From contig NZ_RBII01000002.1 of the NCBI RefSeq assembly GCF_003634015.1, positions 585,597-649,596 of the forward strand: a stretch of 64,000 bases of DNA, written 5' to 3'. This document shows positions 1-64,000 of the stretch, piece after piece. Each line of letters starts with the position of its first letter. Position 1 is the stretch's first letter. The notes below the pieces were generated by a model. It was not told the origin of the DNA. It saw nothing but the letters and a program-made list of their open reading frames with translations, and did no database searches. A program made the position numbers and the translations under genes. The stretch is from Litorimonas taeanensis (GTDB lineage: Bacteria > Pseudomonadota > Alphaproteobacteria > Caulobacterales > Maricaulaceae).

Positions 1-456
1 ATGCCCTTTCGAGCCCGGCATATGCCCCGCAAGTGAGGCAATATTCATAATTCGGCCAAACCCTCTTTCCGCCATCATGGGGGCTAGCTTTCGGGCCAAT
101 TCACATGGCACTGTCGCCATTAGGTGAATGAATTTCGCATGGTCTTCCCACTCGCTCTCAAGGTAAGTACCAGGATGTCCATAGCCTGCATTATTAATCA
201 AGCCATCGACTTGAAGGCCTGCTGCGTTAATCTCATTAAGAAGCGTTTCAACGGCATTGGGTTTGAATAAGTCAGCCTCAAATATGTGACTTTTGGTGCC
301 GTAATCTTTTTCCAAATGCGTGGCCAGCGTCTCCATCCTATCTCTGCGGCGTGCACATAAGATTAAATCCCACCCCTGAGAGGCATATTCATTTGCCAAA
401 GCCGCTCCAAGCCCCGCAGACGCGCCAGTAATTAATATCAGAGGTTTCGTCGTCAT
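1..456 (-). CDS. SDR family NAD(P)-dependent oxidoreductase (partial)
   Basis: The reading frame starts at an ATG at 456 on the minus strand and runs off the left edge, so only about 152 N-terminal residues are present. The start carries the Rossmann cofactor loop of short-chain dehydrogenases (ITGASAGLGAALA, about residues 9-21). An NNAG motif follows near residue 90, and the sequence IMNIASLAG near residue 135 is the segment holding the catalytic serine region. The Tyr-x-x-x-Lys catalytic pair lies beyond the window. This is a cytosolic oxidoreductase of unknown substrate. The family is clear and the reaction cannot be told. No strong Shine-Dalgarno is visible. Confidence 0.88.
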   Translation of the reverse strand, partial: MTTKPLILITGASAGLGAALANEYASQGWDLILCARRRDRMETLATHLEKDYGTKSHIFEADLFKPNAVETLLNEINAAGLQVDGLINNAGYGHPGTYLESEWEDHAKFIHLMATVPCELARKLAPMMAERGFGRIMNIASLAGHMPGSKGH

Positions 457-575
457 AAGCCAGACTCAAAAGGTGACAAGATTGTGAGTATTAATATTTG
501 CATTAGCTGTTAGCTTATATCCTGTGACTTTCAAGGTTCACCTCTATATTTACGAAAATCAACTTGGAGAGCGCG

Positions 576-875
576 ATGCGAAACCGAATGAATACCTATC
601 TCTTTATGATGGCTGCGCCCGCTCTTTTGCTCACGGCCTGCGCGACGCAAGCAGACCCCGAAGCCTATATGTCATATGACTGTAAGCAATTGCGCATGCT
701 TTCCGAAAGCCGCGCACCGACAGACCCTTTCGCAGCCAATCGCGTAGGGCCCGACCCACAAGCCGGATTGTCTGGGGACCGCCAAGGTCTACGCACTCAA
801 GATGCTGACTTAGTCGAAAAGCGCGATGACGAAACCCGATCTATCCGTGCAGCTTATCTGAAGAAAGGGTGCTAG
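576..875 (+). CDS. Small hypothetical lipoprotein
   Basis: This is a 99-residue protein with a short basic N-terminus, a hydrophobic stretch and a lipobox ending in LLLTAC near residue 22, so it is probably exported and lipid-modified. The mature part is short and charged and contains YDCKQL. I do not recognise a family. A TTG at 564 would lengthen it by four residues, but that TTG overlaps the Shine-Dalgarno GGAGA (566-570), which is well placed for the ATG at 576, so I chose 576. It is followed after 19 bases by the hydroxylase gene and may be cotranscribed with it. Confidence 0.65.
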   Translation: MRNRMNTYLFMMAAPALLLTACATQADPEAYMSYDCKQLRMLSESRAPTDPFAANRVGPDPQAGLSGDRQGLRTQDADLVEKRDDETRSIRAAYLKKGC

Positions 876-894
876 CGCTTTTTGAGCCCCTGTT

Positions 895-1686
895 TTGGAT
901 AAAATTGACCTCATAAGAATAGGCATTTTTCTGGGCGCCTTAATCCTGTTTTCTGCCGCAGAAGCATTGTGGCCTAAACGCCCCCGTCTTCAAAACCGCT
1001 TTCGACGCTGGATTACGAATGTCGGCTTTGTCGTCATAGGGAGCCTCAGCCTACAATTACTCGGACCGCTTATTGCTGTTGGCATCGCAGCTTGGGCATC
1101 GCTTAAAGGGTGGGGGCTTCTCAATATAATAGACGCCCCCCTCTGGCTAGAACTTACCATCGCCTTTATTGTGTTGGATTTCGCTATTTGGTGGCAGCAT
1201 GTCTTGTCTCACAAAATTCCGATTTTATGGCGACTCCATAAGGTTCATCATGCAGACCGTGATCTGGACGCAAGTTCAGGCGTTCGCTTTCATCCCATCG
1301 AAATCTTTCTATCGATGATTTATAAATGCGGCGTCGTCTGCCTCTTGGGCCCTCCTGTAATAGCCGTGGTTATCTTTGAAATCACACTCAATGCGATGGC
1401 AATTTTTAACCATGCAAATTTGGCCCTACCGCGAGGGATAGATAGCCCTCTGCGTAAAATCATAGTGACCCCCGACATGCACCGCGTCCATCATTCTGTA
1501 ATCTGGCAGGAGAGCCAAAAGAACTATGGATTTAACTTATCGATTTGGGACCGCCTGTTTAAAACCTATCAAGCCGCGCCCCAAGCGGGTCAACAAGGGA
1601 TGGCGCTGGGTTTAAGCGACGCTCAAACCAATGACCCACAATATCTGGGCTGGAGTCTGTGGCTCCCCTTTCGTAAATATAAATGA
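895..1686 (+). CDS. Sterol desaturase / fatty acid hydroxylase family membrane protein
   Basis: This 263-residue integral membrane protein has several hydrophobic segments (about residues 7-23, 41-68, 82-98 and 145-165). It carries the histidine clusters of the fatty acid hydroxylase superfamily: HVLSH, HKVHH and later HRVHH near residue 198. These bind a di-iron centre that hydroxylates or desaturates lipids using O2. The substrate (sterol, carotenoid or fatty acid) cannot be told from sequence. The start is a TTG at 895 with no strong ribosome binding site. No other in-frame Met occurs before the membrane segments, so this start is a best guess. Confidence 0.85.
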   Translation: MDKIDLIRIGIFLGALILFSAAEALWPKRPRLQNRFRRWITNVGFVVIGSLSLQLLGPLIAVGIAAWASLKGWGLLNIIDAPLWLELTIAFIVLDFAIWWQHVLSHKIPILWRLHKVHHADRDLDASSGVRFHPIEIFLSMIYKCGVVCLLGPPVIAVVIFEITLNAMAIFNHANLALPRGIDSPLRKIIVTPDMHRVHHSVIWQESQKNYGFNLSIWDRLFKTYQAAPQAGQQGMALGLSDAQTNDPQYLGWSLWLPFRKYK

Positions 1687-1765
1687 CTATATTTTCGCGT
1701 TAATTTTATTATCACTTGAGAGACAACGCATCAGGGACTAGCCTATTCTTCACAAAGGGGGCGTT

Positions 1766-2317
1766 ATGCTGATTTGGACTATTCTTGCGATTTTCATAGC
1801 GCTTCTGGTCGGGGTAGCGTTGGTTTTCAACCAATTGGTTCAAGCCCGACAAATGGTCAGTAATGGCTGGGCCGACATCGCTGTACAGCTAAAACGCCGG
1901 GCTGACCTTATCCCCAATATTGTGGACACGGTTAAGGCCTATGCTCAACATGAAAGACAGCTTTTCATTGATGTCACTGAAAAGCGCAATGCGGCCCTAT
2001 CCGCAGGCGATAACCCAAAGGCAAGAGGCGCTGCCGAAGGTGCTTTGGCCCAACCTGTTACGCGCCTCTTGGCTGTTGCCGAAGACTACCCCGATTTGAA
2101 AGCCTCTCAGAACTTTCTCGACTTACAAAATGAGTTGAGCGAAACAGAAGATAAAATTGAAATGGCGCGGCGTTTTTACAACGGCGCTGTGCGCCAATAT
2201 AATACGAAAGTCGAATCTGTGCCGAGCAATTTAGTCGCCGCCCCTTTTGGATTTAAGCAGGCTGATTATTTTAATATTGCCGAAGAAGATTACGCCGTAC
2301 CCACCGTTGATATATAG
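1766..2317 (+). CDS. lemA: LemA family protein
   Basis: This is a 183-residue protein with one N-terminal membrane anchor (about residues 3-21). A long helical domain follows with the LemA signature, including QLKRRADLIPNIVDTVKAYA and FNVAE-like FNIAEED near the C-terminus. LemA proteins are four-helix membrane-anchored proteins of poorly known function. They are often encoded next to DUF2207 proteins or TPM-domain proteins, and here the next gene is indeed a DUF2207 protein 11 bases downstream. A GGGGGC stretch precedes the ATG. The family call is firm and the role is unknown. Confidence 0.9.
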   Translation: MLIWTILAIFIALLVGVALVFNQLVQARQMVSNGWADIAVQLKRRADLIPNIVDTVKAYAQHERQLFIDVTEKRNAALSAGDNPKARGAAEGALAQPVTRLLAVAEDYPDLKASQNFLDLQNELSETEDKIEMARRFYNGAVRQYNTKVESVPSNLVAAPFGFKQADYFNIAEEDYAVPTVDI

Positions 2318-2327
2318 GGGGCGGATT

Positions 2328-4106
2328 ATGGTACAATTCACGGTTTTTTCTTTACTTCGCAGCCTATTATGTATGGCTATACTTTTGTTCGCCGTCACAA
2401 ATACAGCCGCCGAAGAGCGTTACACATCTTATGATATTCAAATAGAGGTCGAGAAAAGCGGCGCAATCACTGTAACGGAAACGATTAATTTAATCGCTGA
2501 GAACGACCAAATTAAACGCGGTATTTTTAGAGAGCTCCCACGCTACTATAGTTTTCTGGATGTAAAGCTCGAAAATGACTATCAACTTCTCTCTATAAAA
2601 AGAAACGGGAAGGCAGAGAACTATACCGTTATCGAAAATGGCAACGCCGTGACATGGCGCATTGGCCGCGCAGATTATATATTGCCCGTTGGGCCGCATA
2701 GCTATGAAATTAAATACCGCGTACCAGAACAAATACGGCGTCACCGAGATGATGAAAGCGGCCCAGATCGAGACGAGCTATATTGGAATGCAACAGGCAG
2801 TTACGTTCTTTTCCCTGTTGAGAAAGCCTCTGCGACAATTATCTTTCCCGAAGGGGCAAATATTATTGACGCGGCCGCTTATATCGGTCGCTATGGTGAA
2901 AACCGTAAAAATTACACACAACAGATACAGGGCAATGTGGTTTCATTTTCCACAACTCAAGGCCTTCTCCCGCGCGAAGGTCTGACGGTCTCTGCGGCCA
3001 TCAAGCCTAATATTATCGCCCCGATGAGCGCCGAACGAAAACGCGAATTAGAGTGGATTCGTAATGGCGGCAAAGTGGTCTTGGGCCTTGGGGGTGTGGG
3101 GTTATTCTTATATTATATCATGATGTGGAACCGTGTGGGGCGTGACCCAGTCAAGCCGCCCGTCTTCCCGCGTTACGCCCCACCCAAAGGCTACTCTCCG
3201 GCTGCCGTACATTTCATCCATTTCAAAGGTTTTCGCAAAATGGATGCCATGACCGCCTTGATGATGGGATTAAGCCTGAGAGATGTCCTCGACATCAAAG
3301 CCGAGAAAAAGAAAACAACCATCATTTCGGCCCCCGAAAATATACCGCAAGCGCAACTCTTGTCGGACGAAACTCAATTCATGAAAGTCTTCTTTCCCAA
3401 GAAACATCCTGAGAAGATTGTTCTCGACCGCAAAACAGATGCAAGATTCTACAAACGCGTTATACGGTTTAAATCCTATCTTAGAAAAAAATATAGCCAT
3501 GATTATCACCGGTCTAATGCTGGCTGGGGACTATTGGGGATCATCCTAAGCGTCGTCATGGTCTTTGTAGTGCTCAGCCTGCCCGTCTCATTATCTGGCG
3601 CTATGGTTGGTGGATTTATTTTACTCATTGCTGCGTTAAATATTCTGTTTTTTATCCTTTTACGGGCTCCTACGAAAAAGGGCGCTCAAATCAACTCAGA
3701 AATTGACGGGTTCAAACTCTATTTAAATACCGCCGAAGAGAAGCGTATTAATACGGCGAACCCTATTGGAGATAGACCTCCTTTGATGACAGTCGAGCTT
3801 TATGAGCGCTTCTTGCCCTATGCCGTAGCTCTTGGCGTAGAAAAACCGTGGACGAAACAATTTGAGAAGACATTACCACTTGAAGCCAAGGAGTATCGAC
3901 CACGATATGCCCATGGTTCTTTGATTGATGGTAAAGGCGGCAACCCCTTTAAGATGAGTGAAGCCCTGGCCACAGCTATGACTGCAGGCGTCGCCGCAGC
4001 GGCGCCCGTCAGCCAGTCCTCAAGCTCAGGTGGTTTTTCATCAGGGAGTGGAGGCGGCGGGTTTTCTGGCGGCGGCGGCGGCGGCGGCGGTAGCGGCGGC
4101 TGGTAG
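2328..4106 (+). CDS. DUF2207 domain membrane protein with Gly/Ser-rich tail
   Basis: This is about 592 residues from the ATG at 2328, which follows a GGGGGCGG stretch. The open frame extends upstream into lemA, but that would add an implausible N-terminus before the signal peptide. A signal peptide (about residues 1-27, ending NTAAEE) leads into a beta-rich extracytoplasmic domain with the DUF2207 pattern (GIFRELPRYY, YWNATG). It is followed by a membrane helix near residue 250, paired helices near residues 405-445 and a cytosolic part. The last 35 residues are almost only Ser and Gly, the usual tail of this family. It pairs with lemA, and the biochemical role is unknown. Confidence 0.87.
   Translation: MVQFTVFSLLRSLLCMAILLFAVTNTAAEERYTSYDIQIEVEKSGAITVTETINLIAENDQIKRGIFRELPRYYSFLDVKLENDYQLLSIKRNGKAENYTVIENGNAVTWRIGRADYILPVGPHSYEIKYRVPEQIRRHRDDESGPDRDELYWNATGSYVLFPVEKASATIIFPEGANIIDAAAYIGRYGENRKNYTQQIQGNVVSFSTTQGLLPREGLTVSAAIKPNIIAPMSAERKRELEWIRNGGKVVLGLGGVGLFLYYIMMWNRVGRDPVKPPVFPRYAPPKGYSPAAVHFIHFKGFRKMDAMTALMMGLSLRDVLDIKAEKKKTTIISAPENIPQAQLLSDETQFMKVFFPKKHPEKIVLDRKTDARFYKRVIRFKSYLRKKYSHDYHRSNAGWGLLGIILSVVMVFVVLSLPVSLSGAMVGGFILLIAALNILFFILLRAPTKKGAQINSEIDGFKLYLNTAEEKRINTANPIGDRPPLMTVELYERFLPYAVALGVEKPWTKQFEKTLPLEAKEYRPRYAHGSLIDGKGGNPFKMSEALATAMTAGVAAAAPVSQSSSSGGFSSGSGGGGFSGGGGGGGGSGGW
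4068..4090 (+). repeat. GGC trinucleotide run
   Basis: Seven perfect GGC units plus two bases encode the polyglycine stretch in the C-terminal tail of the DUF2207 protein. Length changes here would stay in frame, so this would vary tail length rather than switch the gene off. Confidence 0.8.
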
Positions 4107-4128
4107 GTTTTCGCTCTCAGAATATGGC

Positions 4129-5010
4129 TTAAGGCACATCTGCATCATCGCCTTGCGGCGTTAAAGCTTGAAAATCGAAAATATCGGTATCGAGCAAATG
4201 TGACGGCCGAACATGAGACAGCGCTCGCATCATACTTGATTTCGTTCCGGGGGCTTTTGCTTCCCACTCTCTGAGCCTCTGCCCCATTAATTGCCGCTGA
4301 AGACCATCCTGAGACCCGCACAAATTACACGGAATTATCGGGCAGTTCAGAGCGGCTGTATAACGGGCAAGATCGCTTTCCTCGATATCAATCAAAGGCC
4401 GCAAAACAGTTACGTCCCCAGCGTCATTTAAGAGCTTACCCGGCATAGCGGCCAGACGTCCGCCCTTTGTCAGGTTCATCATAAAGGTCGCCAGAGCGTC
4501 TTCACGGTGATGTCCCAAAACAATGGCATCACAGCCCTCTTCTCTCGCCACGCGATATAATATACCGCGCCTAAGCCGAGAGCATAATGAACAGAAGGTT
4601 TTATTTTCGGCGACTTTATCAACCACTATGGAATAAGTGTCTCGGGTTTCTATGCGATAAGGCATACCAAAACTCTCAAACCAGTTAGGTAAGGTGTCCG
4701 CCGGAAATCCTGGCTGTTTTTGGTCTAGGTTACACGCCAAAAGGTCAACAGGCAGATCGCCATGAGCTTTTAGATCTAATAAAATTGCGAGTAAGGCATG
4801 GCTGTCTTTACCGCCAGAAAGACAAATTAGCCATTTGGGCGGCTCGCCCGTATTTGTCCCGACCATGCCATATCGGCGAATACTATCACCAGCTTGCCGC
4901 TTTAGGCGCTTACGAAGGCGGTTGAAATTTGTTGTGCCTGGCGCACGTGAAAATAAATCACGGGCTATCGCGCCATAATCAACGTCATCAAGGGGTAAAA
5001 TATCGACCAT
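4129..5010 (-). CDS. ttcA: tRNA 2-thiocytidine(32) synthetase TtcA
   Basis: This is a 293-residue PP-loop ATPase. The ATP-binding SGGKDS is at residues 65-70. The cysteines expected for the TtcA iron-sulfur cluster are present as C140/C143 (CSLC) and C228/C231 (CNLC). TtcA thiolates cytidine 32 in the anticodon loop of some tRNAs, activating C32 with ATP and using an Fe-S cluster and a sulfur donor. The gene starts directly after the TAA of the upstream MscS-like gene, so the two are probably cotranscribed. Length and motifs fit the family throughout. Confidence 0.93.
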
Positions 5011-6636
5011 TTATTTCTTTGTATATACGACGCGTTGCGGGAACGGGATTTCAATCTTATGGGCTTTCAAAGCCCGCCAAATAATAAAGCCTACATCTGA
5101 TGTAAATTTATTTGGGCCATCATCAACACCTTCGCACCAAAACTCGACGCACATATTTATGGCGCTATCCCCAAAGGATCGAAACTCCACACTAGGCAGG
5201 TCAGGCTCGCCCAGCACATCAGGATGCTCCAAGACAGCGTCGCGGATAATTGGGACAAGGGCATCAAGATCAGTGTCATATGCAACCCCAAAATCAACTT
5301 CATATCGCTGGAGTGGATTATCATGCGTCCAGTTTTCATAAGCACCTTCTGTAAAAGATGTATTGGGTACAATGATGTCTTTTCCGTCTGCGGTCGCAAC
5401 CGTTGTAGAACGCATATTAATAGCGCGCACACGGCCAAAATTTTCACCTTCCATCATTACGAAATCCCCGACCTTTACGGAGCGGTCAAATAAGATGATG
5501 AGGCCTGAAACAAAATTTGCGGCGATCGGTTGGAGGCCCAAACCAATCCCTAATGATAAAGCCGAAAAGATAACCACGAGTCCAGATAATGGCACTTTTG
5601 CCGCGCCCAGAACCAAAATAAACACCAAGGCAAAAATAAGGATTTGAAAAATTTTTGCCGCGACTTCTCGAGTTGTCACATCAAGATTATCTTGTGCCCG
5701 AATGGCGTCTTGCCCCCGTGCATTTAGCAAGTTCCCAAGTTTAAAGAAAATAACGCCAAAAATCAGCAGTAATATGACCGTCATCAATGTAATAGGCTTG
5801 CCGCCCATCGCCATTAATTCTGTACTGTTTAAAAGCCCTTTAAACTCATCATAATAGCCAAACACCATCAATAGAGCGAGCGGGATTAAGACCCATGTCG
5901 CGACTTTGCGTGTTAAGTCATTGGGCGCAAAATCTTTAATGGCCGAGAATAAAAGGAAAACAACCGCCAGCCCCTGCACCAATTTTACGAGCCAATCCTG
6001 CCCCGCAATCGGTATATTTTTTAAAACCACAGCAAAAAGGGCCAAAAGCGCAACAAGAAATATCGGACGTAGCAAATTCCGCGCGCGGTAAATAATATCA
6101 CGCACAGCTTTCAACTTCACGTCTTTGGCAGGTTCACTCCGAAATAGGAATAGTCGTTTCTTCAACACCCCTGCAAAGATAGGGGCTAAAAAATACGCCG
6201 TAATAATGGCGCCGATCTGAGCCAAGAACGGCACGCTGCTTAGCCAACCTAAAATCTTGTTCAAAACCTTTTCGCCCAAAGCTTTTATCTCTGCGCCAGA
6301 AGTCGGGAAAACGCTGTCCTTTTCCGCGATAGGGTCTTGGTTGGCCTCTGAGTTTTCTTCGGTGGCTTCTTGTTGAAGGCGTATAGCTTCAACTAATGCT
6401 TTATCCGCCGCCGCCCGCGCTTCTAGCGCCGCTTTGATAGCCGGGTCATCCAAATCAATACTCTGTGTTTGCGTCGCATTTTGTTCTGGAAGAGCGGGCT
6501 CTTCTTCAGCCGTCACTGGCTCAGATACTGATGGTTGCGTGACTGGAGGCGCCGCATTTTCATCCTGCGCCCATATCGTCTGGCTAGTGAATGCCCAAAA
6601 GAGAATGAAACAAAGTATTGTTCGCAAAGCGGCCAT
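5011..6636 (-). CDS. Mechanosensitive ion channel family protein (MscS type)
   Basis: This is a 541-residue inner-membrane protein. A signal peptide (residues 1-23, TIWAQDE) precedes a long acidic, alanine-rich periplasmic segment. Several membrane helices follow (about residues 138-156, 190-235, 245-262, 280-300 and 325-375). The pore-lining helix and MscS beta domain are visible as GLGLQPIAANFVSG and DRSVKVGDFV. Such channels open on membrane tension and release solutes after osmotic downshock. It is larger than the E. coli MscS (286 residues), as in other long MscS relatives. It lies immediately upstream of ttcA. Confidence 0.9.
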   Translation of the reverse strand: MAALRTILCFILFWAFTSQTIWAQDENAAPPVTQPSVSEPVTAEEEPALPEQNATQTQSIDLDDPAIKAALEARAAADKALVEAIRLQQEATEENSEANQDPIAEKDSVFPTSGAEIKALGEKVLNKILGWLSSVPFLAQIGAIITAYFLAPIFAGVLKKRLFLFRSEPAKDVKLKAVRDIIYRARNLLRPIFLVALLALFAVVLKNIPIAGQDWLVKLVQGLAVVFLLFSAIKDFAPNDLTRKVATWVLIPLALLMVFGYYDEFKGLLNSTELMAMGGKPITLMTVILLLIFGVIFFKLGNLLNARGQDAIRAQDNLDVTTREVAAKIFQILIFALVFILVLGAAKVPLSGLVVIFSALSLGIGLGLQPIAANFVSGLIILFDRSVKVGDFVMMEGENFGRVRAINMRSTTVATADGKDIIVPNTSFTEGAYENWTHDNPLQRYEVDFGVAYDTDLDALVPIIRDAVLEHPDVLGEPDLPSVEFRSFGDSAINMCVEFWCEGVDDGPNKFTSDVGFIIWRALKAHKIEIPFPQRVVYTKK

Positions 6637-6753
6637 ATAGATAGTTCCCGAAAAGTTTGAGAGTCCCTAAGACACTCTTCGTTTTTTTTCAAACAAATAT
6701 GGCTTTTGTAAAGGGTTTCGCGCTATAGGCAGTCCCGAATTACGGAGCCAATA

Positions 6754-7977
6754 ATGTCTAAGCCAAAAAAAGTCGTCCTCGCCTATTCTGGCGGTCTTGA
6801 TACATCCATCATCCTTAAATGGTTGCAAGAGGAAAAGGGCTATGAAGTCGTCACCTTCACGGCAGATCTCGGCCAAGGTGAAGAGCTAGAGCCAGCCCGC
6901 CGCAAGGCAGAAGCCCAAGGCGTAAAAGAAATCTTTATTGATGACTTGCGCGAAGAATTTGTGCGTGATTTTGTCTTTCCAATGATGCGCGCCAATGCGG
7001 TTTATGAGGGGCTATACCTGCTCGGCACATCCATCGCGCGGCCGCTTATCTCTAAGCGCCAAATCGAAATCGCGCATATGGTCGGCGCCGATGCCGTTTG
7101 TCACGGCGCAACAGGTAAAGGCAATGACCAGGTTCGCTTTGAACTGGGCTATTATGCTCTTGACCCAGACATCAAAGTTATTGCGCCGTGGAGAGAATGG
7201 GATCTGAATTCTCGGACCAAGCTCTTAGAATATGCGGAAAAGCACGGCATTGAAATTGCCAAAGACAAACGCGGTGAAGCACCGTTCTCTGTCGACGCCA
7301 ACCTCCTTCACACATCATCCGAGGGCAAAGCTTTGGAAGACCCGAATGAGGAAGCTCCAGAATTTGTCTATCAGCGCACAGTCTCGCCCGAAGAGGCTCC
7401 TGACAAGCCGACCTATATCACGATTGGTTTTGAAAAAGGCGATGCAGTCTCGATTGACGGTGAAGCGATGTCACCTGCCACGCTTCTAACGGCCTTGAAT
7501 AAACTTGGCGGCGACAACGGCATTGGCCGCCTTGACCTACTTGAAAACCGTTTCGTTGGCATGAAGTCACGCGGTATTTATGAAACACCTGGCGGAACCA
7601 TTTTGCTTATGGCGCATCGCGGCATTGAGCAAATCACTATGGATAAAGGTGCAGCGCATTTAAAAGATGAATTAATGCCAAAATATGCTGAGCTGATCTA
7701 CAATGGCTATTGGTTCTCACCAGAGCGCGAAATGCTTCAAGCGGCGATTGACGCCTCACAAGAATTGGTGACAGGAACTGTACGCCTTAAGCTTTACAAA
7801 GGCAGTGTCGACATTGTTGGCCGCGACAGCCCGTACTCACTTTACTCTCAAGAACACGTCACTTTCGAAGAAGACGATGTTTATGATCAAGCCGATGCTG
7901 GCGGGTTCATCAAAATCAATGCTCTGCGTTTACGCTTGTTAAAAGCCAGAGACAGAAAAGCTGGAAAAAACACTTAG
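6754..7977 (+). CDS. argG: Argininosuccinate synthase
   Basis: This 407-residue protein has the expected length for ArgG. The N-terminal P-loop is AYSGGLDTS (residues 10-18). Further family signatures are [13 protein letters not shown] and a citrulline/aspartate-binding stretch near NLLHTSSEG. It joins citrulline and aspartate with ATP to give argininosuccinate, the penultimate arginine-biosynthesis step. It is a single gene facing away from the MscS-ttcA unit, with a perfect hairpin downstream at 8020-8049. Confidence 0.97.
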
Positions 7978-8019
7978 GCCCGAGGCCAGACCGCCTCATT
8001 TAGACGCTTTATCACTTTC

Positions 8020-8049
8020 GCCATTGACGCTTGATAAGGCGTCAATGGC
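8020..8049 (+). terminator. Perfect 11-bp hairpin after argG
   Basis: GCCATTGACGC (8020-8030) and its exact reverse complement (8039-8049) flank an 8-nt loop. It lies 43 bases after argG. Only a weak T-rich stretch follows, so it may be an inefficient terminator or an RNA-stabilising stem. Confidence 0.5.
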
Positions 8050-8193
8050 CTTTGATTAAGGCCCCTCGTAAAAGTTACACCTCACGCATAAATCTTGTGC
8101 CATTTGTCAAAATAAGGGCTGTTTTATTCGTCCCATTTGGCGTAGCGAGAGGAATATTTTTAATGCCCCTAAAGTCTGACAAAAGGTAGATTT

Positions 8194-9612
8194 ATGGCGA
8201 CCTCATCCTCAAAAGAATTAAACTTCCGTCAAAGCGTTGATTTGATGTTCAATCGCGCAGCGAGCTTTGTGGACATCTCTCCAAAGCTCATTGAAAAAAT
8301 CCGCGTTTGTAATGCCACCTATACGGTTCGCTTTGGTGTGAAACTTCGTAACGAAGTTCATACTTTTGTGGGCTATCGCGCGGTGCATTCCGAACACAAA
8401 GAGCCCGTTAAAGGCGGTATTCGCTATTCTTTGGACGTGAACCAAGACGAGGTCGAGGCGCTCGCCGCTTTGATGACCTATAAAACAGCCCTTGTTGAAG
8501 TTCCTTTTGGCGGATCAAAAGGGGGGCTTTGCATCAACCCTAAGGATTGGACAGAAGAAGAGCTAGAGCGCATTACCCGCCGCTTTACTTTTGAACTCTC
8601 TCGCCGCGATCTTATCCACCCTTCATTAAACGTACCGGCGCCAGATATGGGCACGGGTGAACGTGAAATGGCATGGATGATGGATGAATTCCGCCGTCTT
8701 CATAATGATAATATTGATGCTGTCGCCTGTGTAACAGGAAAGCCTGTCCATTTGGGCGGAATTGAAGGCCGCGTCGAGGCCACTGGCCGCGGCGTGCAAT
8801 ATGCGCTTCGTGAATATTTCCGTCACCCCGATGATGTCAAAAAAGGCGGATTTAAAGGCGATCTAGATGGGAAAACCGTCATCGTTCAGGGCCTTGGGAA
8901 TGTGGGATATCACGCCGCTCTATTCCTCTCCGAAGAAGACGGGGCCATTATTACAACCGTCATCGAACGCGGCGGCATTATTAAAAACCCCAATGGGATT
9001 AATATTCGCGCGTTAAGAGACCACATGAATTCAGGTCGACCTTTGGCTGATTTCGAAAGCGGAACCTTTGAACCGCCAAATGACGCAGCGATTTGTGGTA
9101 AATGCGACATCCTTATCCCTGCTGCATTAGAGGGTGTTATCAATGTAGAAAACGCCCACAACATTAAGGCTAGCCTTATTATTGAGGCGGCCAATGGTCC
9201 CGTGACTGCCAAAGCCGACAAAATCCTGCGAGATAGAGGCATCTTCATTATTCCAGACATGTATGCCAATGCGGGCGGTGTGACTGTTTCTTATTTTGAG
9301 TGGGTTAAAAACGTCAACCATATCCGTTTCGGTCGTTTACAGCGCCGGAATGAAGAGCGTAAATATCACATTTTGATTGATGCGCTTGAAAGCCAAGGTA
9401 TGAATTTTAAAGATAACTTTAAAAAAGAATATTTGGAAGGCGCAGGCGAACTTGCTCTTGTACGTGCTGGTCTCGACGACACTATGCGGACAGCCTATCA
9501 AAACATCAAAACAGCCTTGGAAAACAAACCTGAACTAGAAGACTTCCGCACAGCAGCCTTTTACAGTGTTATCGAAGACATCGCTCTACATTACCGTAGC
9601 ATTGGACTGTAA
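8194..9612 (+). CDS. Glu/Leu/Phe/Val dehydrogenase (glutamate dehydrogenase)
   Basis: This is a 472-residue cytosolic dehydrogenase. The substrate lysines sit in PVKGGIRY (K73) and in VPFGGSKGG (K109), with the NPAPD-like loop VPAPDMGTG near residue 150. The Rossmann nucleotide loop GLGNVG is at about residues 233-238. It interconverts glutamate with 2-oxoglutarate and ammonia using NAD(P). Together with the arginine succinyltransferase genes further along, it would feed arginine-derived glutamate into central metabolism. It stands alone, with a strong terminator 24 bases downstream. Coenzyme preference is not certain from sequence. Confidence 0.92.
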   Translation: MATSSSKELNFRQSVDLMFNRAASFVDISPKLIEKIRVCNATYTVRFGVKLRNEVHTFVGYRAVHSEHKEPVKGGIRYSLDVNQDEVEALAALMTYKTALVEVPFGGSKGGLCINPKDWTEEELERITRRFTFELSRRDLIHPSLNVPAPDMGTGEREMAWMMDEFRRLHNDNIDAVACVTGKPVHLGGIEGRVEATGRGVQYALREYFRHPDDVKKGGFKGDLDGKTVIVQGLGNVGYHAALFLSEEDGAIITTVIERGGIIKNPNGINIRALRDHMNSGRPLADFESGTFEPPNDAAICGKCDILIPAALEGVINVENAHNIKASLIIEAANGPVTAKADKILRDRGIFIIPDMYANAGGVTVSYFEWVKNVNHIRFGRLQRRNEERKYHILIDALESQGMNFKDNFKKEYLEGAGELALVRAGLDDTMRTAYQNIKTALENKPELEDFRTAAFYSVIEDIALHYRSIGL

Positions 9613-9635
9613 TAATTGCGTTTATACCCAACAAT

Positions 9636-9665
9636 AAAGCCCAGCTAAAAGCTGGGCTTTTTCGT
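9636..9665 (+). terminator. Rho-independent terminator after glutamate dehydrogenase
   Basis: An 11-bp perfect stem (9636-9646 with 9650-9660) encloses a 3-nt loop and ends in a T-run. The A-rich 5' arm lets it also act on transcripts from the opposite-strand gene that ends at 9700. Confidence 0.9.
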
Positions 9666-9699
9666 TTCAAGAATTTGTGTTTATAACGCTTCGTTTGGA

Positions 9700-10194
9700 T
9701 TACATTTCAATTGTTTTTCTATTGCCAATATCTGGTGTTTCATTCGATATATTAGCTTTCGTAATTTCATATAGAAACGAGAACACATTCTTATCCGAAG
9801 TCCAAATCGCCGCCTTTTGCGGCACAAATTTCAAGAGAATTAATTTCGGGTCGGCCTTTCCCTCAGGGTACCAAGCCTCAACAATTGGGCTCCAAAATTT
9901 ATCAATTATATCGGCGTCATTATGGGTTGTTAGACGACCCTTGATAGAAGCCTGAAAGTCTTTTGTTATATGGCATAATTCAACCGTGCCGGGATTTACG
10001 CCAATTGTCTTTCCTAATTGTGAAAACCTATCCGCAAAGAAATATATGACGCTCTCATCGACATCCACCTGTGGAGTCATAGGCTGCATGTGTTCATCAA
10101 TATTTGTGGAGCCAAGCATTACACTCCGTGCAGATTTAATCTCTTTTAATAAGTGTTCTTGTGGGCTCTCGTCAAATGTAGTGGCCTTTGCCAT
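9700..10194 (-). CDS. Pyridoxamine 5'-phosphate oxidase-like general stress protein
   Basis: This is a 164-residue protein of the split-barrel flavin-binding fold (PNPOx-like, general stress protein 26 group). The pattern is an N-terminal helix, then ARSVMLGSTN, then MTPQVD and IYFFADRFSQLGK, and a C-terminal KFVPQKAAIW strand. These proteins usually bind FMN/FAD or F420; the physiological substrate is unknown. I chose the ATG at 10194 because AGGAGA sits six bases before it; a longer start at 10212 would lie upstream of that site. An EcfG-type promoter at 10228-10253 puts it in the general stress response, which agrees with the family name. Confidence 0.85.
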   Translation of the reverse strand: MAKATTFDESPQEHLLKEIKSARSVMLGSTNIDEHMQPMTPQVDVDESVIYFFADRFSQLGKTIGVNPGTVELCHITKDFQASIKGRLTTHNDADIIDKFWSPIVEAWYPEGKADPKLILLKFVPQKAAIWTSDKNVFSFLYEITKANISNETPDIGNRKTIEM

Positions 10195-10227
10195 GTCGTC
10201 TCTCCTTAGCATATTGTGTAAAAAGAA

Positions 10228-10253
10228 AACGCGGCCGCGCTGATATTGGTTCC
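10228..10253 (-). promoter_or_regulatory. EcfG-type promoter for the PNPOx-like stress gene
   Basis: On the minus strand GGAAC (10253-10249) is followed after 17 bases by CGTT (10231-10228), the alphaproteobacterial general-stress sigma factor consensus. It ends 33 bases before the chosen start codon. Confidence 0.8.
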
Positions 10254-10265
10254 ATTAAGCCTAGT

Positions 10266-11534
10266 TTAATCGTCTTTGCTTTGTGCTAGCCAAGCCTTAT
10301 AACGCGTTGTCTGACGTTTTTGTTTTAACTGCTGTTTTATCAAAGCCCAGATTGCCTTTTGCTTGGTCTTAACCCCGCGCCCTTGACTCACATGACTTAG
10401 CTGTTCTTTTGCCAATGCCATGTTAGCGAGAGATCGTAAGCCCGTATTTTTCCACATTACGGTAGCGATAGATGTATGCAGGTTTTTACCAACCCGCCAA
10501 TCATTTGGTAGATTCGGGTTATAAGCCAAAGCCCGCGCAATGCCGACAATATCCACGCCTTCAGCCAAGGCCGTTTCTGCCGTTTCTCGCCGCGTTACGC
10601 CGCCCGTTACCATAATCGGCATTGTCGCGGCCTTTGCGATGTCTTTGGCAAAGTCGAGGAAAAACATCTCTCGCGCCTGAGTGCTTTGGGCCCGGCCATC
10701 TGCAGCCATGCCCATCATGGCAGCGCTTTCATAATTCCCGCCTGACAGTTCAACAAAGTCAATCGCCTCGCCGCCAAGCCAATCCACAACCTGCCGCGCA
10801 TCGCCAATATCAAAGCCGCCTTTTTGAAAGTCCGCAGAATTTAACTTCACGCCGACGATAAAGCCGGGCTCTACCCGCGCCCGAACAGCCCGAACAATTT
10901 CAAGTAAGAACCGTGCGCGGTTCTCTAAACTGCCGCCCCATTTATCCTCGCGTAGGTTTGTGAGCGGCGACAAGAACTGTGCAACCAAATACCCGTGTGC
11001 GGCGTGAATTTCTACGCCGTCAAACCCCGCGCGCTCGGCCATATGTGCCGTATCCGCAAATCGCTTTATCGTGCCCAAAATTTCATCCGAAGTCATAGCG
11101 CGGGAGGGCGCAAACATTTTATCTCCTGGCCCTTCCATGGTGACTTTTGTAACAGAGGCTGAAACCCCTTCTGTCCCCATGGTCGCATAAACTTGACGCC
11201 CCGGATGCGAAATTTGCATGACGAGCTTTCCGCCGCCAGACTTTCCAGATTTAGCCCAGCGCTCAAACCGCATCCGATTATCATCGTCCGCTAAAGACCC
11301 TAGTTCAAGTACAACACCGCCCGGGCCCGTTAGGGCTTTGGGGTCAACCATCACATTGCCTGTTAGAATTAAGCCCGCGCCGCCCTTGGCCCATTCGGAA
11401 TATAGCGTAAATAACGCCTCACCTGGAATCTGGCCTGCCTCAGCCATGTTTTCTTCCATCGCCGCTTTACACAGTCGGTTTGGTAGAACAGCCCCGCTTT
11501 GCAAGGTTAAAGGAGAAAAAATATCAAATGTCAT
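10266..11534 (-). CDS. NADH:flavin oxidoreductase / Old Yellow Enzyme family
   Basis: This is a 422-residue TIM-barrel flavoprotein. Family marks are the N-terminal LTLQSGAVLPNRLCKAAM, the QISHPGRQ segment, the active-site GVEIHAAHGYLVAQFLSP (His-x-x-His-type pair) and the FMN-binding MVTGGVTRRETA near the C-terminus. It probably reduces activated C=C bonds with NAD(P)H. The substrate is unknown. It lacks the extra Fe-S and FAD domains of 2,4-dienoyl-CoA reductase. The next gene upstream (start at 11800) is only 17 bases away, so the two may be cotranscribed. Confidence 0.9.
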   Translation of the reverse strand: MTFDIFSPLTLQSGAVLPNRLCKAAMEENMAEAGQIPGEALFTLYSEWAKGGAGLILTGNVMVDPKALTGPGGVVLELGSLADDDNRMRFERWAKSGKSGGGKLVMQISHPGRQVYATMGTEGVSASVTKVTMEGPGDKMFAPSRAMTSDEILGTIKRFADTAHMAERAGFDGVEIHAAHGYLVAQFLSPLTNLREDKWGGSLENRARFLLEIVRAVRARVEPGFIVGVKLNSADFQKGGFDIGDARQVVDWLGGEAIDFVELSGGNYESAAMMGMAADGRAQSTQAREMFFLDFAKDIAKAATMPIMVTGGVTRRETAETALAEGVDIVGIARALAYNPNLPNDWRVGKNLHTSIATVMWKNTGLRSLANMALAKEQLSHVSQGRGVKTKQKAIWALIKQQLKQKRQTTRYKAWLAQSKDD

Positions 11535-11551
11535 AAATCCCCGTTAATGGC

Positions 11552-11800
11552 TTATACCTTGCCTCGCAAGCGCCATGCTTTGATGAGCCCATAAGCGCTG
11601 ATAGAGAGCCACGCTATTTCAATAATAAATGAAGCCAGATTAAAGCTGAAATATAATGAGACGAGAATGAGCACGGCGCCGCATAGGTTCATCGCAGAAT
11701 AGAGCATCGACTTCGGGTCAATTTTTTCAATCTGCAATAAGCCATAGCTAAGCAGAACAAAAGAAACACCGAGAATACCGATTGCATCATAAAGGGTCAT
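11552..11800 (-). CDS. Small CBU_0592-like membrane protein
   Basis: This 82-residue protein has three predicted membrane helices (about residues 5-22, 31-51 and 54-74). It resembles the short family often labelled CBU_0592 membrane protein (start pattern LYDAIGILGVSFVLLSYGLL, then Met-Asn-rich second helix). Function is unknown. The call of the family comes from memory of its pattern and should be treated as likely rather than proven. Confidence 0.7.
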   Translation of the reverse strand: MTLYDAIGILGVSFVLLSYGLLQIEKIDPKSMLYSAMNLCGAVLILVSLYFSFNLASFIIEIAWLSISAYGLIKAWRLRGKV

Positions 11801-11869
11801 GATAAGTCATCACTTTTTAAAGGGAGGGGGGCCTTAAACCGAATAGACAAAAATGCAAACCTTTTTACC

Positions 11870-12511
11870 CTAACTCTTAACAGGGTTCACACGCCGCATA
11901 GTCAGATTAATACGGCCGCCTTTTGGAACGAGCGCGCTTTCTCCGTAATAGACTTTACTTACGCCATGATAGCATTGTCGGGACTCTCCCGATAATATGA
12001 CCACATCGCCTGAGAACAATTTAATGCCGTGTGTTTTTCCGCCTCGCTGTCTACCACCCAGGCGAAACATGGCTGGGTCGCCCAGACTGACTGACACCAC
12101 AGGGGCGTTTAAGGCGTTCTCATCATTGTCAATATGTAGTCCCATCTTAGAGGCGCGGTCTTCGCGATACCAATTTATCAGTGTGGCCTCGGGGCGGGCC
12201 GGATAATCTGCGACATCGTCCCATAATCGTTCCAAGGCTTTTGGCAAAGCAGGCCAAGGTTTCCCCGTTTTCGGGTGGGCGGTTTCATATCGGTAGCCAC
12301 CACTCTTATCCGTCACCCAGCCCAGCGGACCAAAATTGCTCATCACCACAGAGAGCGGCGCGCCCGTACGCGGCATGGTCGGCGTATAAAACGGCGCCTG
12401 AATGGCGGCGACCTTCACAGCCTCGATTAAGGCTGCTTGCTCATCAGGTGAATAATAAAGCGGGAAATGTGCAAAGCCTTGTGGAAGGTCGCATTGTAAC
12501 AAATCAGGCAT
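11870..12511 (-). CDS. alkB: AlkB-type alpha-ketoglutarate-dependent dioxygenase
   Basis: This is a 213-residue protein of the AlkB DNA/RNA demethylase family. The Fe(II) ligands appear as GLHIDND (His-x-Asp) and CYHGVSKVYYG (distal His). The 2-oxoglutarate-binding arginine is in RINLTMRR near the C-terminus, which is the AlkB RxNxTxR motif. These enzymes oxidatively remove methyl lesions such as 1-methyladenine and 3-methylcytosine. Length (E. coli AlkB is 216) and motif order fit. The gene ends a minus-strand run that begins just left of the dnaK promoter. Confidence 0.93.
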   Translation of the reverse strand: MPDLLQCDLPQGFAHFPLYYSPDEQAALIEAVKVAAIQAPFYTPTMPRTGAPLSVVMSNFGPLGWVTDKSGGYRYETAHPKTGKPWPALPKALERLWDDVADYPARPEATLINWYREDRASKMGLHIDNDENALNAPVVSVSLGDPAMFRLGGRQRGGKTHGIKLFSGDVVILSGESRQCYHGVSKVYYGESALVPKGGRINLTMRRVNPVKS

Positions 12512-12624
12512 GGGCGCAAACTAAACGAAGTTTGCATTCGCCGCAATTCTCCCGCTTGGTAAATCACAATTGTACTTTAGGCTCCACGACAACACAAAAA
12601 TGTGACTCTTTAACACAATCCCCC

Positions 12625-12652
12625 CTTGCACCTTGCGAATCGCCACCCATAT
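12625..12652 (+). promoter_or_regulatory. RpoH (sigma-32) promoter of dnaK
   Basis: CTTGCAC (12625-12631), a 14-base spacer and CCCATAT (12646-12652) match the heat-shock promoter pattern CTTG...CCCAT closely. It implies a leader of roughly 125 bases before dnaK. It overlaps no gene. Confidence 0.8.
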
Positions 12653-12786
12653 CGGGGCAGATGGCACGTTTACCCGTGTGATACCGTGGATTTCTCTCTT
12701 TGAAATCACTCTCGTATCTCATAAGAACGCGCCGAAAATATTAACGTTGCGGCGTCAGGGATAGGCCGCGTAAATAGGAGACATCA

Positions 12787-14694
12787 ATGTCAAAAGTAAT
12801 TGGTATTGACTTGGGGACAACAAACTCTTGTGTTGCTGTCATGGATGGCGACAAGCCCCGAGTTATCGAAAACTCAGAAGGCCAACGCACAACCCCATCT
12901 GTTGTTGCCTTTACCGAAGGTGGAGAGCGTCTTATCGGTGTTCCAGCCCGCCGCCAAGCGGTCACAAACCCAGACCACACCTATTTCGCTGTGAAGCGCC
13001 TTATTGGTCGTAACATCAAAGATCCGGCCGTTAAAAAAGACGCCAAGCTCGTCCCTTATAAAATTGTCGAAGGCAAAGGCGGCGACGCTTATGTTCAAGG
13101 CCGCGATGATAACGCCTTAAGCCCGTCTGAAATCTCTGCCATGATCCTCACGAAAATGAAGGAAACTGCAGAAGATTATCTTGGCTCTGCTGTTTCGCAG
13201 GCTGTTATTACAGTTCCGGCTTACTTTAACGATGCTCAACGCCAAGCGACGAAAGACGCGGGTAAAATTGCAGGTCTTGAAGTTCTTCGTATCATTAACG
13301 AGCCAACAGCAGCGGCGCTGGCTTATGGTATGAACAAAGAAGACGGCAAAACTATTGCTGTTTACGATTTGGGCGGGGGTACATTTGATGTGTCAATCCT
13401 GGAAATCGGTGATGGCGTTTTCGAAGTGAAGGCGACGAATGGCGATACATTCCTCGGCGGTGAAGACTTTGACATGCACATTGTTGAGTACTTCAATTCA
13501 GAGTTCAAAAAAGAAAACGGCATTGATCTGAAATCAGACAAATTGGCTCTACAACGTCTTCGTGAAGAAGCTGAAAAAGCCAAAAAAGAATTGTCTTCTG
13601 CATCAACTTATGAAGTGAACCTTCCCTTTATTACGGCTGATGCATCTGGCCCGAAACATTTGAACATGAAGCTGACTCGCGCAAAACTCGAGACGCTTGT
13701 TGCGGACCTTATCAAGCGCACAATCGCGCCTTGTAAAAAAGCGCTTGCCGATGCTGGCCTTAAAGCTGGCGATATTGATGAAGTCGTTTTGGTTGGTGGT
13801 ATGACACGTATGCCAGCGGTTCAAAAAGCCGTAACAGACTTCTTTGGTAAAGAACCTCATAAAGGTGTGAACCCTGACGAAGTTGTTGCCATGGGCGCGG
13901 CTATCCAAGCAGGTGTATTGCAAGGTGATGTGAAAGACGTTCTTCTCTTGGACGTAACACCACTATCCCTAGGTATCGAAACCGAAGGTGGTGTCTTTAC
14001 ACGTATGATTGACCGTAACACGACAATCCCAACCAAAAAGTCTCAGGTTTACTCAACCGCCGCGGACAACCAGTCTGCTGTGACTATTCGGGTCTCTCAG
14101 GGTGAGCGCGAAATGGCCGCCGATAACAAATTGCTAGGTCAATTTGATTTGGTAGGTATTCCTCCTGCACCGCGCGGCATGCCTCAGATCGAAGTTACAT
14201 TTGATATTGATGCCAATGGTATTGTGAACGTGTCAGCCAAAGACAAAGCCACAGGCAAGGAACAGCAAATTCGTATCCAAGCCTCTGGTGGTTTGTCCGA
14301 CGAAGATATCGAGAGCATGATTAAAGATGCAGAAGCGAACGCGGATGAAGATAAAGCGCGCCGCGAACTCGCAGAAGCCAAGAATCAAGCGGAAGCTTTG
14401 ACACATAAAGCCGAAGCCGATTTGAAAGAGCATGGCGAGAGCTTGTCTGACGAAGACAAAGAGGCCATTGAAACTGCCATCACTGAACTCCGTGAAACAG
14501 CAGAGACAGACGACACGGCACTTATCACAGATAAGATTCAAGTCTTGACGGCCGCTGTCATGAAAATGGGCGAAGCAATTTATGCGAATGCTCAAGAAGA
14601 TGAAGGCCCAACGTCTGCGGCAGCAGATGCCGAAGATGACGATGATGATATCGTTGACGCAGAATTTGAAGACGTAGAAGACGACAAGTCTTAA
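12787..14694 (+). CDS. dnaK: Chaperone protein DnaK (Hsp70)
   Basis: This 635-residue Hsp70 begins with the phosphate-binding [17 protein letters not shown]. It has the second phosphate loop [14 protein letters not shown] and the adenosine motif [15 protein letters not shown], then the interdomain linker [16 protein letters not shown] and the substrate-binding domain. The tail is the usual acidic run ending in [13 protein letters not shown]. It folds proteins in an ATP cycle with DnaJ and GrpE. It is driven by the RpoH-type promoter at 12625-12652 and closed by a strong hairpin at 14714-14766. dnaJ is not adjacent: two unrelated genes intervene. Confidence 0.98.
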
Positions 14695-14713
14695 GCGCTT
14701 CGCATTCGTTAAC

Positions 14714-14766
14714 AATAAACCCCGAAGCAGGTTTGGTTTTTACCAACTCTGTTTTCGGGGTTTATT
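14714..14766 (+). terminator. Long hairpin terminator after dnaK
   Basis: A 13-bp perfect stem (14714-14726 with 14754-14766) encloses a 27-base interior that has its own small stem (TTGGT with ACCAA). It contains a CCCCG/CGGGG core and runs into T-rich sequence. Confidence 0.85.
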
Positions 14767-14838
14767 ATTTGCGGCAAGACACATAGTGTTGCCGCAACGA
14801 TATCTATTCCGTTCTGCCAACGACAAGAAAGGTCTCTC

Positions 14839-15462
14839 ATGTTAGACTTCGACCGCCTAGAAAACGGCACGGTGAAATCATTTCCTTTCACCTATCTGAT
14901 GGCCGAAGCCTGTTTATCCGAAGAGGACGGCGCAGCAGTCAGACAAGATTACCCGAACATTACTAAGACAGGCTATTTACCGCTTTCTAAATTAGACGTT
15001 CATGGAGCTTTCTCGCGGTTGATAGACGATTTACAATCACCGCGATTAGCTGAAATACTTTCAGATAAACTCGGCCTTGAACTTCGCGACAAGCCGCGCA
15101 TGATTACAGTACGCAAATTGTCTAAAGATAGTGATGGGCGTATTCACAATGACAGCCTTTCAAAAATTTGCACCTGCTTAATCTATCTAAACGAAACTTG
15201 GGATCCAGCCTATGGCGGGGCCATACGTGCCTTGAACGGCGAAAATGACATGGATGATTTTGCGGATGAGATGACCCCCTTAACAGGGAATATGTTTGCT
15301 TTCGCTAGATCAGAGACGAGCTGGCATGGCCATCCTCCTTTTGCGGGGGAGCGTTATGTCATTCAAACGACATTCCTAATCAATGAAGAAGCTTTAGCCC
15401 GCAAAGAAAACAGGGGCGGTATTCAGCTCTTGTTGAAAAAACTCAACCCCTTTGCACGATAA
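14839..15462 (+). CDS. 2OG-Fe(II) oxygenase superfamily protein
   Basis: This is a 207-residue protein with the double-stranded beta-helix oxygenase pattern. The His-x-Asp iron ligands are H103 and D105 (RIHND), the distal histidine is H163 or H165 (SWHGHPPF), and R172 is the 2-oxoglutarate-binding arginine (GERYVIQ). It resembles the prolyl-4-hydroxylase-like group that acts on proteins or sugars. It lies 25 bases before a glycosyltransferase gene that runs into dnaJ, so the three probably share a transcript. That context suggests a glycan or protein target, but this is inference only. Confidence 0.85.
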   Translation: MLDFDRLENGTVKSFPFTYLMAEACLSEEDGAAVRQDYPNITKTGYLPLSKLDVHGAFSRLIDDLQSPRLAEILSDKLGLELRDKPRMITVRKLSKDSDGRIHNDSLSKICTCLIYLNETWDPAYGGAIRALNGENDMDDFADEMTPLTGNMFAFARSETSWHGHPPFAGERYVIQTTFLINEEALARKENRGGIQLLLKKLNPFAR

Positions 15463-15486
15463 GCTGTTTTATAAATTTTTGCCGGC

Positions 15487-16629
15487 ATGATAATTCTATC
15501 GGTACAAACATTCCCGCCCGATGCAGGGGGAAAGCAAGTCTTGATGGAAGGGCTCGCAAAAGCCGCGGCTATTCATCATGATGTTTTGGTCTTATCCGAT
15601 AAGGCTCGCGAAGGCAGAGATAGCCAGAACCCCCATTACAATTTTACAGTGCAGCGCTTTGGTAGCTTTAAACCTTTGCGGCAAAGACAAAAAGCGAAAT
15701 TAATTTCGCAGCTTGTCGAACAAGAAAAAGTTTCGCATTTATTTTGCGATAGTTGGCGAAGCGCAGAGCACTTACCGCCAAACTTACCTTGCTCCGTAAC
15801 GATATATGCACACGGTAATGAATATCCGCTGGGCGGGCCTCAGAAAAACAAAACGAAGGCCAGACGTTTAATTAAAACTTTTGCTAAAATCGATCATATA
15901 ATTGCCGTCTCAAAACCGACCGCCAACAGAGTACGCCCTTATTTACCGCCCATCTCTGCCCCGAAATTGCATATAATCAATAACCCTGTTTCCCTGCCAA
16001 CACCGGCCACACAACAAAATGCGCATTTTGTAGAAACGCTTTGGCCACAAAAGAAAGAGCAGTCCACACGCATCCTCTCTCTTTGCCGTCTTATACCTTT
16101 GAAAGGGATAGATAGAGCCGTGCAGGCCGTTAAGGCGCTGAGAGATGAAGGTTATGCCCTGCAAATGATTATAGCAGGTGAAGGCGAAGATAAATTACGC
16201 CTAATGAAAAGTGTTGAGCAGGCAGGTTTAGGCCAATACATTCACTTCGTTGGTCATATAGCGGGACCCCAAAAAACAGCCTTGTTTGAAAGCGCCGATA
16301 TCTTTATTCAACCCGGCCGTAAAATTGGAGATTATGAAGAAGGGTTTGGCCTTACTTATCTTGAGGCCGGGCTTCATGGTCTTCCGAGTCTTTGCGGTCA
16401 AGCGGGCGGCGCGCCAGAAGCAGTCCTTCATGAAAAAACAGGTCTTGTCATCGATGGCATGAGTCAAATAAATGTCACAAATGGGCTTCGGCGCCTTATT
16501 GACGAAACCGAGCAGACTTCCCACATGGGCAAAGATGCGAAGGCCTTTGCGCAATCGCATTTATGGGACAAACAAATCGACCTGATTTTAAACCGGGTCA
16601 AAGAGGTTAGAGGGACGCGCTGTGTCTAA
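15487..16629 (+). CDS. Glycosyltransferase family 4 protein
   Basis: This is a 380-residue GT-B fold enzyme. It has the N-terminal [18 protein letters not shown] acceptor-side loop, a C-terminal domain starting [19 protein letters not shown], and the nucleotide-sugar EX7E-type motif [12 protein letters not shown]. It transfers a sugar from an activated donor; donor and acceptor are unknown. The start is an ATG at 15487, 24 bases after the oxygenase gene. The 3' end overlaps the dnaJ start by 8 bases, so it is translationally linked to dnaJ. Confidence 0.9.
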
Positions 16630-17776
16630 ACGTGATTATTACGAAATTCTGGGCGTTGCAAAAAATGCTGATGCTAAAGCCTTAAAGTCGGCTTTTCGTA
16701 AAAAGGCTATGGAATGCCACCCTGATCGTCACCCTGACGACCCAGACGCAGAGGCCCGCTTTAAAGAACTCAATGAAGCTTATGGTATTTTATCGGATGA
16801 GCAAAAACGTGCAGCCTATGACCGTATGGGCCACGCGGCCTTTGAACAAGGTGGCGGGATGGGCGGCGGCGGCTTCCAAGACTTCGGCGATATATTCAGT
16901 CAAATATTTGGCGGCGGTGGCGCTAGTGGCGGTTTTGCCGACATGTTTGGCGGCGGCGGACGTGGACGACAAACTGTTCAGCGCGGATCTGACCTACGAT
17001 ATGAAATGGAAATTACTCTAGAAGACGCGTTTCGTGGCAAGGATATTGATATCGAAGTCCCAATCGCGGAAGACTGCGATCGTTGTGATGGCCTAGGCGC
17101 GGAACCTGGTGCCTCCATTGAAACATGTTCGACCTGCGGCGGCGCAGGGCGTGTACGCACGCAGCAAGGGTTTTTCACAATGGAGCGGCCCTGTTCAACC
17201 TGTGGCGGCCAAGGTGAATATGTATCGGACCCTTGTCATCAATGCGATGGTCAAGGCCAAGTGCGGCAACAAACGGCGCTCGACGTCTCTATTCCTGCAG
17301 GTGTCGAAGACGGCACACGTATTCGCCTCTCTGGTCAAGGCGATGCGGCGCCTCGGCGCAGTGGCGGTGGACAACGAGGCGATCTCTATATTTTCGTCTC
17401 TGTCAAACCACACGGATTGTTTGAACGCGATGGGGCTAACCTGTTCTGCCGCACCCCTGTCCCCATGACGACAGCCGCGCTTGGCGGCGAAGTTGAAATC
17501 CCGACTATTGATGGCGGACGGTCCAAATTGAAAATTCCTGAGGGCAGCCAGAGCGGGAAGCGCATGCGCCTACGCGGTAAAGGCATGAGCGTTCTTCGTT
17601 CTGCTCAGCGCGGCGATATGTATGTAGAGCTCGGCGTGGAAACACCGTCCAAGCTCAATAAAAAGCAACGCGCCCTGCTCGAAGAATTTGCCCGTGAAGG
17701 CGGCGATGAAATCAGCCCCGAATCCAAAAACTTCTTTGATAAAGCAAAGGCGTTCTGGGAAGATTTGGTGGATTAA
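16622..17776 (+). CDS. dnaJ: Chaperone protein DnaJ
   Basis: This 384-residue type I Hsp40 has its J domain at residues 1-70 with HPD at 33-35, then a Gly/Phe-rich linker. Four CxxCxGxG zinc motifs follow ([32 protein letters not shown]), then the C-terminal substrate-binding domains. It delivers clients to DnaK and stimulates its ATPase. The start is a GTG at 16622 inside the end of the glycosyltransferase gene. No heat-shock promoter is visible directly before it, so expression may depend on read-through from the oxygenase gene or an internal promoter. Confidence 0.98.
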
Positions 17777-18219
17777 TGTCGCGCATAAGCGATTATTGTG
17801 ATGCTCATTCAAATCGAGCCCGATGGATTTTCGCTACTGCAGCAAGCCTAAGCGGAACGACAGCAGCCTGCCTGTTTTTTGCAGCGCAATATTTTGGCTC
17901 TATTTTTCTTCTAGTTCCAGAAGTCTTACTTTACGGTTTCTCAGCGGCTATAAGTGCTTTTTTTGCAGGAGCATTAGCATGGCCTCCGAAGCCATGTCGT
18001 TCTAAATGGCGTATGGCTTTAGCTGGAATTTTTACAGTCGCTTTAGCTTTTATTTTAATGGGGTTTATCTTGACGGGCATTATGGTCTTTGTAGATCATG
18101 ATGATATAAAACTCATTTTTATCATGCCGTTTTTCTTCCTCTTATTTGGAAGTATATACACTCTGGGTATTCCGTATCTAATTGGAATTCTTGTTTCACT
18201 TCTCTTTGCGAACAAATAA
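17776..18219 (+). CDS. Hypothetical membrane protein downstream of dnaJ
   Basis: This 147-residue protein has four predicted membrane helices (about residues 17-35, 40-66, 80-105 and 112-145). Its ATG overlaps the dnaJ stop codon (TAATG), which indicates translational coupling. I do not recognise a family. It lacks cysteine clusters or charged catalytic motifs. Confidence 0.7.
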   Translation: MSRISDYCDAHSNRARWIFATAASLSGTTAACLFFAAQYFGSIFLLVPEVLLYGFSAAISAFFAGALAWPPKPCRSKWRMALAGIFTVALAFILMGFILTGIMVFVDHDDIKLIFIMPFFFLLFGSIYTLGIPYLIGILVSLLFANK

Positions 18220-18230
18220 GTTTTATTTAA

Positions 18231-18683
18231 CTATTTCATTCGACGAAAGTCGCTCGCACCTGATGTGATGGAGTTCCATAAATCATCATCTTCTTTGTCG
18301 TCTGAGACATCTCGGGTAAGGTTCCACAACGTTCGAATATAAACGCCTTTATCATCTTCGCTCATTTGGCCTGTCCAGCTGGTGAGAGAGCCATAACCTT
18401 TGAAATTTACGGTAAAGGTGATTTGGTCACCCTCTACGAAACCTGTCAGTGGAAATTGTTTGGATTTATCGGGCTGCCCCAAAGCCGTTTGGTAGAAACC
18501 AGATAAAAGCCCGTCTTTTTCTGTAAAGGTTACAGCCGAGTTTCTATCATTCACCCATTGCCCAGAAAACAAACTTTCAGTCACCTCTAAAGTCTTGGCG
18601 CTTTGGGCCTCCCCTGCGGAACACGCTGACAGCGAAAGCGCCGCAGAAACGCCTATTGTCAAAAGTCTAAACACCCGCGACAC
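18231..18683 (-). CDS. Avidin/streptavidin-family lipoprotein
   Basis: This is a 150-residue protein with a signal peptide ending in the lipobox LSAC (C21), so a lipid-anchored exported protein. The mature part follows the streptavidin pattern over its whole length: SGQWVND, LLSGFYQTALG, TSWTGQ, IRTLWNLTR and LWNSITSG. Aligned by eye to streptavidin, biotin-contact positions are kept at N45 (N23), S49 (S27), Y64 (Y43), S99 (S88), T101 (T90), W103 (W92), W120 (W108) and W136 (W120). S45 is replaced by T66, W79 by F94, and D128 is shifted or replaced (S144-D145). It overlaps the end of the nhaC-like gene by 17 bases. Biotin binding is predicted, not shown. Confidence 0.85.
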   Translation of the reverse strand: MSRVFRLLTIGVSAALSLSACSAGEAQSAKTLEVTESLFSGQWVNDRNSAVTFTEKDGLLSGFYQTALGQPDKSKQFPLTGFVEGDQITFTVNFKGYGSLTSWTGQMSEDDKGVYIRTLWNLTRDVSDDKEDDDLWNSITSGASDFRRMK

Positions 18684-20142
18684 CTAAAATTAAATATAGC
18701 ATTGTCGTTATCGCGCCGCCCACCAGAGCATAGGGTAGCTGTGTGCGCACATGGTCAATATGGTCACTGGCTGTGGCCATAGACGTAATAATCGAAGTAT
18801 CCGAAGTGGGGCTACAATGATCACCAAAGACACCACCGCCCAGCGCCGCCGCAACTGCGAGGGTCACATTCGTGTCGAGGCCCTGCGCAAGCGGAACGGC
18901 AATCGCTATCATAATCGCAAACGTGCCCCAACTCGTACCCGTTGAAAAAGCGATAAAGGCGCTAATGAGGAATATTAGAGCCGGAACCAAAGCCGGTGAT
19001 AGATAAGGTTTTGCGCTTTCCGCAACAAAAACCCCCGTACCTAAAGCATCACAAAGATCGCCCAACGCAAAAGCAAACACCATCAATAAGGCGAGCGGCA
19101 CCATGCCAGACATGCCTTTTAAAATGATATCTATCATTTCTTTTATGCCCATTATGCCTTGAGCTTTGCTCATGACCATAGACATTAAAATCGCGCCGCT
19201 TACCGCATAGAGAACGGATTTGGAGCCAGACGCCCGATCAATAATGTCGAAAAAAGCATTCGAGGCGCCGCCCTCATTTGACCACCCTGTGTAAACAAGG
19301 AAAACAGGCATAAGCAAAACAAGCGTAACCAGTGGAATAATCATGTTCCGCGCGTGGTGCGCCGCGCCTGTTTTGGGTTCCATCATTGTAATATCGCCCG
19401 CGATCATGGGTATGGCTCCATCGCGTAGAACCTTGCCTTCAGTCTTAGCGCGGGTCTCAGCCTTTCGCATTTCGCCAAAATCTCTACCACTTAGAATGAC
19501 AAAGATCAGAATTGTGATGGCGAGCATGGGATAGAAATTAAAAGCCACAGCCCCTGCCAACATAGAAACCGGTTCAGCGATATTTTGTTCAAGCAGTAAG
19601 CCCATAATAAAAGCGCCCCATGCATTTAGCGGAATCAAGATACAGGCCGGCGCGCAAGTACTATCGGCAATATAGGCCAGCTTCTCGCGGGGTATATTGA
19701 GCTTATCCGTTATCGGGCGGTATAATGTTCCAACCGTGAGTGTCGAAATATTACTTTCCACAAAGATCAACATACCCGTCAGCACAGCAAGGAGTTCAAC
19801 CCGCCGCCTTTGTCCTTTCATATCAGCTGTAGCCGCTTTGCTTTGCAGCCAGTTGACAACGCGTGTGACGAAACCTTCGACCCCACCAGCCCGCTGGATA
19901 AGCGCAATCAGTGCCCCAATCAAAAGCGTAAAGATAATAATCTCTGTATTGTAGTTGCTCTCGAAGACGCGAACAAAACCGCCTAATGTATCCAACAGGC
20001 CTTGCAGTAAATTACCGCCCGACAGGATAACAAATCCGGACGCGATACCAATCAAGAGCGAGAGAAAGACCTGCCGCGTTGCTAGGGCTAGTATAATCGC
20101 CAAGAGCGGGGGGAGAAGAGAAAGTAAGCCGTAATTTTCCAT
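18667..20142 (-). CDS. NhaC-family Na+/H+ antiporter
   Basis: This 491-residue transporter has about 11-12 hydrophobic helices. Conserved segments include PLLAIILALATRQVFLSLLIG at the N-terminus (start of helix 1), FVESNISTLTVGTLYRP, and the C-terminal FSTGTSWGTFAIM and GGGVFGDHCSPTSDTSI motifs, which are characteristic of NhaC-type antiporters. It probably exchanges Na+ or an organic cation or acid for protons. It is followed by the avidin-like gene, which starts within its last codons. Substrate is not certain, since the family also contains amino-acid/organic-acid exchangers. Confidence 0.88.
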   Translation of the reverse strand: MENYGLLSLLPPLLAIILALATRQVFLSLLIGIASGFVILSGGNLLQGLLDTLGGFVRVFESNYNTEIIIFTLLIGALIALIQRAGGVEGFVTRVVNWLQSKAATADMKGQRRRVELLAVLTGMLIFVESNISTLTVGTLYRPITDKLNIPREKLAYIADSTCAPACILIPLNAWGAFIMGLLLEQNIAEPVSMLAGAVAFNFYPMLAITILIFVILSGRDFGEMRKAETRAKTEGKVLRDGAIPMIAGDITMMEPKTGAAHHARNMIIPLVTLVLLMPVFLVYTGWSNEGGASNAFFDIIDRASGSKSVLYAVSGAILMSMVMSKAQGIMGIKEMIDIILKGMSGMVPLALLMVFAFALGDLCDALGTGVFVAESAKPYLSPALVPALIFLISAFIAFSTGTSWGTFAIMIAIAVPLAQGLDTNVTLAVAAALGGGVFGDHCSPTSDTSIITSMATASDHIDHVRTQLPYALVGGAITTMLYLILGVAGV

Positions 20143-20197
20143 GTCTTTGGGTTAAGGTAAAATTACGGCTTTGCAAAGTGAAGAAGAAAAGTGAAAA

Positions 20198-21376
20198 CTA
20201 CCCTTCGATTGTAAAGATCAGTCCCGCATGCGCTTGTAAGCGGTCTATCAAAGCATCACCCATAACAGGCGCTGTTGTAAAGACGCCTCCCCCTGTTTTA
20301 GATTGGGGGACATCTTTGACCAAAGCCATTGCACTCTCCGCAATCATTTTCGAGGTTGAACCATAGCCAGGGTCTTTGTCGCCTTTAACACTCGCCATAA
20401 CTTTTTGACCACCTGCTGTATCGCCAATAAAGAGTACGTCATAAAATCCGTTATCACGTTCTTCTTTTGACGGACCTTCACCCGGTTTAGGTGGGTTTTC
20501 GCCGAAGGGTTTTTTATTTCCCGCAATTCCTTTGGCAATAGCTTCGCCTTGTTCCCCTGGGCCCGTAAACATCATTTCATCATAAATAAAATCTTCGCCA
20601 TAGGCGTGACCTAGAAGCGCATTTGAACGGTGAACATTCTTTGTATTGATAGAGGCCATAATAAAAGGCGCAGACCATGAATCTAAGTCAACTTCATGAA
20701 TAGGTTTGCGTCCATGGGGTTGGGTTGGCCCGCTGAAATTAGGCACCAATGAAAAAGGATCTTTCAACCAATCCAAAATTTCTGGTTGTTTTTGTGCCCG
20801 CACCATTGTGCCGCCTAGGCTTGCGGCCGTTCCGCCAGAGAAAGTGCCTTTCATCTTACGCACACGACCTCGAATTTTTGGTAATGCCTTGCCTGTTTCC
20901 GCCTTGGCATGCCGCTGTAGAAAGTAAACACCCAAATCAAAAGGTATTGAGTCAAAGCCACAAGACAAGACAATACGGGCACCACTTTCTTTTGCCGCGG
21001 CGTCATAGTCCTCAATGATATCGTGCATCCATGCTGGTTCTCCGCACAGATCAACATAATCGGTTCCCGATTCGACGCAGGCTTTTACCAAGGGTTCGCC
21101 ATAATGCTGATAAGGTCCAACGGTTGTAATGATGGCTTTCGTTCGCTTGGCCATATCCGATAACGTGTCAGGCGCATCAGCATTTGCGACGATTAGGTCC
21201 ACATTATCCGAGACACCCATTTCAGCCCGCACGGCCTTAAGCTTGTCCATAGAGCGCCCTGCCATTGCCCATTTTAAATTTGTGTCCCCATATTCAGACT
21301 GCAAATATTCGGCCACAAGGCGACCTGTAAACCCAGTGCCACCATAAACAATAATATCAAATTCGCGATCAGACAT
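20198..21376 (-). CDS. Saccharopine dehydrogenase-like NAD(P)-binding protein (trans-acting enoyl reductase type)
   Basis: This is a 392-residue protein with an N-terminal Rossmann motif IVYGGTGFTGRLVAEYL. Typical features of the saccharopine dehydrogenase NADP-binding superfamily follow: TTVGPYQHYGEPLVKACVE, DYVDLCGEPAW and CGFDSIPFDLGVY. It is closest in pattern to the trans-acting enoyl reductases and eukaryotic SCCPDH group rather than to lysine-pathway enzymes. It lies in a minus-strand run with the beta-propeller gene upstream (31 bases) and nhaC downstream (55 bases). The real substrate is unknown. Confidence 0.87.
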   Translation of the reverse strand: MSDREFDIIVYGGTGFTGRLVAEYLQSEYGDTNLKWAMAGRSMDKLKAVRAEMGVSDNVDLIVANADAPDTLSDMAKRTKAIITTVGPYQHYGEPLVKACVESGTDYVDLCGEPAWMHDIIEDYDAAAKESGARIVLSCGFDSIPFDLGVYFLQRHAKAETGKALPKIRGRVRKMKGTFSGGTAASLGGTMVRAQKQPEILDWLKDPFSLVPNFSGPTQPHGRKPIHEVDLDSWSAPFIMASINTKNVHRSNALLGHAYGEDFIYDEMMFTGPGEQGEAIAKGIAGNKKPFGENPPKPGEGPSKEERDNGFYDVLFIGDTAGGQKVMASVKGDKDPGYGSTSKMIAESAMALVKDVPQSKTGGGVFTTAPVMGDALIDRLQAHAGLIFTIEG

Positions 21377-21407
21377 AATACTCTCCCATTTTTCGTTACC
21401 TTATCCT

Positions 21408-22490
21408 TTATGGATAGGGTCGGTATCCCAAAGTTTTTGAAGCCAAGCTAGACACATATAATCTATCCCCGACAACGGCGTTAGAAACAACGAGCGCCCC
21501 TGTCGTCGCTGGGTAAACACCATCTGCATCTTGCCACGTCCTCAAAACCTCTCCGCTTGAGTCGATTTGCAGAACGAATCCATAATCTTGGGCTTTGGGT
21601 TTCATAAATTCTGGTAAACGCCAGATAATTTCTCTCAGCTTTGGTTTATTCGCGAGGCTATCAAGAGCTTTGGCTCTTTTCGAAACAAGGCCGATGAAAT
21701 AAGTCCCGTTTGGGCCGCGGTTAATATTATCGGGAAAGCCAGGAAGGTTATCAATAATCACCTTTCGCTCGCCCTTAGGTGAAATTTCCAAGACCCGGTA
21801 CTTGCCTGTTTCAACAACCCAAACAGACGTTCCATTTGGGGCCCTCGCAACACCATTTGAAAAGGCCAAGTTATCAGCCACAATATGGGTTGTTTTATCA
21901 CTTGGGTTATATGCTAAAAGCCGGCCCGTTTCTCCATGCTCCATAATTTCTAATAATGAAGCCGCCAAGGTCGATCCAATAGCTCTTGCGCCGAATTTTG
22001 TGCTCGCATCTGAAAAATAGATGAGGCCATCAGACGTAATATCCAGATCATCTGCATAGAGGATAGGCGTTCCTGCGACCATATTCGATAAGACCTCTAG
22101 GGTCCCCGCCCCATCAACCGACACCAAACCAACATACGGGTCGGCAATTATCAGCTTCCCATGCATTGATTCCATGCCAAGAGGACTGCCGCCCGTATTG
22201 GCAAAACGTATAAATTTATCAGTAAGGGGATCAAATTTCAAAATCCAACCTGTTTGCGAGGATAGATAGAGTTCACCTTCCATTTCAACAATATCTTCAG
22301 GTCCATGAATGCCCTCTGGCAGCGGAGCTTTGGCTAAATTTTCTAAGCCTGTATTCGGAGAAAACGCGCCGATATAACCTTTATGTATGGGGGCCTGCCA
22401 TGAACGTGGCGAGATAGGGACAGGAAAAAAAAGCAAATATAAGATAATCCCTATAAAAAAGACCACTAATAACTTTAAAGCTGTTTTCAT
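21408..22490 (-). CDS. Strictosidine synthase-like / SMP-30 family beta-propeller protein
   Basis: This is a 360-residue protein with an N-terminal membrane anchor or signal (about residues 4-24). A six-bladed propeller follows: the blade motifs ITSDGLIYFSDAS, NGVARAPNG and GFPDNINRGPNGTYFIG are those of the strictosidine synthase-like/gluconolactonase superfamily. Members hydrolyse lactones or esters, or have no known activity. The plant alkaloid reaction is not implied. It is the first gene of a minus-strand run and is divergent from the ast genes, with about 120 bases between the two starts. Confidence 0.85.
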   Translation of the reverse strand: MKTALKLLVVFFIGIILYLLFFPVPISPRSWQAPIHKGYIGAFSPNTGLENLAKAPLPEGIHGPEDIVEMEGELYLSSQTGWILKFDPLTDKFIRFANTGGSPLGMESMHGKLIIADPYVGLVSVDGAGTLEVLSNMVAGTPILYADDLDITSDGLIYFSDASTKFGARAIGSTLAASLLEIMEHGETGRLLAYNPSDKTTHIVADNLAFSNGVARAPNGTSVWVVETGKYRVLEISPKGERKVIIDNLPGFPDNINRGPNGTYFIGLVSKRAKALDSLANKPKLREIIWRLPEFMKPKAQDYGFVLQIDSSGEVLRTWQDADGVYPATTGALVVSNAVVGDRLYVSSLASKTLGYRPYP

Positions 22491-22613
22491 ATGTCTCTCC
22501 CCTCGCCACGCTATAACAGGCCATGGGGTGAGACAACTCTGTCTTATTGGTTTACCCGACGCGCTAATTCAGATAGGGAAACGCCATCTTTATGGAGAGG
22601 GTTATCTAACGGT

Positions 22614-23627
22614 TTGACAAAGCATAACGATATATTCCGAGTGGCGTGTCTCGATGATATTGACGCGATTTTGGGCTTTACAGCCAACGGAGTGCAAGGA
22701 CTAACCAATGTCCCGCGGACGCGAGAACGCGTGCAAGAACAGCTTCAAGAAACGATTGATACTTTAGCCGGAAAACCCGGAGCAAATCGCATAATATTTG
22801 TGGTTGAACGTGACAGTAAGGTTTTAGGCATTTCAGGCATCATTGTAAAAGTGGGTGTCGAATCTCCCTTCTATAATTTTAAACGTAATCACCACTCAGG
22901 CCGCTCGGCCAATCCCGTCCTCGCCATTGACTATGATACGCTGCAAATGACAACGGATTTTAATGGCTATACAGAAGTAGCATCTTTATTCATGGGGCCA
23001 GAAGGGCGCGGCACGGGATTAGCACGACTTTTATCCATGGGCCGTTTTGGATATATTCGAAATAATCGCAATCAGTTTTCAGATGGATTAATGGCTGAAA
23101 TTCTCGGTTGGACTGATGAAAATGGCGTATCGCCTTTTTGGAAACATCTGGCGTCCCGCTTTATCGATATGCCTTTTGACAATGCTGATAAACTGAGCAC
23201 AATTGATAAACGCTTTATCGTCGACCTTTTACCGGGTATCCCGATTATGCTGAATTTATTACCTGATATTGTTACGGAATGTACTGGTCGCCCACATGAT
23301 AGTTCGGCGCGCGCCATGAGAATGCTTCAATCTGTCGGGTTTCAAGTCACGGATATGTGCGACGTTTTTGACGGCGGCCCAGCTGTGAAATGTCCGACAG
23401 ACAGCACTTGGATTGCACGGTCCACACGGCGAGTTAAAAGCCTAGACGCCCCCGCAGGTGCCGAAATTTGCATGCATTTTTCTGGTGAAGGCGCTCATTT
23501 CCGTGCCGCTCTTGGCCCGGCTATTCCGCAAGAAGGTCGCGCCGACGCCCATGCTGCCTCTATCGTTAAGACCTCAGCAGAAGCACCTGTCTATATCGCA
23601 CAAACCCGAGAGCCCGCACCGATTTAG
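22614..23627 (+). CDS. astA: Arginine N-succinyltransferase
   Basis: This protein is about 337 residues from a TTG at 22614. It matches AstA from its N-terminus (IFRVACLDDIDAILGF) through LTNVPRTRERV, SPFYNFKRN, EVASLFMGPEGRGTGLARLLS, AEILGWTDENGVSPFWKHL and the C-terminal DMCDVFDGGPAV. It transfers succinyl from succinyl-CoA to the alpha-amino group of arginine, the first step of arginine succinyltransferase catabolism. The frame is open to an ATG at 22491, but the added residues have no counterpart in AstA and abut the divergent gene. A GGAGAGG lies 14 bases before the TTG, so the exact start is uncertain. Confidence 0.93.
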   Translation: MTKHNDIFRVACLDDIDAILGFTANGVQGLTNVPRTRERVQEQLQETIDTLAGKPGANRIIFVVERDSKVLGISGIIVKVGVESPFYNFKRNHHSGRSANPVLAIDYDTLQMTTDFNGYTEVASLFMGPEGRGTGLARLLSMGRFGYIRNNRNQFSDGLMAEILGWTDENGVSPFWKHLASRFIDMPFDNADKLSTIDKRFIVDLLPGIPIMLNLLPDIVTECTGRPHDSSARAMRMLQSVGFQVTDMCDVFDGGPAVKCPTDSTWIARSTRRVKSLDAPAGAEICMHFSGEGAHFRAALGPAIPQEGRADAHAASIVKTSAEAPVYIAQTREPAPI

Positions 23628-23671
23628 AATCGGCCGCATTATTACGGCTAATTTTTACGCACGAGAAACGT

Positions 23672-25003
23672 ATGAGTGTTGAATTAAACATAGATGGTCT
23701 TGTCGGCCCAACGCATAATTATGCTGGTCTAAGCTTTGGCAATATTGCCTCTTCGGGTAATAAAGGCGCAATCTCAAACCCAAAGGCCGCCGCCCTTCAG
23801 GGCCTCCAAAAGATGCGGACGCTCGTCAATATGGGTTTACCGCAGGCTGTCATGCCGCCACATGCGCGGCCACTTACGTATTATTTACGGGGCCTTGGAT
23901 TTAACGGGACGGATAGCGCCGTTCATGAAAGCGCCTGGAAAGCAAACCCTGCTTTGGTTGCGAACCTTATGAGCGCATCCCCTATGTGGACAGCCAACGC
24001 CGCCACAGTGTCCCCATCAATTGATACAGCGGATGGTAAGGTCCACCTGACAGCCGCGAACCTCGTGGCCATGCCGCACCGTAGTATCGAGGCGCCGCAA
24101 ACAGAACGGCTGTTACAGGCCATATTGCCAAAGGCCGTCATTCACCCTGCCCTGCCGTCAAATACAGTTTTCGGCGATGAGGGCGCCGCAAATCATAATC
24201 GTATGAGCCAAAGCCATGGTGATAAAGGGTTAGAGATTTTCGTCTATGGGCGTGAGGCTTTGTCTGACGAGCCATCAACAAAGTTTCCCGGACGCCAAAC
24301 CTTAGAAGCCAGTAAAGCCGTAGGGCGCCTGCATGGTCTGGATGAAGCCGCAACGCTTTACCTCCGTCAGTCGGCAAAAGCCATTGATGCAGGGGCTTTT
24401 CACAATGATGTCGTCTGCGTCACAAATGGAACCGTCATGTTCTTCCATAAAGACGCCTTTGATGATGTTGCGGCTATGCAGAATGTCGTAAGAGAGAAAG
24501 CTAAACCCCTAGGGTTTGAGCCTGAGTTTTTAATGGCAGATATTCCTCTTGAAGATACCATTCAGTCCTATCTATTTAACTCGCAGCTTTTATCTCTACC
24601 GAATGGGAAAATGGGGCTTATTCTGCCCAAAAATGTAGAGAACACACCCTCTGCGAAAGCGTTCGTCGATCACTGTATCGCGGGAAACAACCCGGTTTCT
24701 GAGGCACATTATTTAGACTTGAAGCAGTCCATGCAAAATGGCGGCGGCCCAGCCTGTCTCCGCCTGAGAGTCCCGCTCACAGATGAAGAGTTGAAACAGG
24801 TTCACTCCCCTATGCTTATGGACGAAGCGAAACTGCAATCCCTAGATGAATGGGTGAATAAATATTATCGCGAGGCGCTCTCTCGCGATGACCTAGGCGA
24901 CCCTGCACTGATGATAGAATGCCGAACAGCCTTGGATGATTTGACTCAGCGCTTATCTCTAGGGTCTATATATGATTTCCAAATGGAAGGAGGCGCTCAA
25001 TGA
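23672..25003 (+). CDS. astB: N-succinylarginine dihydrolase
   Basis: This is a 443-residue enzyme of the amidinotransferase fold. The AstB signatures are visible: NIDGLVGPTHNYAGLS at the N-terminus, NTVFGDEGAANHNR, FHNDVVCVTNG and the C-terminal NGGGPACLRLRVPL with the catalytic cysteine. It converts N2-succinylarginine to N2-succinylornithine, CO2 and ammonia. It sits 44 bases after astA and overlaps the following M20 hydrolase gene by 4 bases, so the ast genes form an operon. Confidence 0.97.
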   Translation: MSVELNIDGLVGPTHNYAGLSFGNIASSGNKGAISNPKAAALQGLQKMRTLVNMGLPQAVMPPHARPLTYYLRGLGFNGTDSAVHESAWKANPALVANLMSASPMWTANAATVSPSIDTADGKVHLTAANLVAMPHRSIEAPQTERLLQAILPKAVIHPALPSNTVFGDEGAANHNRMSQSHGDKGLEIFVYGREALSDEPSTKFPGRQTLEASKAVGRLHGLDEAATLYLRQSAKAIDAGAFHNDVVCVTNGTVMFFHKDAFDDVAAMQNVVREKAKPLGFEPEFLMADIPLEDTIQSYLFNSQLLSLPNGKMGLILPKNVENTPSAKAFVDHCIAGNNPVSEAHYLDLKQSMQNGGGPACLRLRVPLTDEELKQVHSPMLMDEAKLQSLDEWVNKYYREALSRDDLGDPALMIECRTALDDLTQRLSLGSIYDFQMEGGAQ

Positions 25004-26277
25004 ACGCCGTTACAGACTTAATTTCCCTTTCTGATCTAAGCCCAGAAGACAAAGCAGCCCTAGACGCTGTAAAGGCCCGGCAAGAATTTATGCTAGAACG
25101 TGTTCTTGAGTGGGCCTCAATTAATACTGGAAGCTGGAATGCTGAGGGCTTGAATACACTGGCTCCTTTAATTCAATCTGCGATATCTTTGGATCTTGAG
25201 GCCAATGTCGAACTGCTAACAACTGAGCCAATTGAAGAAATTAATAACAAAGGCACGAAAGATAGATTTCAAAGCGGCCCTGTCATTCGCGCCCAAGCCC
25301 GGCTTGACGCCCCATTACGCATTGTTTTGACGGGGCATTACGATACGGTTTTTCCAGCGGGGACTTTTACTGAAATTAAAGATCTCGGTAATGGGACCTT
25401 AAACGGTCCGGGTCTGGCCGATATGAAGGGCGGTATTACCGTTATGATTGATGCGCTTCGAGCCTTTGAAGCTGGGCCGCTTAAAAACCAAATTGGGTAT
25501 GAAATTATTCTTACCCCTGATGAAGAAACAGGGAACTTTGCGTCTTCGCCATTCCTACATGCCGCCGCGAAAAACGCCCATATCGGCCTTACATTTGAAC
25601 CGGCTATGGATTGCGGTAGCCTCGCGGGCGCGCGTAAAGGTTCGGGCATTTGGGATATTGTCTTCCATGGCAAAGCCTCTCATGCTGGCCGCGCACCCGA
25701 AGCGGGGCGTTCCGCTATCAGCGCCGCAGCCGATATGGCCCTACGCGTAGAAGCTCTGAACGGTGAACGTGAAGGTGTGACATTTAATGTTGGTTCCATT
25801 GATGGAGGGAATGCCGTCAATATTGTGCCAGAACTAGCGATTTTGCGTATGGGCTCTCGCGCCCCCACGCCCGAAGATGCAAGATGGGCAGAACAAGCTG
25901 TCAAAGCCGCCTTAGCAGATGTCTTACAACGCGACGGCATTTCAGCCCATAGTCATGGTGGATTTTACCGTCCTCCTAAACCTCGTAATGCCGCTCAGGA
26001 TCAATTGCTTTCAGATGTGAAAGCCACCGGTAAAGCTCTTGGCCTTGATTTAGTTTTCAAAGATACGGGCGGGGTTTGTGAAGGTAATAATGTCTTCGCT
26101 GCAGGCACCCCTAATGTTGACACGCTGGGCGTACGCGGCGGGCGCATCCATTCTTCGGATGAATTCATGGTTGTTGAGAGTCTAGCCGAACGCGCGGGCC
26201 TTGCCGCCTTGCTTTTGAACCGTATTGCCGATGGCCGCATAGACGCACCTGCAATTAAAAAATTAATGGGTCAATAA
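25000..26277 (+). CDS. M20-family hydrolase in the ast operon (candidate succinylglutamate desuccinylase replacement)
   Basis: This is a 425-residue zinc peptidase/deacylase of the ArgE/DapE/CPG2 group. Metal-binding motifs are visible: TGHYDTVFPAG (His-x-Asp), GLADMKGG (bridging Asp), PDEETGN (Glu-Glu pair) and a C-terminal IHSSDEFM with the last histidine. The dimerisation-domain histidine is near GKASHAGRAPE. It begins inside the last codons of astB and is followed one base later by astD. The classical AstE is a different (M14-like) fold and is not seen here, so this enzyme may split succinylglutamate. That role is inference from position. Confidence 0.9.
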   Translation: MNAVTDLISLSDLSPEDKAALDAVKARQEFMLERVLEWASINTGSWNAEGLNTLAPLIQSAISLDLEANVELLTTEPIEEINNKGTKDRFQSGPVIRAQARLDAPLRIVLTGHYDTVFPAGTFTEIKDLGNGTLNGPGLADMKGGITVMIDALRAFEAGPLKNQIGYEIILTPDEETGNFASSPFLHAAAKNAHIGLTFEPAMDCGSLAGARKGSGIWDIVFHGKASHAGRAPEAGRSAISAAADMALRVEALNGEREGVTFNVGSIDGGNAVNIVPELAILRMGSRAPTPEDARWAEQAVKAALADVLQRDGISAHSHGGFYRPPKPRNAAQDQLLSDVKATGKALGLDLVFKDTGGVCEGNNVFAAGTPNVDTLGVRGGRIHSSDEFMVVESLAERAGLAALLLNRIADGRIDAPAIKKLMGQ

Positions 26278-26278
26278 A

Positions 26279-27700
26279 ATGTCAGATACATTTATTAGTG
26301 GACAATGGACATCTGGCGAGGGGGGTGAGTTTGAGAGCTATTGCCCCGCGACTGGCGAAAGTGTTTGGCAGGGGAAGGATTCAACCGCCGAGCAAGTAAA
26401 CGCTGCTATTGCCAATGCCCGTCAAGCCCAACCCAAATGGGCCGCTACGCCGCTGTCTGAGCGTATAGAGATTTTACAGCGATATGCTGAAAAGCTAACA
26501 GAGAAAAAAGAGGCTATTGCTTATGCAATTTCCCGCGACATGGGCAAACCTCTTTGGGAAGCCCGTACAGAAGTCGGAGCTATGGCCGGCAAGATTGGTC
26601 ATTCTATTCGCGCCCAAGCAGAGCGGGCGGGCGATAAAGATGAGGGCGCCCTAACATTGACTCATCGCCCACATGGCGTGATGGCTGTATTTGGGCCATT
26701 TAATTTTCCGGGGCACTTACCCAATGGGCATATCGTCCCTGCGCTTTTAGCAGGAAATAGCTGCGTCTTTAAACCTTCTGAGCTTACGCCCAGCGTGGCC
26801 ACATTAATCGTGCAAGCCTTCGAAGAGGCAGGCTTACCCCCGGGCTGTTTAAACGTCGTGCAAGGTGGACGCGAGACAGGGCAAGCGCTTTTAAATGGAG
26901 ACATTAATGGTCTTTTATTTACCGGTTCAGCCAATACTGGCACAGCCTTTCACAAGCACTTTGCAGGCCGCCCAAATGTTATTCTTGCCCTAGAAATGGG
27001 CGGAAACAACCCACTAATCGCTTGGGATGGCGATAGCCAAGCCGTCGCCGACACAGCCTTTTTCAGCGCCTATATTTCAGCAGGTCAAAGATGCACCTGT
27101 GCGCGGCGGCTCATTTTACCCGAAGGCGCGTTTGGGGATGATGTCTTATCATTGATTCAAGCCCGTATCGGACAAGTCACTGTCGGTAAATGGGATGAAG
27201 ACGTCTTCATGGGCCCTGTTGTCTCCGAGCAATCTGCTCAAAATGGGTTGAAATTTGAACAAGCCTTAACCGAAGCGGGGGGTAGGCCTATTGTGCCGTT
27301 ACAAGTTGAGGGCGCCTTTGTTCACCCAGGCCTGATTGAAATGAGCGGCGCCTCTGATGTTGAAGACGAAGAATTATTCGGCCCTCTGTTACAAGTGTAC
27401 CGCGTTAAAACTTTTGACGAAGCTATCGCTAAAGCCAATGATACGCGCTTTGGTTTGTCTGGCGGATTGCTGAGCCAAGATAAAAACCTTTGGCATCGTG
27501 CAGGTCTTGAGATGCGGGCGGGCATTTTAAACTGGAATAAGCCGACAACCGGCGCGGCCTCGTCACTACCATTTGGCGGCCCTGGCTTATCAGGCAATTT
27601 CCGCCCAGGCGCCTATTATGCGGCAGATTATTGTGCGTGGCCACAGGCTGGGCAAGTCGCCGAATCCGTAGCTAGTCCCGTTATGGTGGGCATGAAATAA
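26279..27700 (+). CDS. astD: Succinylglutamic semialdehyde dehydrogenase
   Basis: This is a 473-residue aldehyde dehydrogenase. Features are the N-terminal FISGQWTSGEG, the cofactor-binding GPFNFPGHLPNGHIVPALLAG (segment of that motif near residue 140), the catalytic glutamate in LALEMGGNNPL and the catalytic cysteine in SAGQRCTCARR. The AstD-type sequence FNFPGHLPNGHI supports this assignment over generic family members. It oxidises N-succinylglutamate semialdehyde to N-succinylglutamate with NAD. The aminotransferase AstC that precedes it in the pathway is not encoded in this window. Confidence 0.95.
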   Translation: MSDTFISGQWTSGEGGEFESYCPATGESVWQGKDSTAEQVNAAIANARQAQPKWAATPLSERIEILQRYAEKLTEKKEAIAYAISRDMGKPLWEARTEVGAMAGKIGHSIRAQAERAGDKDEGALTLTHRPHGVMAVFGPFNFPGHLPNGHIVPALLAGNSCVFKPSELTPSVATLIVQAFEEAGLPPGCLNVVQGGRETGQALLNGDINGLLFTGSANTGTAFHKHFAGRPNVILALEMGGNNPLIAWDGDSQAVADTAFFSAYISAGQRCTCARRLILPEGAFGDDVLSLIQARIGQVTVGKWDEDVFMGPVVSEQSAQNGLKFEQALTEAGGRPIVPLQVEGAFVHPGLIEMSGASDVEDEELFGPLLQVYRVKTFDEAIAKANDTRFGLSGGLLSQDKNLWHRAGLEMRAGILNWNKPTTGAASSLPFGGPGLSGNFRPGAYYAADYCAWPQAGQVAESVASPVMVGMK

Positions 27701-27712
27701 AAGGAATACCTT

Positions 27713-28168
27713 ATGCGATATTTACACACTATGGTGCGCGTTGAAGACTTAGAAGCCAGCCTAGAGTTTTATTGCGGGGCCTTGGGCCTCGTGGAAACAC
27801 GGCGTTTTGATGTCGAAAAAGCCCGTTTTACGCTTGTTTATTTGGCCGCGCCCTCAGATGAGAACACAGCAAAAGACACGAAATCACCCGAGTTAGAACT
27901 CACTTACAATTGGCCCGACGAAAACGGTGTGAGAGAAACCTATTCAGGTGGCCGGAACTTTGGTCACCTTGCCTATCAAGTAGATGATATTTATGCCGCC
28001 TGTGAACGCTTGCAAAAAGCCGGCGTGACGATTAATCGCCCTCCGCGCGATGGGCACATGGCCTTCATTCGTTCGCCTGATAATATCTCGATAGAACTTT
28101 TACAAAAAGGTGAACGATTGGCGCCACAAGAACCTTGGGCCAGTATGGAAAATATTGGGGAGTGGTAG
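27713..28168 (+). CDS. gloA: VOC family protein, lactoylglutathione lyase-like
   Basis: This is a 151-residue vicinal-oxygen-chelate protein with two beta-alpha-beta-beta-beta units. Glyoxalase I marks are HTMVRVEDLEASLEFY at the N-terminus (metal His), LELTYNW (metal Glu), FGHLAYQVDD (second His) and SIELLQ (second Glu). It would convert the methylglyoxal-glutathione hemithioacetal to lactoylglutathione. AAGGA precedes the ATG, and the gene follows astD by 12 bases, so it looks like the last member of the ast operon. The glyoxalase role is likely but not certain among VOC relatives. Confidence 0.87.
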   Translation: MRYLHTMVRVEDLEASLEFYCGALGLVETRRFDVEKARFTLVYLAAPSDENTAKDTKSPELELTYNWPDENGVRETYSGGRNFGHLAYQVDDIYAACERLQKAGVTINRPPRDGHMAFIRSPDNISIELLQKGERLAPQEPWASMENIGEW

Positions 28169-28199
28169 TCGGCGCTATACCCAATTCTATTGGCAACAA

Positions 28200-29501
28200 T
28201 TAAGGCGCCGTTTTATAAACAACGCCGCCCTTCATGACGAAGTCCACTTTTTCCAAGGCTTTCATATTCTCTAATGGGTTTTCGCCGACTGCAATGATAT
28301 CGGCGAATTTCCCTGCATTTAAAGAGCCTGTCTCTTCGGAAACACCAAATAAGGTGGCATTATTTATTGTAGCTGCCTGAATAGCCTGTATGGGCGAAAG
28401 TCCCCAATCCACCATATATTGCATTTGGCGTCCATTTTGCCCGTGTGGGTATACCCCTGCATCCGTTCCAAACGCCATTTTCACTCCAGCCTTTGCGGCT
28501 GCCTTAAAGCGCTCTCTTTGTTTTTTCCCGACGATGCGTTCTTTCGCCAAGCTCTCTTCTAATATCCCAGCCGCTTCGCCTTCTGACAAAATATAATCCG
28601 ACACATAGATATCCATAGACAAATATGTCCCATTTCTTTTGGCTAAACGAATACCTTCATCAGAAATGAAACTCGCATGCTCTACAGAATCGACACCCGC
28701 TTTAATCGCCGTGTTGATGCCGTCTTCACCATGAGCATGAACGGCAACTTTAAGGCCCAGTAAATCAGCCTCATCCACTATGGCTTTCATCTCTTCAAAT
28801 GAGAATTGCTGAGCGCCGATCTTTGTACCCTTTGAGAGCACACCGCCCGTTCCGCAAAATTTAATAACCTTTGCGCCATATTTATTATTTTCTCTAACTT
28901 TTGCGCGGACAGCCCAAGGGCCATCGGCAACGCCGCCCGCCGTTACTTTCGCTTCAAAGGGTAACAAATTATTATCACAATGCCCGCCCGTAATACCCAA
29001 GGAGCGACCCGCAGGAATAATTCGCGGGCCAGGCACCGTTCCATCATCAATAGCGTTCATCAAGTCAATATCAGCGAAACCCGGTGCGCCCAAATTTCGT
29101 ACTGTGGTAAAGCCTGCCATCAACGTTGTCTTCGCATTGGCAACCCCGTGTATGGCTGCTGATGGTGTGGATTCCTTTAGGCTGTTATATCCGTGTAGAT
29201 TAGCATTCCCAATTAAATGTACATGGCTGTCCATTAACCCGGGCAGAAGCGTATAGTTTAAAAGGTCTATTTGCTCAGCCGTCTCTGGCAAGTCTTTGTT
29301 GCTTAATTCTGCCAGCGGTCCGATATCTTTGATACGATCACCCTCGACATAGATATATTGCCGCGCCGTAACTCGTCCTGTTTCGACATTTATGATATGG
29401 CCTGCTTTAATGAGCTTAGCATCAACGACTTCTTGCGCGGCGACAGTATTCGGAATGAACGCAGCGGCAAAACATAAAAGCATCGATTTCAGTTGTCGCA
29501 T
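28200..29501 (-). CDS. Secreted amidohydrolase family protein (imidazolonepropionase/prolidase-like)
   Basis: This is a 433-residue metal-dependent hydrolase with a signal peptide (about residues 1-22, NTVAAQE). The amidohydrolase barrel motifs are LLPGLMDSHVHL (His-x-His), AKVIKFCGTGG with the probable carboxylated lysine, KVAVHAHGED, SVEHASFI and FGTDAGVYPHG (late Asp). It is of the group often annotated as Xaa-Pro dipeptidases or aryldialkylphosphatase-related, acting in the periplasm on peptides or cyclic amides. The exact substrate is unknown. It follows the M50-like gene by 20 bases on the same strand. Confidence 0.88.
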   Translation of the reverse strand: MRQLKSMLLCFAAAFIPNTVAAQEVVDAKLIKAGHIINVETGRVTARQYIYVEGDRIKDIGPLAELSNKDLPETAEQIDLLNYTLLPGLMDSHVHLIGNANLHGYNSLKESTPSAAIHGVANAKTTLMAGFTTVRNLGAPGFADIDLMNAIDDGTVPGPRIIPAGRSLGITGGHCDNNLLPFEAKVTAGGVADGPWAVRAKVRENNKYGAKVIKFCGTGGVLSKGTKIGAQQFSFEEMKAIVDEADLLGLKVAVHAHGEDGINTAIKAGVDSVEHASFISDEGIRLAKRNGTYLSMDIYVSDYILSEGEAAGILEESLAKERIVGKKQRERFKAAAKAGVKMAFGTDAGVYPHGQNGRQMQYMVDWGLSPIQAIQAATINNATLFGVSEETGSLNAGKFADIIAVGENPLENMKALEKVDFVMKGGVVYKTAP

Positions 29502-29521
29502 AGCGGTCTCCGCATTTCTAT

Positions 29522-30238
29522 TTAGGCTGAAGCTCTATCTGAGGGTGAAAGAGTACTTGGTGTTCTCAAGCTCACTCGCAGTACAAAATATATGACGATA
29601 AGACTGAGAACAAACCACAGACCTCCCCAAAAAAGAGTAGGCCCGCCCATTGTTTCAGCGATAATACGTGCATCTGAACGTAAATGCGATCGCTGTAATG
29701 TGTCACTGAATATATCGAATGGTACATAAACCATGCTAGTCAGACCAATCACGCGAAGGAGAATGTCATTAATAGTTCGGCTTAAGAACAAAGCGGCTGA
29801 TAAAAATAAGAGACCCCCGACAACGCAAAAGGCAACTGAAAATAGGTCTCGAATATAGAAGAGGGTCAAGATCAACATAATACCGCCTAGACAAGCAACT
29901 ACCCACCTATCTATTTGGGCACGCAGGGCCAATATAAATATCATTGCACCAAGAATGAGCGAGCCGAGATAACCTGCTGAGGCAATAATAAAACTATTGC
30001 CACCTTGCGACGTGACAGCTCCGCCTTGTTGCGCTGAAATAGATAGCGCCATGACTTTTCCGCCTGTCAACCACGTGGCTAAAACGTGTGAAAACTCATG
30101 CAGGAACACAATGAAAATTTTGACGGGAACAATAATAGGGCTCGACCATAGGCCGAATATAACCAATGTTATAAGCCATAATGTCCAATGCGATTTAATA
30201 TGAATCCACGCCACAGCCCAACCTATGAGCGAAATCAC
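29522..30238 (-). CDS. M50-like membrane metallopeptidase
   Basis: This 238-residue integral membrane protein has the zinc-protease motif HEFSH (HExxH pattern) in the hydrophobic stretch VFLHEFSHVLATWLTGG, and about six membrane helices. This fits the M50B-like peptidase family, a bacterial and plant group related to site-2 proteases. A second metal ligand (Asp in a late helix) could be D172 or D189, but I cannot assign it with confidence. It is transcribed divergently from the CHASE-type kinase. The substrate is unknown. Confidence 0.82.
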   Translation of the reverse strand: MISLIGWAVAWIHIKSHWTLWLITLVIFGLWSSPIIVPVKIFIVFLHEFSHVLATWLTGGKVMALSISAQQGGAVTSQGGNSFIIASAGYLGSLILGAMIFILALRAQIDRWVVACLGGIMLILTLFYIRDLFSVAFCVVGGLLFLSAALFLSRTINDILLRVIGLTSMVYVPFDIFSDTLQRSHLRSDARIIAETMGGPTLFWGGLWFVLSLIVIYFVLRVSLRTPSTLSPSDRASA

Positions 30239-30462
30239 CTTTTCGCAATACTGCGCCTCTATGATTTAACGCATTTGCGCCGTCTCTGGGCTCAAAAAAA
30301 TCAGACTTTATCAAGGATTGCGCTATAACAATATCTAAGTAGCTCGAATCAATTTCTAAGAGATAGTCTATTTCTGCGCAGAATTCATATCGCATTAAAA
30401 CGGAATTTCCGCTCCTTATTTCCTTAATCGTAACGCTTGTTTCTCTCATTCTCACGGTTGGT

Positions 30463-32019
30463 TTGTATCAAGAATTCGAAAGACGAGACACTCAAACCAT
30501 ACAAACAGCATTTGATGAACAAGTTGCCTTGATCAATCAAGGTGTTGGCAATCACATTTCAGAAGCCATATTAGCGCTTCAACGTATGGCTGATCGTTGG
30601 GAATCAAGCGGCGGAACGCCTTTTGAACAATGGCAAGATGATGCCCAAAATTACGTTACTGATTTTGAAGCCCTCAATGCTTTAGAATGGGTGGATGAAG
30701 ACTATATTATCCGCTGGATAGAACCGATGGCTGGTAATGAAGCCGCGTTAGGCCTTAATATTGCCTTCGAAGAAGAGCGCCGCAAAGCCTTGGTAAACTC
30801 TGCGCAAAAAGGTAAAACCACTATCACGCCGCCTCTTGATTTGGTTCAAGGGTATCGCGGCATGATTATTTACATCCCGCTCTTCATAGATCAAAACTTT
30901 GGCGGGTTTCTTGTTGCTATTTACAACACTGATTCATTCATCTCGTCATACCTACCGGATGAATTCGCCGAGAGCTTTGATTTACATGTTTCTGATTCTG
31001 GTAAAACGGTTTTCCAAACCCCGGGGTTTGAAAGCTTTAATACACGGTGGCACAATCAATCCTCTATTTCTCTGCTAGAACGAAAATGGACTGTGGCCAT
31101 TGGCGCTAAGGAACATTTTGTCAGCGAACATCACTCTCATGTTGCACTTGTGACATTTATTGGTGGACTTTTGACCTCTCTTTTACTTGGCTTTGTAATT
31201 TATTCGTTTTTAATTTCGCGTCAGAAAAACCGTATACTTGAACGTCAAAAACATACTTTGACGATGCGAGAAAATGAGAAAAATAAACTCCTAGATAGGC
31301 TTGCCTATTCTAATGAGGAACTCACACATTTTGCTTATATTTGCTCGCATGATCTCCAAGAGCCCTTACGGATGATACGGAGCTTTTCTCAAAAATTAAA
31401 GACCCATATGGGTGAAGCTCTAACAAAGGACCCTAAAGGCGATAAGTATTTTACGTTTATTATGGATGGCGCTGAACGGGCTCAAATTTTGATACAAGAT
31501 ATTTTATCTTATTCAAAAATTGATCAGTCGACGGAAAAAATCGAACGAGTTGACCTCAATGAAATTGTAAGCCTTATCAAGGATAATACGGAGGGCTTAC
31601 TTAAACCACAAACGGGCGTCATTTCTTCTGAACCTCTCCCGTTCATTGAAGGGAATAAAACACAGCTTTACCAGCTGTTTCAAAACCTCATAAATAATGG
31701 ACTCAAATACCAAGCCAAAGGCGCAACACCAAAAATAGACATTTCGGCGGTTGAATTAGAAAAGACCTGGCAAATATCAATTAGTGATAATGGGATTGGA
31801 ATCTCGGCAAAATACCAAAACCAGATATTTGACGTCTTTAAAAGACTACATCGCCGCACAGAATATGCAGGCACCGGCATTGGCTTGGCAATTTGCAAAA
31901 AAGTTGTCGAGCGGCATGGGGGAGATATATGGGTAAATTCTGAAGAAGGCCAAGGGGCAACCTTCACTTTCACACTGCAAAAAGAAAACACAAACCCAGC
32001 TGCGCCGATAGCCCCTTAA
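30463..32019 (+). CDS. CHASE-domain sensor histidine kinase
   Basis: From a TTG at 30463 the protein has 518 residues. A CHASE-like extracytoplasmic sensor fills residues 1-225, a membrane helix lies at 227-251, then a short coil leads to the HisKA H-box FAYICSHDLQEPLR with H296 and an ATPase domain with N-box QNLINNGLKYQ, DNGIGI and TGIGLAICKKVVERHGG. The same frame stays open upstream to 30367 and encodes a clear first membrane helix (FPLLISLIVTLVSLILTVGL), so the true start is probably earlier, at a non-standard codon (for example ATT at 30394). It is close to another kinase and two receivers, but their strands differ. Confidence 0.85.
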   Translation: MYQEFERRDTQTIQTAFDEQVALINQGVGNHISEAILALQRMADRWESSGGTPFEQWQDDAQNYVTDFEALNALEWVDEDYIIRWIEPMAGNEAALGLNIAFEEERRKALVNSAQKGKTTITPPLDLVQGYRGMIIYIPLFIDQNFGGFLVAIYNTDSFISSYLPDEFAESFDLHVSDSGKTVFQTPGFESFNTRWHNQSSISLLERKWTVAIGAKEHFVSEHHSHVALVTFIGGLLTSLLLGFVIYSFLISRQKNRILERQKHTLTMRENEKNKLLDRLAYSNEELTHFAYICSHDLQEPLRMIRSFSQKLKTHMGEALTKDPKGDKYFTFIMDGAERAQILIQDILSYSKIDQSTEKIERVDLNEIVSLIKDNTEGLLKPQTGVISSEPLPFIEGNKTQLYQLFQNLINNGLKYQAKGATPKIDISAVELEKTWQISISDNGIGISAKYQNQIFDVFKRLHRRTEYAGTGIGLAICKKVVERHGGDIWVNSEEGQGATFTFTLQKENTNPAAPIAP

Positions 32020-32064
32020 CAGACATTATAGAGACAGAGAATGGCTGGGCGATATGAGCCTAAC

Positions 32065-32820
32065 TTAGGTTTCAGTCATGAGGTGTTTTGAAATCGTAAA
32101 GCAAAAAGTAGAACCGTTCTCAGACGTTTTCTCTAACCACAATTGCCCCTTATGCTTCTGTATAGCTTTTTTGGCATAGGGTAGACCCATACCCTCACCT
32201 GGGAAATCTTCATTTTCTACGGCGCGGCGAAACACTCTAAAGATGTCTTTTTCATTCTTTTTAGGCACGCCCATCCCATTATCTGTGATGGTAAATGTCC
32301 AATAATCCTCTCCTTCATGGCCAATAATCTCAATCACGGGCTTATGAGGCCCATTATGATAGGTCAGACCATTTTCAATGATGTTTTTGAACACCAAGGA
32401 AAGGCGAGTTTTATCACAGGTAATGATGGGTAATGTATCATAGTGAATTTCGGCCTGCTGCGTTTCAATTAACGCCGCAAGTTCAGTTTGGGCCGTGTTG
32501 ATTAATTCAGCACTTTCGACATTGTCTTCTATCACTTGTTCACGCGTGTTTAAGCGAGAATATTCCCGTAGCTGTTCCAAAGTTTCACGCCCTGAATGGG
32601 CACTAGTAATGATGTGATTAAGGTGTCTTTTTGATTTTTCGTCAAGCGTGTCACGGTTGTTACTGAGTACCATTTCCGCAAAACCTGCAGCATGTCGTAA
32701 TGGGCCACTCAAATCGTGCGAGACAATATAAGCAAAGTCTTGAAACTCTTCAGTCAAAGCCTCAAGCTCGGATTTTAGACTTTCAATTTCTAATTCAGGG
32801 CGGGGGATTGCGTCAGTCAT
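32065..32820 (-). CDS. Cytosolic sensor histidine kinase without sensory domain
   Basis: This is a 251-residue kinase made of a short N-terminal coil, the H-box FAYIVSHDLSGPLRHAAGF with H35, and an ATP-binding domain with FKNIIENGLTYH, DNGMGVP and GEGMGLPYAKKAIQKHKG. It lacks any PAS, GAF or membrane segment. The ATG overlaps the stop of the response-regulator gene before it (TAATG), so the two form a coupled pair. The H-box is of the phytochrome/Cph1 type, as in kinases that work with Rcp1-like receivers, which agrees with its neighbour. Confidence 0.9.
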   Translation of the reverse strand: MTDAIPRPELEIESLKSELEALTEEFQDFAYIVSHDLSGPLRHAAGFAEMVLSNNRDTLDEKSKRHLNHIITSAHSGRETLEQLREYSRLNTREQVIEDNVESAELINTAQTELAALIETQQAEIHYDTLPIITCDKTRLSLVFKNIIENGLTYHNGPHKPVIEIIGHEGEDYWTFTITDNGMGVPKKNEKDIFRVFRRAVENEDFPGEGMGLPYAKKAIQKHKGQLWLEKTSENGSTFCFTISKHLMTET

Positions 32821-33296
32821 TATTCAACAGAAGGCAAACAAACAATATCAACCCAGAAATTTTCGACTTGTTGAACGACGTCCATAAATTTTATCGCGTC
32901 GACAGGTTTAACGATATAGCAATTTGCCTGTAGGTCGTAGCTTTCAAATACATCGCGATCTGATTCTGAGCTCGTTAAAACGATTGTCGGAATTCGGCGC
33001 AAATTTTCATCATTTTTAATGGCGTGAAGCACATCACGGCCACTCACGCGCGGCAAATTCAAATCGAGAAGAATAATATCTGGAGTGGGTGAATCTTCGA
33101 GCCCATTGCGTTTAAAGAGAAAGTCCAATGCCTTACCGCCATCCTCGGCAATGTGGAGCGTATTCCTGAGGCGAGCATCTTCAAAAGCCTCTCGCGTCAG
33201 CTCAATATCACCCTCATTATCTTCAACCAGAAGTATATCAGCGAGTTTATTGGCAGAGCTCATATTTTTTATCCTGATGGCAGCATTATCGGGCAT
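32820..33296 (-). CDS. Rcp1-type response regulator receiver protein
   Basis: This is a single receiver domain of about 158 residues. It has LLVEDNEGDIELTREAFED (acidic pair), LLDLNLPRVSGRD (phosphoacceptor Asp), VLTSSESDRD (Thr/Ser) and YIVKPVD (Lys). This pattern is that of Rcp1-like regulators, which pair with phytochrome-type kinases. The start at 33296 has GAGG a few bases before it. A longer frame to 33350 has no such site. It ends in a TAATG overlap with the kinase, and no output domain is present, so output is probably by protein contact or phosphotransfer. Confidence 0.9.
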   Translation of the reverse strand: MPDNAAIRIKNMSSANKLADILLVEDNEGDIELTREAFEDARLRNTLHIAEDGGKALDFLFKRNGLEDSPTPDIILLDLNLPRVSGRDVLHAIKNDENLRRIPTIVLTSSESDRDVFESYDLQANCYIVKPVDAIKFMDVVQQVENFWVDIVCLPSVE

Positions 33297-33478
33297 TTGA
33301 TCCTCGCGAAGGAAAGTAATCCCTACCCGAATCGATAGCCTAGCATACAAATCCTAAGAAAATATGATATAGTAAAGTTTTTGGGGTGGAATTTACATTA
33401 TACAAGCTAACATTGAGTTAGCGAATTATGACTATTGTTGATGTTCTCGCGTGACGCACGTAAAATCAACTTTAGGGA

Positions 33479-33518
33479 GAGCGGCTATCAGGTAGGTGGG
33501 GTGATGCAATAGCCGCTC
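33479..33518 (-). terminator. Hairpin downstream of the exported 123-residue protein
   Basis: A perfect 10-bp stem (33479-33488 with 33509-33518) encloses a 20-base loop, 20 bases after the stop of the minus-strand gene ending at 33538. There is no clear T-run, so termination is uncertain. Confidence 0.4.
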
Positions 33519-33537
33519 AAGCTTTTAAAGCCTCATA

Positions 33538-33909
33538 TTAACGGGCGCGTTTGGCGTTATTGTCAATAAAAACAGGCGTTGCCATTTTTGATCCGCCTTC
33601 TGATGGGCTCATTTTGTTAAAGCCATCAGTCAACATAACAGAAGACTGCTCTGTGACAAAAGCGATACGGTTCGTAGGCTTTGCGGGTACAGGCTTTACC
33701 ACACGTTTGATACGTGTCTTTGATTTTGAAGACAATTTGATTGTTGTAACAGGCTCGACGTAATTCGAAGCGTGAACCCACTCAGTCTGAGCAACACCCT
33801 TCTCTAGAGGAAATTTATTGAAAGCGTTTTCAGCGTGTGCGCTGGTCGCGATAGTCGTTGAAAGCAAAGCGGCGCATACCACGAAAGCTGTTTTATAACG
33901 ATTAGACAT
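33538..33909 (-). CDS. Hypothetical exported protein
   Basis: This is a 123-residue protein with a clear signal peptide (residues 1-26, cleavage after SAHA) and a basic, Ser/Thr/Lys-rich mature region. I recognise no domain. AAGGAG lies six bases before the ATG, a strong ribosome binding site, which supports a real gene. It is alone between the receiver gene and a large non-coding stretch. Confidence 0.68.
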   Translation of the reverse strand: MSNRYKTAFVVCAALLSTTIATSAHAENAFNKFPLEKGVAQTEWVHASNYVEPVTTIKLSSKSKTRIKRVVKPVPAKPTNRIAFVTEQSSVMLTDGFNKMSPSEGGSKMATPVFIDNNAKRAR

Positions 33910-34476
33910 ATTAGACTCCTTTCAGAGCGATCATTAGGTTGAGGTGGCCGCAACCACCGTAAAATTATTAAGTTTGGAAGTTTTGGCGCGAACCCGATGG
34001 ATCGGCGCAAATTTTAGCGCATAAGGATATCGTCACGCAAAATCGCGTGTTGATAATAGGTGCATATATCTATCGTGCCTTCCGGCACATCCACCCGTCC
34101 TACTGACAGGCTTGAGACTAAAATTTCTGAGCACTCTGTGAAAAACATATCGCTTTCACTAAAGGGAGAATGCAACTTATGGCGGCGGGGCAAAGCGACC
34201 AAATATTCCGGGTATCCGTCACATTGATCCGAGGCCTAAGTTATCCCTGCAGCCCTTATAATTTCATGAGATTAAAACTTGCTCTATAGTTTTAGTTAAA
34301 ATTGCTTTAACACGAAAACTTGAACAGCCTTCTTTTATAATGTCTGTAAAGGTGGAACCCAGACGTCTGTAACCCCGTATACATTAAAGCTTTAATTGAC
34401 TTATCGTTTCTATGGCCGTTTAATTTACACATTAGAAACCCTGTTCAAATAGAATAGGTGCGTTAGGATTTATAAA
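33910..34476. other. 567-base non-coding stretch between the exported protein and the lone receiver
   Basis: I see no convincing gene here. It holds a GGTGG-N6-CCACC hairpin near 33940-33960, a TTAA-N7-TTAA sequence at 34296-34310 that matches the CtrA site pattern (expected by chance about once or twice in a window like this), and an EcfG-like promoter at 34354-34380. A 62-codon minus-strand frame at 34014-34202 starts with TTG and shows no recognisable domain. Confidence 0.6.
34354..34380 (+). promoter_or_regulatory. Probable EcfG-type promoter before the lone receiver gene
   Basis: GGAAC (34354-34358), a 17-base spacer and CGTAT (34376-34380). The -10 half departs from CGTT but equals the CGTAT seen before nepR. 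It implies a leader of about 90 bases. Confidence 0.5.
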
Positions 34477-34836
34477 ATGAAACGCTTACTGCTCGTAGAT
34501 GATGACAAACTTGAGTTCATGTTTGTCAATTTCCTATTGAAAGATCGTTATAATGACGGCTTTGAATTAGGCTATGCGTCATCCATTAGTGATGCGCAGG
34601 ATTATTTGTCTAAGCAAGGGGTGGATTATATTCTTCTCGACGATAAGTTGGGAAACGGCATAACATCCGCTGAATCTATCCCTCAGCTTCAGAAACGCGC
34701 CTTTAACGTCCCTATTGTTGTCATTTCAAAAGACATAAACGGCCCTCATCTAAGAGACCGTCGCCGAATGGGAACCAACAAGGTTGTCGACAAATTCAAA
34801 TTAAAGAATGCACTCGCTGACGGCTTACTGGATTAA
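34477..34836 (+). CDS. Single-domain response regulator
   Basis: This 119-residue protein is one receiver domain: LLLVDDDKLEF supplies the acidic residues, YILLDDKLGNG the phosphoacceptor region, VVISKD the Ser/Thr position and VVDKFKL the conserved lysine. It has no DNA-binding or enzymatic output. An EcfG-like promoter stands before it, so it could belong to the stress response. The two acidic residues DD in the phosphoacceptor segment make the exact phosphorylated Asp uncertain. Confidence 0.85.
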   Translation: MKRLLLVDDDKLEFMFVNFLLKDRYNDGFELGYASSISDAQDYLSKQGVDYILLDDKLGNGITSAESIPQLQKRAFNVPIVVISKDINGPHLRDRRRMGTNKVVDKFKLKNALADGLLD

Positions 34837-34855
34837 TCATCTCTATTTTAACTCG

Positions 34856-35629
34856 CTAAATATGGATGATGGATTCAACGGGCCGATGGTCAGAATGAAT
34901 TTCTTCTAAAACCTCTGCCGCGCTCCCTTCTCCATTTGAAGTTCGCTTTAATTTAGATTGCAAGCCAATCTGTGAGACGGGCCCAATAATGACATGGTCA
35001 AAGTCTTTCCGAGGTGACCAGCTCGGATAAGATTTATGCTGCTCTGATGTTAGGTTAACAGAATTTCGAGCCGCATTGAAATATTCTATAGGCAGTGACC
35101 TCGTCTGACAGTTTAAATCCCCCATCAAAATAAATGGGTGGTCTCGGGGGATTTTCTCGGACAAATATTGCATCTGGGCAATTTGATCAGCCGTCCCCAA
35201 GCTAAGGTGTGTATTGACGGCATAGAATGGCTTTTCGGCTTTAATCAACGCAATCATAGCCCCGCGTCCCGTTCGGCTACCTGGTAACTTTATGTCTTCT
35301 TGATCTCCGATTTCAAACTTAGAAAGCAGTGCATTTCCATGACGAGACACTTTACCAATTTTACGGTTTTCTTGCAGGGCCATGTAGGGCGCTTTTGAAT
35401 AACGTTTTAATTGATCGACTTGGCATAGAAAATTTGACCGCCGCCCCCCTAAATCAACTTCCTGTAAATAGACCAAATCATATCCTGAAATAATCTCTCC
35501 TATTTGAGCAAGAGTTCTGTCTTTGTGAGATGTATGACGTAATTGTCTCCGCCACTGTGTTATATATTGATAATAGGCTTTGGTGCCAATCCCTGCCTGA
35601 ATATTCCATGTTAGACACTTTAATTGCAT
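34856..35629 (-). CDS. Endonuclease/exonuclease/phosphatase family protein
   Basis: This is a 257-residue protein of the EEP superfamily. The motifs are LTWNIQAG at the N-terminus (Asn), VYLQEVD (Glu), GDLNCQ (Asp-x-Asn) and the C-terminal SDHRPVE (Asp-His). It hydrolyses phosphodiester or phosphate bonds; the substrate is not defined. There is no signal peptide. It is divergent from cardiolipin synthase, and a lipid-linked role such as phospholipid or sphingomyelin hydrolysis is possible but unproven. Confidence 0.88.
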   Translation of the reverse strand: MQLKCLTWNIQAGIGTKAYYQYITQWRRQLRHTSHKDRTLAQIGEIISGYDLVYLQEVDLGGRRSNFLCQVDQLKRYSKAPYMALQENRKIGKVSRHGNALLSKFEIGDQEDIKLPGSRTGRGAMIALIKAEKPFYAVNTHLSLGTADQIAQMQYLSEKIPRDHPFILMGDLNCQTRSLPIEYFNAARNSVNLTSEQHKSYPSWSPRKDFDHVIIGPVSQIGLQSKLKRTSNGEGSAAEVLEEIHSDHRPVESIIHI

Positions 35630-35696
35630 AATTTATATACGCATGAGTGAACGCTTTGTTCAACCAAGCGTATAATGACTTTAGGGCGGGTTAAAT

Positions 35697-37154
35697 ATGT
35701 TTGAAATTCAAGTCACAGCCGTTCTGCATATCATCCTGGTATTGGTGTTTGGGCTTAGGGTAATTGCCCGAAGGTTAGCCGTTCCAACGACTTTGGCTTG
35801 GATTATTGTTATCGCCGCCTTCCCTATTATTGGCCTATTGTTCTATTTTGTTTTTGGGGATCATAGACTGGGCCGAAAGCGTATTAAACTCGGTCCCAAT
35901 ATTCGAAACCATTTCCAAGACGCCTATAAAATCAATGCTGATGTCCATAAGAGCCTAGAGCTTAAAGTCTCTCCCTATTTCAGAGAGCTTTCTCAAATCA
36001 TTACAGCGGAAACAGGGTTTTTACCTTCTTTTGGAAACCGATCTGTCCTTATCAGTACGCCGGACGGATTTTTTAACGCGCTTTTACAGGACATAGAGCT
36101 GGCAAAAAACCATTGTTATCTAGAGTTTTACATAATCGAACCCTACGGAAAAGTTTGTGAAGTTTTAGAAGCCCTATGCCGCACGGCCGAACGCGGCGTT
36201 GATTGTCGAATTATAGCCGACGATATTGGCAGCAAGGATTTCTTCAAATCTCATTGGCCACAAACTTTAAGGCAGGCAGGCGTTATTGTCGTAAGATCCT
36301 TACCTGTTGGTCTCTTAAAGTCTTTCTCTAAACGTACGGATCTAAGGAACCACCGCAAGATTATCGTCATTGACCAAAAGATTGGCTATATAGGTAGCTT
36401 TAACCTAATCGATCCTGATTTCTTCAAACGGGAAAGTCGGGTCGGGCAGTGGATAGACCTTGTTGTGCGGGTTGAGGGGCACGCCGTCTCGTCACTCGCC
36501 TGTGTTTTTAATACAGATTATATCTTTGATCACGTGGGTTTTGATTTTCAACATTCTGACCTGCACGACCTCCCCCAAGATACCAAATCAAAACAATATA
36601 AAAGAGATGCAATTTTTCAGATATTACCTTCTGGCCCTGAAATGCGCTCTAGCCTTATTTATGAAGTTATTGTTTCCGCTATATTTGGCGCACGGAAAAA
36701 AATTACAATTGTGACGCCTTATTTCGTTCCTGATGAAGCCATCGTCCTTGCTTTATCTAATGCCGCAAAGCGCGGTTTAATTGTGGAGCTTATATTACCT
36801 CACCGCGTTGACAGCCGAATGGCACGATATGCAGGGCAAGCCAATTTTAGCACTCTGCTTGAGGCTGGGGTTCAAATATACCGCTTTGTGGGCGGTATGC
36901 TGCATACAAAAGCCATCTTAATCGATGATTCAATCTCGTTTGTAGGGACTGTGAATATGGACATGCGAAGCTTTTATCTAAATTTAGAAATCACGCTCTG
37001 CGCCTATGATAAAGAGTTTGCCAAAGCCTTAGCGGCGCAAATGAATGAATATCTTGAGAAAAGTCGCCTTATTAATGCTGACATTTGGGCCAAGCGAAAA
37101 CCGATAGAAAAGTGGAAAGAACGCATTCTAAGGCTCGCTGGGCCCTTGCTTTAA
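35697..37154 (+). CDS. cls: Cardiolipin synthase (phospholipase D family)
   Basis: This 485-residue membrane enzyme has two N-terminal membrane helices (about residues 5-22 and 31-51). Two PLD motifs follow: NHRKIIVID with the GSFN segment, and LHTKAILID with FVGTVNMD. It condenses two phosphatidylglycerol molecules to cardiolipin plus glycerol, or uses a related donor. Length and domain order match bacterial ClsA-type enzymes. It stands divergent from the EEP gene. Confidence 0.93.
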   Translation: MFEIQVTAVLHIILVLVFGLRVIARRLAVPTTLAWIIVIAAFPIIGLLFYFVFGDHRLGRKRIKLGPNIRNHFQDAYKINADVHKSLELKVSPYFRELSQIITAETGFLPSFGNRSVLISTPDGFFNALLQDIELAKNHCYLEFYIIEPYGKVCEVLEALCRTAERGVDCRIIADDIGSKDFFKSHWPQTLRQAGVIVVRSLPVGLLKSFSKRTDLRNHRKIIVIDQKIGYIGSFNLIDPDFFKRESRVGQWIDLVVRVEGHAVSSLACVFNTDYIFDHVGFDFQHSDLHDLPQDTKSKQYKRDAIFQILPSGPEMRSSLIYEVIVSAIFGARKKITIVTPYFVPDEAIVLALSNAAKRGLIVELILPHRVDSRMARYAGQANFSTLLEAGVQIYRFVGGMLHTKAILIDDSISFVGTVNMDMRSFYLNLEITLCAYDKEFAKALAAQMNEYLEKSRLINADIWAKRKPIEKWKERILRLAGPLL

Positions 37155-37173
37155 AGCGCAGGCCTCTAGCGGC

Positions 37174-38712
37174 TTATTCTTGCTCCGCTATAGCCACTTC
37201 CATTTCTGCAAAACCTTTGGCCACAGGCTTTTTAACTGAACGTCCCCAAAGACTTACACCTACTGCCGCAAGCGTCGCCATAATAAATCCGGGTACAATT
37301 TCGTAGAGCACGGATGATAAACTCGCGCCGCCAATTGTTATAGGCAAATATAACCAGAGCAGAACCGTCACAGCCCCTGTAACCATACCTGCCAAAGCGC
37401 CGTCACGCGTTAGACCTTTCCAATAAAGGCTTAATAATATGACGGGTCCAAAGGCCGCGCCAAAACCAGCCCACGCATTAGAGACCAAAGATAAAATATT
37501 ACTCGACCGATCAAATGCTAGGAATATGGCCACGAGACTAACCAAAACAGTCGCTAAACGGCCAATAAGAACAAGCTCTGACTGAGAGGCTTCACGCCGT
37601 AGAAATGTCTTATACAAATCTTCTGTTAACGAGCTGGAAGAGACTAAAAGCTGTGACGATATAGTGCTCATAATCGCGGCTAAAATTGCAGCCAGCAGAA
37701 AGCCTGAAATAAGGGGATGAAATAAAGTCTGGCTCAATAAAATAAAAATAGTCTCTGGATCAGATAATTGGTCCTGCAAGCCGTTCGCCTGCACATACGC
37801 CAGACCAATATAACCCACCAACACAGCCCCAATAACAGTTACAACCATCCATGACATCCCAATCCAGCGCGCCAAAGCGACATCTTTGACCGTACGAATA
37901 GCCATGAAACGCACAATAATATGTGGCTGACCAAAATAGCCGAGCCCCCAAGCCATAAGTGATATGAAACCCATGACTGTAATACCTTGTGTCCAAGAAA
38001 AATATTCCTGCGCTGTCGCTGTTATATTTTCCCCTGAGGTAAATCCTGTCAGCACGCTTGTTTTTGCCGCATCAAAACCGCCCATTGCCATAAGGGCCAC
38101 GACTGGTACCAAAATAAGCGCGATAAACATGATACACCCCTGAACAAAGTCCGTTAGGCTAACGGCAAGGAAACCCCCAATGACCGTATAGGCCAAAACG
38201 ACACCCGCTGTGATAAATAGGCCGAGTTGATAGTTTAGGCCAAATGATGCCTCAAATAATTTTCCGCCCGCTACGATCCCCGCAGACGTATAAAGCGTGA
38301 AGAAAATAATGATAACCAAGGCTGACATTAGCCGCAGAGCATGTGATGTATCCTTAAAACGGTTTTCAAAATAATCTGGAATAGTAATCGAGTCGTCGGC
38401 CATTTCGGTATAAAGGCGCAAGCGCGGCGCAACGAAACGATAATTCAAATAAGCCCCGATTGTCAGTCCGACGGCAATCCAAGCCGCGCTAAAACCACCC
38501 AAGAAAATCGCCCCGGGTAACCCCATAAGCATCCATCCGCTCATATCAGAGGCCCCAGCAGACAAGGCCCCGACGGCAGGGTGAAGCTTTCTCCCTCCGA
38601 GCATATATTCAGAAACATCGCTTGTGGATTTTCGATATGCGTAAAATCCAATCGCCATCATTAATAGAAAATAGGCCGATAGTGAAATTATCTCGAAGGG
38701 GTTAATTGTCAT
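37174..38712 (-). CDS. putP: Sodium/proline symporter PutP
   Basis: This 512-residue transporter has about 13 membrane helices of the sodium:solute symporter family. PutP signatures include ASDMSGWMLMGLPGAIF, the Na+-site helix with AWGLGYFGQPHIIVRFMAIR (segment near residue 260) and STISSQLLVSSSSLTEDLYK. It imports proline with Na+. It lies downstream of proC and proA on the same strand, with 22 bases to proA, so synthesis and uptake genes are together. The usual catabolic partner putA is not in the window. Confidence 0.93.
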   Translation of the reverse strand: MTINPFEIISLSAYFLLMMAIGFYAYRKSTSDVSEYMLGGRKLHPAVGALSAGASDMSGWMLMGLPGAIFLGGFSAAWIAVGLTIGAYLNYRFVAPRLRLYTEMADDSITIPDYFENRFKDTSHALRLMSALVIIIFFTLYTSAGIVAGGKLFEASFGLNYQLGLFITAGVVLAYTVIGGFLAVSLTDFVQGCIMFIALILVPVVALMAMGGFDAAKTSVLTGFTSGENITATAQEYFSWTQGITVMGFISLMAWGLGYFGQPHIIVRFMAIRTVKDVALARWIGMSWMVVTVIGAVLVGYIGLAYVQANGLQDQLSDPETIFILLSQTLFHPLISGFLLAAILAAIMSTISSQLLVSSSSLTEDLYKTFLRREASQSELVLIGRLATVLVSLVAIFLAFDRSSNILSLVSNAWAGFGAAFGPVILLSLYWKGLTRDGALAGMVTGAVTVLLWLYLPITIGGASLSSVLYEIVPGFIMATLAAVGVSLWGRSVKKPVAKGFAEMEVAIAEQE

Positions 38713-38734
38713 ATAGGTTTAATCTCTTCTAAAT

Positions 38735-39997
38735 TTATGGGCGCGTTTGACCTGTGCCATGCACTAAATATTTAAAGCTCGTCAATTGTTCGAGGCCCAC
38801 TGGGCCCCGGGCATGCATTTTACCTGTTGCAATACCAATTTCGGCGCCCATACCAAATTCGCCGCCATCGGAAAATTGCGTAGAAGCATTATGCATAACC
38901 ACCGCGCTGTCTATGGCCAACAAAAAGCGGCGAGCCGCCTCGTTATCTTCTGTAATAATCGCGTCCGTATGACCAGACGAGTGTTTAGAAATAAAAGCCA
39001 AGGCCTCATCCAAATTTTCAACCAATTTAACAGAGGCAATTGAATCAAGATATTCCGTAGACCAATCCTCTTCTGTGGCTAAGGTCAAACGGGGCTCTAA
39101 AGAGACCGCTTCCGCATCGCCTCTTAATTCACACCCCTTCAATGAATCGGTCAATTTTGGTAAAATAACGGTCGCAATCTTGCGGTCAATCACAATGCTT
39201 TCTGTTGCACCGCAAACACCCGTTCGGCGTAGCTTGGCGTTCGTAATAATTTTAACCGCCTTATCAATATCCGCAGCGTGGTGTACATAGCTATGGCAAT
39301 TTCCATCTAGATGAAGAAGCGTGGGAACCTTGGCTTCATTTGCGACAAGCTCCACAAGGCCACGGCCGCCCCGAGGAATAACTAAATCCACATAATCATC
39401 CGCTTGTAATAATGCCTTTACGGCTGAACGATCTGTTGTGCCAACAGCCTGAACCACATGAGCGGGTAACCCAGCTTCAGCAAGGCCTCTTTGCATGGCC
39501 TCTACAATAATTTCGGTGGAATGCCGGCTCTCTGAACCGCCGCGTAAAATAACGGCATTGCCTGACTTCAAACAAAGCGCGCTCGCATCCGCGCCGACAT
39601 TTGGGCGCGATTCATAAATCATACCAATAACGCCAATCGGTACAGCCACACGCTCAATGTTCAAACCATTTGGCCGCTCAAAATGCGCGAGCTTTCGGCC
39701 GACAGGGTCTGGAAGTGCTGCAATCTGCTCCAAAGCGCTTGCCATGGCTTCAACGCGGTCTGGAGTCAGCTTTAACCGATCAATAAAAGCATCCGGTTTT
39801 TTCCCCATCACGCTTTGAACATCTTTATCATTGGCAGCCAGCAAAACAGGCAGGCTCTCTCGCAAGGCTTTCGCTGAAGCAATAAGAGCGGCATTTTTTG
39901 TATCCGTCGATGCCAAGCCCAAAGCCCGCGCAGCGGCTTTGGCTTGCTCGCCCAGCCTCATGATATGATCTGTCACGTCTGTATTTGTGAGTGTCAT
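38735..39997 (-). CDS. proA: Gamma-glutamyl phosphate reductase
   Basis: This protein is about 420 residues from the ATG at 39997. Key ALDH-type segments are [22 protein letters not shown] (partial motif), [20 protein letters not shown] and the catalytic cysteine in [11 protein letters not shown]. It reduces glutamyl 5-phosphate to glutamate semialdehyde with NADPH in proline synthesis. An upstream start at 40051 would overlap proC by 35 bases and lacks support; AGGA nine bases before 39997 favours the shorter form. Operon order is proC, proA, putP. Confidence 0.97.
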
Positions 39998-40016
39998 AAC
40001 AGGTAATCCTAATTCC

Positions 40017-40817
40017 TTATCGAAGTTCAATGGCGCGATTATACGCGGCATCGACAGTCTGTTTTAATTTTTGGCTGAGGCCCATATCTGCATTTAACGC
40101 CTTTAGACCTGCCTCTGTTGTTCCTTTTTTACTGGTGACATTATTCCTTAAAGTTTCAAGGTCGTCATCAGAATCCATCGCCATTTCAATGGTGCCGACT
40201 ATCGTGCCTAACACAAGAGCCCGCGCTTGCTCCCTTGAAAAGCCTAAGCTCTCTGCCGCTTCTACATAGGTTCGCGCAAACTCAAATACATAACCCGGGC
40301 CGCTGCCCGCAATAGCAGTTATGCGGTCGAGCCCATCTTCGCTGTCTACCTTTACAGCTGTCCCCGCGAGCTCCATCATGTCCAAAGACACTGCCTTCTG
40401 GGCCTCTGAACACTCTGGCGAGGCATAAAGCCCTGCAACCCCTTTACCAATAAAGGATGGCAGGTTTGGCATGATACGGATAATCGCTCGCGTTTTCAAA
40501 GCCGTCTGTAATCTCTCGGCAGAACAGCCCGCCGCCATTGATATAACAAAACCGTCCTCTGAGAGTAGATTTGCATAGTCAGGCAAAATCGTTTCAACCA
40601 TTTGGGGCTTAATCGCTATAATTATAATGTCGAATTTTTTTGACTTAAGCGCGTCGGCATTATCATACCCTACCACCCCATTAGGAAGTTCAGGTAAAGT
40701 GGGATCAACCACAGTATAGTGTACAGCCTCTGAACGGATCCACTGGCGCAATAAAGCCCCACCCATTTTACCACAACCAATCATTAAGGCTTGATAGTGT
40801 TTCGTTTTAAAATTCAT
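40017..40817 (-). CDS. proC: Pyrroline-5-carboxylate reductase
   Basis: This is a 266-residue enzyme. It has an N-terminal Rossmann loop [12 protein letters not shown], the AIKPQ motif, [14 protein letters not shown], and the dimer-domain signature [15 protein letters not shown] with [10 protein letters not shown] near the end. It reduces pyrroline-5-carboxylate to proline with NAD(P)H. It is the first gene of the proC-proA-putP run and is divergent from proB across about 180 bases. Confidence 0.97.
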
Positions 40818-40995
40818 GCGGTGCCATACCCTTCATGTAATTAGCATTCAAACTATATTTCGGTCACTAGTCATATTTACGCCAAATAAATGGCATTTTA
40901 ATACTTATTTGCACTAAAAAAATGATTTGTGTTCAAACTATTTGATATTCAAGCCTCGTAGCGTTAAGGGCCACTCCATATTGAAGGAGAATGTT

Positions 40996-42156
40996 TTGCC
41001 TATCAAAAAACGTATCGTCATAAAAATCGGCTCCAGCCTCTTGGCGAATGCTGAATTGCTAACACCTCGCTGGGGCTTCATCCAGAGGCTTTTAGAGGAT
41101 ATGAGTCAATTGCGCGAGCAAGGCTATGAAATTATCCTTTGCTCTTCAGGCGCTGTTGCGCTTGGTCTGCGGATGATTGATGAAACACCTGAAACAGCAG
41201 GGCTACGCGATAAGCAAGCCGCCGCCGCTTGCGGAATGCCGCTTTTATTGAATGCTTATAAGCAAATCGGCATTGAATTTCAGATGAACATTGCTCAGGT
41301 CTTGGTAACGCTTCGCGACATGGAAGAGCGCAAACGTTTTTTAAACACAAAGAATACTATTCACCGTCTCTTGCAATCTGGCGTAGTGCCTATTGTTAAC
41401 GAAAACGATTCAATCACCACCGAAGAAATTCGCGTCGGAGACAATGACCGCCTCGCGGCTAAGGTCGCCCAAATGGTTCAAGCTGATCATCTTGTTATTT
41501 TGACATGTATTGATGGGTTATACGATAAAAACCCAAGCGAACCCGACGCCAAATTAGTCGAAGTCGTTGATGATGTGAGTCAATATCTTGCCGTGACAAC
41601 AGGTACGTCCGAATTGGGGTCGGGCGGGATGCTTACGAAAATGCAAGCCGCAAATATGGCGCAAAATGCAGGCTGCACAACATTAATCGCAAATGGAGAA
41701 TGTGAACATCCTGTATCCTCTGTTTTATTAGGCGAAAGAAAACATACGCGTTGTACAGCGCATAAAAAACCTGCCTCATCTTGGACAGCATGGCTAACAG
41801 ATCGCCTTCAAATGGCCGGAAGCATTGTGGTTTCAAATGAAACCGTAAACCAATTAGCCTCTGAAGCCGTACCCATTTTGAGAGACAATGTTTTATCCAT
41901 CCAAGGTACTTATTTAAAAGGGGATGTCGTTCACATTTATAGTGAGGCAGGAGAAGAGATTGCGCGCGGGCTCAGCAATTTTTCCGCAGAAGAAACGATG
42001 GTGCTTGCCACCAATCCAACCATGCCGGCAAAACAGCTCTTAGGCTATCAAACCCACGCTACACTTATTGGCGCGGATAATTTGATTTTGTTAAATGAAC
42101 GGCATCTTCAGTGGGACAGTCCACATGAGGATCAAAGCCGTACGGTAATGCGTTAA
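40996..42156 (+). CDS. proB: Glutamate 5-kinase
   Basis: This protein is about 386 residues from a TTG at 40996, which has AAGGAGA (40984-40990) five bases before it. This beats the longer in-frame ATG at 40927. Amino-acid kinase features are IVIKIGSSLLANAELL, CSSGAVALG, VNENDSITTEEIRVGDNDRLAAKVA (partial) and GSGGMLTKMQAANMA, followed by a C-terminal PUA domain. It phosphorylates glutamate to start proline synthesis and is usually inhibited by proline. It stands divergent from proC-proA-putP. The last codons overlap those of the convergent marR gene by 4 bases. Confidence 0.95.
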   Translation: MPIKKRIVIKIGSSLLANAELLTPRWGFIQRLLEDMSQLREQGYEIILCSSGAVALGLRMIDETPETAGLRDKQAAAACGMPLLLNAYKQIGIEFQMNIAQVLVTLRDMEERKRFLNTKNTIHRLLQSGVVPIVNENDSITTEEIRVGDNDRLAAKVAQMVQADHLVILTCIDGLYDKNPSEPDAKLVEVVDDVSQYLAVTTGTSELGSGGMLTKMQAANMAQNAGCTTLIANGECEHPVSSVLLGERKHTRCTAHKKPASSWTAWLTDRLQMAGSIVVSNETVNQLASEAVPILRDNVLSIQGTYLKGDVVHIYSEAGEEIARGLSNFSAEETMVLATNPTMPAKQLLGYQTHATLIGADNLILLNERHLQWDSPHEDQSRTVMR

Positions 42157-42629
42157 ATCGGCTTGGTCAGGTCACCCACTTCTAGAATAGGGGCCGCATC
42201 CAGTTCTTCTGCGTTTAGCATTTCTGCTAGGCGCTGAACGGAAGAGAGTAAAAGCGTTTTTTCCCAGCTTTTCAGCGCTTCAAATTGATGCGTAAAGCTC
42301 TCTTGCAATAAGGGCGGAGCCCCAGAGAGTCTTTCATGACCCGCTTCTGTCAGTAATAAATGAACCACGCGCTTATCTGCGTCGCTTTTTTCTCGCCTAA
42401 CGAGGCCCGCTTTTGTGAGGCGGTCTACGATCGACGTGACTGTGGCTTGAGATAAATAAACATCTTTCGCAATTTCTGACGGTTTCGTCGGTTTATCAAG
42501 GCTTAGAGTTTGCAAGACCAAGAGTTGCGGGGCCGTTAGCCCTGCTGACTTTACTAAGCGTTTTGAGCTCAGATCAATTGCGCGCGTAATTTGGCGAATA
42601 GAGACCAGAAGATCGTTTTGTCCTGACAT
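42153..42629 (-). CDS. MarR family transcriptional regulator
   Basis: This is a 158-residue regulator from the ATG at 42629. The winged helix-turn-helix is visible: LTAPQLLVLQTLSL, PSEIAKDVYLSQATVTSIVDRLTKAGLVRRE, and the wing DADKRVVHLLLTEAGH. MarR dimers usually repress nearby genes and release on binding small ligands. A start at 42671 would add 14 residues, and neither ATG has a strong ribosome site, so the start is uncertain. It overlaps the end of convergent proB by 4 bases. The target genes are unknown. Confidence 0.9.
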   Translation of the reverse strand: MSGQNDLLVSIRQITRAIDLSSKRLVKSAGLTAPQLLVLQTLSLDKPTKPSEIAKDVYLSQATVTSIVDRLTKAGLVRREKSDADKRVVHLLLTEAGHERLSGAPPLLQESFTHQFEALKSWEKTLLLSSVQRLAEMLNAEELDAAPILEVGDLTKPI

Positions 42630-42758
42630 GATAATGACGCGCGTAAAATCGCGGCCCCTTCTAAATTTCATTCAGTCAAGCTGATGCCTTATTCAGAAGG
42701 TTGAAGCAATGTTCCCTTATGCCATTAATTCAGGTCTGTGGAGTAAAGGGGTGTGAAA

Positions 42759-43532
42759 TCACGGATTATGGAAAAAGAGCGCCTGACTTATGGCGGCTTT
42801 CACATTCTCTGGATTAAATGGCTTACTAATCAAATATGCGGGCTCTGGCTTATCGCCTGTCAGTAATTTTTCGGGAAAAGCTGTAATAAAGATAATGGGT
42901 ACAGCATGTTCATCCAAAATATCAGAGACAGCATCTATACCTGAGCTGCCATCTGCCAATTGTACATCAGCCAGAACAATTCCGGGCGTTTTTCGAGCCG
43001 CCGCTTTGACAGCCTCCGTCCGAGTGGCCGCAATACTGTCGACAGTGTGACCCAGCTCTTCTACTAAGCCCTCAATATCCGCAGCAATAATCGGCTCATC
43101 TTCGACGATTAACACATTTGTACGCAGTTCTTTTTCAATATCGGCTTCCGCTTCGGTTAAAAGAGCCGCCGCCTCATCTTTGGAAAGCCCCATGACATAA
43201 GCGACTTCATCAAGATTTAGACTCTCAAGCGCGCTCAAGAGGAAAGCTTGCCTAGAAGCCGGTGTAAGCTTTCGGATGCGAGCTGAAGGAGATTGTTCTT
43301 TCTCCTCACCATCTGTCTCTAGAACCCCACCAGATGAATTCCAAATCCCCAAAAACATTTTGAACAAAGCTAATTTTGGGTCTTCATCCGCACTAATTTG
43401 TACATTTCCCGCGACCAAAGCCTCTAAAGCCGTACGTACATATGTGTCTCCAGCAGATTGGCTGCCTGTTAACGCCCGTGAAAATCGGCGCAAATAGGGT
43501 AGATGCGGGGCAAAAGATTGAACAAGGCTCAT
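42759..43532 (-). CDS. phyR: PhyR general stress response regulator (sigma-like domain plus receiver)
   Basis: This is a 257-residue protein with an N-terminal sigma-factor-like half (residues 1-130, including ASRQAFLLSALESLNLDEVA and MGLSKDEA). A C-terminal receiver follows, with EDE at 144-146, phosphoacceptor D189 (LADVQL), T217 and K237. In alphaproteobacteria phosphorylated PhyR captures the anti-sigma factor NepR through its sigma-like half and so frees EcfG. The gene is divergent from nepR-ecfG, and an EcfG-type promoter at 43616-43641 precedes it, so the stress response appears to feed back on phyR. Confidence 0.96.
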   Translation of the reverse strand: MSLVQSFAPHLPYLRRFSRALTGSQSAGDTYVRTALEALVAGNVQISADEDPKLALFKMFLGIWNSSGGVLETDGEEKEQSPSARIRKLTPASRQAFLLSALESLNLDEVAYVMGLSKDEAAALLTEAEADIEKELRTNVLIVEDEPIIAADIEGLVEELGHTVDSIAATRTEAVKAAARKTPGIVLADVQLADGSSGIDAVSDILDEHAVPIIFITAFPEKLLTGDKPEPAYLISKPFNPENVKAAISQALFFHNP

Positions 43533-43615
43533 AAATAGGCTCTCTTTTTGTTTCTACCCATTTTGCAGGGGCAAATGGGTCTGAAATCACGGTTTATTTA
43601 TATATATAATTGTCA

Positions 43616-43641
43616 AACGCCTTTGGAACCCTTTTAGTTCC
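43616..43641 (-). promoter_or_regulatory. EcfG-type promoter of phyR
   Basis: On the minus strand GGAAC (43641-43637), 17 bases and CGTT (43619-43616). It overlaps the spacer of the oppositely directed nepR promoter. Confidence 0.8.
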
Positions 43642-43650
43642 CATGCGTAT
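43625..43650 (+). promoter_or_regulatory. EcfG-type promoter of nepR-ecfG
   Basis: GGAAC (43625-43629), 16 bases and CGTAT (43646-43650). It ends 29 bases before the nepR ATG and implies autoregulation of ecfG. Confidence 0.78.
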
Positions 43651-43679
43651 TAAAAAATCTAGGGATCAATGAGGCCGAA

Positions 43680-43859
43680 ATGACAAATAAGAAAAAAGAC
43701 GACGATTTCCAACTGACAAAGTCCGGAAATAGTTTCGCGAGCCAGCCTTTGCGAGACAAAATCGGGACAAATCTGAAAAAGATATATGACGATGTCGTTC
43801 AAGAGGAAATCCCAGAAGAATTTCTCTCACTTTTACAACAAGCAGATACAAAGAAATAA
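43680..43859 (+). CDS. nepR: Anti-sigma factor NepR
   Basis: This gene encodes a 59-residue protein. The family core is easy to see: LRDKIGTNLKKIYDDVVQEE then IPEEFLSLL, i.e. two short helices that wrap EcfG or PhyR's sigma-like half. NepR holds EcfG inactive until phosphorylated PhyR takes it away. GAGG (43671-43674) lies five bases before the ATG. The stop is followed after 30 bases by the ecfG start, so the two genes are one transcript from the EcfG promoter at 43625-43650. Confidence 0.93.
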   Translation: MTNKKKDDDFQLTKSGNSFASQPLRDKIGTNLKKIYDDVVQEEIPEEFLSLLQQADTKK

Positions 43860-43889
43860 CTGAGGCTTAACGCTTCAAGAAAGTCAATA

Positions 43890-44516
43890 ATGACCGCTTC
43901 CGGTACGACGCCATACGACCCGAATGATACAACGCCTTGGCCTCCCTTGGACGAAGATCAGTTTCGAAAAGAGCTCACTGAGCTAATTCCCCATTTACGG
44001 GCCTTTGCACGCTCGCTTTGCGGTAATGCAACCCTTGCCGACGATGTCGCGCAAGACGCTATGTTGAAAGCCTGGAAGGCTCGTGAAAAATTTAAACCCG
44101 GCTCTAATCTGAAGGCTTGGACTTTCACGATATTACGCAATCAATTTTACTCTATCAAACGCCGCTCTTGGCGCGCTACATCTCTTGATCAAGAAGTCGC
44201 TGAACAAACGATTGTTGCGCAATCTGATCAAGAAAAGTCTATGCAGCTGAATGAACTTCGCCGCGGCCTCGATAGTTTGAAAGATGATCAGAGAGAAGCG
44301 CTGATTTTAGTCGGTGCGTCAGGCCTGACCTATGAAGAAGCCGCTGAAATTTGTAACTGTGCCGTTGGTACAATTAAGAGCCGCGTAAGCCGCGCCCGAA
44401 AAAACCTTGAAATCATCATGGATAATGCTGATTTTAAGACCGAGGCCGATGAAGTCAGTGCCTTAAATGCTATGAATGAAATTTTAGAAGAGGCTGACAA
44501 TCTTTCAAATTCCTAA
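43890..44516 (+). CDS. ecfG: ECF sigma factor EcfG (general stress response)
   Basis: This is a 208-residue sigma factor with a sigma2 domain (about residues 30-95, DDVAQDAMLKAWKAREKF and the adjacent NLKAWTFTILRN helix). The sigma4 helix-turn-helix is at about residues 125-180 (LKDDQREALILVGASGLTYE, CAVGTIKSRVSRARK; segments). It directs RNA polymerase to GGAAC-N16/17-CGTT promoters. Its position downstream of nepR, opposite phyR and before a HisKA_2-type kinase is the standard alphaproteobacterial stress locus. Confidence 0.95.
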   Translation: MTASGTTPYDPNDTTPWPPLDEDQFRKELTELIPHLRAFARSLCGNATLADDVAQDAMLKAWKAREKFKPGSNLKAWTFTILRNQFYSIKRRSWRATSLDQEVAEQTIVAQSDQEKSMQLNELRRGLDSLKDDQREALILVGASGLTYEEAAEICNCAVGTIKSRVSRARKNLEIIMDNADFKTEADEVSALNAMNEILEEADNLSNS

Positions 44517-44567
44517 CATTATGACCCTCAAGGCACCTAGCGGTCTTGAATTTCGACGCTTCGAAAG

Positions 44568-45521
44568 ATGACGGACTTACGCATAAGGTTTGGCGTAATA
44601 TTGGCGATTGCGCTTTTCCCAATACTCCTCTTTGCCTTGTTTATGGCAACACGCCTGCAAAACAACCTCTACATCATTGTGGCCCTCGTCGTTTGGCTTA
44701 TTGGTTACCTATCTATTTGGGCCTCTATTGAACGGCTTGTCTTTTCTCATCTTCGTGTCATTCAAAGAACATCGCGCTTGTTTTCCAAGGGCGATATGGA
44801 TGCGCGCATTGGGAATTTAGAACGCGCGCCAGTTCGAATTGCAGCCCTTTCAAATACGTTTGATACGATGGCTGAAAATATTAGTGAGCGTGAATTACGT
44901 CTTTTAGAAAACCTAAAAGAGAAGGAAACCTTACTACGCGAGATACATCATCGCGTGAAAAACAACCTACAAATTATCATTTCACTTTTGAACATTCAGG
45001 AAAGAAAACTTTCCGATCATGATATGATAGAGGCCATTCACGACACGCGGAGCCGAATAAATGCAATCGCACTTGTTCATAGGGGACTTTACGAAGGTGA
45101 AGACCTCAGCGTCATTGACATGCAAGACTTTTTGTCACGTTTGATTTCTGAATTAGTGATCAGTTTTGATATGGCAAATCTCGGCATAGAGGTGAAGCTA
45201 TCTCTAGAGAAATTAGAGTTTACGCCAGATGCTGCTGTTCCCGTGGCCTTGTTTATCGTTGAAGCCATATCAAACGCCATAAAACATGCACAATTTGAAG
45301 GCGGAACTATTACCGTTTCAAATACAAAAACCGAAGGCGAAATTACAATTTCTGTCTTGGATAGCGGTACCTTCGTCGATAAAAAAATTGTTCAGAGTAC
45401 AGGCATAAAACTCATGAAGGGGTTTGCCCGGCAATTGTCAGGAAAAACGACGATTGGCCCAACCCAAAACGGTTTCTTGGCTGAGATTTCATTCCCTATC
45501 CAAGAAGCTATTGGTTCTTAA
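44568..45521 (+). CDS. HisKA_2-type sensor histidine kinase, PhyK-like
   Basis: This 317-residue kinase has two membrane helices (about residues 8-28 and 33-52), a short HAMP-like linker, and the HisKA_2 H-box LLREIHHRVKNNLQ with H127/H128. A variant ATPase domain follows with EAISNAIKHAQF, VLDSG and a final STGIKLMKGFARQL. Kinases of this kind phosphorylate PhyR in the general stress response. Location 50 bases after ecfG supports that role here. There is no large periplasmic sensor, so the signal is probably sensed by the membrane part. Confidence 0.92.
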   Translation: MTDLRIRFGVILAIALFPILLFALFMATRLQNNLYIIVALVVWLIGYLSIWASIERLVFSHLRVIQRTSRLFSKGDMDARIGNLERAPVRIAALSNTFDTMAENISERELRLLENLKEKETLLREIHHRVKNNLQIIISLLNIQERKLSDHDMIEAIHDTRSRINAIALVHRGLYEGEDLSVIDMQDFLSRLISELVISFDMANLGIEVKLSLEKLEFTPDAAVPVALFIVEAISNAIKHAQFEGGTITVSNTKTEGEITISVLDSGTFVDKKIVQSTGIKLMKGFARQLSGKTTIGPTQNGFLAEISFPIQEAIGS

Positions 45522-45526
45522 AACAA

Positions 45527-45551
45527 AAAGCAGGGAAGCTTTCCCTGCTTT
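45527..45551 (+). terminator. Rho-independent terminator after the PhyK-like kinase
   Basis: An 11-bp perfect stem (45527-45537 with 45541-45551) with loop GCT and flanking A and T runs lies six bases after the kinase stop. It ends the nepR-ecfG-kinase unit. Confidence 0.88.
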
Positions 45552-45595
45552 CATATAGTCGAGAGTAATCTCTCTCATTACCATGATGTCGGGCC

Positions 45596-45823
45596 CTAAC
45601 CTTCTTTAAGCTTTAACAAGGCCGCTTGCGCGGCTCTTAAATGTGGGCGCTCTCCACCATTCAAACCTTCATTAGACGCCCTCGTTAGGGCTTCTTCGTC
45701 TTCAACCCATTGCGTTAGCAAAGCCTCTTTTGTCTCAGCACTCAGCGTGGAGGCATCCACAATATCGGAAGGGTTGTCGAATTGCTGATATGTGAGCGTG
45801 TCGTCAGAACGTAGATTAGTCAT
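45596..45823 (-). CDS. Small acidic hypothetical protein next to the stress locus
   Basis: This is a 75-residue soluble protein from the ATG at 45823, which has AGGAG eight bases before it; a longer frame to 45862 lacks such a site. The sequence reads LSAETKEALLTQWVEDEEAL then EGLNGGERPHL, a pattern I associate with short proteins found near alphaproteobacterial stress genes. No catalytic motif is seen. It is convergent with the kinase transcript and divergent from the YqjD-like trio. Confidence 0.65.
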   Translation of the reverse strand: MTNLRSDDTLTYQQFDNPSDIVDASTLSAETKEALLTQWVEDEEALTRASNEGLNGGERPHLRAAQAALLKLKEG

Positions 45824-45886
45824 GAGATTTTCTCCTGTTTTATACAAAGAGAATTCCTGCAACGTGAAAGTGTTCCAAATTATTTG

Positions 45887-45911
45887 GGAACATTAAGCCT
45901 AAGCTTTCGTT
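45887..45911 (+). promoter_or_regulatory. EcfG-type promoter of the YqjD/YqjE-like trio
   Basis: GGAAC (45887-45891), 16 bases, CGTT (45908-45911). It is a full consensus match and ends 68 bases before the first ATG. Confidence 0.82.
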
Positions 45912-45979
45912 GTTCTTTCGTAACTAAGCGGCAGTGAGCTTTCTCATAGATGCCGCGGAAAATGAATAAGGAGATTACC

Positions 45980-46273
45980 ATGGCGACTAAGAAAAATGTT
46001 GTTTCAATTAAACAAGACATTCCGGAACAGTTAGAGACCCTACGCGCTGATGTTGCTACTCTTGCTGAGACCATTAAGGCCCAAACAAAAACATCAATTG
46101 CTGAAAAAACAGCCACAGTTAAGGGCGCAACCTCTGAAACGGCCGACCTTGCCAAAGCGCGTTACGAAGAAATTGCTGCAAAGGCCGAAACAAGAATTCG
46201 GGAGAAACCTTTAACCTCACTTGCGATTGCGGTGGGCGCTGGCGTTCTCTTTGGGGCTCTATCACGCCGATAA
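45980..46273 (+). CDS. DUF883/YqjD-like membrane-anchored protein
   Basis: This is a 97-residue protein from the ATG at 45980, which has AAGGAG six bases before it. It is a helical, charged protein (about residues 15-75) followed by REKPLTSLAIAVGAGVLFGALSRR (last third), which is the hallmark C-terminal anchor of the ElaB/YqjD family. In E. coli YqjD binds ribosomes at the membrane in stationary phase. The EcfG promoter before it fits a stress-induced protein. It is followed by a YqjE-like gene four bases later. Confidence 0.85.
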   Translation: MATKKNVVSIKQDIPEQLETLRADVATLAETIKAQTKTSIAEKTATVKGATSETADLAKARYEEIAAKAETRIREKPLTSLAIAVGAGVLFGALSRR

Positions 46274-46277
46274 TCAT

Positions 46278-46712
46278 ATGTTGAAATATGTAACGCTTCT
46301 TGCGCCTTACCTTTTGAAGGTGCCACATCGCAACCCAGCCAAACGACTGGCTGGGTTTGCCTTTGTTTATGGCTTAATGGCTCTTGGCGCTGTGTTTGTT
46401 TTCACAGGTAGTTTTATATGGAGCGTTTCACATTACGGGTATGAGGTAAGCTTTATATTTGCTGGTCTATTTCTTCTTGGGCTTTCAGGCCTTTTCTGGA
46501 TTATCTTGAACTGGCCCAAGAGAATAAAGCCTGCAGCTTTTGAAAATGAGCTCAACAATGATCCAATAGGCTCGCTTTTACCCGAGAGCGCCAAACAAGA
46601 CCCCATCGTCCAATCCTTGTTGAAGCAAGTGAATGAATATCCGCTCGTTTCCTCATTAGCTGGCGTAACTGTGGGTATTATCCTTGCCAAAACCTTCTTT
46701 GAGGAGAGTTAG
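46278..46712 (+). CDS. YqjE-like phage-holin-family membrane protein
   Basis: This 144-residue protein is taken from the ATG at 46278, four bases after the previous stop; the open frame begins earlier but inside that gene. It has two central membrane helices (about residues 27-50 and 58-78) and a hydrophobic C-terminus. In many proteobacteria DUF883, YqjE-type and small membrane genes stand together, which supports the assignment. The function is unknown. Confidence 0.75.
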   Translation: MLKYVTLLAPYLLKVPHRNPAKRLAGFAFVYGLMALGAVFVFTGSFIWSVSHYGYEVSFIFAGLFLLGLSGLFWIILNWPKRIKPAAFENELNNDPIGSLLPESAKQDPIVQSLLKQVNEYPLVSSLAGVTVGIILAKTFFEES

Positions 46713-46713
46713 A

Positions 46714-46869
46714 ATGTCCCAATTGAATTTAGAAAATAGTGAAAAGACACATATTGATGAAGTCGATGCCAAAGGTGGTCGTAAAGAAGGCGTAAACCTT
46801 ATACTGACCTTGTCGATGATCATTGCCCTGGCGGTAATGACTCTAATCTTTATAATTTTCGTTATCTAG
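46714..46869 (+). CDS. Small tail-anchored membrane protein (third gene of the trio)
   Basis: This 51-residue protein is taken from the ATG at 46714, one base after the previous stop with GAGAG before it. It has a polar N-terminal half and a single C-terminal helix (LILTLSMIIALAVMTLIFII). It is easily missed because of length. Function is unknown; the position points to the same stress-induced operon. Confidence 0.6.
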   Translation: MSQLNLENSEKTHIDEVDAKGGRKEGVNLILTLSMIIALAVMTLIFIIFVI

Positions 46870-47001
46870 GCTCTTTCCAGAGGCCCCTATGGTTTGCCCA
46901 TAGCTATGTTTGAGTAGCGATGACGTAACCTTAAAAATCAATAATGCTAAAGCCACAAGCCATTTCTCGCATCGGCAAGGGGTTGGCTTTGTGTAAAAAA
47001 A

Positions 47002-47076
47002 TGGAGCGGGCGATGAGATTCGAACCCACGACCCTCACCTTGGCAAGGTGATGCTCTACCACTGAGCTACGCCCGC
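47002..47076 (-). tRNA. tRNA-Gly (GCC)
   Basis: On the minus strand the cloverleaf starts GCGGGCG and ends CGCCCGC plus T and an encoded CCA (47004-47002). The anticodon loop is TTGCCAA, so the anticodon is GCC for glycine codons GGC and GGU. The T-loop GGTTCGAATC is intact. A T7 run follows directly and may end transcription. Confidence 0.97.
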
Positions 47077-47128
47077 TCATATTTTGCGTATCAAGATCAT
47101 GAAAGACCCTGTGCGGCAGAAGTTGCGC

Positions 47129-47156
47129 TATATACCCCCTTTTTCAGGCATTTCAA
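47129..47156 (-). promoter_or_regulatory. Sigma-70 promoter of tRNA-Gly
   Basis: On the minus strand TTGAAA (47156-47151), 16 bases and TATATA (47134-47129), about 50 bases before the tRNA. This is a good housekeeping promoter and fits a tRNA gene. Confidence 0.7.
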
Positions 47157-47215
47157 GCGATTTGATGCAGTTTTTTTACTCGCCTTCATTTACTTAGCAC
47201 GCTAGCGCTTTTCCT

Positions 47216-47737
47216 ATGACGTCATCACGCGAACAAGCCCTGTTTTCTCAGCTAGAATCTCTTAATATTGTAACGGAAACACACAATCACGCGGCAATCT
47301 TTACTGTCGCAGAGGGTGAGGGCCAGCGTAAGAGTCGGGCCGGGAGGCATACAAAAAATTTGTTCTTAAAGGACAAGGCCGGCGCTTATGTTCTGATATG
47401 TGCAGTGAATGATACACAAATCAGACTCAATCGTCTCCATAAGCCTCTGGGCACAAAACGTCTTTCATTTGGAAAACCAGAAGCTCTGATAGAAAAGCTT
47501 GGGGTTAAGCCAGGTTCAGTGACACTGTTTTCCATTATCAATGATATGGGGAGTGAAGTGAGATTAGTACTCGATAAAGCGCTTTTTTCTTATGAACGTG
47601 TTTGGTTTCACCCCTTGCGAAACACCGCCAGCACCGCCATTTACACCAAGGATATACTGAAATTCGCCAAAGCCTTGAACCACGAACCCACGGTTATCGA
47701 CTTCAAGGCTTTGAACGAAGATAGCCCTCTGGGTTGA
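47216..47737 (+). CDS. ProX/YbaK-type aminoacyl-tRNA editing domain protein
   Basis: This is a 173-residue single-domain protein of the prolyl-tRNA synthetase-associated editing family (PrdX/ProXp-ala). It carries THNHAAIFTVAE, TKNLFLKDK with the conserved lysine, RLSFGKPEALIEKLGVKPG, SIINDMGSEV and FHPLRNTAS. Proteins of this type deacylate mischarged Ala-tRNA(Pro). The length and motifs fit a free-standing editor. It is followed 10 bases later by ybbN. Confidence 0.9.
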   Translation: MTSSREQALFSQLESLNIVTETHNHAAIFTVAEGEGQRKSRAGRHTKNLFLKDKAGAYVLICAVNDTQIRLNRLHKPLGTKRLSFGKPEALIEKLGVKPGSVTLFSIINDMGSEVRLVLDKALFSYERVWFHPLRNTASTAIYTKDILKFAKALNHEPTVIDFKALNEDSPLG

Positions 47738-47747
47738 AAGGAACATA

Positions 47748-48668
47748 ATGAACACACCATCTTCTGATACAGCGTCCAATATGACTGCGGATATTATCAA
47801 AGATTCGTCTGATATGGCTTTTATGGCTGATGTTGTTGAAGCCTCGAAAGAAACGCCTGTCGTTGTAGATTTCTGGGCGCCTTGGTGCGGTCCCTGTAAA
47901 CAACTTATGCCAGCACTTGAGCGAGCCGTTAAAGGTGTCTCTGGTAAAGTTAAGATGGTTAAAATTAACATTGACGAAAACCCTGGCGTTGCAGGTCAAT
48001 TGGGAGTGCGTTCTATTCCTGCTGTTTTTGCTTTCAAAGATGGAAAGCCTGTGGACGGGTTTATGGGCGGACAGCCAGAATCAGAACTTGATAAGTTCAT
48101 AGGCCGCTTGGCAGGGGAGGTGGACCCATCTGCGGAAGCACAAAGCCTCGTAGAGCGGGCCCGTGATAGTCTGGCTGCAGGAGATATTGGCGGCGCCGCT
48201 CAAGATTATGCTCAAGCTCTGAGTCTTGATGAGGCAAACCCCTCTGCCCGTGCAGGGCTTGCCCAAATCAATTTAGATTCTGGCAATGACATTGGCGCAG
48301 CAGAGCTAATCTCTAACACCCCAGTTTCCCTCGTGGATCATCCGGAAATCGCAGCCATTCGGTCTAAGCTAGCTCTCATTGAGGCCGCCCCTGAGCCAGA
48401 CGCGGAAGACCCTGCACTCGAACTGGCACAATCTGTCGAAAACAACCCAGACAATCTTGATGCGCGGCTAGAGCTTGCTAAAGCCTATGCCGCAACAGGA
48501 CGCAATGCACAGGCCGTTGAGCAGCTTTTATACTCTATTCGTAAAAACAGAGCCCATAATGACGAAGCTGCTCGGCTTTTCCTTTTGACAATATTCGAAG
48601 CGGAAGGCCCTCAATCAGAGGTCTCTATCAATGGTCGCCGTGAGCTTTCCTCAATCTTATTTGCATAA
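47748..48668 (+). CDS. ybbN: Thioredoxin-TPR co-chaperone YbbN (CnoX)
   Basis: This is a 306-residue protein with an N-terminal thioredoxin fold (WAPWCGPCKQ at about residues 44-53), so both active-site cysteines are present. A TPR-like C-terminal half follows, with repeats of the YAQALSLDEANPSARAGLAQ kind. Such CnoX proteins act as chaperone-redox factors that pass clients to GroEL and DnaK. E. coli CnoX has SxxC in place of CxxC, so this one could still be redox active. It lies in a run with the editing protein and the LON-domain gene. Confidence 0.9.
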   Translation: MNTPSSDTASNMTADIIKDSSDMAFMADVVEASKETPVVVDFWAPWCGPCKQLMPALERAVKGVSGKVKMVKINIDENPGVAGQLGVRSIPAVFAFKDGKPVDGFMGGQPESELDKFIGRLAGEVDPSAEAQSLVERARDSLAAGDIGGAAQDYAQALSLDEANPSARAGLAQINLDSGNDIGAAELISNTPVSLVDHPEIAAIRSKLALIEAAPEPDAEDPALELAQSVENNPDNLDARLELAKAYAATGRNAQAVEQLLYSIRKNRAHNDEAARLFLLTIFEAEGPQSEVSINGRRELSSILFA

Positions 48669-48679
48669 CATTATAATTC

Positions 48680-49351
48680 ATGAGCGCTTATTATAAATCA
48701 CTAGCCCGAAGAACTTCACCAGAAACGGTGTCGCTCTTTCCTTTAAACGGAGCCGTATTATTACCAGCCTGTGATTTGCCATTGAATATTTTTGAGCCAC
48801 GTTATCTAAATATGGTTGATGATGCTCTTAAGGGCGATCGATTAATTGGCATGATTCAAAGCACCAAGGCCGGTCTGGCCCCCGTGGGTGGGCTCGGCCG
48901 CATTATTCAATTCTCAGAGACAGATGACGGGCGCTATTTAATCGTATTAAAGGGCTTAAAGCGCTTTAAGCTTGGCGCTGATATTGAAAGCTCGGCCCCT
49001 TATCGCCAAGCTAAAGTTGATTTCTCTAGCTTTGATCAAGATGCAGATATTCACGGGGCAAAACGGACAACAGAAAGCCTGTCAGAAGGTGGAAGAACAG
49101 AGCGTTCAGCACTGACAGTTGCAATGAAGGCTTTGGCCAAAAAAATAGGGGTACAAGTCGATTGGCAAGGCCTCTCTGATATTCCATTGCCCGTTTTAAT
49201 CAATCAAGCCGCCATGATTTCGCCCTTTCAACCCGAGGACAAACAGTCTCTCATCGAAGCCGTTACGACGGATGAAAGGCGGCGCTTACTTATCGGCCTT
49301 ATGCATTTATATGCGGGCGGTGAAGGCCCTAACGCGCCCAAGACGCAATAG
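48680..49351 (+). CDS. LON peptidase substrate-binding domain protein
   Basis: This is a 223-residue protein with the N-terminal domain of Lon proteases and no ATPase or protease part. Motifs are VSLFPLNGAVLLPACDLPLNIFEPRY (segment), MVDDALKGDRLIGMIQ and GGLGRIIQFSETDDGRYLI. These stand-alone proteins are common in alphaproteobacteria between ybbN and a Trm112-type gene, as here. Role unknown; probably protein binding. Confidence 0.92.
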   Translation: MSAYYKSLARRTSPETVSLFPLNGAVLLPACDLPLNIFEPRYLNMVDDALKGDRLIGMIQSTKAGLAPVGGLGRIIQFSETDDGRYLIVLKGLKRFKLGADIESSAPYRQAKVDFSSFDQDADIHGAKRTTESLSEGGRTERSALTVAMKALAKKIGVQVDWQGLSDIPLPVLINQAAMISPFQPEDKQSLIEAVTTDERRRLLIGLMHLYAGGEGPNAPKTQ

Positions 49352-49384
49352 GTTAAACTGACAAGCCAAAACCATAGGTATGAT

Positions 49385-49576
49385 ATGAACACCTCAAGCC
49401 ACGCTGACATTTTAGTTGATCCAAAAATGCTAAATGTTCTTGTCTGCCCAAAAACAGGTGGGCCGTTAACTTATAATTCTGACACCAAGGAATTAATCAG
49501 CAAAAAAGCAAAATTAGCCTTTCCGGTTCGTGAGGGCGTTCCGATAATGTTAATTGATGAAGCAAAGCCGCTTTAA
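49385..49576 (+). CDS. Trm112 family protein
   Basis: This is a 63-residue protein with the small zinc-finger-like Trm112 fold: [15 protein letters not shown] then [15 protein letters not shown]. Only one cysteine is visible, as in many bacterial versions. Trm112 proteins act as partners of methyltransferases and are often near LON-domain genes. It lies 33 bases after the LON-domain gene. The partner is unknown. Confidence 0.88.
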
Positions 49577-49715
49577 ATATGCCGTTTGCCCATAATCGCC
49601 GATATTATCTATGAAATTCATATCACTTAAAGACTCGTATTATGGTTAATAAGTGTTACTTTTAACCTGTTAAGGTGCCTAAAGAGATTTGCCGCCTTGC
49701 AACAAGGTAATATCG

Positions 49716-51518
49716 ATGGCCCTTAAAAATAGTACATTTTCAAACTACCGATTATTCGGCGCTTTGGCTATCAGCATCAATCTATGGGCTTATAGTGCGC
49801 TGGTATCTGCCGCGGCGCTCACTGAAACCGCTGTAACACAAGACACATCGCAACATGCTCAAATCTCTGGGGTGGTTGAAAGTCACCTCCAGAATAATGC
49901 CGAAGATATTTTTTTAAAAAGTGGGCTTTCAAAAGGCAGGATAGACGCTGCCCTAAAAGTTTATAAGCAAGCTGGATACTCGCCTTTATGGAAACGCGGA
50001 GCCGCAGAAAAGCTCAATGCGCTACCTGTATTTTTTAAAAGTCACGGACTGAAGCCCTCTGTATCAAACGAATCAATTCAAGCCCTTATTCAAGCACGTT
50101 TTGAAAGCCGCTCGGCGGCTGAACGCGCAATGGCAGATCTACATTTAACAATTCTTTGGTTAAACTTGGCCTTAGAATTGTCAGGCCGTTCATATGATAT
50201 GGAAAATTCGTCAAATGCAGAGCAAGTTTCTCAGCGTTTAAAAAAGGCGGCGGGTAAAGATCCATTATTAGAAATGAATGTCTTTGCCCCTCAAGCCCCG
50301 CAATATGAAAACTTACGCCGAGCTTTAGGGTTATATACAAATAAAGCGCACCAAGGCGGATGGAAAGCCCTTCCAGTTATTCACCGCCCTATCGAAGTTG
50401 GCCAATATTCTCTCTTAATCCCAGCGATACGCCAACGACTTAAGGATGAAGGGTTTTTATCCCTGACTGTTGTCTCGAATGTTGTCGATGGGGTGCAAGT
50501 CTTCACCTCTGGACACAACAACGACCCTTTACAAAACTTGGAGCTCTATGACACAGAGTTAGAAAGCGGCGTTCGGGCGTTTCAAAAACATCACGGTCTG
50601 AATATAGACGGTGTTATTGGGTCAATGACCTTAAGAGTGATGAATGAAAGCGCTGACTCTAAAATAAAGCAGATTGAGGACACTTTGAATGCGTGGCGAG
50701 CCCTGTCGCAATTCAATGCTTCGGTACATGAAAATTATATTTGGGCCAATATTCCTTCCTTCACCGTTGAAGGCTGGGCTCATGGTAAAAAATCAATTTC
50801 CATGGGAACCATAGTTGGCACACAGGACACACAAACGCCTTCATTCTCTGATGAAGTTGAATATATCGTTGTGAATCCTAAATGGTACTTACCCACCAGT
50901 GTCGTCGAACGGCAAATGCTTTCTAAGCTGAAAAAAAATCCAAACTACGCCGCAGAACATCATTATAAAATCTATAGCCGGAAAACAGGCGGTGAATTAG
51001 ACCCTCTCACTGTAGATTGGAATCAAGCCGGCATCAGCCGTAAAATTCAAATGGTGCAACAGCCCGGTGTTCACAATTCGCTTGGTCAAATGAAATTCAT
51101 CTTTCCGAACCGGCATGCTGTCTATATGCATGCAACCCCCATGCAGCACTTATTCGCGCGGGATATGCGGGCTTTTAGTGCGGGTTGTATACGCCTTGAA
51201 GACCCAGTCTCTATGGCAAACTGGATTACAAATTTAGATTCAGAAATTGATACTGAGGCATTTAACCAGACCCTAAATTCAGCAGAACGCGAACGCTTTT
51301 ATCTCGGAGAGCATTTGCCTATTCACATAACCTATATGCCCGTAACGGCTGATAAGTTTGGTATGCCTACATTTCACCGAGATATATATAACAAATTCAA
51401 AGCCCCTGATTATGTGACTCAACCCTATGATTTAGTTGTTCCTCAAAGAATCGCCGAATTAAAGGTAAAGGCCCCAACTTCATCCTCGGGGGCGGGCTCC
51501 TTTAATCAGCACGAATAA
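49716..51518 (+). CDS. L,D-transpeptidase (YcbB-like, with peptidoglycan-binding domain)
   Basis: This is about 600 residues from the ATG at 49716 with AAGG upstream; a TTG at 49689 is also in frame. A signal-anchor lies near residues 12-34. An N-terminal scaffold follows (KAYKQAGYSPLW-like segment), then a peptidoglycan-binding domain (LESGVRAFQKHHGLNIDGVIG; part), then the YkuD catalytic domain ending in HATPMQHLFA and FSAGCIRLEDP with the catalytic cysteine. It forms 3-3 crosslinks in peptidoglycan, or attaches proteins to it. Length matches YcbB-type enzymes. Confidence 0.92.
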   Translation: MALKNSTFSNYRLFGALAISINLWAYSALVSAAALTETAVTQDTSQHAQISGVVESHLQNNAEDIFLKSGLSKGRIDAALKVYKQAGYSPLWKRGAAEKLNALPVFFKSHGLKPSVSNESIQALIQARFESRSAAERAMADLHLTILWLNLALELSGRSYDMENSSNAEQVSQRLKKAAGKDPLLEMNVFAPQAPQYENLRRALGLYTNKAHQGGWKALPVIHRPIEVGQYSLLIPAIRQRLKDEGFLSLTVVSNVVDGVQVFTSGHNNDPLQNLELYDTELESGVRAFQKHHGLNIDGVIGSMTLRVMNESADSKIKQIEDTLNAWRALSQFNASVHENYIWANIPSFTVEGWAHGKKSISMGTIVGTQDTQTPSFSDEVEYIVVNPKWYLPTSVVERQMLSKLKKNPNYAAEHHYKIYSRKTGGELDPLTVDWNQAGISRKIQMVQQPGVHNSLGQMKFIFPNRHAVYMHATPMQHLFARDMRAFSAGCIRLEDPVSMANWITNLDSEIDTEAFNQTLNSAERERFYLGEHLPIHITYMPVTADKFGMPTFHRDIYNKFKAPDYVTQPYDLVVPQRIAELKVKAPTSSSGAGSFNQHE

Positions 51519-51579
51519 CCATTGATTTTGTATCCATCCTTTTGCTTTTTTTTGATGGTTTTTCACCTGAACGGCCAGC

Positions 51580-51608
51580 CTTGACGCGCCCTTAAAGGCT
51601 TCCCATCT
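51580..51608 (+). promoter_or_regulatory. RpoH (sigma-32) promoter of hslV
   Basis: CTTGACG (51580-51586), 15 bases and CCCATCT (51602-51608). It fits the heat-shock pattern and ends 38 bases before the hslV ATG. Confidence 0.75.
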
Positions 51609-51646
51609 CTAAGCTTCATTAAAAGCTGATATTAGGAAAATCTTTT

Positions 51647-52216
51647 ATGGCCGATCAATATGATTATGCCGACGCTTCTCAATGGCGCGGCACAACAATT
51701 TTAACCGTCCGAAAGAATGGAAAAGTCGTCATTGTCGGCGACGGCCAAGTGAGCGCGGGTAATACCGTCATGAAAGGAAATGCTCGTAAAGTGCGCACTC
51801 TTGCAGGCGAGAAAATTCTGACGGGCTTCGCTGGCGCAACAGCAGATGCATTTGCTTTATTAGAGCGATTAGAAACCAAGGTCGAACAATACCCGACACA
51901 ATTAGCCCGCGCCTGTGTTGAGCTCGCTAAGGACTGGCGTACCGACAAATATCTAAGACAGCTGCAAGCTATGTTGATTGTAGCAGACAAATCAGAAACC
52001 TTCGTTTTAACTGGCAATGGCGATGTCGTAGAGCCTGAGGGCGGCATTACCGCCATTGGATCAGGCGGAAATTATGCTCTTTCTGCGGCCATCGCTATGG
52101 ATGAGTATGAGGAAGACGCGGAAACATTAGCCAGAAAGGCGATGAAAATTGCTGATCGCATTTGTGTTTTCACAAATAATAACCTTACCTTGGAGAGCTT
52201 GGATTCTGACTCTTAA
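51647..52216 (+). CDS. hslV: ATP-dependent protease subunit HslV
   Basis: This is a 189-residue proteasome-like peptidase. The catalytic threonine follows the short propeptide ([22 protein letters not shown]), with ARKVRTL and the CAD-like C-terminus. It forms a dodecamer that degrades proteins unfolded by HslU. A heat-shock promoter precedes it. Unlike most genomes, hslU does not follow directly: a membrane-protein gene lies between. Confidence 0.96.
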
Positions 52217-52257
52217 TCCTATTTTTCTTTTTTAGCGTTTCAGGCTAAGAAAGCCGT

Positions 52258-53313
52258 ATGACAAAAACCAGCCATATGAATGCCGCACAAATTCAGCAAG
52301 CTTTAGAGGCCGGCATTATATCCGCGAGTCAGGCCAAATCCATGCATGACGCCTTGGAACAAACGTCTGATAGGTTAAATTGGGATACAGCTCACATTGG
52401 CGATGAGGAAAACCTTCGTTTTCTCCGTCGCTTTTCTGATATCTTCCTGGCGATAGGTCTTAGTATATTGGGGCTCGGTGCCGCTGGACTTGTTAATCTT
52501 TTAGGTGGCGGCATTGTTAATTGGTTTGCGGCCGGAGCCTGCCTGATATTTGCGCTCTATTTTGGACGTCGTAAGCGCGCCCACTTACCAACCTTAGTTC
52601 TCGCGCTTGCTTTTCTTATATTTGTGCAGGCGGGGGCTAGCGCTTTATTTGGTGGAAGCGGAACAATTGCCGCCCTCCTCACATTAGCGGCGATGGGTTT
52701 ATTCTATTACTTCATTCGCCTACCATTTTGTATTGCTCTCATTGCCCTCGCTAGTCTTTATCTGGTCTTCGCGCTTATCCGTTATAGCTTGCCGGGCGCT
52801 TTGCCTGTGCATACGGGAGTGGTTTTAATGGTTTGCGGCACCATTATTTTCGTCATTGCATTAATATATGACAGCAAAGACTTTCAGCGAAAGACACGGT
52901 TTTCTGATAATGCCTTTTGGCTCCACTTTCTTGCGGCCCCTATGATTATTCATGGCTTCGCCATTGGTGCTATACGAAACAAAGTAGACATCGCATTTGG
53001 CTTTGTTCCCATAGTGGATATCGACCGCTCTGACGCTATTCTCGTTCTAATCCTTGTCGGAATCATCGCCTTAATCGGTCTGGCTATAAATCGCCGCGGA
53101 ATGATCGTTTCATCGCTTGGTTATGCGGCTTTCTCTTTGATTTATCTAATGGGTGGTACGGGCTTAGGCTTTAGTGGAGTTCTCGTTGCATCATTGATAT
53201 TATTAGGCGCAAGTATTGTTTTGCTTGGTGTGGTTTGGCACCGATTAAGAGATATTCTTCTGACCATTTTGCCAAAATGGAAAATTTTTCCACCTGCATT
53301 CAAAGAAGATTAA
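52258..53313 (+). CDS. Multi-helix membrane protein between hslV and hslU
   Basis: This is a 351-residue protein with a soluble N-terminus (about 1-55) and around nine to ten hydrophobic helices from residue 60 on. The N-terminal start (QIQQALEAGIISASQAKSMH) resembles the DUF2157-type membrane proteins, which begin with a short helical region followed by a string of helices. No enzymatic motif is seen. It is 41 bases after hslV and 62 before hslU, so it is probably cotranscribed under heat shock. Its role in proteolysis is unknown. Confidence 0.72.
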   Translation: MTKTSHMNAAQIQQALEAGIISASQAKSMHDALEQTSDRLNWDTAHIGDEENLRFLRRFSDIFLAIGLSILGLGAAGLVNLLGGGIVNWFAAGACLIFALYFGRRKRAHLPTLVLALAFLIFVQAGASALFGGSGTIAALLTLAAMGLFYYFIRLPFCIALIALASLYLVFALIRYSLPGALPVHTGVVLMVCGTIIFVIALIYDSKDFQRKTRFSDNAFWLHFLAAPMIIHGFAIGAIRNKVDIAFGFVPIVDIDRSDAILVLILVGIIALIGLAINRRGMIVSSLGYAAFSLIYLMGGTGLGFSGVLVASLILLGASIVLLGVVWHRLRDILLTILPKWKIFPPAFKED

Positions 53314-53375
53314 ACACGCTGTTGAACGCTATAGAACCCTCTTGAATTTATAGTTAGCCGCCCCATTTTTATGGC

Positions 53376-54680
53376 ATGACAGATAGTTTTACACCCAGAG
53401 AAATTGTTTCTGAACTCGATCGCCATATTGTGGCTCAAGCCGATGCCAAACGGGCGGTCGCAATTGCGCTTCGTAATCGCTGGCGCCGAAAAAAAGTCGA
53501 AATCGATTTACGGGGCGAAATCACCCCTAAAAACATTCTCATGATTGGCCCCACAGGGGTTGGTAAAACTGAGATATCGCGCCGCCTCGCGAAACTAGCG
53601 CAAGCCCCTTTTATAAAAATAGAAGCCACTAAATTTACAGAAGTGGGTTATGTGGGCCGTGACGTCGAGCAAATTATTCGAGATTTGGTCGAAGCGGCAA
53701 TTACGTTGCTACGTGATCAAAAACGGGAACAAGTGAAAGCTCAAGCTGAAAAAGCCGCAGAAGCCCGTATCATTGATGCGCTAGTCGGTGAAAATGCAGG
53801 AGAGGCCACACGTAGTAAATTTAGACAAAAGCTTATTTCTGGAGAGCTAGACGACAAAGAAGTCGAGTTAGAGCTTTCCGATACTGGCTCGCCCTTTCAA
53901 GGTTTTGAGATACCAGGACAACCCGGCGCAAGCATGGGCATGATGGACCTTGGGGCACTTTTTGGAAAAGGTGGCCGCACTAAAAAAGTTAAACTCCGTA
54001 TAGGCGACGCTCATGGCCCTTTGCTCTCAGAAGAAGCGGATAAATTATTAGATGACGACTCCATCAAGCGCGAAGCCGTAGAGCGCGCGGAACAAGACGG
54101 TATCGTCTTCTTGGATGAGATAGATAAAATCACAGCGCGTTCAGATGCTCGCGGAGGCGATGTTTCCCGTGAAGGCGTACAACGAGATTTACTGCCCTTA
54201 ATTGAGGGGACAACTGTCGCAACCAAATATGGGCCCGTCAAAACAGACCATATTCTCTTTATTGCCAGCGGCGCTTTCCACGTTGCGAAACCCTCTGACT
54301 TGTTACCCGAGCTTCAAGGCCGTCTTCCAATTCGAGTCGAATTACGAGCATTAAAAGAAGAAGACTTTGTTCGCATCCTGACAGAACCAGAAGCCAGCCT
54401 TATTAAACAATACAAAGCGCTCATGGAAACCGAGGATGTAACGCTTGATTTCACAGAAGACGGTATTGCCGAAATCGCGAAAATATCAGCAGAGGTAAAT
54501 GCAAATGTTGAGAATATTGGAGCGCGGCGATTACATACTGTGATGGAACGCTTGCTTGATGATATCAGCTTCACGGCTACTGATAAAAGCGGTGAAAATC
54601 TGAAAATTGATGCAGATTATGTCCGCGAACATGTAGGAAAATTGGCAAGCAACCAAGATTTGAGCAAGTTTATTTTATAA
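53376..54680 (+). CDS. hslU: ATP-dependent protease ATPase subunit HslU
   Basis: This 434-residue AAA+ unfoldase begins with [21 protein letters not shown] and has the Walker [10 protein letters not shown], the pore-loop GYVGRDVE, the acidic I-domain (about residues 110-240), Walker [10 protein letters not shown] and a sensor-2 region near [13 protein letters not shown]. It unfolds substrates and feeds them to HslV. The C-terminus ends in FIL, needed to dock into HslV. Confidence 0.97.
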
Positions 54681-54693
54681 CGCTTTTACGTAT

Positions 54694-55197
54694 CTAACGC
54701 TTTAGGAACACATACCACGCACCAGAACCACCATGTTTGATATGAGCCTGTGCATAGGTGGCTATAAGTGGTCTCAGGCTTGGATCATTAATCCAGTTAG
54801 GGAAGTTTCGGCGCAAAACACCGTCTAATCTTTGGCCCTTGCCAGTGACTACAAGCAAACATTTCTTATTATGCTTGGCCGCCCGCATAACAGCCTTTAC
54901 CAAAGCGGGCTGCGCTTCGGCTTGAGTCATGTCGTGTAAGTCAATTTTCGCATCAATTTCTACGCGGCCACGGCGCGTTTTCTTGTCATTATTCACTTCA
55001 AGGGTTTTAGGTATTGCCTTAGCTGTCGCCGATTCCACAGGCCCTATACGCAACATATTTGCAAAGTCTTCTCGAGTCGGCAGAGGTTTTGCACTGCCCT
55101 TGCCTTTAAAATATCGACGCGGCGCAACTGTGCGGGCGACACGTTTCCAATCCGCTTTATCTTGAGGTTTTAAGGCTTTCTCTTTGTCCCAACTCAT
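54694..55197 (-). CDS. Smr domain protein
   Basis: This is a 167-residue basic protein with a flexible N-terminal half (about 1-80) and a C-terminal Smr domain (IDLHDMTQAEAQPAL, LLVVTGKGQ and HGGSGAWYVFLKR). The first motif has the LDLHG-type segment as DLHDM rather than DLHGM. Smr domains nick branched or structured nucleic acids in MutS2 and SmrB. It is convergent with hslU and lies 8 bases after the mltA-like start region on the same strand. Confidence 0.9.
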   Translation of the reverse strand: MSWDKEKALKPQDKADWKRVARTVAPRRYFKGKGSAKPLPTREDFANMLRIGPVESATAKAIPKTLEVNNDKKTRRGRVEIDAKIDLHDMTQAEAQPALVKAVMRAAKHNKKCLLVVTGKGQRLDGVLRRNFPNWINDPSLRPLIATYAQAHIKHGGSGAWYVFLKR

Positions 55198-55205
55198 CGC
55201 ATCAT

Positions 55206-56471
55206 TTAGCTATTTGGTAACGCCATAAGAGGAGGGGCTATCGATTTTGGAACTAATAATGTCCAGCGCACAGCGTGTTTCATAACGCCCGCTCTAGCGC
55301 CAGCTTCATCGCCAGCCCCAAAAAACAAGTCTCCTCTTAGCGCGCCTCGAATTGCGCTCCCTGTATCCTGAGCTGAAACCAAAACTCCAGCTGGCTCACC
55401 TCTATAATCACCACCCTCTTGTGGAAGCTTGGTTTCAAGCCAAGCCAGTGTGCCATAAGGGTGATATCGTGGGTCAACGGCCATAGAACCCATTTCTGTC
55501 AACGGGACACGCATGGCGCCGCTAGGACCTTCACCCTCTTTAATTGTTTGTTCAGCAAAGAATATATAGCGCGGATTCTCATTCATGAGCGCTTTTGTTT
55601 TTTTCGGCCCGTTCTTTTCCATCCAGTTTTCTATAGCCTGTTTCGAGGCCTTATTTAACTTCATGTCCCCGCGGTCCACCAAAACACGACCTATAGATTT
55701 ATAAGGTTTTCCATTATTTCCTGCATAGGCTGCTCTCAGGCTACGACCATCTTTATAACGAATTCTACCTGACCCCTGAATCTGCATAAAGAACACATCA
55801 ATCGGCCGTCCATAAGCAATGACTCGTGCACTTTTTGCGTTTATCTCTGATCGCGGCAAATTCATTATGCTGGCGTTTGTTGGTTTAGCCAATATGGGTT
55901 CATAATATGTTTTGTCTGGTGTTAAACGCACATGAATTTCTGGTTCATAATATCCGGTCAACAAGCCTTCTTCAGCATTTAATGTTTTCAAAGATAGCGG
56001 GGCGAACTCTGTCTCAAAAAATAATCGGGCGCTATATTTGGAATCCGTACCATTTGTCTTATCGAAGGCAGCAAGGCGAGCGCAGGCTGGCAACCAATCA
56101 CGGTAGGTTCCATATTGGGGTAAATTTGGATTCAAAGCTTTGTCCGGATCAGCCTTTACCCAACTTTGGCAGGACCGTGTAAAGGCCGCCTTGGCTGGTC
56201 TGTGATCTGCTTCAGCCCAATGCGCGAGATTATCATACCAAAGAGGGGCCTCTATTAATGGTTCCTCAGGGGGCGCTGTGACTGGAGCGCGTGGCGCTGG
56301 AATTTCTGGGGCAAGGGGCGGAAGATTTAAGGGCTCTGCCTGAATGATGGTTCCATTGTCACTTATGGGCGCATTATCAAAGGGTCCTTGATCATAAGGC
56401 GGCGTTCCTGTTGAGGCGCAGGCAGTCAGGGCGATAGCGCCCAATAATCCGAACAACTGTAAACGAGGCAT
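55206..56471 (-). CDS. mltA: Membrane-bound lytic murein transglycosylase A
   Basis: This is a 421-residue lipoprotein (lipobox ALTAC, C18) with a proline-rich linker (about residues 45-75). The MltA domain follows, with TGYYEPEIHVRLTPDK, FFMQIQGSGRIRY, AQDTGSAIRGALRGDLFFG (3D-domain aspartates) and a final GVMKHAVRW. It cleaves the glycan strands of peptidoglycan with 1,6-anhydro-muramic acid formation. It is 9 bases before smr and 3 bases after the Tim44-like gene, so these three are one operon. Confidence 0.95.
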   Translation of the reverse strand: MPRLQLFGLLGAIALTACASTGTPPYDQGPFDNAPISDNGTIIQAEPLNLPPLAPEIPAPRAPVTAPPEEPLIEAPLWYDNLAHWAEADHRPAKAAFTRSCQSWVKADPDKALNPNLPQYGTYRDWLPACARLAAFDKTNGTDSKYSARLFFETEFAPLSLKTLNAEEGLLTGYYEPEIHVRLTPDKTYYEPILAKPTNASIMNLPRSEINAKSARVIAYGRPIDVFFMQIQGSGRIRYKDGRSLRAAYAGNNGKPYKSIGRVLVDRGDMKLNKASKQAIENWMEKNGPKKTKALMNENPRYIFFAEQTIKEGEGPSGAMRVPLTEMGSMAVDPRYHPYGTLAWLETKLPQEGGDYRGEPAGVLVSAQDTGSAIRGALRGDLFFGAGDEAGARAGVMKHAVRWTLLVPKSIAPPLMALPNS

Positions 56472-56474
56472 TTA

Positions 56475-57146
56475 TTATGCTGACGGTTTTGTATCTGGCG
56501 TTGGGTCAGCCTCTAATGTGTCGCCCTCAGACGGTTCTACGTCTGATAAACGCCATGTCGGATCAGATGATTTAAGATTTCGTTCAAATGTCCAGACTTC
56601 TGAGATTGAGGACAGAATGTCTGGATCACCTTGTACTACGTGACCTTCATCATCTAATAGGGCAGATGTAAGATCAGCTTCATACAAAACCGCAATGGTT
56701 GCTATATTTCCGTCAAGCGAAGCTTCTTTAATAGAGGTTTTTCTTAATCGGCCTAAATCTGTTACCTGTTTATGTCCTGCAGATTCTCTTGCATCAATTG
56801 CCTCTTCATACGCCAGATAAGTCTCTTTACTTAGAAGGTTCGATAATGTGTCTTTATCCCCGGCTGCATAAGCTTCTAATACCATTGAATAGACCTGCTT
56901 TGCGATATCAACAAAGTGTACCGGAGAAAAATTAGGGTCTTTTTTAGCTATCGCCGCTACGCCAATTGATTCCATCTCTGGCGAAATTGGCGTCACCACT
57001 GACAGGCCATTCTTTTCTTTCAGTCCTATATAGTTTTCTGGGTCAATCGCGTCTTCTGGGCCTTTGCCGACAGATCGGCCTAAAACACTATAAAACATGA
57101 CGCAAACAACAGTTGCAATCGCAGCATAAAGAATGACTTCGTACAT
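56475..57146 (-). CDS. Tim44-like domain protein
   Basis: This is a 223-residue protein with an N-terminal membrane helix (about 4-22) and the alphaproteobacterial Tim44-like domain (residues 75-215, IAKQVYSMVLEAYAAGD, LSNLLSKETYLAYEEAI). A proposed relative of the mitochondrial import motor subunit Tim44; the bacterial function is unclear. It begins the mltA-smr unit and is divergent from secB, the conserved arrangement in this group of bacteria. Confidence 0.9.
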   Translation of the reverse strand: MYEVILYAAIATVVCVMFYSVLGRSVGKGPEDAIDPENYIGLKEKNGLSVVTPISPEMESIGVAAIAKKDPNFSPVHFVDIAKQVYSMVLEAYAAGDKDTLSNLLSKETYLAYEEAIDARESAGHKQVTDLGRLRKTSIKEASLDGNIATIAVLYEADLTSALLDDEGHVVQGDPDILSSISEVWTFERNLKSSDPTWRLSDVEPSEGDTLEADPTPDTKPSA

Positions 57147-57311
57147 AAAGGCGTCTTTTCCGATTTAAATTCACTTAATCTGTTGAAACAAGAGGTCTCA
57201 ACAACCAGATAGGGTCTGTAGAGCACTGTCGCAATAAGGAATTGCGGCAATAGGGCCATCATGATAGCACGCGCCCGTTAAAAACAATAACCCTACTTAT
57301 GGGAGCCATAT

Positions 57312-57851
57312 ATGGCCAAAAAACCAAAAAAAGAACAAGAGGACGACAGCCTAAGCATTGAAGGCGAAGCTGCTCCTACTCCGGCAACGGAACAGCCCCA
57401 GGAGCAAGCTGCTGGACCCATGTTGAGTGTATTAGCACAATATACGAAAGATTTGAGCTTTGAAAATCCAAATGCTCCAGATTCTTTACGCTCTGGGCTC
57501 CCAGCCCCTCAAATCGGTATTAATATCGAAATTGGTCGCCAAATGCTTGAAAACGACAATGTCGAAGTGACTTTAATGCTCCGAGCAGAAGCCAGTAGAG
57601 GCTCTGATGTCGCTTTCATCGCAGAGCTAGAATATGCTGGGCTGTTTGCCTTTCAAGGCGTCAGTGTAGAGGAAATTCAGCCACTCATTCTAATTGAATG
57701 TCCGCGTCTTCTCTTCCCATTTGCCCGTCAAATTATGGCGGAAATGACTCAAAATGGTGGCTTCCCACCTATTATGTTGGAGCCGCCGGATTTTGCTGCC
57801 ATGTTCCGCGAGGAAATGATGCGCCGCGCCGCAGATGCACCTACGAACTAG
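57312..57851 (+). CDS. secB: Protein-export chaperone SecB
   Basis: This is a 179-residue protein with an acidic disordered N-terminus (about 1-35). The SecB fold follows: LAQYTKDLSFENPNAP, the AEASRGSDVAFIAELEYAG strand and the LIECPRLLFPFARQIMAEM segment. It holds precursors unfolded for SecA. It is longer than E. coli SecB (155) mainly because of the N-terminal extension and the tail, as in other alphaproteobacteria. It stands divergent from the Tim44-like gene. Confidence 0.95.
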   Translation: MAKKPKKEQEDDSLSIEGEAAPTPATEQPQEQAAGPMLSVLAQYTKDLSFENPNAPDSLRSGLPAPQIGINIEIGRQMLENDNVEVTLMLRAEASRGSDVAFIAELEYAGLFAFQGVSVEEIQPLILIECPRLLFPFARQIMAEMTQNGGFPPIMLEPPDFAAMFREEMMRRAADAPTN

Positions 57852-57875
57852 GTACGAAAATTCAGACGTCAAAAG

Positions 57876-57896
57876 ACCCGCTTATGGCGGGTTTTT
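57876..57896 (+). terminator. Rho-independent terminator after secB
   Basis: A six-pair stem ACCCGC/GCGGGT (57876-57881 with 57887-57892) with a 5-base loop is followed by a T5 run. Confidence 0.82.
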
Positions 57897-59025
57897 ATTT
57901 GGCTGATACCCTTAAAAGCTGACCATTCTCATCATCGTCTGTAAGAACCAAAAGACTGCCATCTTTTGCAATGCGAACATCTCTGATGCGTTTGTCTAAA
58001 TCACTTAAGAGGTCAATCTCGTTTACAGCTTGCCCCCCTTTTAAATTTACCAGACGCAGATCGCGGGAGGCCAGTCCGCCAATTATGGCATCCCCTTGCC
58101 ATTCAGGAAACATGTCTCCACGATATATTGCCAAACCACTCGGCGCGATTGATGGAACCCAATAATATACTGGCTCTACCATTCCTTCTTTTTCTTCAAA
58201 GGGCGTGATACGGGCGCCATTATAATCTGTTCCCTTTGTTACAATGGGCCATCCATAATTTTCTCCGGGACGGATTATATTTAATTCGTCACCGCCGCGC
58301 GGGCCGTGTTCATGCGACCAAAGCACGCCTGTTGCCTTATCAAAAACCAGACCTTGAACATTTCTATGTCCTAAAGAATATATCTCAGCCTTATATTCTG
58401 GTGATTCAATAAAAGGGTTATTTATTGGCGCGCTCCCGTCTCTATTCAGACGTATGAGTTTCCCGAGGTGAGTGTTTGGTTTTTGAGCGTCTTCTCGTAG
58501 GGCAAAGCCTTCACCGAGAGTTAAAATAATCGTATCGTCTGGGAGAAAGGCTATTCTACTACCAAAATGTTGCGGGGCTGATTTAGGCGGGTTTGCTCTG
58601 AAAATAACCTCCACATCCTCAATATTCGTCGATGATAGCTTTGCTTTTGCTAAAGCTGTTCCATTGGCTTCTATCTGACCATAAGCATAAGAAAAATATA
58701 TCTCTGACGTTTCCGTAAAATCTGGCGCCAATACAATATCTAATAGACCGCCTTGTCCTGCGACCAAGATGTCATCGGGAAGACCGCTTAATGCAACTGG
58801 CTTTCCTTGTGAAACTCGTATTAGCCGTCCACCGCGTTCTGTTATCAAAAAATCACCATTAGGAAGCTCTGCAACGCTCCAAGGGTTTATCAAGGCAGTA
58901 GCCTCTGTCTTAATATCAAATGCTATTGAAGATATTTCTTCTAGGGTTGGGCTTGTTTGTGTTTCTAAACAGGATGATGTCATAAACATTATCACCGCAT
59001 AGCAAGCTATCTTTAAAGGCTTCAT
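57895..59025 (-). CDS. Lipoprotein PQQ-dependent sugar dehydrogenase-like (YliI/Asd family)
   Basis: This is about 376 residues from the ATG at 59025, which has GGAG six bases before it; a longer frame to 59046 lacks this site. A lipoprotein signal ends in TSSC. The six-bladed glucose/sorbosone dehydrogenase propeller follows: NPWSVAELPNGDFLITERGG, the NHGPRGGDE-like HEHGPRGGDELN and the metal/PQQ site segment APSGLAIYRGDMFPEW. It oxidises sugars at the outer or inner membrane surface with PQQ if available. The range of substrates is unknown. Confidence 0.9.
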   Translation of the reverse strand: MKPLKIACYAVIMFMTSSCLETQTSPTLEEISSIAFDIKTEATALINPWSVAELPNGDFLITERGGRLIRVSQGKPVALSGLPDDILVAGQGGLLDIVLAPDFTETSEIYFSYAYGQIEANGTALAKAKLSSTNIEDVEVIFRANPPKSAPQHFGSRIAFLPDDTIILTLGEGFALREDAQKPNTHLGKLIRLNRDGSAPINNPFIESPEYKAEIYSLGHRNVQGLVFDKATGVLWSHEHGPRGGDELNIIRPGENYGWPIVTKGTDYNGARITPFEEKEGMVEPVYYWVPSIAPSGLAIYRGDMFPEWQGDAIIGGLASRDLRLVNLKGGQAVNEIDLLSDLDKRIRDVRIAKDGSLLVLTDDDENGQLLRVSAK

Positions 59026-59115
59026 GATATGTCTCCTATTTGACATTCAGTGTTTTAAGCCTAGCCTATCTCAAATCATTTGAAAGGTCAGGGCCAATCG
59101 CCCGAAAGCGATTTT

Positions 59116-59577
59116 ATGTTTTCTTTGAATAACTTTTTGCGCCTTGTTCTGGCCTGGGTCTTATCGGGAATATTGGCCGTATTTATTGGCGTTGTTTCGC
59201 AAACCCAATTTGTTTTAGCGCGGCTCGGCCAGCTTGGCGAAACCATATCTCTTTCTAATCGTCTTTCCATGACCTTTTATGACTTACATCATCTCGGTAG
59301 CTTATATGGCTTCTTCCTCCTAATCGCCTTTGCTATTGCTTTCACCGTTTCAGCCCTCCTTTATCGTATCGTTAAATTCGGACGCCCCGTCATTTATGGA
59401 GCCGCAGGGGGAATTGCGGTTTTTGTTCTACTCTTTATGATGAAGGCACAGTTTTTTAATATTCATATTATTTCGGGTGCCCGTGACCTTCCTGGCATTA
59501 GCCTACAAGTTATCGCAGGCGTTTTGGCTGGAAGTCTGTTTTCAAAATTGACGCAAAGTAAAATCAAAACTGATTAA
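59116..59577 (+). CDS. Hypothetical membrane protein
   Basis: This is about 153 residues from the ATG at 59116; a TTG at 59080 would add 12 residues. It has four predicted membrane helices (about residues 8-32, 62-88, 92-117 and 125-145). I do not recognise a family. A terminator at 59578-59603 follows and also serves rho from the other side. Confidence 0.7.
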   Translation: MFSLNNFLRLVLAWVLSGILAVFIGVVSQTQFVLARLGQLGETISLSNRLSMTFYDLHHLGSLYGFFLLIAFAIAFTVSALLYRIVKFGRPVIYGAAGGIAVFVLLFMMKAQFFNIHIISGARDLPGISLQVIAGVLAGSLFSKLTQSKIKTD

Positions 59578-59603
59578 AAAAGGGGCCTTTAAGGCCCCCT
59601 TTT
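59578..59603. terminator. Bidirectional terminator between the membrane protein and rho
   Basis: AAAAGGGGCC (59578-59587) and GGCCCC-C-TTTT (59593-59603) pair with one bulged C and a 5-base loop. A and T runs on both sides suit both strands. Confidence 0.8.
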
Positions 59604-59622
59604 CGAATGTATTTGATATCAC

Positions 59623-60921
59623 TTAAGTATTCATGCTTTCGAAAAAGTCCGAATTAGTTTTACTGTCTTTGAGTTTTGAAAGTAAAAATTCAATCGCATC
59701 CATTGTACCCATCGGATTGAGAATACGGCGAAGAACATATGTCTTTTGAAGTTCAACAGGCCCGACCAAAAGCTCTTCTTTTCGCGTGCCAGACTTTGTT
59801 ACGTCAATCGCCGGGAAAATTCGCTTGTCAGCAACTTTACGGTCCAGAACAATCTCAGAGTTACCTGTACCTTTAAACTCTTCGAAAATCACTTCGTCCA
59901 TACGAGACCCCGTATCAATCAAAGCTGTGGCGATAATGGTTAATGATCCACCTTCTTCGATATTTCGGGCTGCGCCAAAGAACCGTTTAGGACGTTGAAG
60001 CGCATTCGCATCCACACCACCCGTTAATACCTTACCAGAACTAGGTACTACTGTATTATATGCACGGCCCAAACGCGTTATTGAATCTAATAGAATTACA
60101 ACGTCTTTGCCGTGTTCCGTTAGACGCTTAGCCTTTTGGATGACCATTTCGGCTACTTGCACGTGGCGTGTGGCGGGCTCATCAAAAGTAGAAGAAACAA
60201 CTTCACCTTTAACTGAGCGTTGCATATCCGTCACTTCTTCGGGACGTTCGTCAATTAATAGAACGAGCACATAACATTCTGGATGGTTGCGTTCGATTGA
60301 ATGCGCGATATTTTGTAAAAGAACAGTTTTACCCGTTCTTGGCGGCGCAACAATCAAGGCCCGCTGCCCCTTACCAATTGGCGATACAATATCAATGACG
60401 CGGCCAGAATTGTCTTTAAGTGTTGGGTCTTCGATTTCTAACTGAAAACGCTGATCCGGATAGAGCGGCGTTAAGTTATCAAAATGGGCTTTATTTCGAG
60501 CTTGTTCAGGTGTGCCGAAGTTCATCTCTTTAACTTTCGTCAAAGCGAAGTAGCGCTCATTATCACGTGGGCTTCTAATCTCACCCGAAACAGTGTCTCC
60601 TGTGCGCAAACCCATTTTACGGATTTGATTTGGACTTACATAAATATCATCAGGACCGGCTAGGTAATTCGCTTCTGGCGCGCGTAAGAAACCAAATCCG
60701 TCTTGCAACACCTCAAGGACGCCGCTGCCATTAATTTGAATTTCGTCTTCTGCAAGGTCTTTCAACACAGCAAAGAATATTTCTTGCTTTCGCATAGACG
60801 CTGCATTTTCAACACCAACTTCTTCGGCAAATTTAATCAATTCTGCTGGTTTCAATAATTTGAGGTCATCAAGGCTGATGGAGGTCATGCCCTCCAATGT
60901 GAGTTTTGTTGTATCTGTCAT
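59623..60921 (-). CDS. rho: Transcription termination factor Rho
   Basis: This is a 432-residue hexameric helicase with an N-terminal helical and cold-shock-like RNA-binding region (about 1-140, [14 protein letters not shown]). Its Walker A is [12 protein letters not shown], and the RNA-binding Q and R loops are near residues 280-300, with [25 protein letters not shown] (parts). It is close to 420-430 residues as in other alphaproteobacteria and lacks long insertions. It lies at the end of the cydAB side, close to hemJ, the neighbourhood seen in related genomes. Confidence 0.97.
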
Positions 60922-61022
60922 AATTTAAGTCTTAATTTTGGGAGGGTTGGCTCTTCGATCTGTTTAAAAGGCGTATAATATCGTTTTAGTAGAAGAGATG
61001 ACGCACGAATGGCGTTGATTTA

Positions 61023-61051
61023 CAGTTAAGTCTTTTCAAGTATCTTGTCAA
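61023..61051 (-). promoter_or_regulatory. Possible sigma-70-like promoter of rho
   Basis: On the minus strand TTGACA (61051-61046), 17 bases and a poor TAACTG (61028-61023). The -35 is perfect and the -10 is weak; it would give a leader of about 95 bases. Confidence 0.3.
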
Positions 61052-61114
61052 GCCACTGAATTTAGAGACAGAATTTTACCAATTCACCTTTCCTTTAAGC
61101 CTAATAATATTAGT

Positions 61115-61237
61115 TCAGAGAATCATAGAGCGAATAATAAAGGCTAACAGGCTTATGCAGGAAACCCCCGCAATCCAAAGTCCAACAAACCACAATATAC
61201 GACTTAATGCGTTGGATTTACCGCCTTGGTCTTGCAT
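61115..61237 (-). CDS. DUF2474 mini-protein of the cytochrome bd oxidase
   Basis: This is a 40-residue single-helix protein whose ATG overlaps the cydB stop (TGATG). The sequence has a short polar start, then RILWFVGLWIAGVSCISLLA and a basic end. This matches the small DUF2474 proteins encoded behind cyanide-insensitive-type cydB genes, analogous in position to CydX. It probably stabilises the oxidase. The length makes it easy to overlook, but translation coupling and pattern both support it. Confidence 0.85.
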   Translation of the reverse strand: MQDQGGKSNALSRILWFVGLWIAGVSCISLLAFIIRSMIL

Positions 61238-62250
61238 CAATGATAACCCTCATCATGGGACACTTTCCCTCGAAACACCCAATAGGCATAAATTGTATAA
61301 CCCAAGATAATGGGTATTAACACGCAGGCTCCCACAAACATAAATATTTGAGAGATAAACGGAGTCGCCGCCTCCACAATTGTGACCTCAGTCGGGATTA
61401 TATAGGGGTACATCGATATCCCTAATCCGATAAAACAAAGCGCGAATAATAAGATAGACAATATAAACGGCCTATATTCGTGATGATGTATATTCAGTGA
61501 TTTAAACAAATAAAATGTGATAAAGGCAATTATTACCGGCATAGGTATCGTTACAAACAAGCCTGGCATTTCAAACCAACGTCTATAATATTCAGTCTCA
61601 AGGTAAGGCGTAAAAAGGCTAACAATGGCAATAAAACCAATTGTTGCGAGGCCAAATCCCCAAGCGAGTTTACGCGCGCGGGATTCCACATCACCTTCGG
61701 TTTTCATAATCAACCACGTAGATCCCAATAACGCATATCCAGCAATCACAGCTAAGCCCGTTAAGAAGGAGAACGGAGATAACCAATCCCACCACCCGCC
61801 GCTATAGGCTCGGCCATCAACTTTAATACCCTGCAGCAGCGCTCCGAGCGCTATACCTTGCGAAAAGGCGGCAAGCGTTGACCCGCCAATAAAGGCCATA
61901 TCCCAATATTTTTTCCAGCGCTTTGTGCGCCACCGAAATTCAAAAGCTACACCTCTGAAAATCAAAGCCAATAACATAGCGATAATAGGCACATATAATG
62001 CCGGCATTATTATCCCATAAGCCAATGGGAAGGCCGCAAATAAACCACCGCCGCCAAGAACAAGCCATGTTTCATTACCATCCCATACCGGAGCGACAGT
62101 ATTCATCAAAAGGTCTCTATCTTTCTCCTTTGGAAAAAACGGATAAAGAACGCCGAGACCAAGATCAAAACCATCTAAAACAACATATATGAATACGGCT
62201 AACGCCAGAAGAAACGCCCAAGAATTCGCCAACCAAACACTTACATCCAT
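61237..62250 (-). CDS. cydB: Cytochrome bd ubiquinol oxidase subunit II
   Basis: This 337-residue integral membrane protein has about nine helices. It begins WAFLLALAVFIYVVLDGFDLGLG and contains the conserved segment VAPVWDGNETWLVLGGG. It supports the heme-bearing subunit I. Its start is 4 bases after cydA ends, so the genes are an operon, with the DUF2474 mini-gene next. Confidence 0.95.
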   Translation of the reverse strand: MDVSVWLANSWAFLLALAVFIYVVLDGFDLGLGVLYPFFPKEKDRDLLMNTVAPVWDGNETWLVLGGGGLFAAFPLAYGIIMPALYVPIIAMLLALIFRGVAFEFRWRTKRWKKYWDMAFIGGSTLAAFSQGIALGALLQGIKVDGRAYSGGWWDWLSPFSFLTGLAVIAGYALLGSTWLIMKTEGDVESRARKLAWGFGLATIGFIAIVSLFTPYLETEYYRRWFEMPGLFVTIPMPVIIAFITFYLFKSLNIHHHEYRPFILSILLFALCFIGLGISMYPYIIPTEVTIVEAATPFISQIFMFVGACVLIPIILGYTIYAYWVFRGKVSHDEGYH

Positions 62251-62253
62251 GGC

Positions 62254-63696
62254 TTATTCCTTCTCTTTTTGAATTGAGGAAATCATTTCTGAGTGGTGAG
62301 ATTGCGTTTGTTGTGCGGGGGTTGTCCCTGCTGTCCGAATAGGGCCTTCTTCAGCATTCATACCCATATCATTTATTTTGGGTGGTTTTGACATTAGTCG
62401 TAAGATGTAGAAAACGCCTGCGCCAAAAACGAAGAAATACACAATTATAAAAGCCAAAAGAGACGCTCCAACAGCAGGGGCATCTAAGGGACTTGCTGAA
62501 TGTTCAGTCCTTAATAATTTCCAGATCGTATAAGGCTGACGTCCAACCTCTGTTGTTATCCACCCCGCCAAAACAGCGACTAATCCAGAGGGCCCCATCA
62601 AAAGCATAAAACGATGTAAGAACTTATGGTCGTATAAGGCTCCTCTAAATCGAGCCCATAAACCAACTATAGCGGCCCCTAACATTAAAAACCCTATACC
62701 TACCATAATTCGGAAAGACCAAAACACAATGGCTACAGGCGGTTGTTCATCATCAGGGATAGTATCCAGACCAGCCATTGGTGCATTAAGATCATGTTTT
62801 AAGATTAATGAGGACAGTTTTGGTATGCCGACCGCATATTTTAATGTCTGCTCTTCATCATCAGGTATACCAAACAGATACAGTGGAGCGCCCTCTGGAT
62901 GGCTTTCGTAATGCCCTTCCATCGCCATAACTTTTTGCGGTTGGTATTCAAGCGTGTTTAATCCGTGCAAATCACCTAAAAATATTTGCAAAGGCGCTGT
63001 AATGGCTATCATCCACATCGCCATAGAAAACATCGTCCTAACCCCTTTATTATCAGAACGTCCTTTTAATAAGTGCCATGCCCCAACTCCGCCGACGATA
63101 AAGGCTGTCGTTAAATAAGCCGCCGTCAAGGTATGCGCTAATCGATAGGGAAAACTGGGCGTAAAAATAACCTTCATCCAATCCACGGGGATATACTGAC
63201 CATTTTCAGCAAGGACATATCCGTCTGGTGTGTGCATCCAGCTATTTACTGATAAAATCCAAGTGGCTGATATAGCTGTGCCAAAAGCCACCATTGAACA
63301 GGCAAACATATGTAATTTAGGACCTACTCGGTCTCTGCCAAATAACATTATGCCTAAAAACCCAGCTTCAAGGAAAAAGGCGGTTAACACTTCATAGGCC
63401 ATAAGTGGCCCAATAACTGGTCCTGCAATATCAGAAAAAATAGACCAATTTGTACCAAATTGATAGGACATTGTGATGCCAGAGACGACGCCCATAGCAA
63501 ATGTAATCGCGAATATTTTTACCCAGAAATTAAAAAGCTGCAGATAAGCCTTATCCTTAGTTTTCAGGTAACTCCCGTTCAAAACAGCCAGATAGCTTGC
63601 CAAGCCAATTGTAAAGGCTGGAAAAATAAAATGGAATGCAATCGTAAAGGCAAATTGAATACGTGCTAATAGAATTGCATCGAAATTTTCAAACAT
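62254..63696 (-). CDS. cydA: Cytochrome bd ubiquinol oxidase subunit I
   Basis: This is a 480-residue heme-binding subunit. It starts MFENFDAILLARIQFAFTIA followed by the conserved FHFIFPAFTIG, with later ligand regions FGTNWSIFSDIAGPVIGPLM and GRQPYTIWKLLRTEHSASPL. The Q-loop is short, about 480 residues in all against E. coli CydA's 522, which points to the cyanide-insensitive (CioA) type. It reduces O2 with quinol electrons without pumping protons. The exact start (63696, or 63711) is uncertain. No clear FNR-type box is visible upstream. Confidence 0.94.
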   Translation of the reverse strand: MFENFDAILLARIQFAFTIAFHFIFPAFTIGLASYLAVLNGSYLKTKDKAYLQLFNFWVKIFAITFAMGVVSGITMSYQFGTNWSIFSDIAGPVIGPLMAYEVLTAFFLEAGFLGIMLFGRDRVGPKLHMFACSMVAFGTAISATWILSVNSWMHTPDGYVLAENGQYIPVDWMKVIFTPSFPYRLAHTLTAAYLTTAFIVGGVGAWHLLKGRSDNKGVRTMFSMAMWMIAITAPLQIFLGDLHGLNTLEYQPQKVMAMEGHYESHPEGAPLYLFGIPDDEEQTLKYAVGIPKLSSLILKHDLNAPMAGLDTIPDDEQPPVAIVFWSFRIMVGIGFLMLGAAIVGLWARFRGALYDHKFLHRFMLLMGPSGLVAVLAGWITTEVGRQPYTIWKLLRTEHSASPLDAPAVGASLLAFIIVYFFVFGAGVFYILRLMSKPPKINDMGMNAEEGPIRTAGTTPAQQTQSHHSEMISSIQKEKE

Positions 63697-63810
63697 AATC
63701 ATCCCAGACATATTAAACTATAAGCTTTATATCTGAGGGTTACAGTATCCACTTAAATACTATCTGAAATATGGTAATAAGCCGCATCCCCTGCGACAAA
63801 TTCGTCATGT

Positions 63811-64000
63811 TTAAAAGGGCTTCACAATAACCAAAATTACAATAATTAAGGTTGCAAGAGCTGGTATTTCGTTGATGCGCCGAAAGAATTTCTCAGATTT
63901 TGGTCTTCCCCCCTCTAAAAACGCTTTTCGGGTTTTAGCAAGAAATCCGTGATACCCCATTAAACCAAAAACAAAGAGCAACTTCACAGGCAGCCATAAA
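63811..64000 (-). CDS. hemJ: Protoporphyrinogen oxidase HemJ (partial, C-terminal part)
   Basis: About 62 C-terminal residues are within the window; the gene starts beyond the right edge. The sequence LWLPVKLLFVFGLMGYHGFL then RRINEIPALATLI and the final ILVIVKPF is that of HemJ, with the typical conserved tail. HemJ oxidises protoporphyrinogen IX in heme synthesis. It lies upstream of cydA on the same strand, and rho lies further downstream. Confidence 0.9.
   Translation of the reverse strand, partial: LWLPVKLLFVFGLMGYHGFLAKTRKAFLEGGRPKSEKFFRRINEIPALATLIIVILVIVKPF

Follow-up and report, generated by a model that had tools for sequence, protein, structure and literature searches.

We report that a 64,000-nucleotide stretch of Litorimonas taeanensis DNA (the whole stretch analysed, hereafter the window) encodes a true member of the avidin family with a predicted eight-stranded avidin barrel. 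Among related genomes this avidin usually has a lipobox, and its gene forms a conserved pair with, and overlaps, that of a transporter of the NhaC family. We tentatively propose, with a little less than even confidence, that the two proteins form a coupled unit capturing, conserving, and perhaps importing the vitamin. The avidin would be exported, usually lipid-anchored, and would act in the cell envelope as a binder of biotin or desthiobiotin, probably a weaker and more reversible one than streptavidin, because the position of streptavidin W79 is occupied by F and that of D128 by S; it would be translated together with the NhaC-family transporter, act with it as one unit, and serve a host unable to make biotin from the start. 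Such a unit is suggested by the invariance of 10 of 12 biotin-contact positions, a fixed start placement in 24 of 28 loci, the presence of avidin in 25 of the 30 genomes carrying this NhaC type, and a host in which neither bioD nor BioY was detected. Avidin homology and fold, contact residues, the overlapping gene pair, and the lack of detected bioA, bioD, and BioY are computed results; lipidation, ligand, affinity, membrane side, and the role of NhaC as importer are what we infer.

The role of bacterial avidins is described as still largely open in the part of PMC8033661 consulted, and one mutant study, likewise consulted in part, points to biotin conservation (PMC8914248). We found no earlier description of a lipoprotein or antiporter-linked avidin among titles and abstract beginnings in the open literature, and the main text of PMC8033661 contains no word beginning lipo, Hellea, Robiginitomaculum, or antiporter. 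Members of PF01382 (chicken avidin, xenavidin, streptavidin, bradavidin) resemble the window avidin in profile, fold, and 10 of 12 contact residues, while F94, S144, the lipobox, the overlap with a transporter gene, and a streptavidin score of 30.5 against 300 bits set it apart. As a works-like analogy only, with no claim of family relationship, BtuG of Bacteroides is a precedent for the proposed unit: this lipoprotein, a very tight binder of vitamin B12, is encoded beside its transporter, though it differs in its unrelated beta-propeller fold, its vitamin, and its outer-membrane TonB-dependent partner (PMC6143338, consulted in part). The BioY/BioMNY importer would fill the same role with different protein families, and the window's genome has no BioY match. 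If true, uptake by an avidin-NhaC unit would assign bacterial avidins a role in nutrition, with a dedicated transporter, and would supply a missing desthiobiotin carrier; if this NhaC type moves biotin, it would be a candidate carrier for biotin-requiring relatives without BioY. Since the pair is present in cultured Hellea balneolensis (L002) and Litorimonas cladophorae (L008), the role of the avidin is directly testable.

The ORF list and translation placed the avidin frame at 18231-18683 on the minus strand (150 aa), where the ORF tool's start is a GTG at 18683 (Table 1). A second in-frame GTG at 18674 would yield 147 aa and is the likelier start, because the starts of homologues are positioned alike with respect to the NhaC stop. 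The initial annotation had placed an ATG inside the last NhaC codons; the placement holds, while the codon is GTG, ATG being absent at both 18674 and 18683 in the window sequence. An HMM search proposed there as a check returned Pfam Avidin (PF01382) over residues 39-146 at E 7.8e-19 and 68.6 bits (curated cut-off 24), while the equivalog cut-off for streptavidin proper (NF047623) was missed (30.5 bits vs 300). An AlphaFold2 model built from 20 homologues had eight strands and a mean pLDDT of 83.7 (82-98 when averaged over ten-residue blocks starting at residue 31), and all 50 matches listed by Foldseek against the PDB were avidin-family chains (best 1avd, E 1.7e-8). The avidin match and the eight-stranded barrel, whose absence had been named in advance as refuting the assignment, were thus both found, and whether pocket residues face inside was judged by alignment to avidin rather than on the model. 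Beyond the avidin, a 147-aa hydrophobic protein at 17776-18219 on the plus strand overlaps the dnaJ stop, terminates 11 nt away from that of avidin, and had no Pfam or NCBIfam match.

Table 1. Coordinates of the avidin-NhaC pair in the window and of carboxylesterase genes preceding avidin at other loci
Feature	Position	Strand	Basis
Avidin-family gene, likely extent	18231..18674	-	ORF list; Pfam Avidin E 7.8e-19; start by homologue comparison
Avidin barrel domain, residues 39-146	18246..18569	-	Pfam; AlphaFold2 model with eight strands; Foldseek vs PDB
Lipobox LSAC, residues 18-21 of the 150-aa ORF, preceded by signal peptide	18621..18632	-	Translation; pattern match
8-nt overlap GTGTTTAG, avidin start codon inside NhaC-family gene end	18667..18674	-	Sequence; 18 distinct avidin loci alike
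Transporter of the NhaC family (PF03553; 491 aa), leading gene of the pair	18667..20142	-	Pfam E 2.7e-48; below cut-offs of the NCBIfam models matched
Carboxylesterase (PF00135)	L013:4685-5980
Carboxylesterase (PF00135)	L017:1403-2713
Carboxylesterase (PF00135)	L018:4718-5983
Carboxylesterase (PF00135)	L022:7-552
Carboxylesterase (PF00135)	L035:3-1382
Carboxylesterase (PF00135)	L040 from 105

For the binding pocket, we mapped 12 positions, which we take to be the biotin contacts, through an alignment to chicken avidin, and the window avidin has the canonical residue at 10 of them, the exceptions being F94 and S144. Among 20 aligned homologues, 10 of the 12 contact positions were invariant, compared with 32 of the 110 core positions (p 6e-5, hypergeometric), and with W, F, Y, G, and P set aside 5 of 7 contacts vs 14 of 82 core positions (p 0.001), both p values being those of a single clade whose rows are not independent. 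The eight retained contacts listed in the initial annotation (N45, S49, Y64, S99, T101, W103, W120, W136) are present as stated and invariant in these homologues, and of the three pocket changes it claimed, F94 and the D128 equivalent (S144) stand, while T66 aligns with a T of chicken avidin and is therefore no pocket change. The W79/W70 position is F in all 20 aligned homologues; the D128/N118 position, N in avidin and D in streptavidin, is S in 14 and A in six. Among avidins further removed, by eye, several retain a Trp near position 94 and one (L029) has F. In streptavidin mutants, such pocket changes weaken biotin binding instead of abolishing it, and F94 and S144 would probably act likewise. 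These departures from the canonical pocket count against the proposed unit and could mean that the barrel has shifted to another ligand, with NhaC as the carrier of that ligand, as would be in keeping with a lipoprotein carboxylesterase before avidin in six loci and with the varied substrates of the NhaC family. We regard such a shift as very unlikely, given that 10 of 12 contacts are unchanged and invariant, including the ureido-binding N45 and S49, plus Y64.

The pairing of the two genes recurs well beyond the window. A scan of GTDB species genomes yielded 24 loci with relatives of the window avidin, from Hellea, Litorimonas, Robiginitomaculum, and their relatives (Hellea and Robiginitomaculum being placed by NCBI taxonomy in the Robiginitomaculaceae, Maricaulales), and 20 of these had NhaC upstream in the same orientation, while 19 had a convergent dnaJ on the opposite side. 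NhaC was lacking in four loci: three end at a contig edge, and that of R. antarcticum (L009) is truly without NhaC there. With further genomes added, 29 distinct loci had both genes, one of them masked at the junction, and in 24 of the 28 readable loci a start codon was placed within the NhaC end, 8 nt in, so that the recurrence the initial annotation had asked about is borne out. This start was avidin's own, at exactly 8 nt, in 18 loci and that of an intervening gene in six (L010, L013, L017, L018, L020, L040), while neither was found at this place in four (L006, L007, L019, L021). The avidin start is ATG or GTG depending on the locus and the terminal NhaC residues also vary, so the start codon inside the NhaC end seems to be conserved in itself. 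At the NhaC-avidin junction no hairpin stood out (z 0.39), and no Rfam RNA reached gathering scores in window positions 14000-24000. Searches upstream of NhaC gave no consistent BioR-type site (best matches with 2-3 mismatches at varying places), which counts against the proposed unit. The lipoprotein-like genes between NhaC and avidin at L010:5314-5952 and L020:5282-5998 had no Pfam or NCBIfam match.

A different account, which we consider possible if somewhat doubtful, is that avidin works on its own, storing biotin in the envelope or serving as a bait that denies biotin to competitors or grazers, with NhaC an ordinary cation or amino-acid carrier and the overlap a compact operon kept by descent. 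Rhizavidin, which acts in biotin conservation with no NhaC partner, offers a precedent: Rhizobium etli mutated in rhizavidin is poor at conserving biotin and grows worse over subcultures, a defect that biotin corrects (PMC8914248, consulted in part). This capture role is equally a precedent for the avidin part of the coupled unit. The window avidin is like rhizavidin in belonging to a biotin-requiring alphaproteobacterium, with a proposed role in capture or conservation, while R. etli has known biotin transport genes, rhizavidin is of another subfamily, and the part of that report consulted mentions no NhaC link (PMC8914248). A store of this kind would also suit the essentially single origin of the pair on our tree and the occurrence of avidin behind other genes, such as an rbfA-like gene in R. 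antarcticum (L081). Against mere descent, the exact 8-nt arrangement persists though NhaC ends differ in residues, and by clustering no gene family upstream of NhaC was common to more than three of the 24 loci (the window and L025 have three neighbours in common). For the coupled unit, in turn, it is unfavourable that avidin stands without this NhaC beside it in R. antarcticum (L009, L081) and G339, and that some 93 kb separate the pair in G330, while in G372 its members are on different contigs. In the R. antarcticum-like locus (L081:6873-7723), avidin (7301-7723) faces dnaJ and overlaps the end of the rbfA-like gene, named by eye, by 4 nt.

A possible third operon member is a carboxylesterase (PF00135), found directly before avidin in six loci (Table 1). 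It follows NhaC or starts at the NhaC end in five of the six, the known cases, overlaps avidin by 4 nt in L013, L017, L018, and L022, and has a lipobox-like start by eye in L017, L018, and L040. The esterase may serve to release bound biotin. An extended form of the proposal, in which a membrane-tethered avidin feeds an NhaC-family importer with both biotin and desthiobiotin and some lineages add a lipoprotein esterase freeing biotin, appears to us unlikely.

Regarding export, the initial annotation had described a lipobox with its cysteine at C21. By pattern, a signal peptide ending in a lipobox Cys, as in bacterial lipoproteins, is present in the window avidin (LSAC, residues 18-21), a supportive result only, as lipobox calls here are pattern matches. 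The feature proved not to be fixed: among 34 distinct homologues, 23 matched the pattern (e.g., LSAC, LSSC, ISAC, and LGAC), three had a Cys that missed it, and eight had no Cys there. These 34 were what remained of 55 loci after setting aside one cut before the motif and 13 repeats (leaving 41 distinct), then two masked or cut and five of other avidin types; the lipobox and overlap counts cover loci from 30 of the 40 avidin genomes, plus the window. A lipid anchor thus appears usual in this avidin clade and absent from some members. The protein might instead be a non-lipoprotein, cut by signal peptidase I at AxA sites after the Cys and soluble in the periplasm or secreted, a reading which concerns location only and is compatible with envelope capture. 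AQA- or ADA-like sites do often follow the Cys (by eye) and 8 of 34 homologues lack the Cys, but with lipobox patterns in 23 of 34 we judge it quite unlikely. Lipoproteins without an Asp after the Cys are expected in the outer membrane, and an avidin without it would be away from an inner-membrane NhaC, a further point against the coupled unit. By eye, no lipobox was seen in the order's other avidin types (L026, L030, L036, L037) or in class members L150-L154. The former four, with ordinary-looking signal peptides and no NhaC match in the stretch fetched, are unlike the window avidin. More than one lineage of avidins is thus present in the order.

The partner gene was called an NhaC-type antiporter in the initial annotation, and the family assignment is sound (Na_H_antiporter, PF03553, E 2.7e-48, 165 bits vs curated cut-off 23), while the protein falls under the cut-offs of all three NCBIfam models matched, including that of NhaC proper (TIGR00931, equivalog cut-off, 50.3 bits vs 370). 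No PDB sequence relatives were found at E 0.1. Its structure model (mean pLDDT 75.6) had 22 structure matches at E 0.001 or better with TM-scores of just 0.41-0.58, placing it by Pfam family and weak fold likeness near the ion-transporter superfamily (MleN; INDY; MtrF/YdaH, AbgT-type; TRAP; known from titles only). The second match, again by title only, was PDB 9a59, an MleN-MetQ model, and no paper on MleN with MetQ was found in the literature. Biotin is a candidate substrate of this transporter on the basis of gene coupling. The window protein has weak similarity to ArcD, and at 22491-27700 on the plus strand arginine succinyltransferase-pathway genes (AstA, AstB, a hydrolase, AstD) lie near the genes that precede NhaC and run divergently from them; these findings could equally point to an amino-acid substrate, as expected if avidin were a store beside an ordinary carrier. 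More distant type 2 NhaC relatives (~39-44% identity) were considered as biotin carriers and rejected (75 of 398 genomes, 37 with vs 38 without bioB); by eye, some of them have a peptidase-like or amidohydrolase-like neighbour.

Among 398 genomes from the order, avidin was found in 40, and 105 carried NhaC relatives at E 1e-60. The NhaC type of the window (type 1, 49% identity or more) was present in 30 of these 105, 25 of which also carry avidin, while no avidin was found in G242, G262, G267, G324, and G327, NhaC itself being cut in G262 and G324; these five genomes speak against the coupled unit. Conversely, 15 of the 40 avidin genomes lacked this NhaC type, many of them having other avidin types, and in the class any avidin was found in six of 385 genomes, the window's own included. 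For an rpoB tree we sampled 80 genomes, leaving out one outgroup and 15 family members that have bioB but no avidin; rpoB matched in 69, and 66 entered the tree after three split copies were left out. On this tree the NhaC type needs four changes and lies within one fully supported group of 27 genomes, which makes the NhaC-avidin pair a single old association that has in places been lost or split up. Independent pairs on the tree gave no support for an association of NhaC with avidin (3 pairs, too few for significance), and such scarcity of independent changes weighs against the coupled unit. We also dropped the idea that avidin tracks bioB loss: bioB above cut-off was missing in 25 of 35 avidin vs 2 of 20 avidin-free genomes (55 family genomes tested), but nine independent pairs on the rpoB tree gave 0.7 the same way, 2.3 the opposite, and 6.0 no difference (median p 0.625). 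Among the genomes of the order without this NhaC type, bioB was missing in 160 of 368.

Finally, the host itself appears short of biotin genes. In the window's genome, bioB (E 2.2e-120) and BirA are present, while BioY gave no match, bioD was not detected, and bioA was not detected above cut-off (best match 239 bits vs 405). The family sample was similar, with bioD in 4 of 50 genomes, bioA above cut-off in 3 of 47 (a match in G372 falling just under the cut-off at a contig edge), and BioY in 1 of 55. These bacteria are thus predicted to require biotin (or desthiobiotin, if bioB is retained). Most avidin-free relatives tested also lack bioA, bioD, and BioY, so the need for biotin alone does not explain the pair. 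According to the part of PMC9561691 consulted, desthiobiotin can be recovered by a large majority of Caulobacterales, and its entry into marine cells is stated there as unknown. In one genome (G019, contig 3), bioB occurs only in pieces, one of them with an internal stop, as if biotin synthase had recently been lost.
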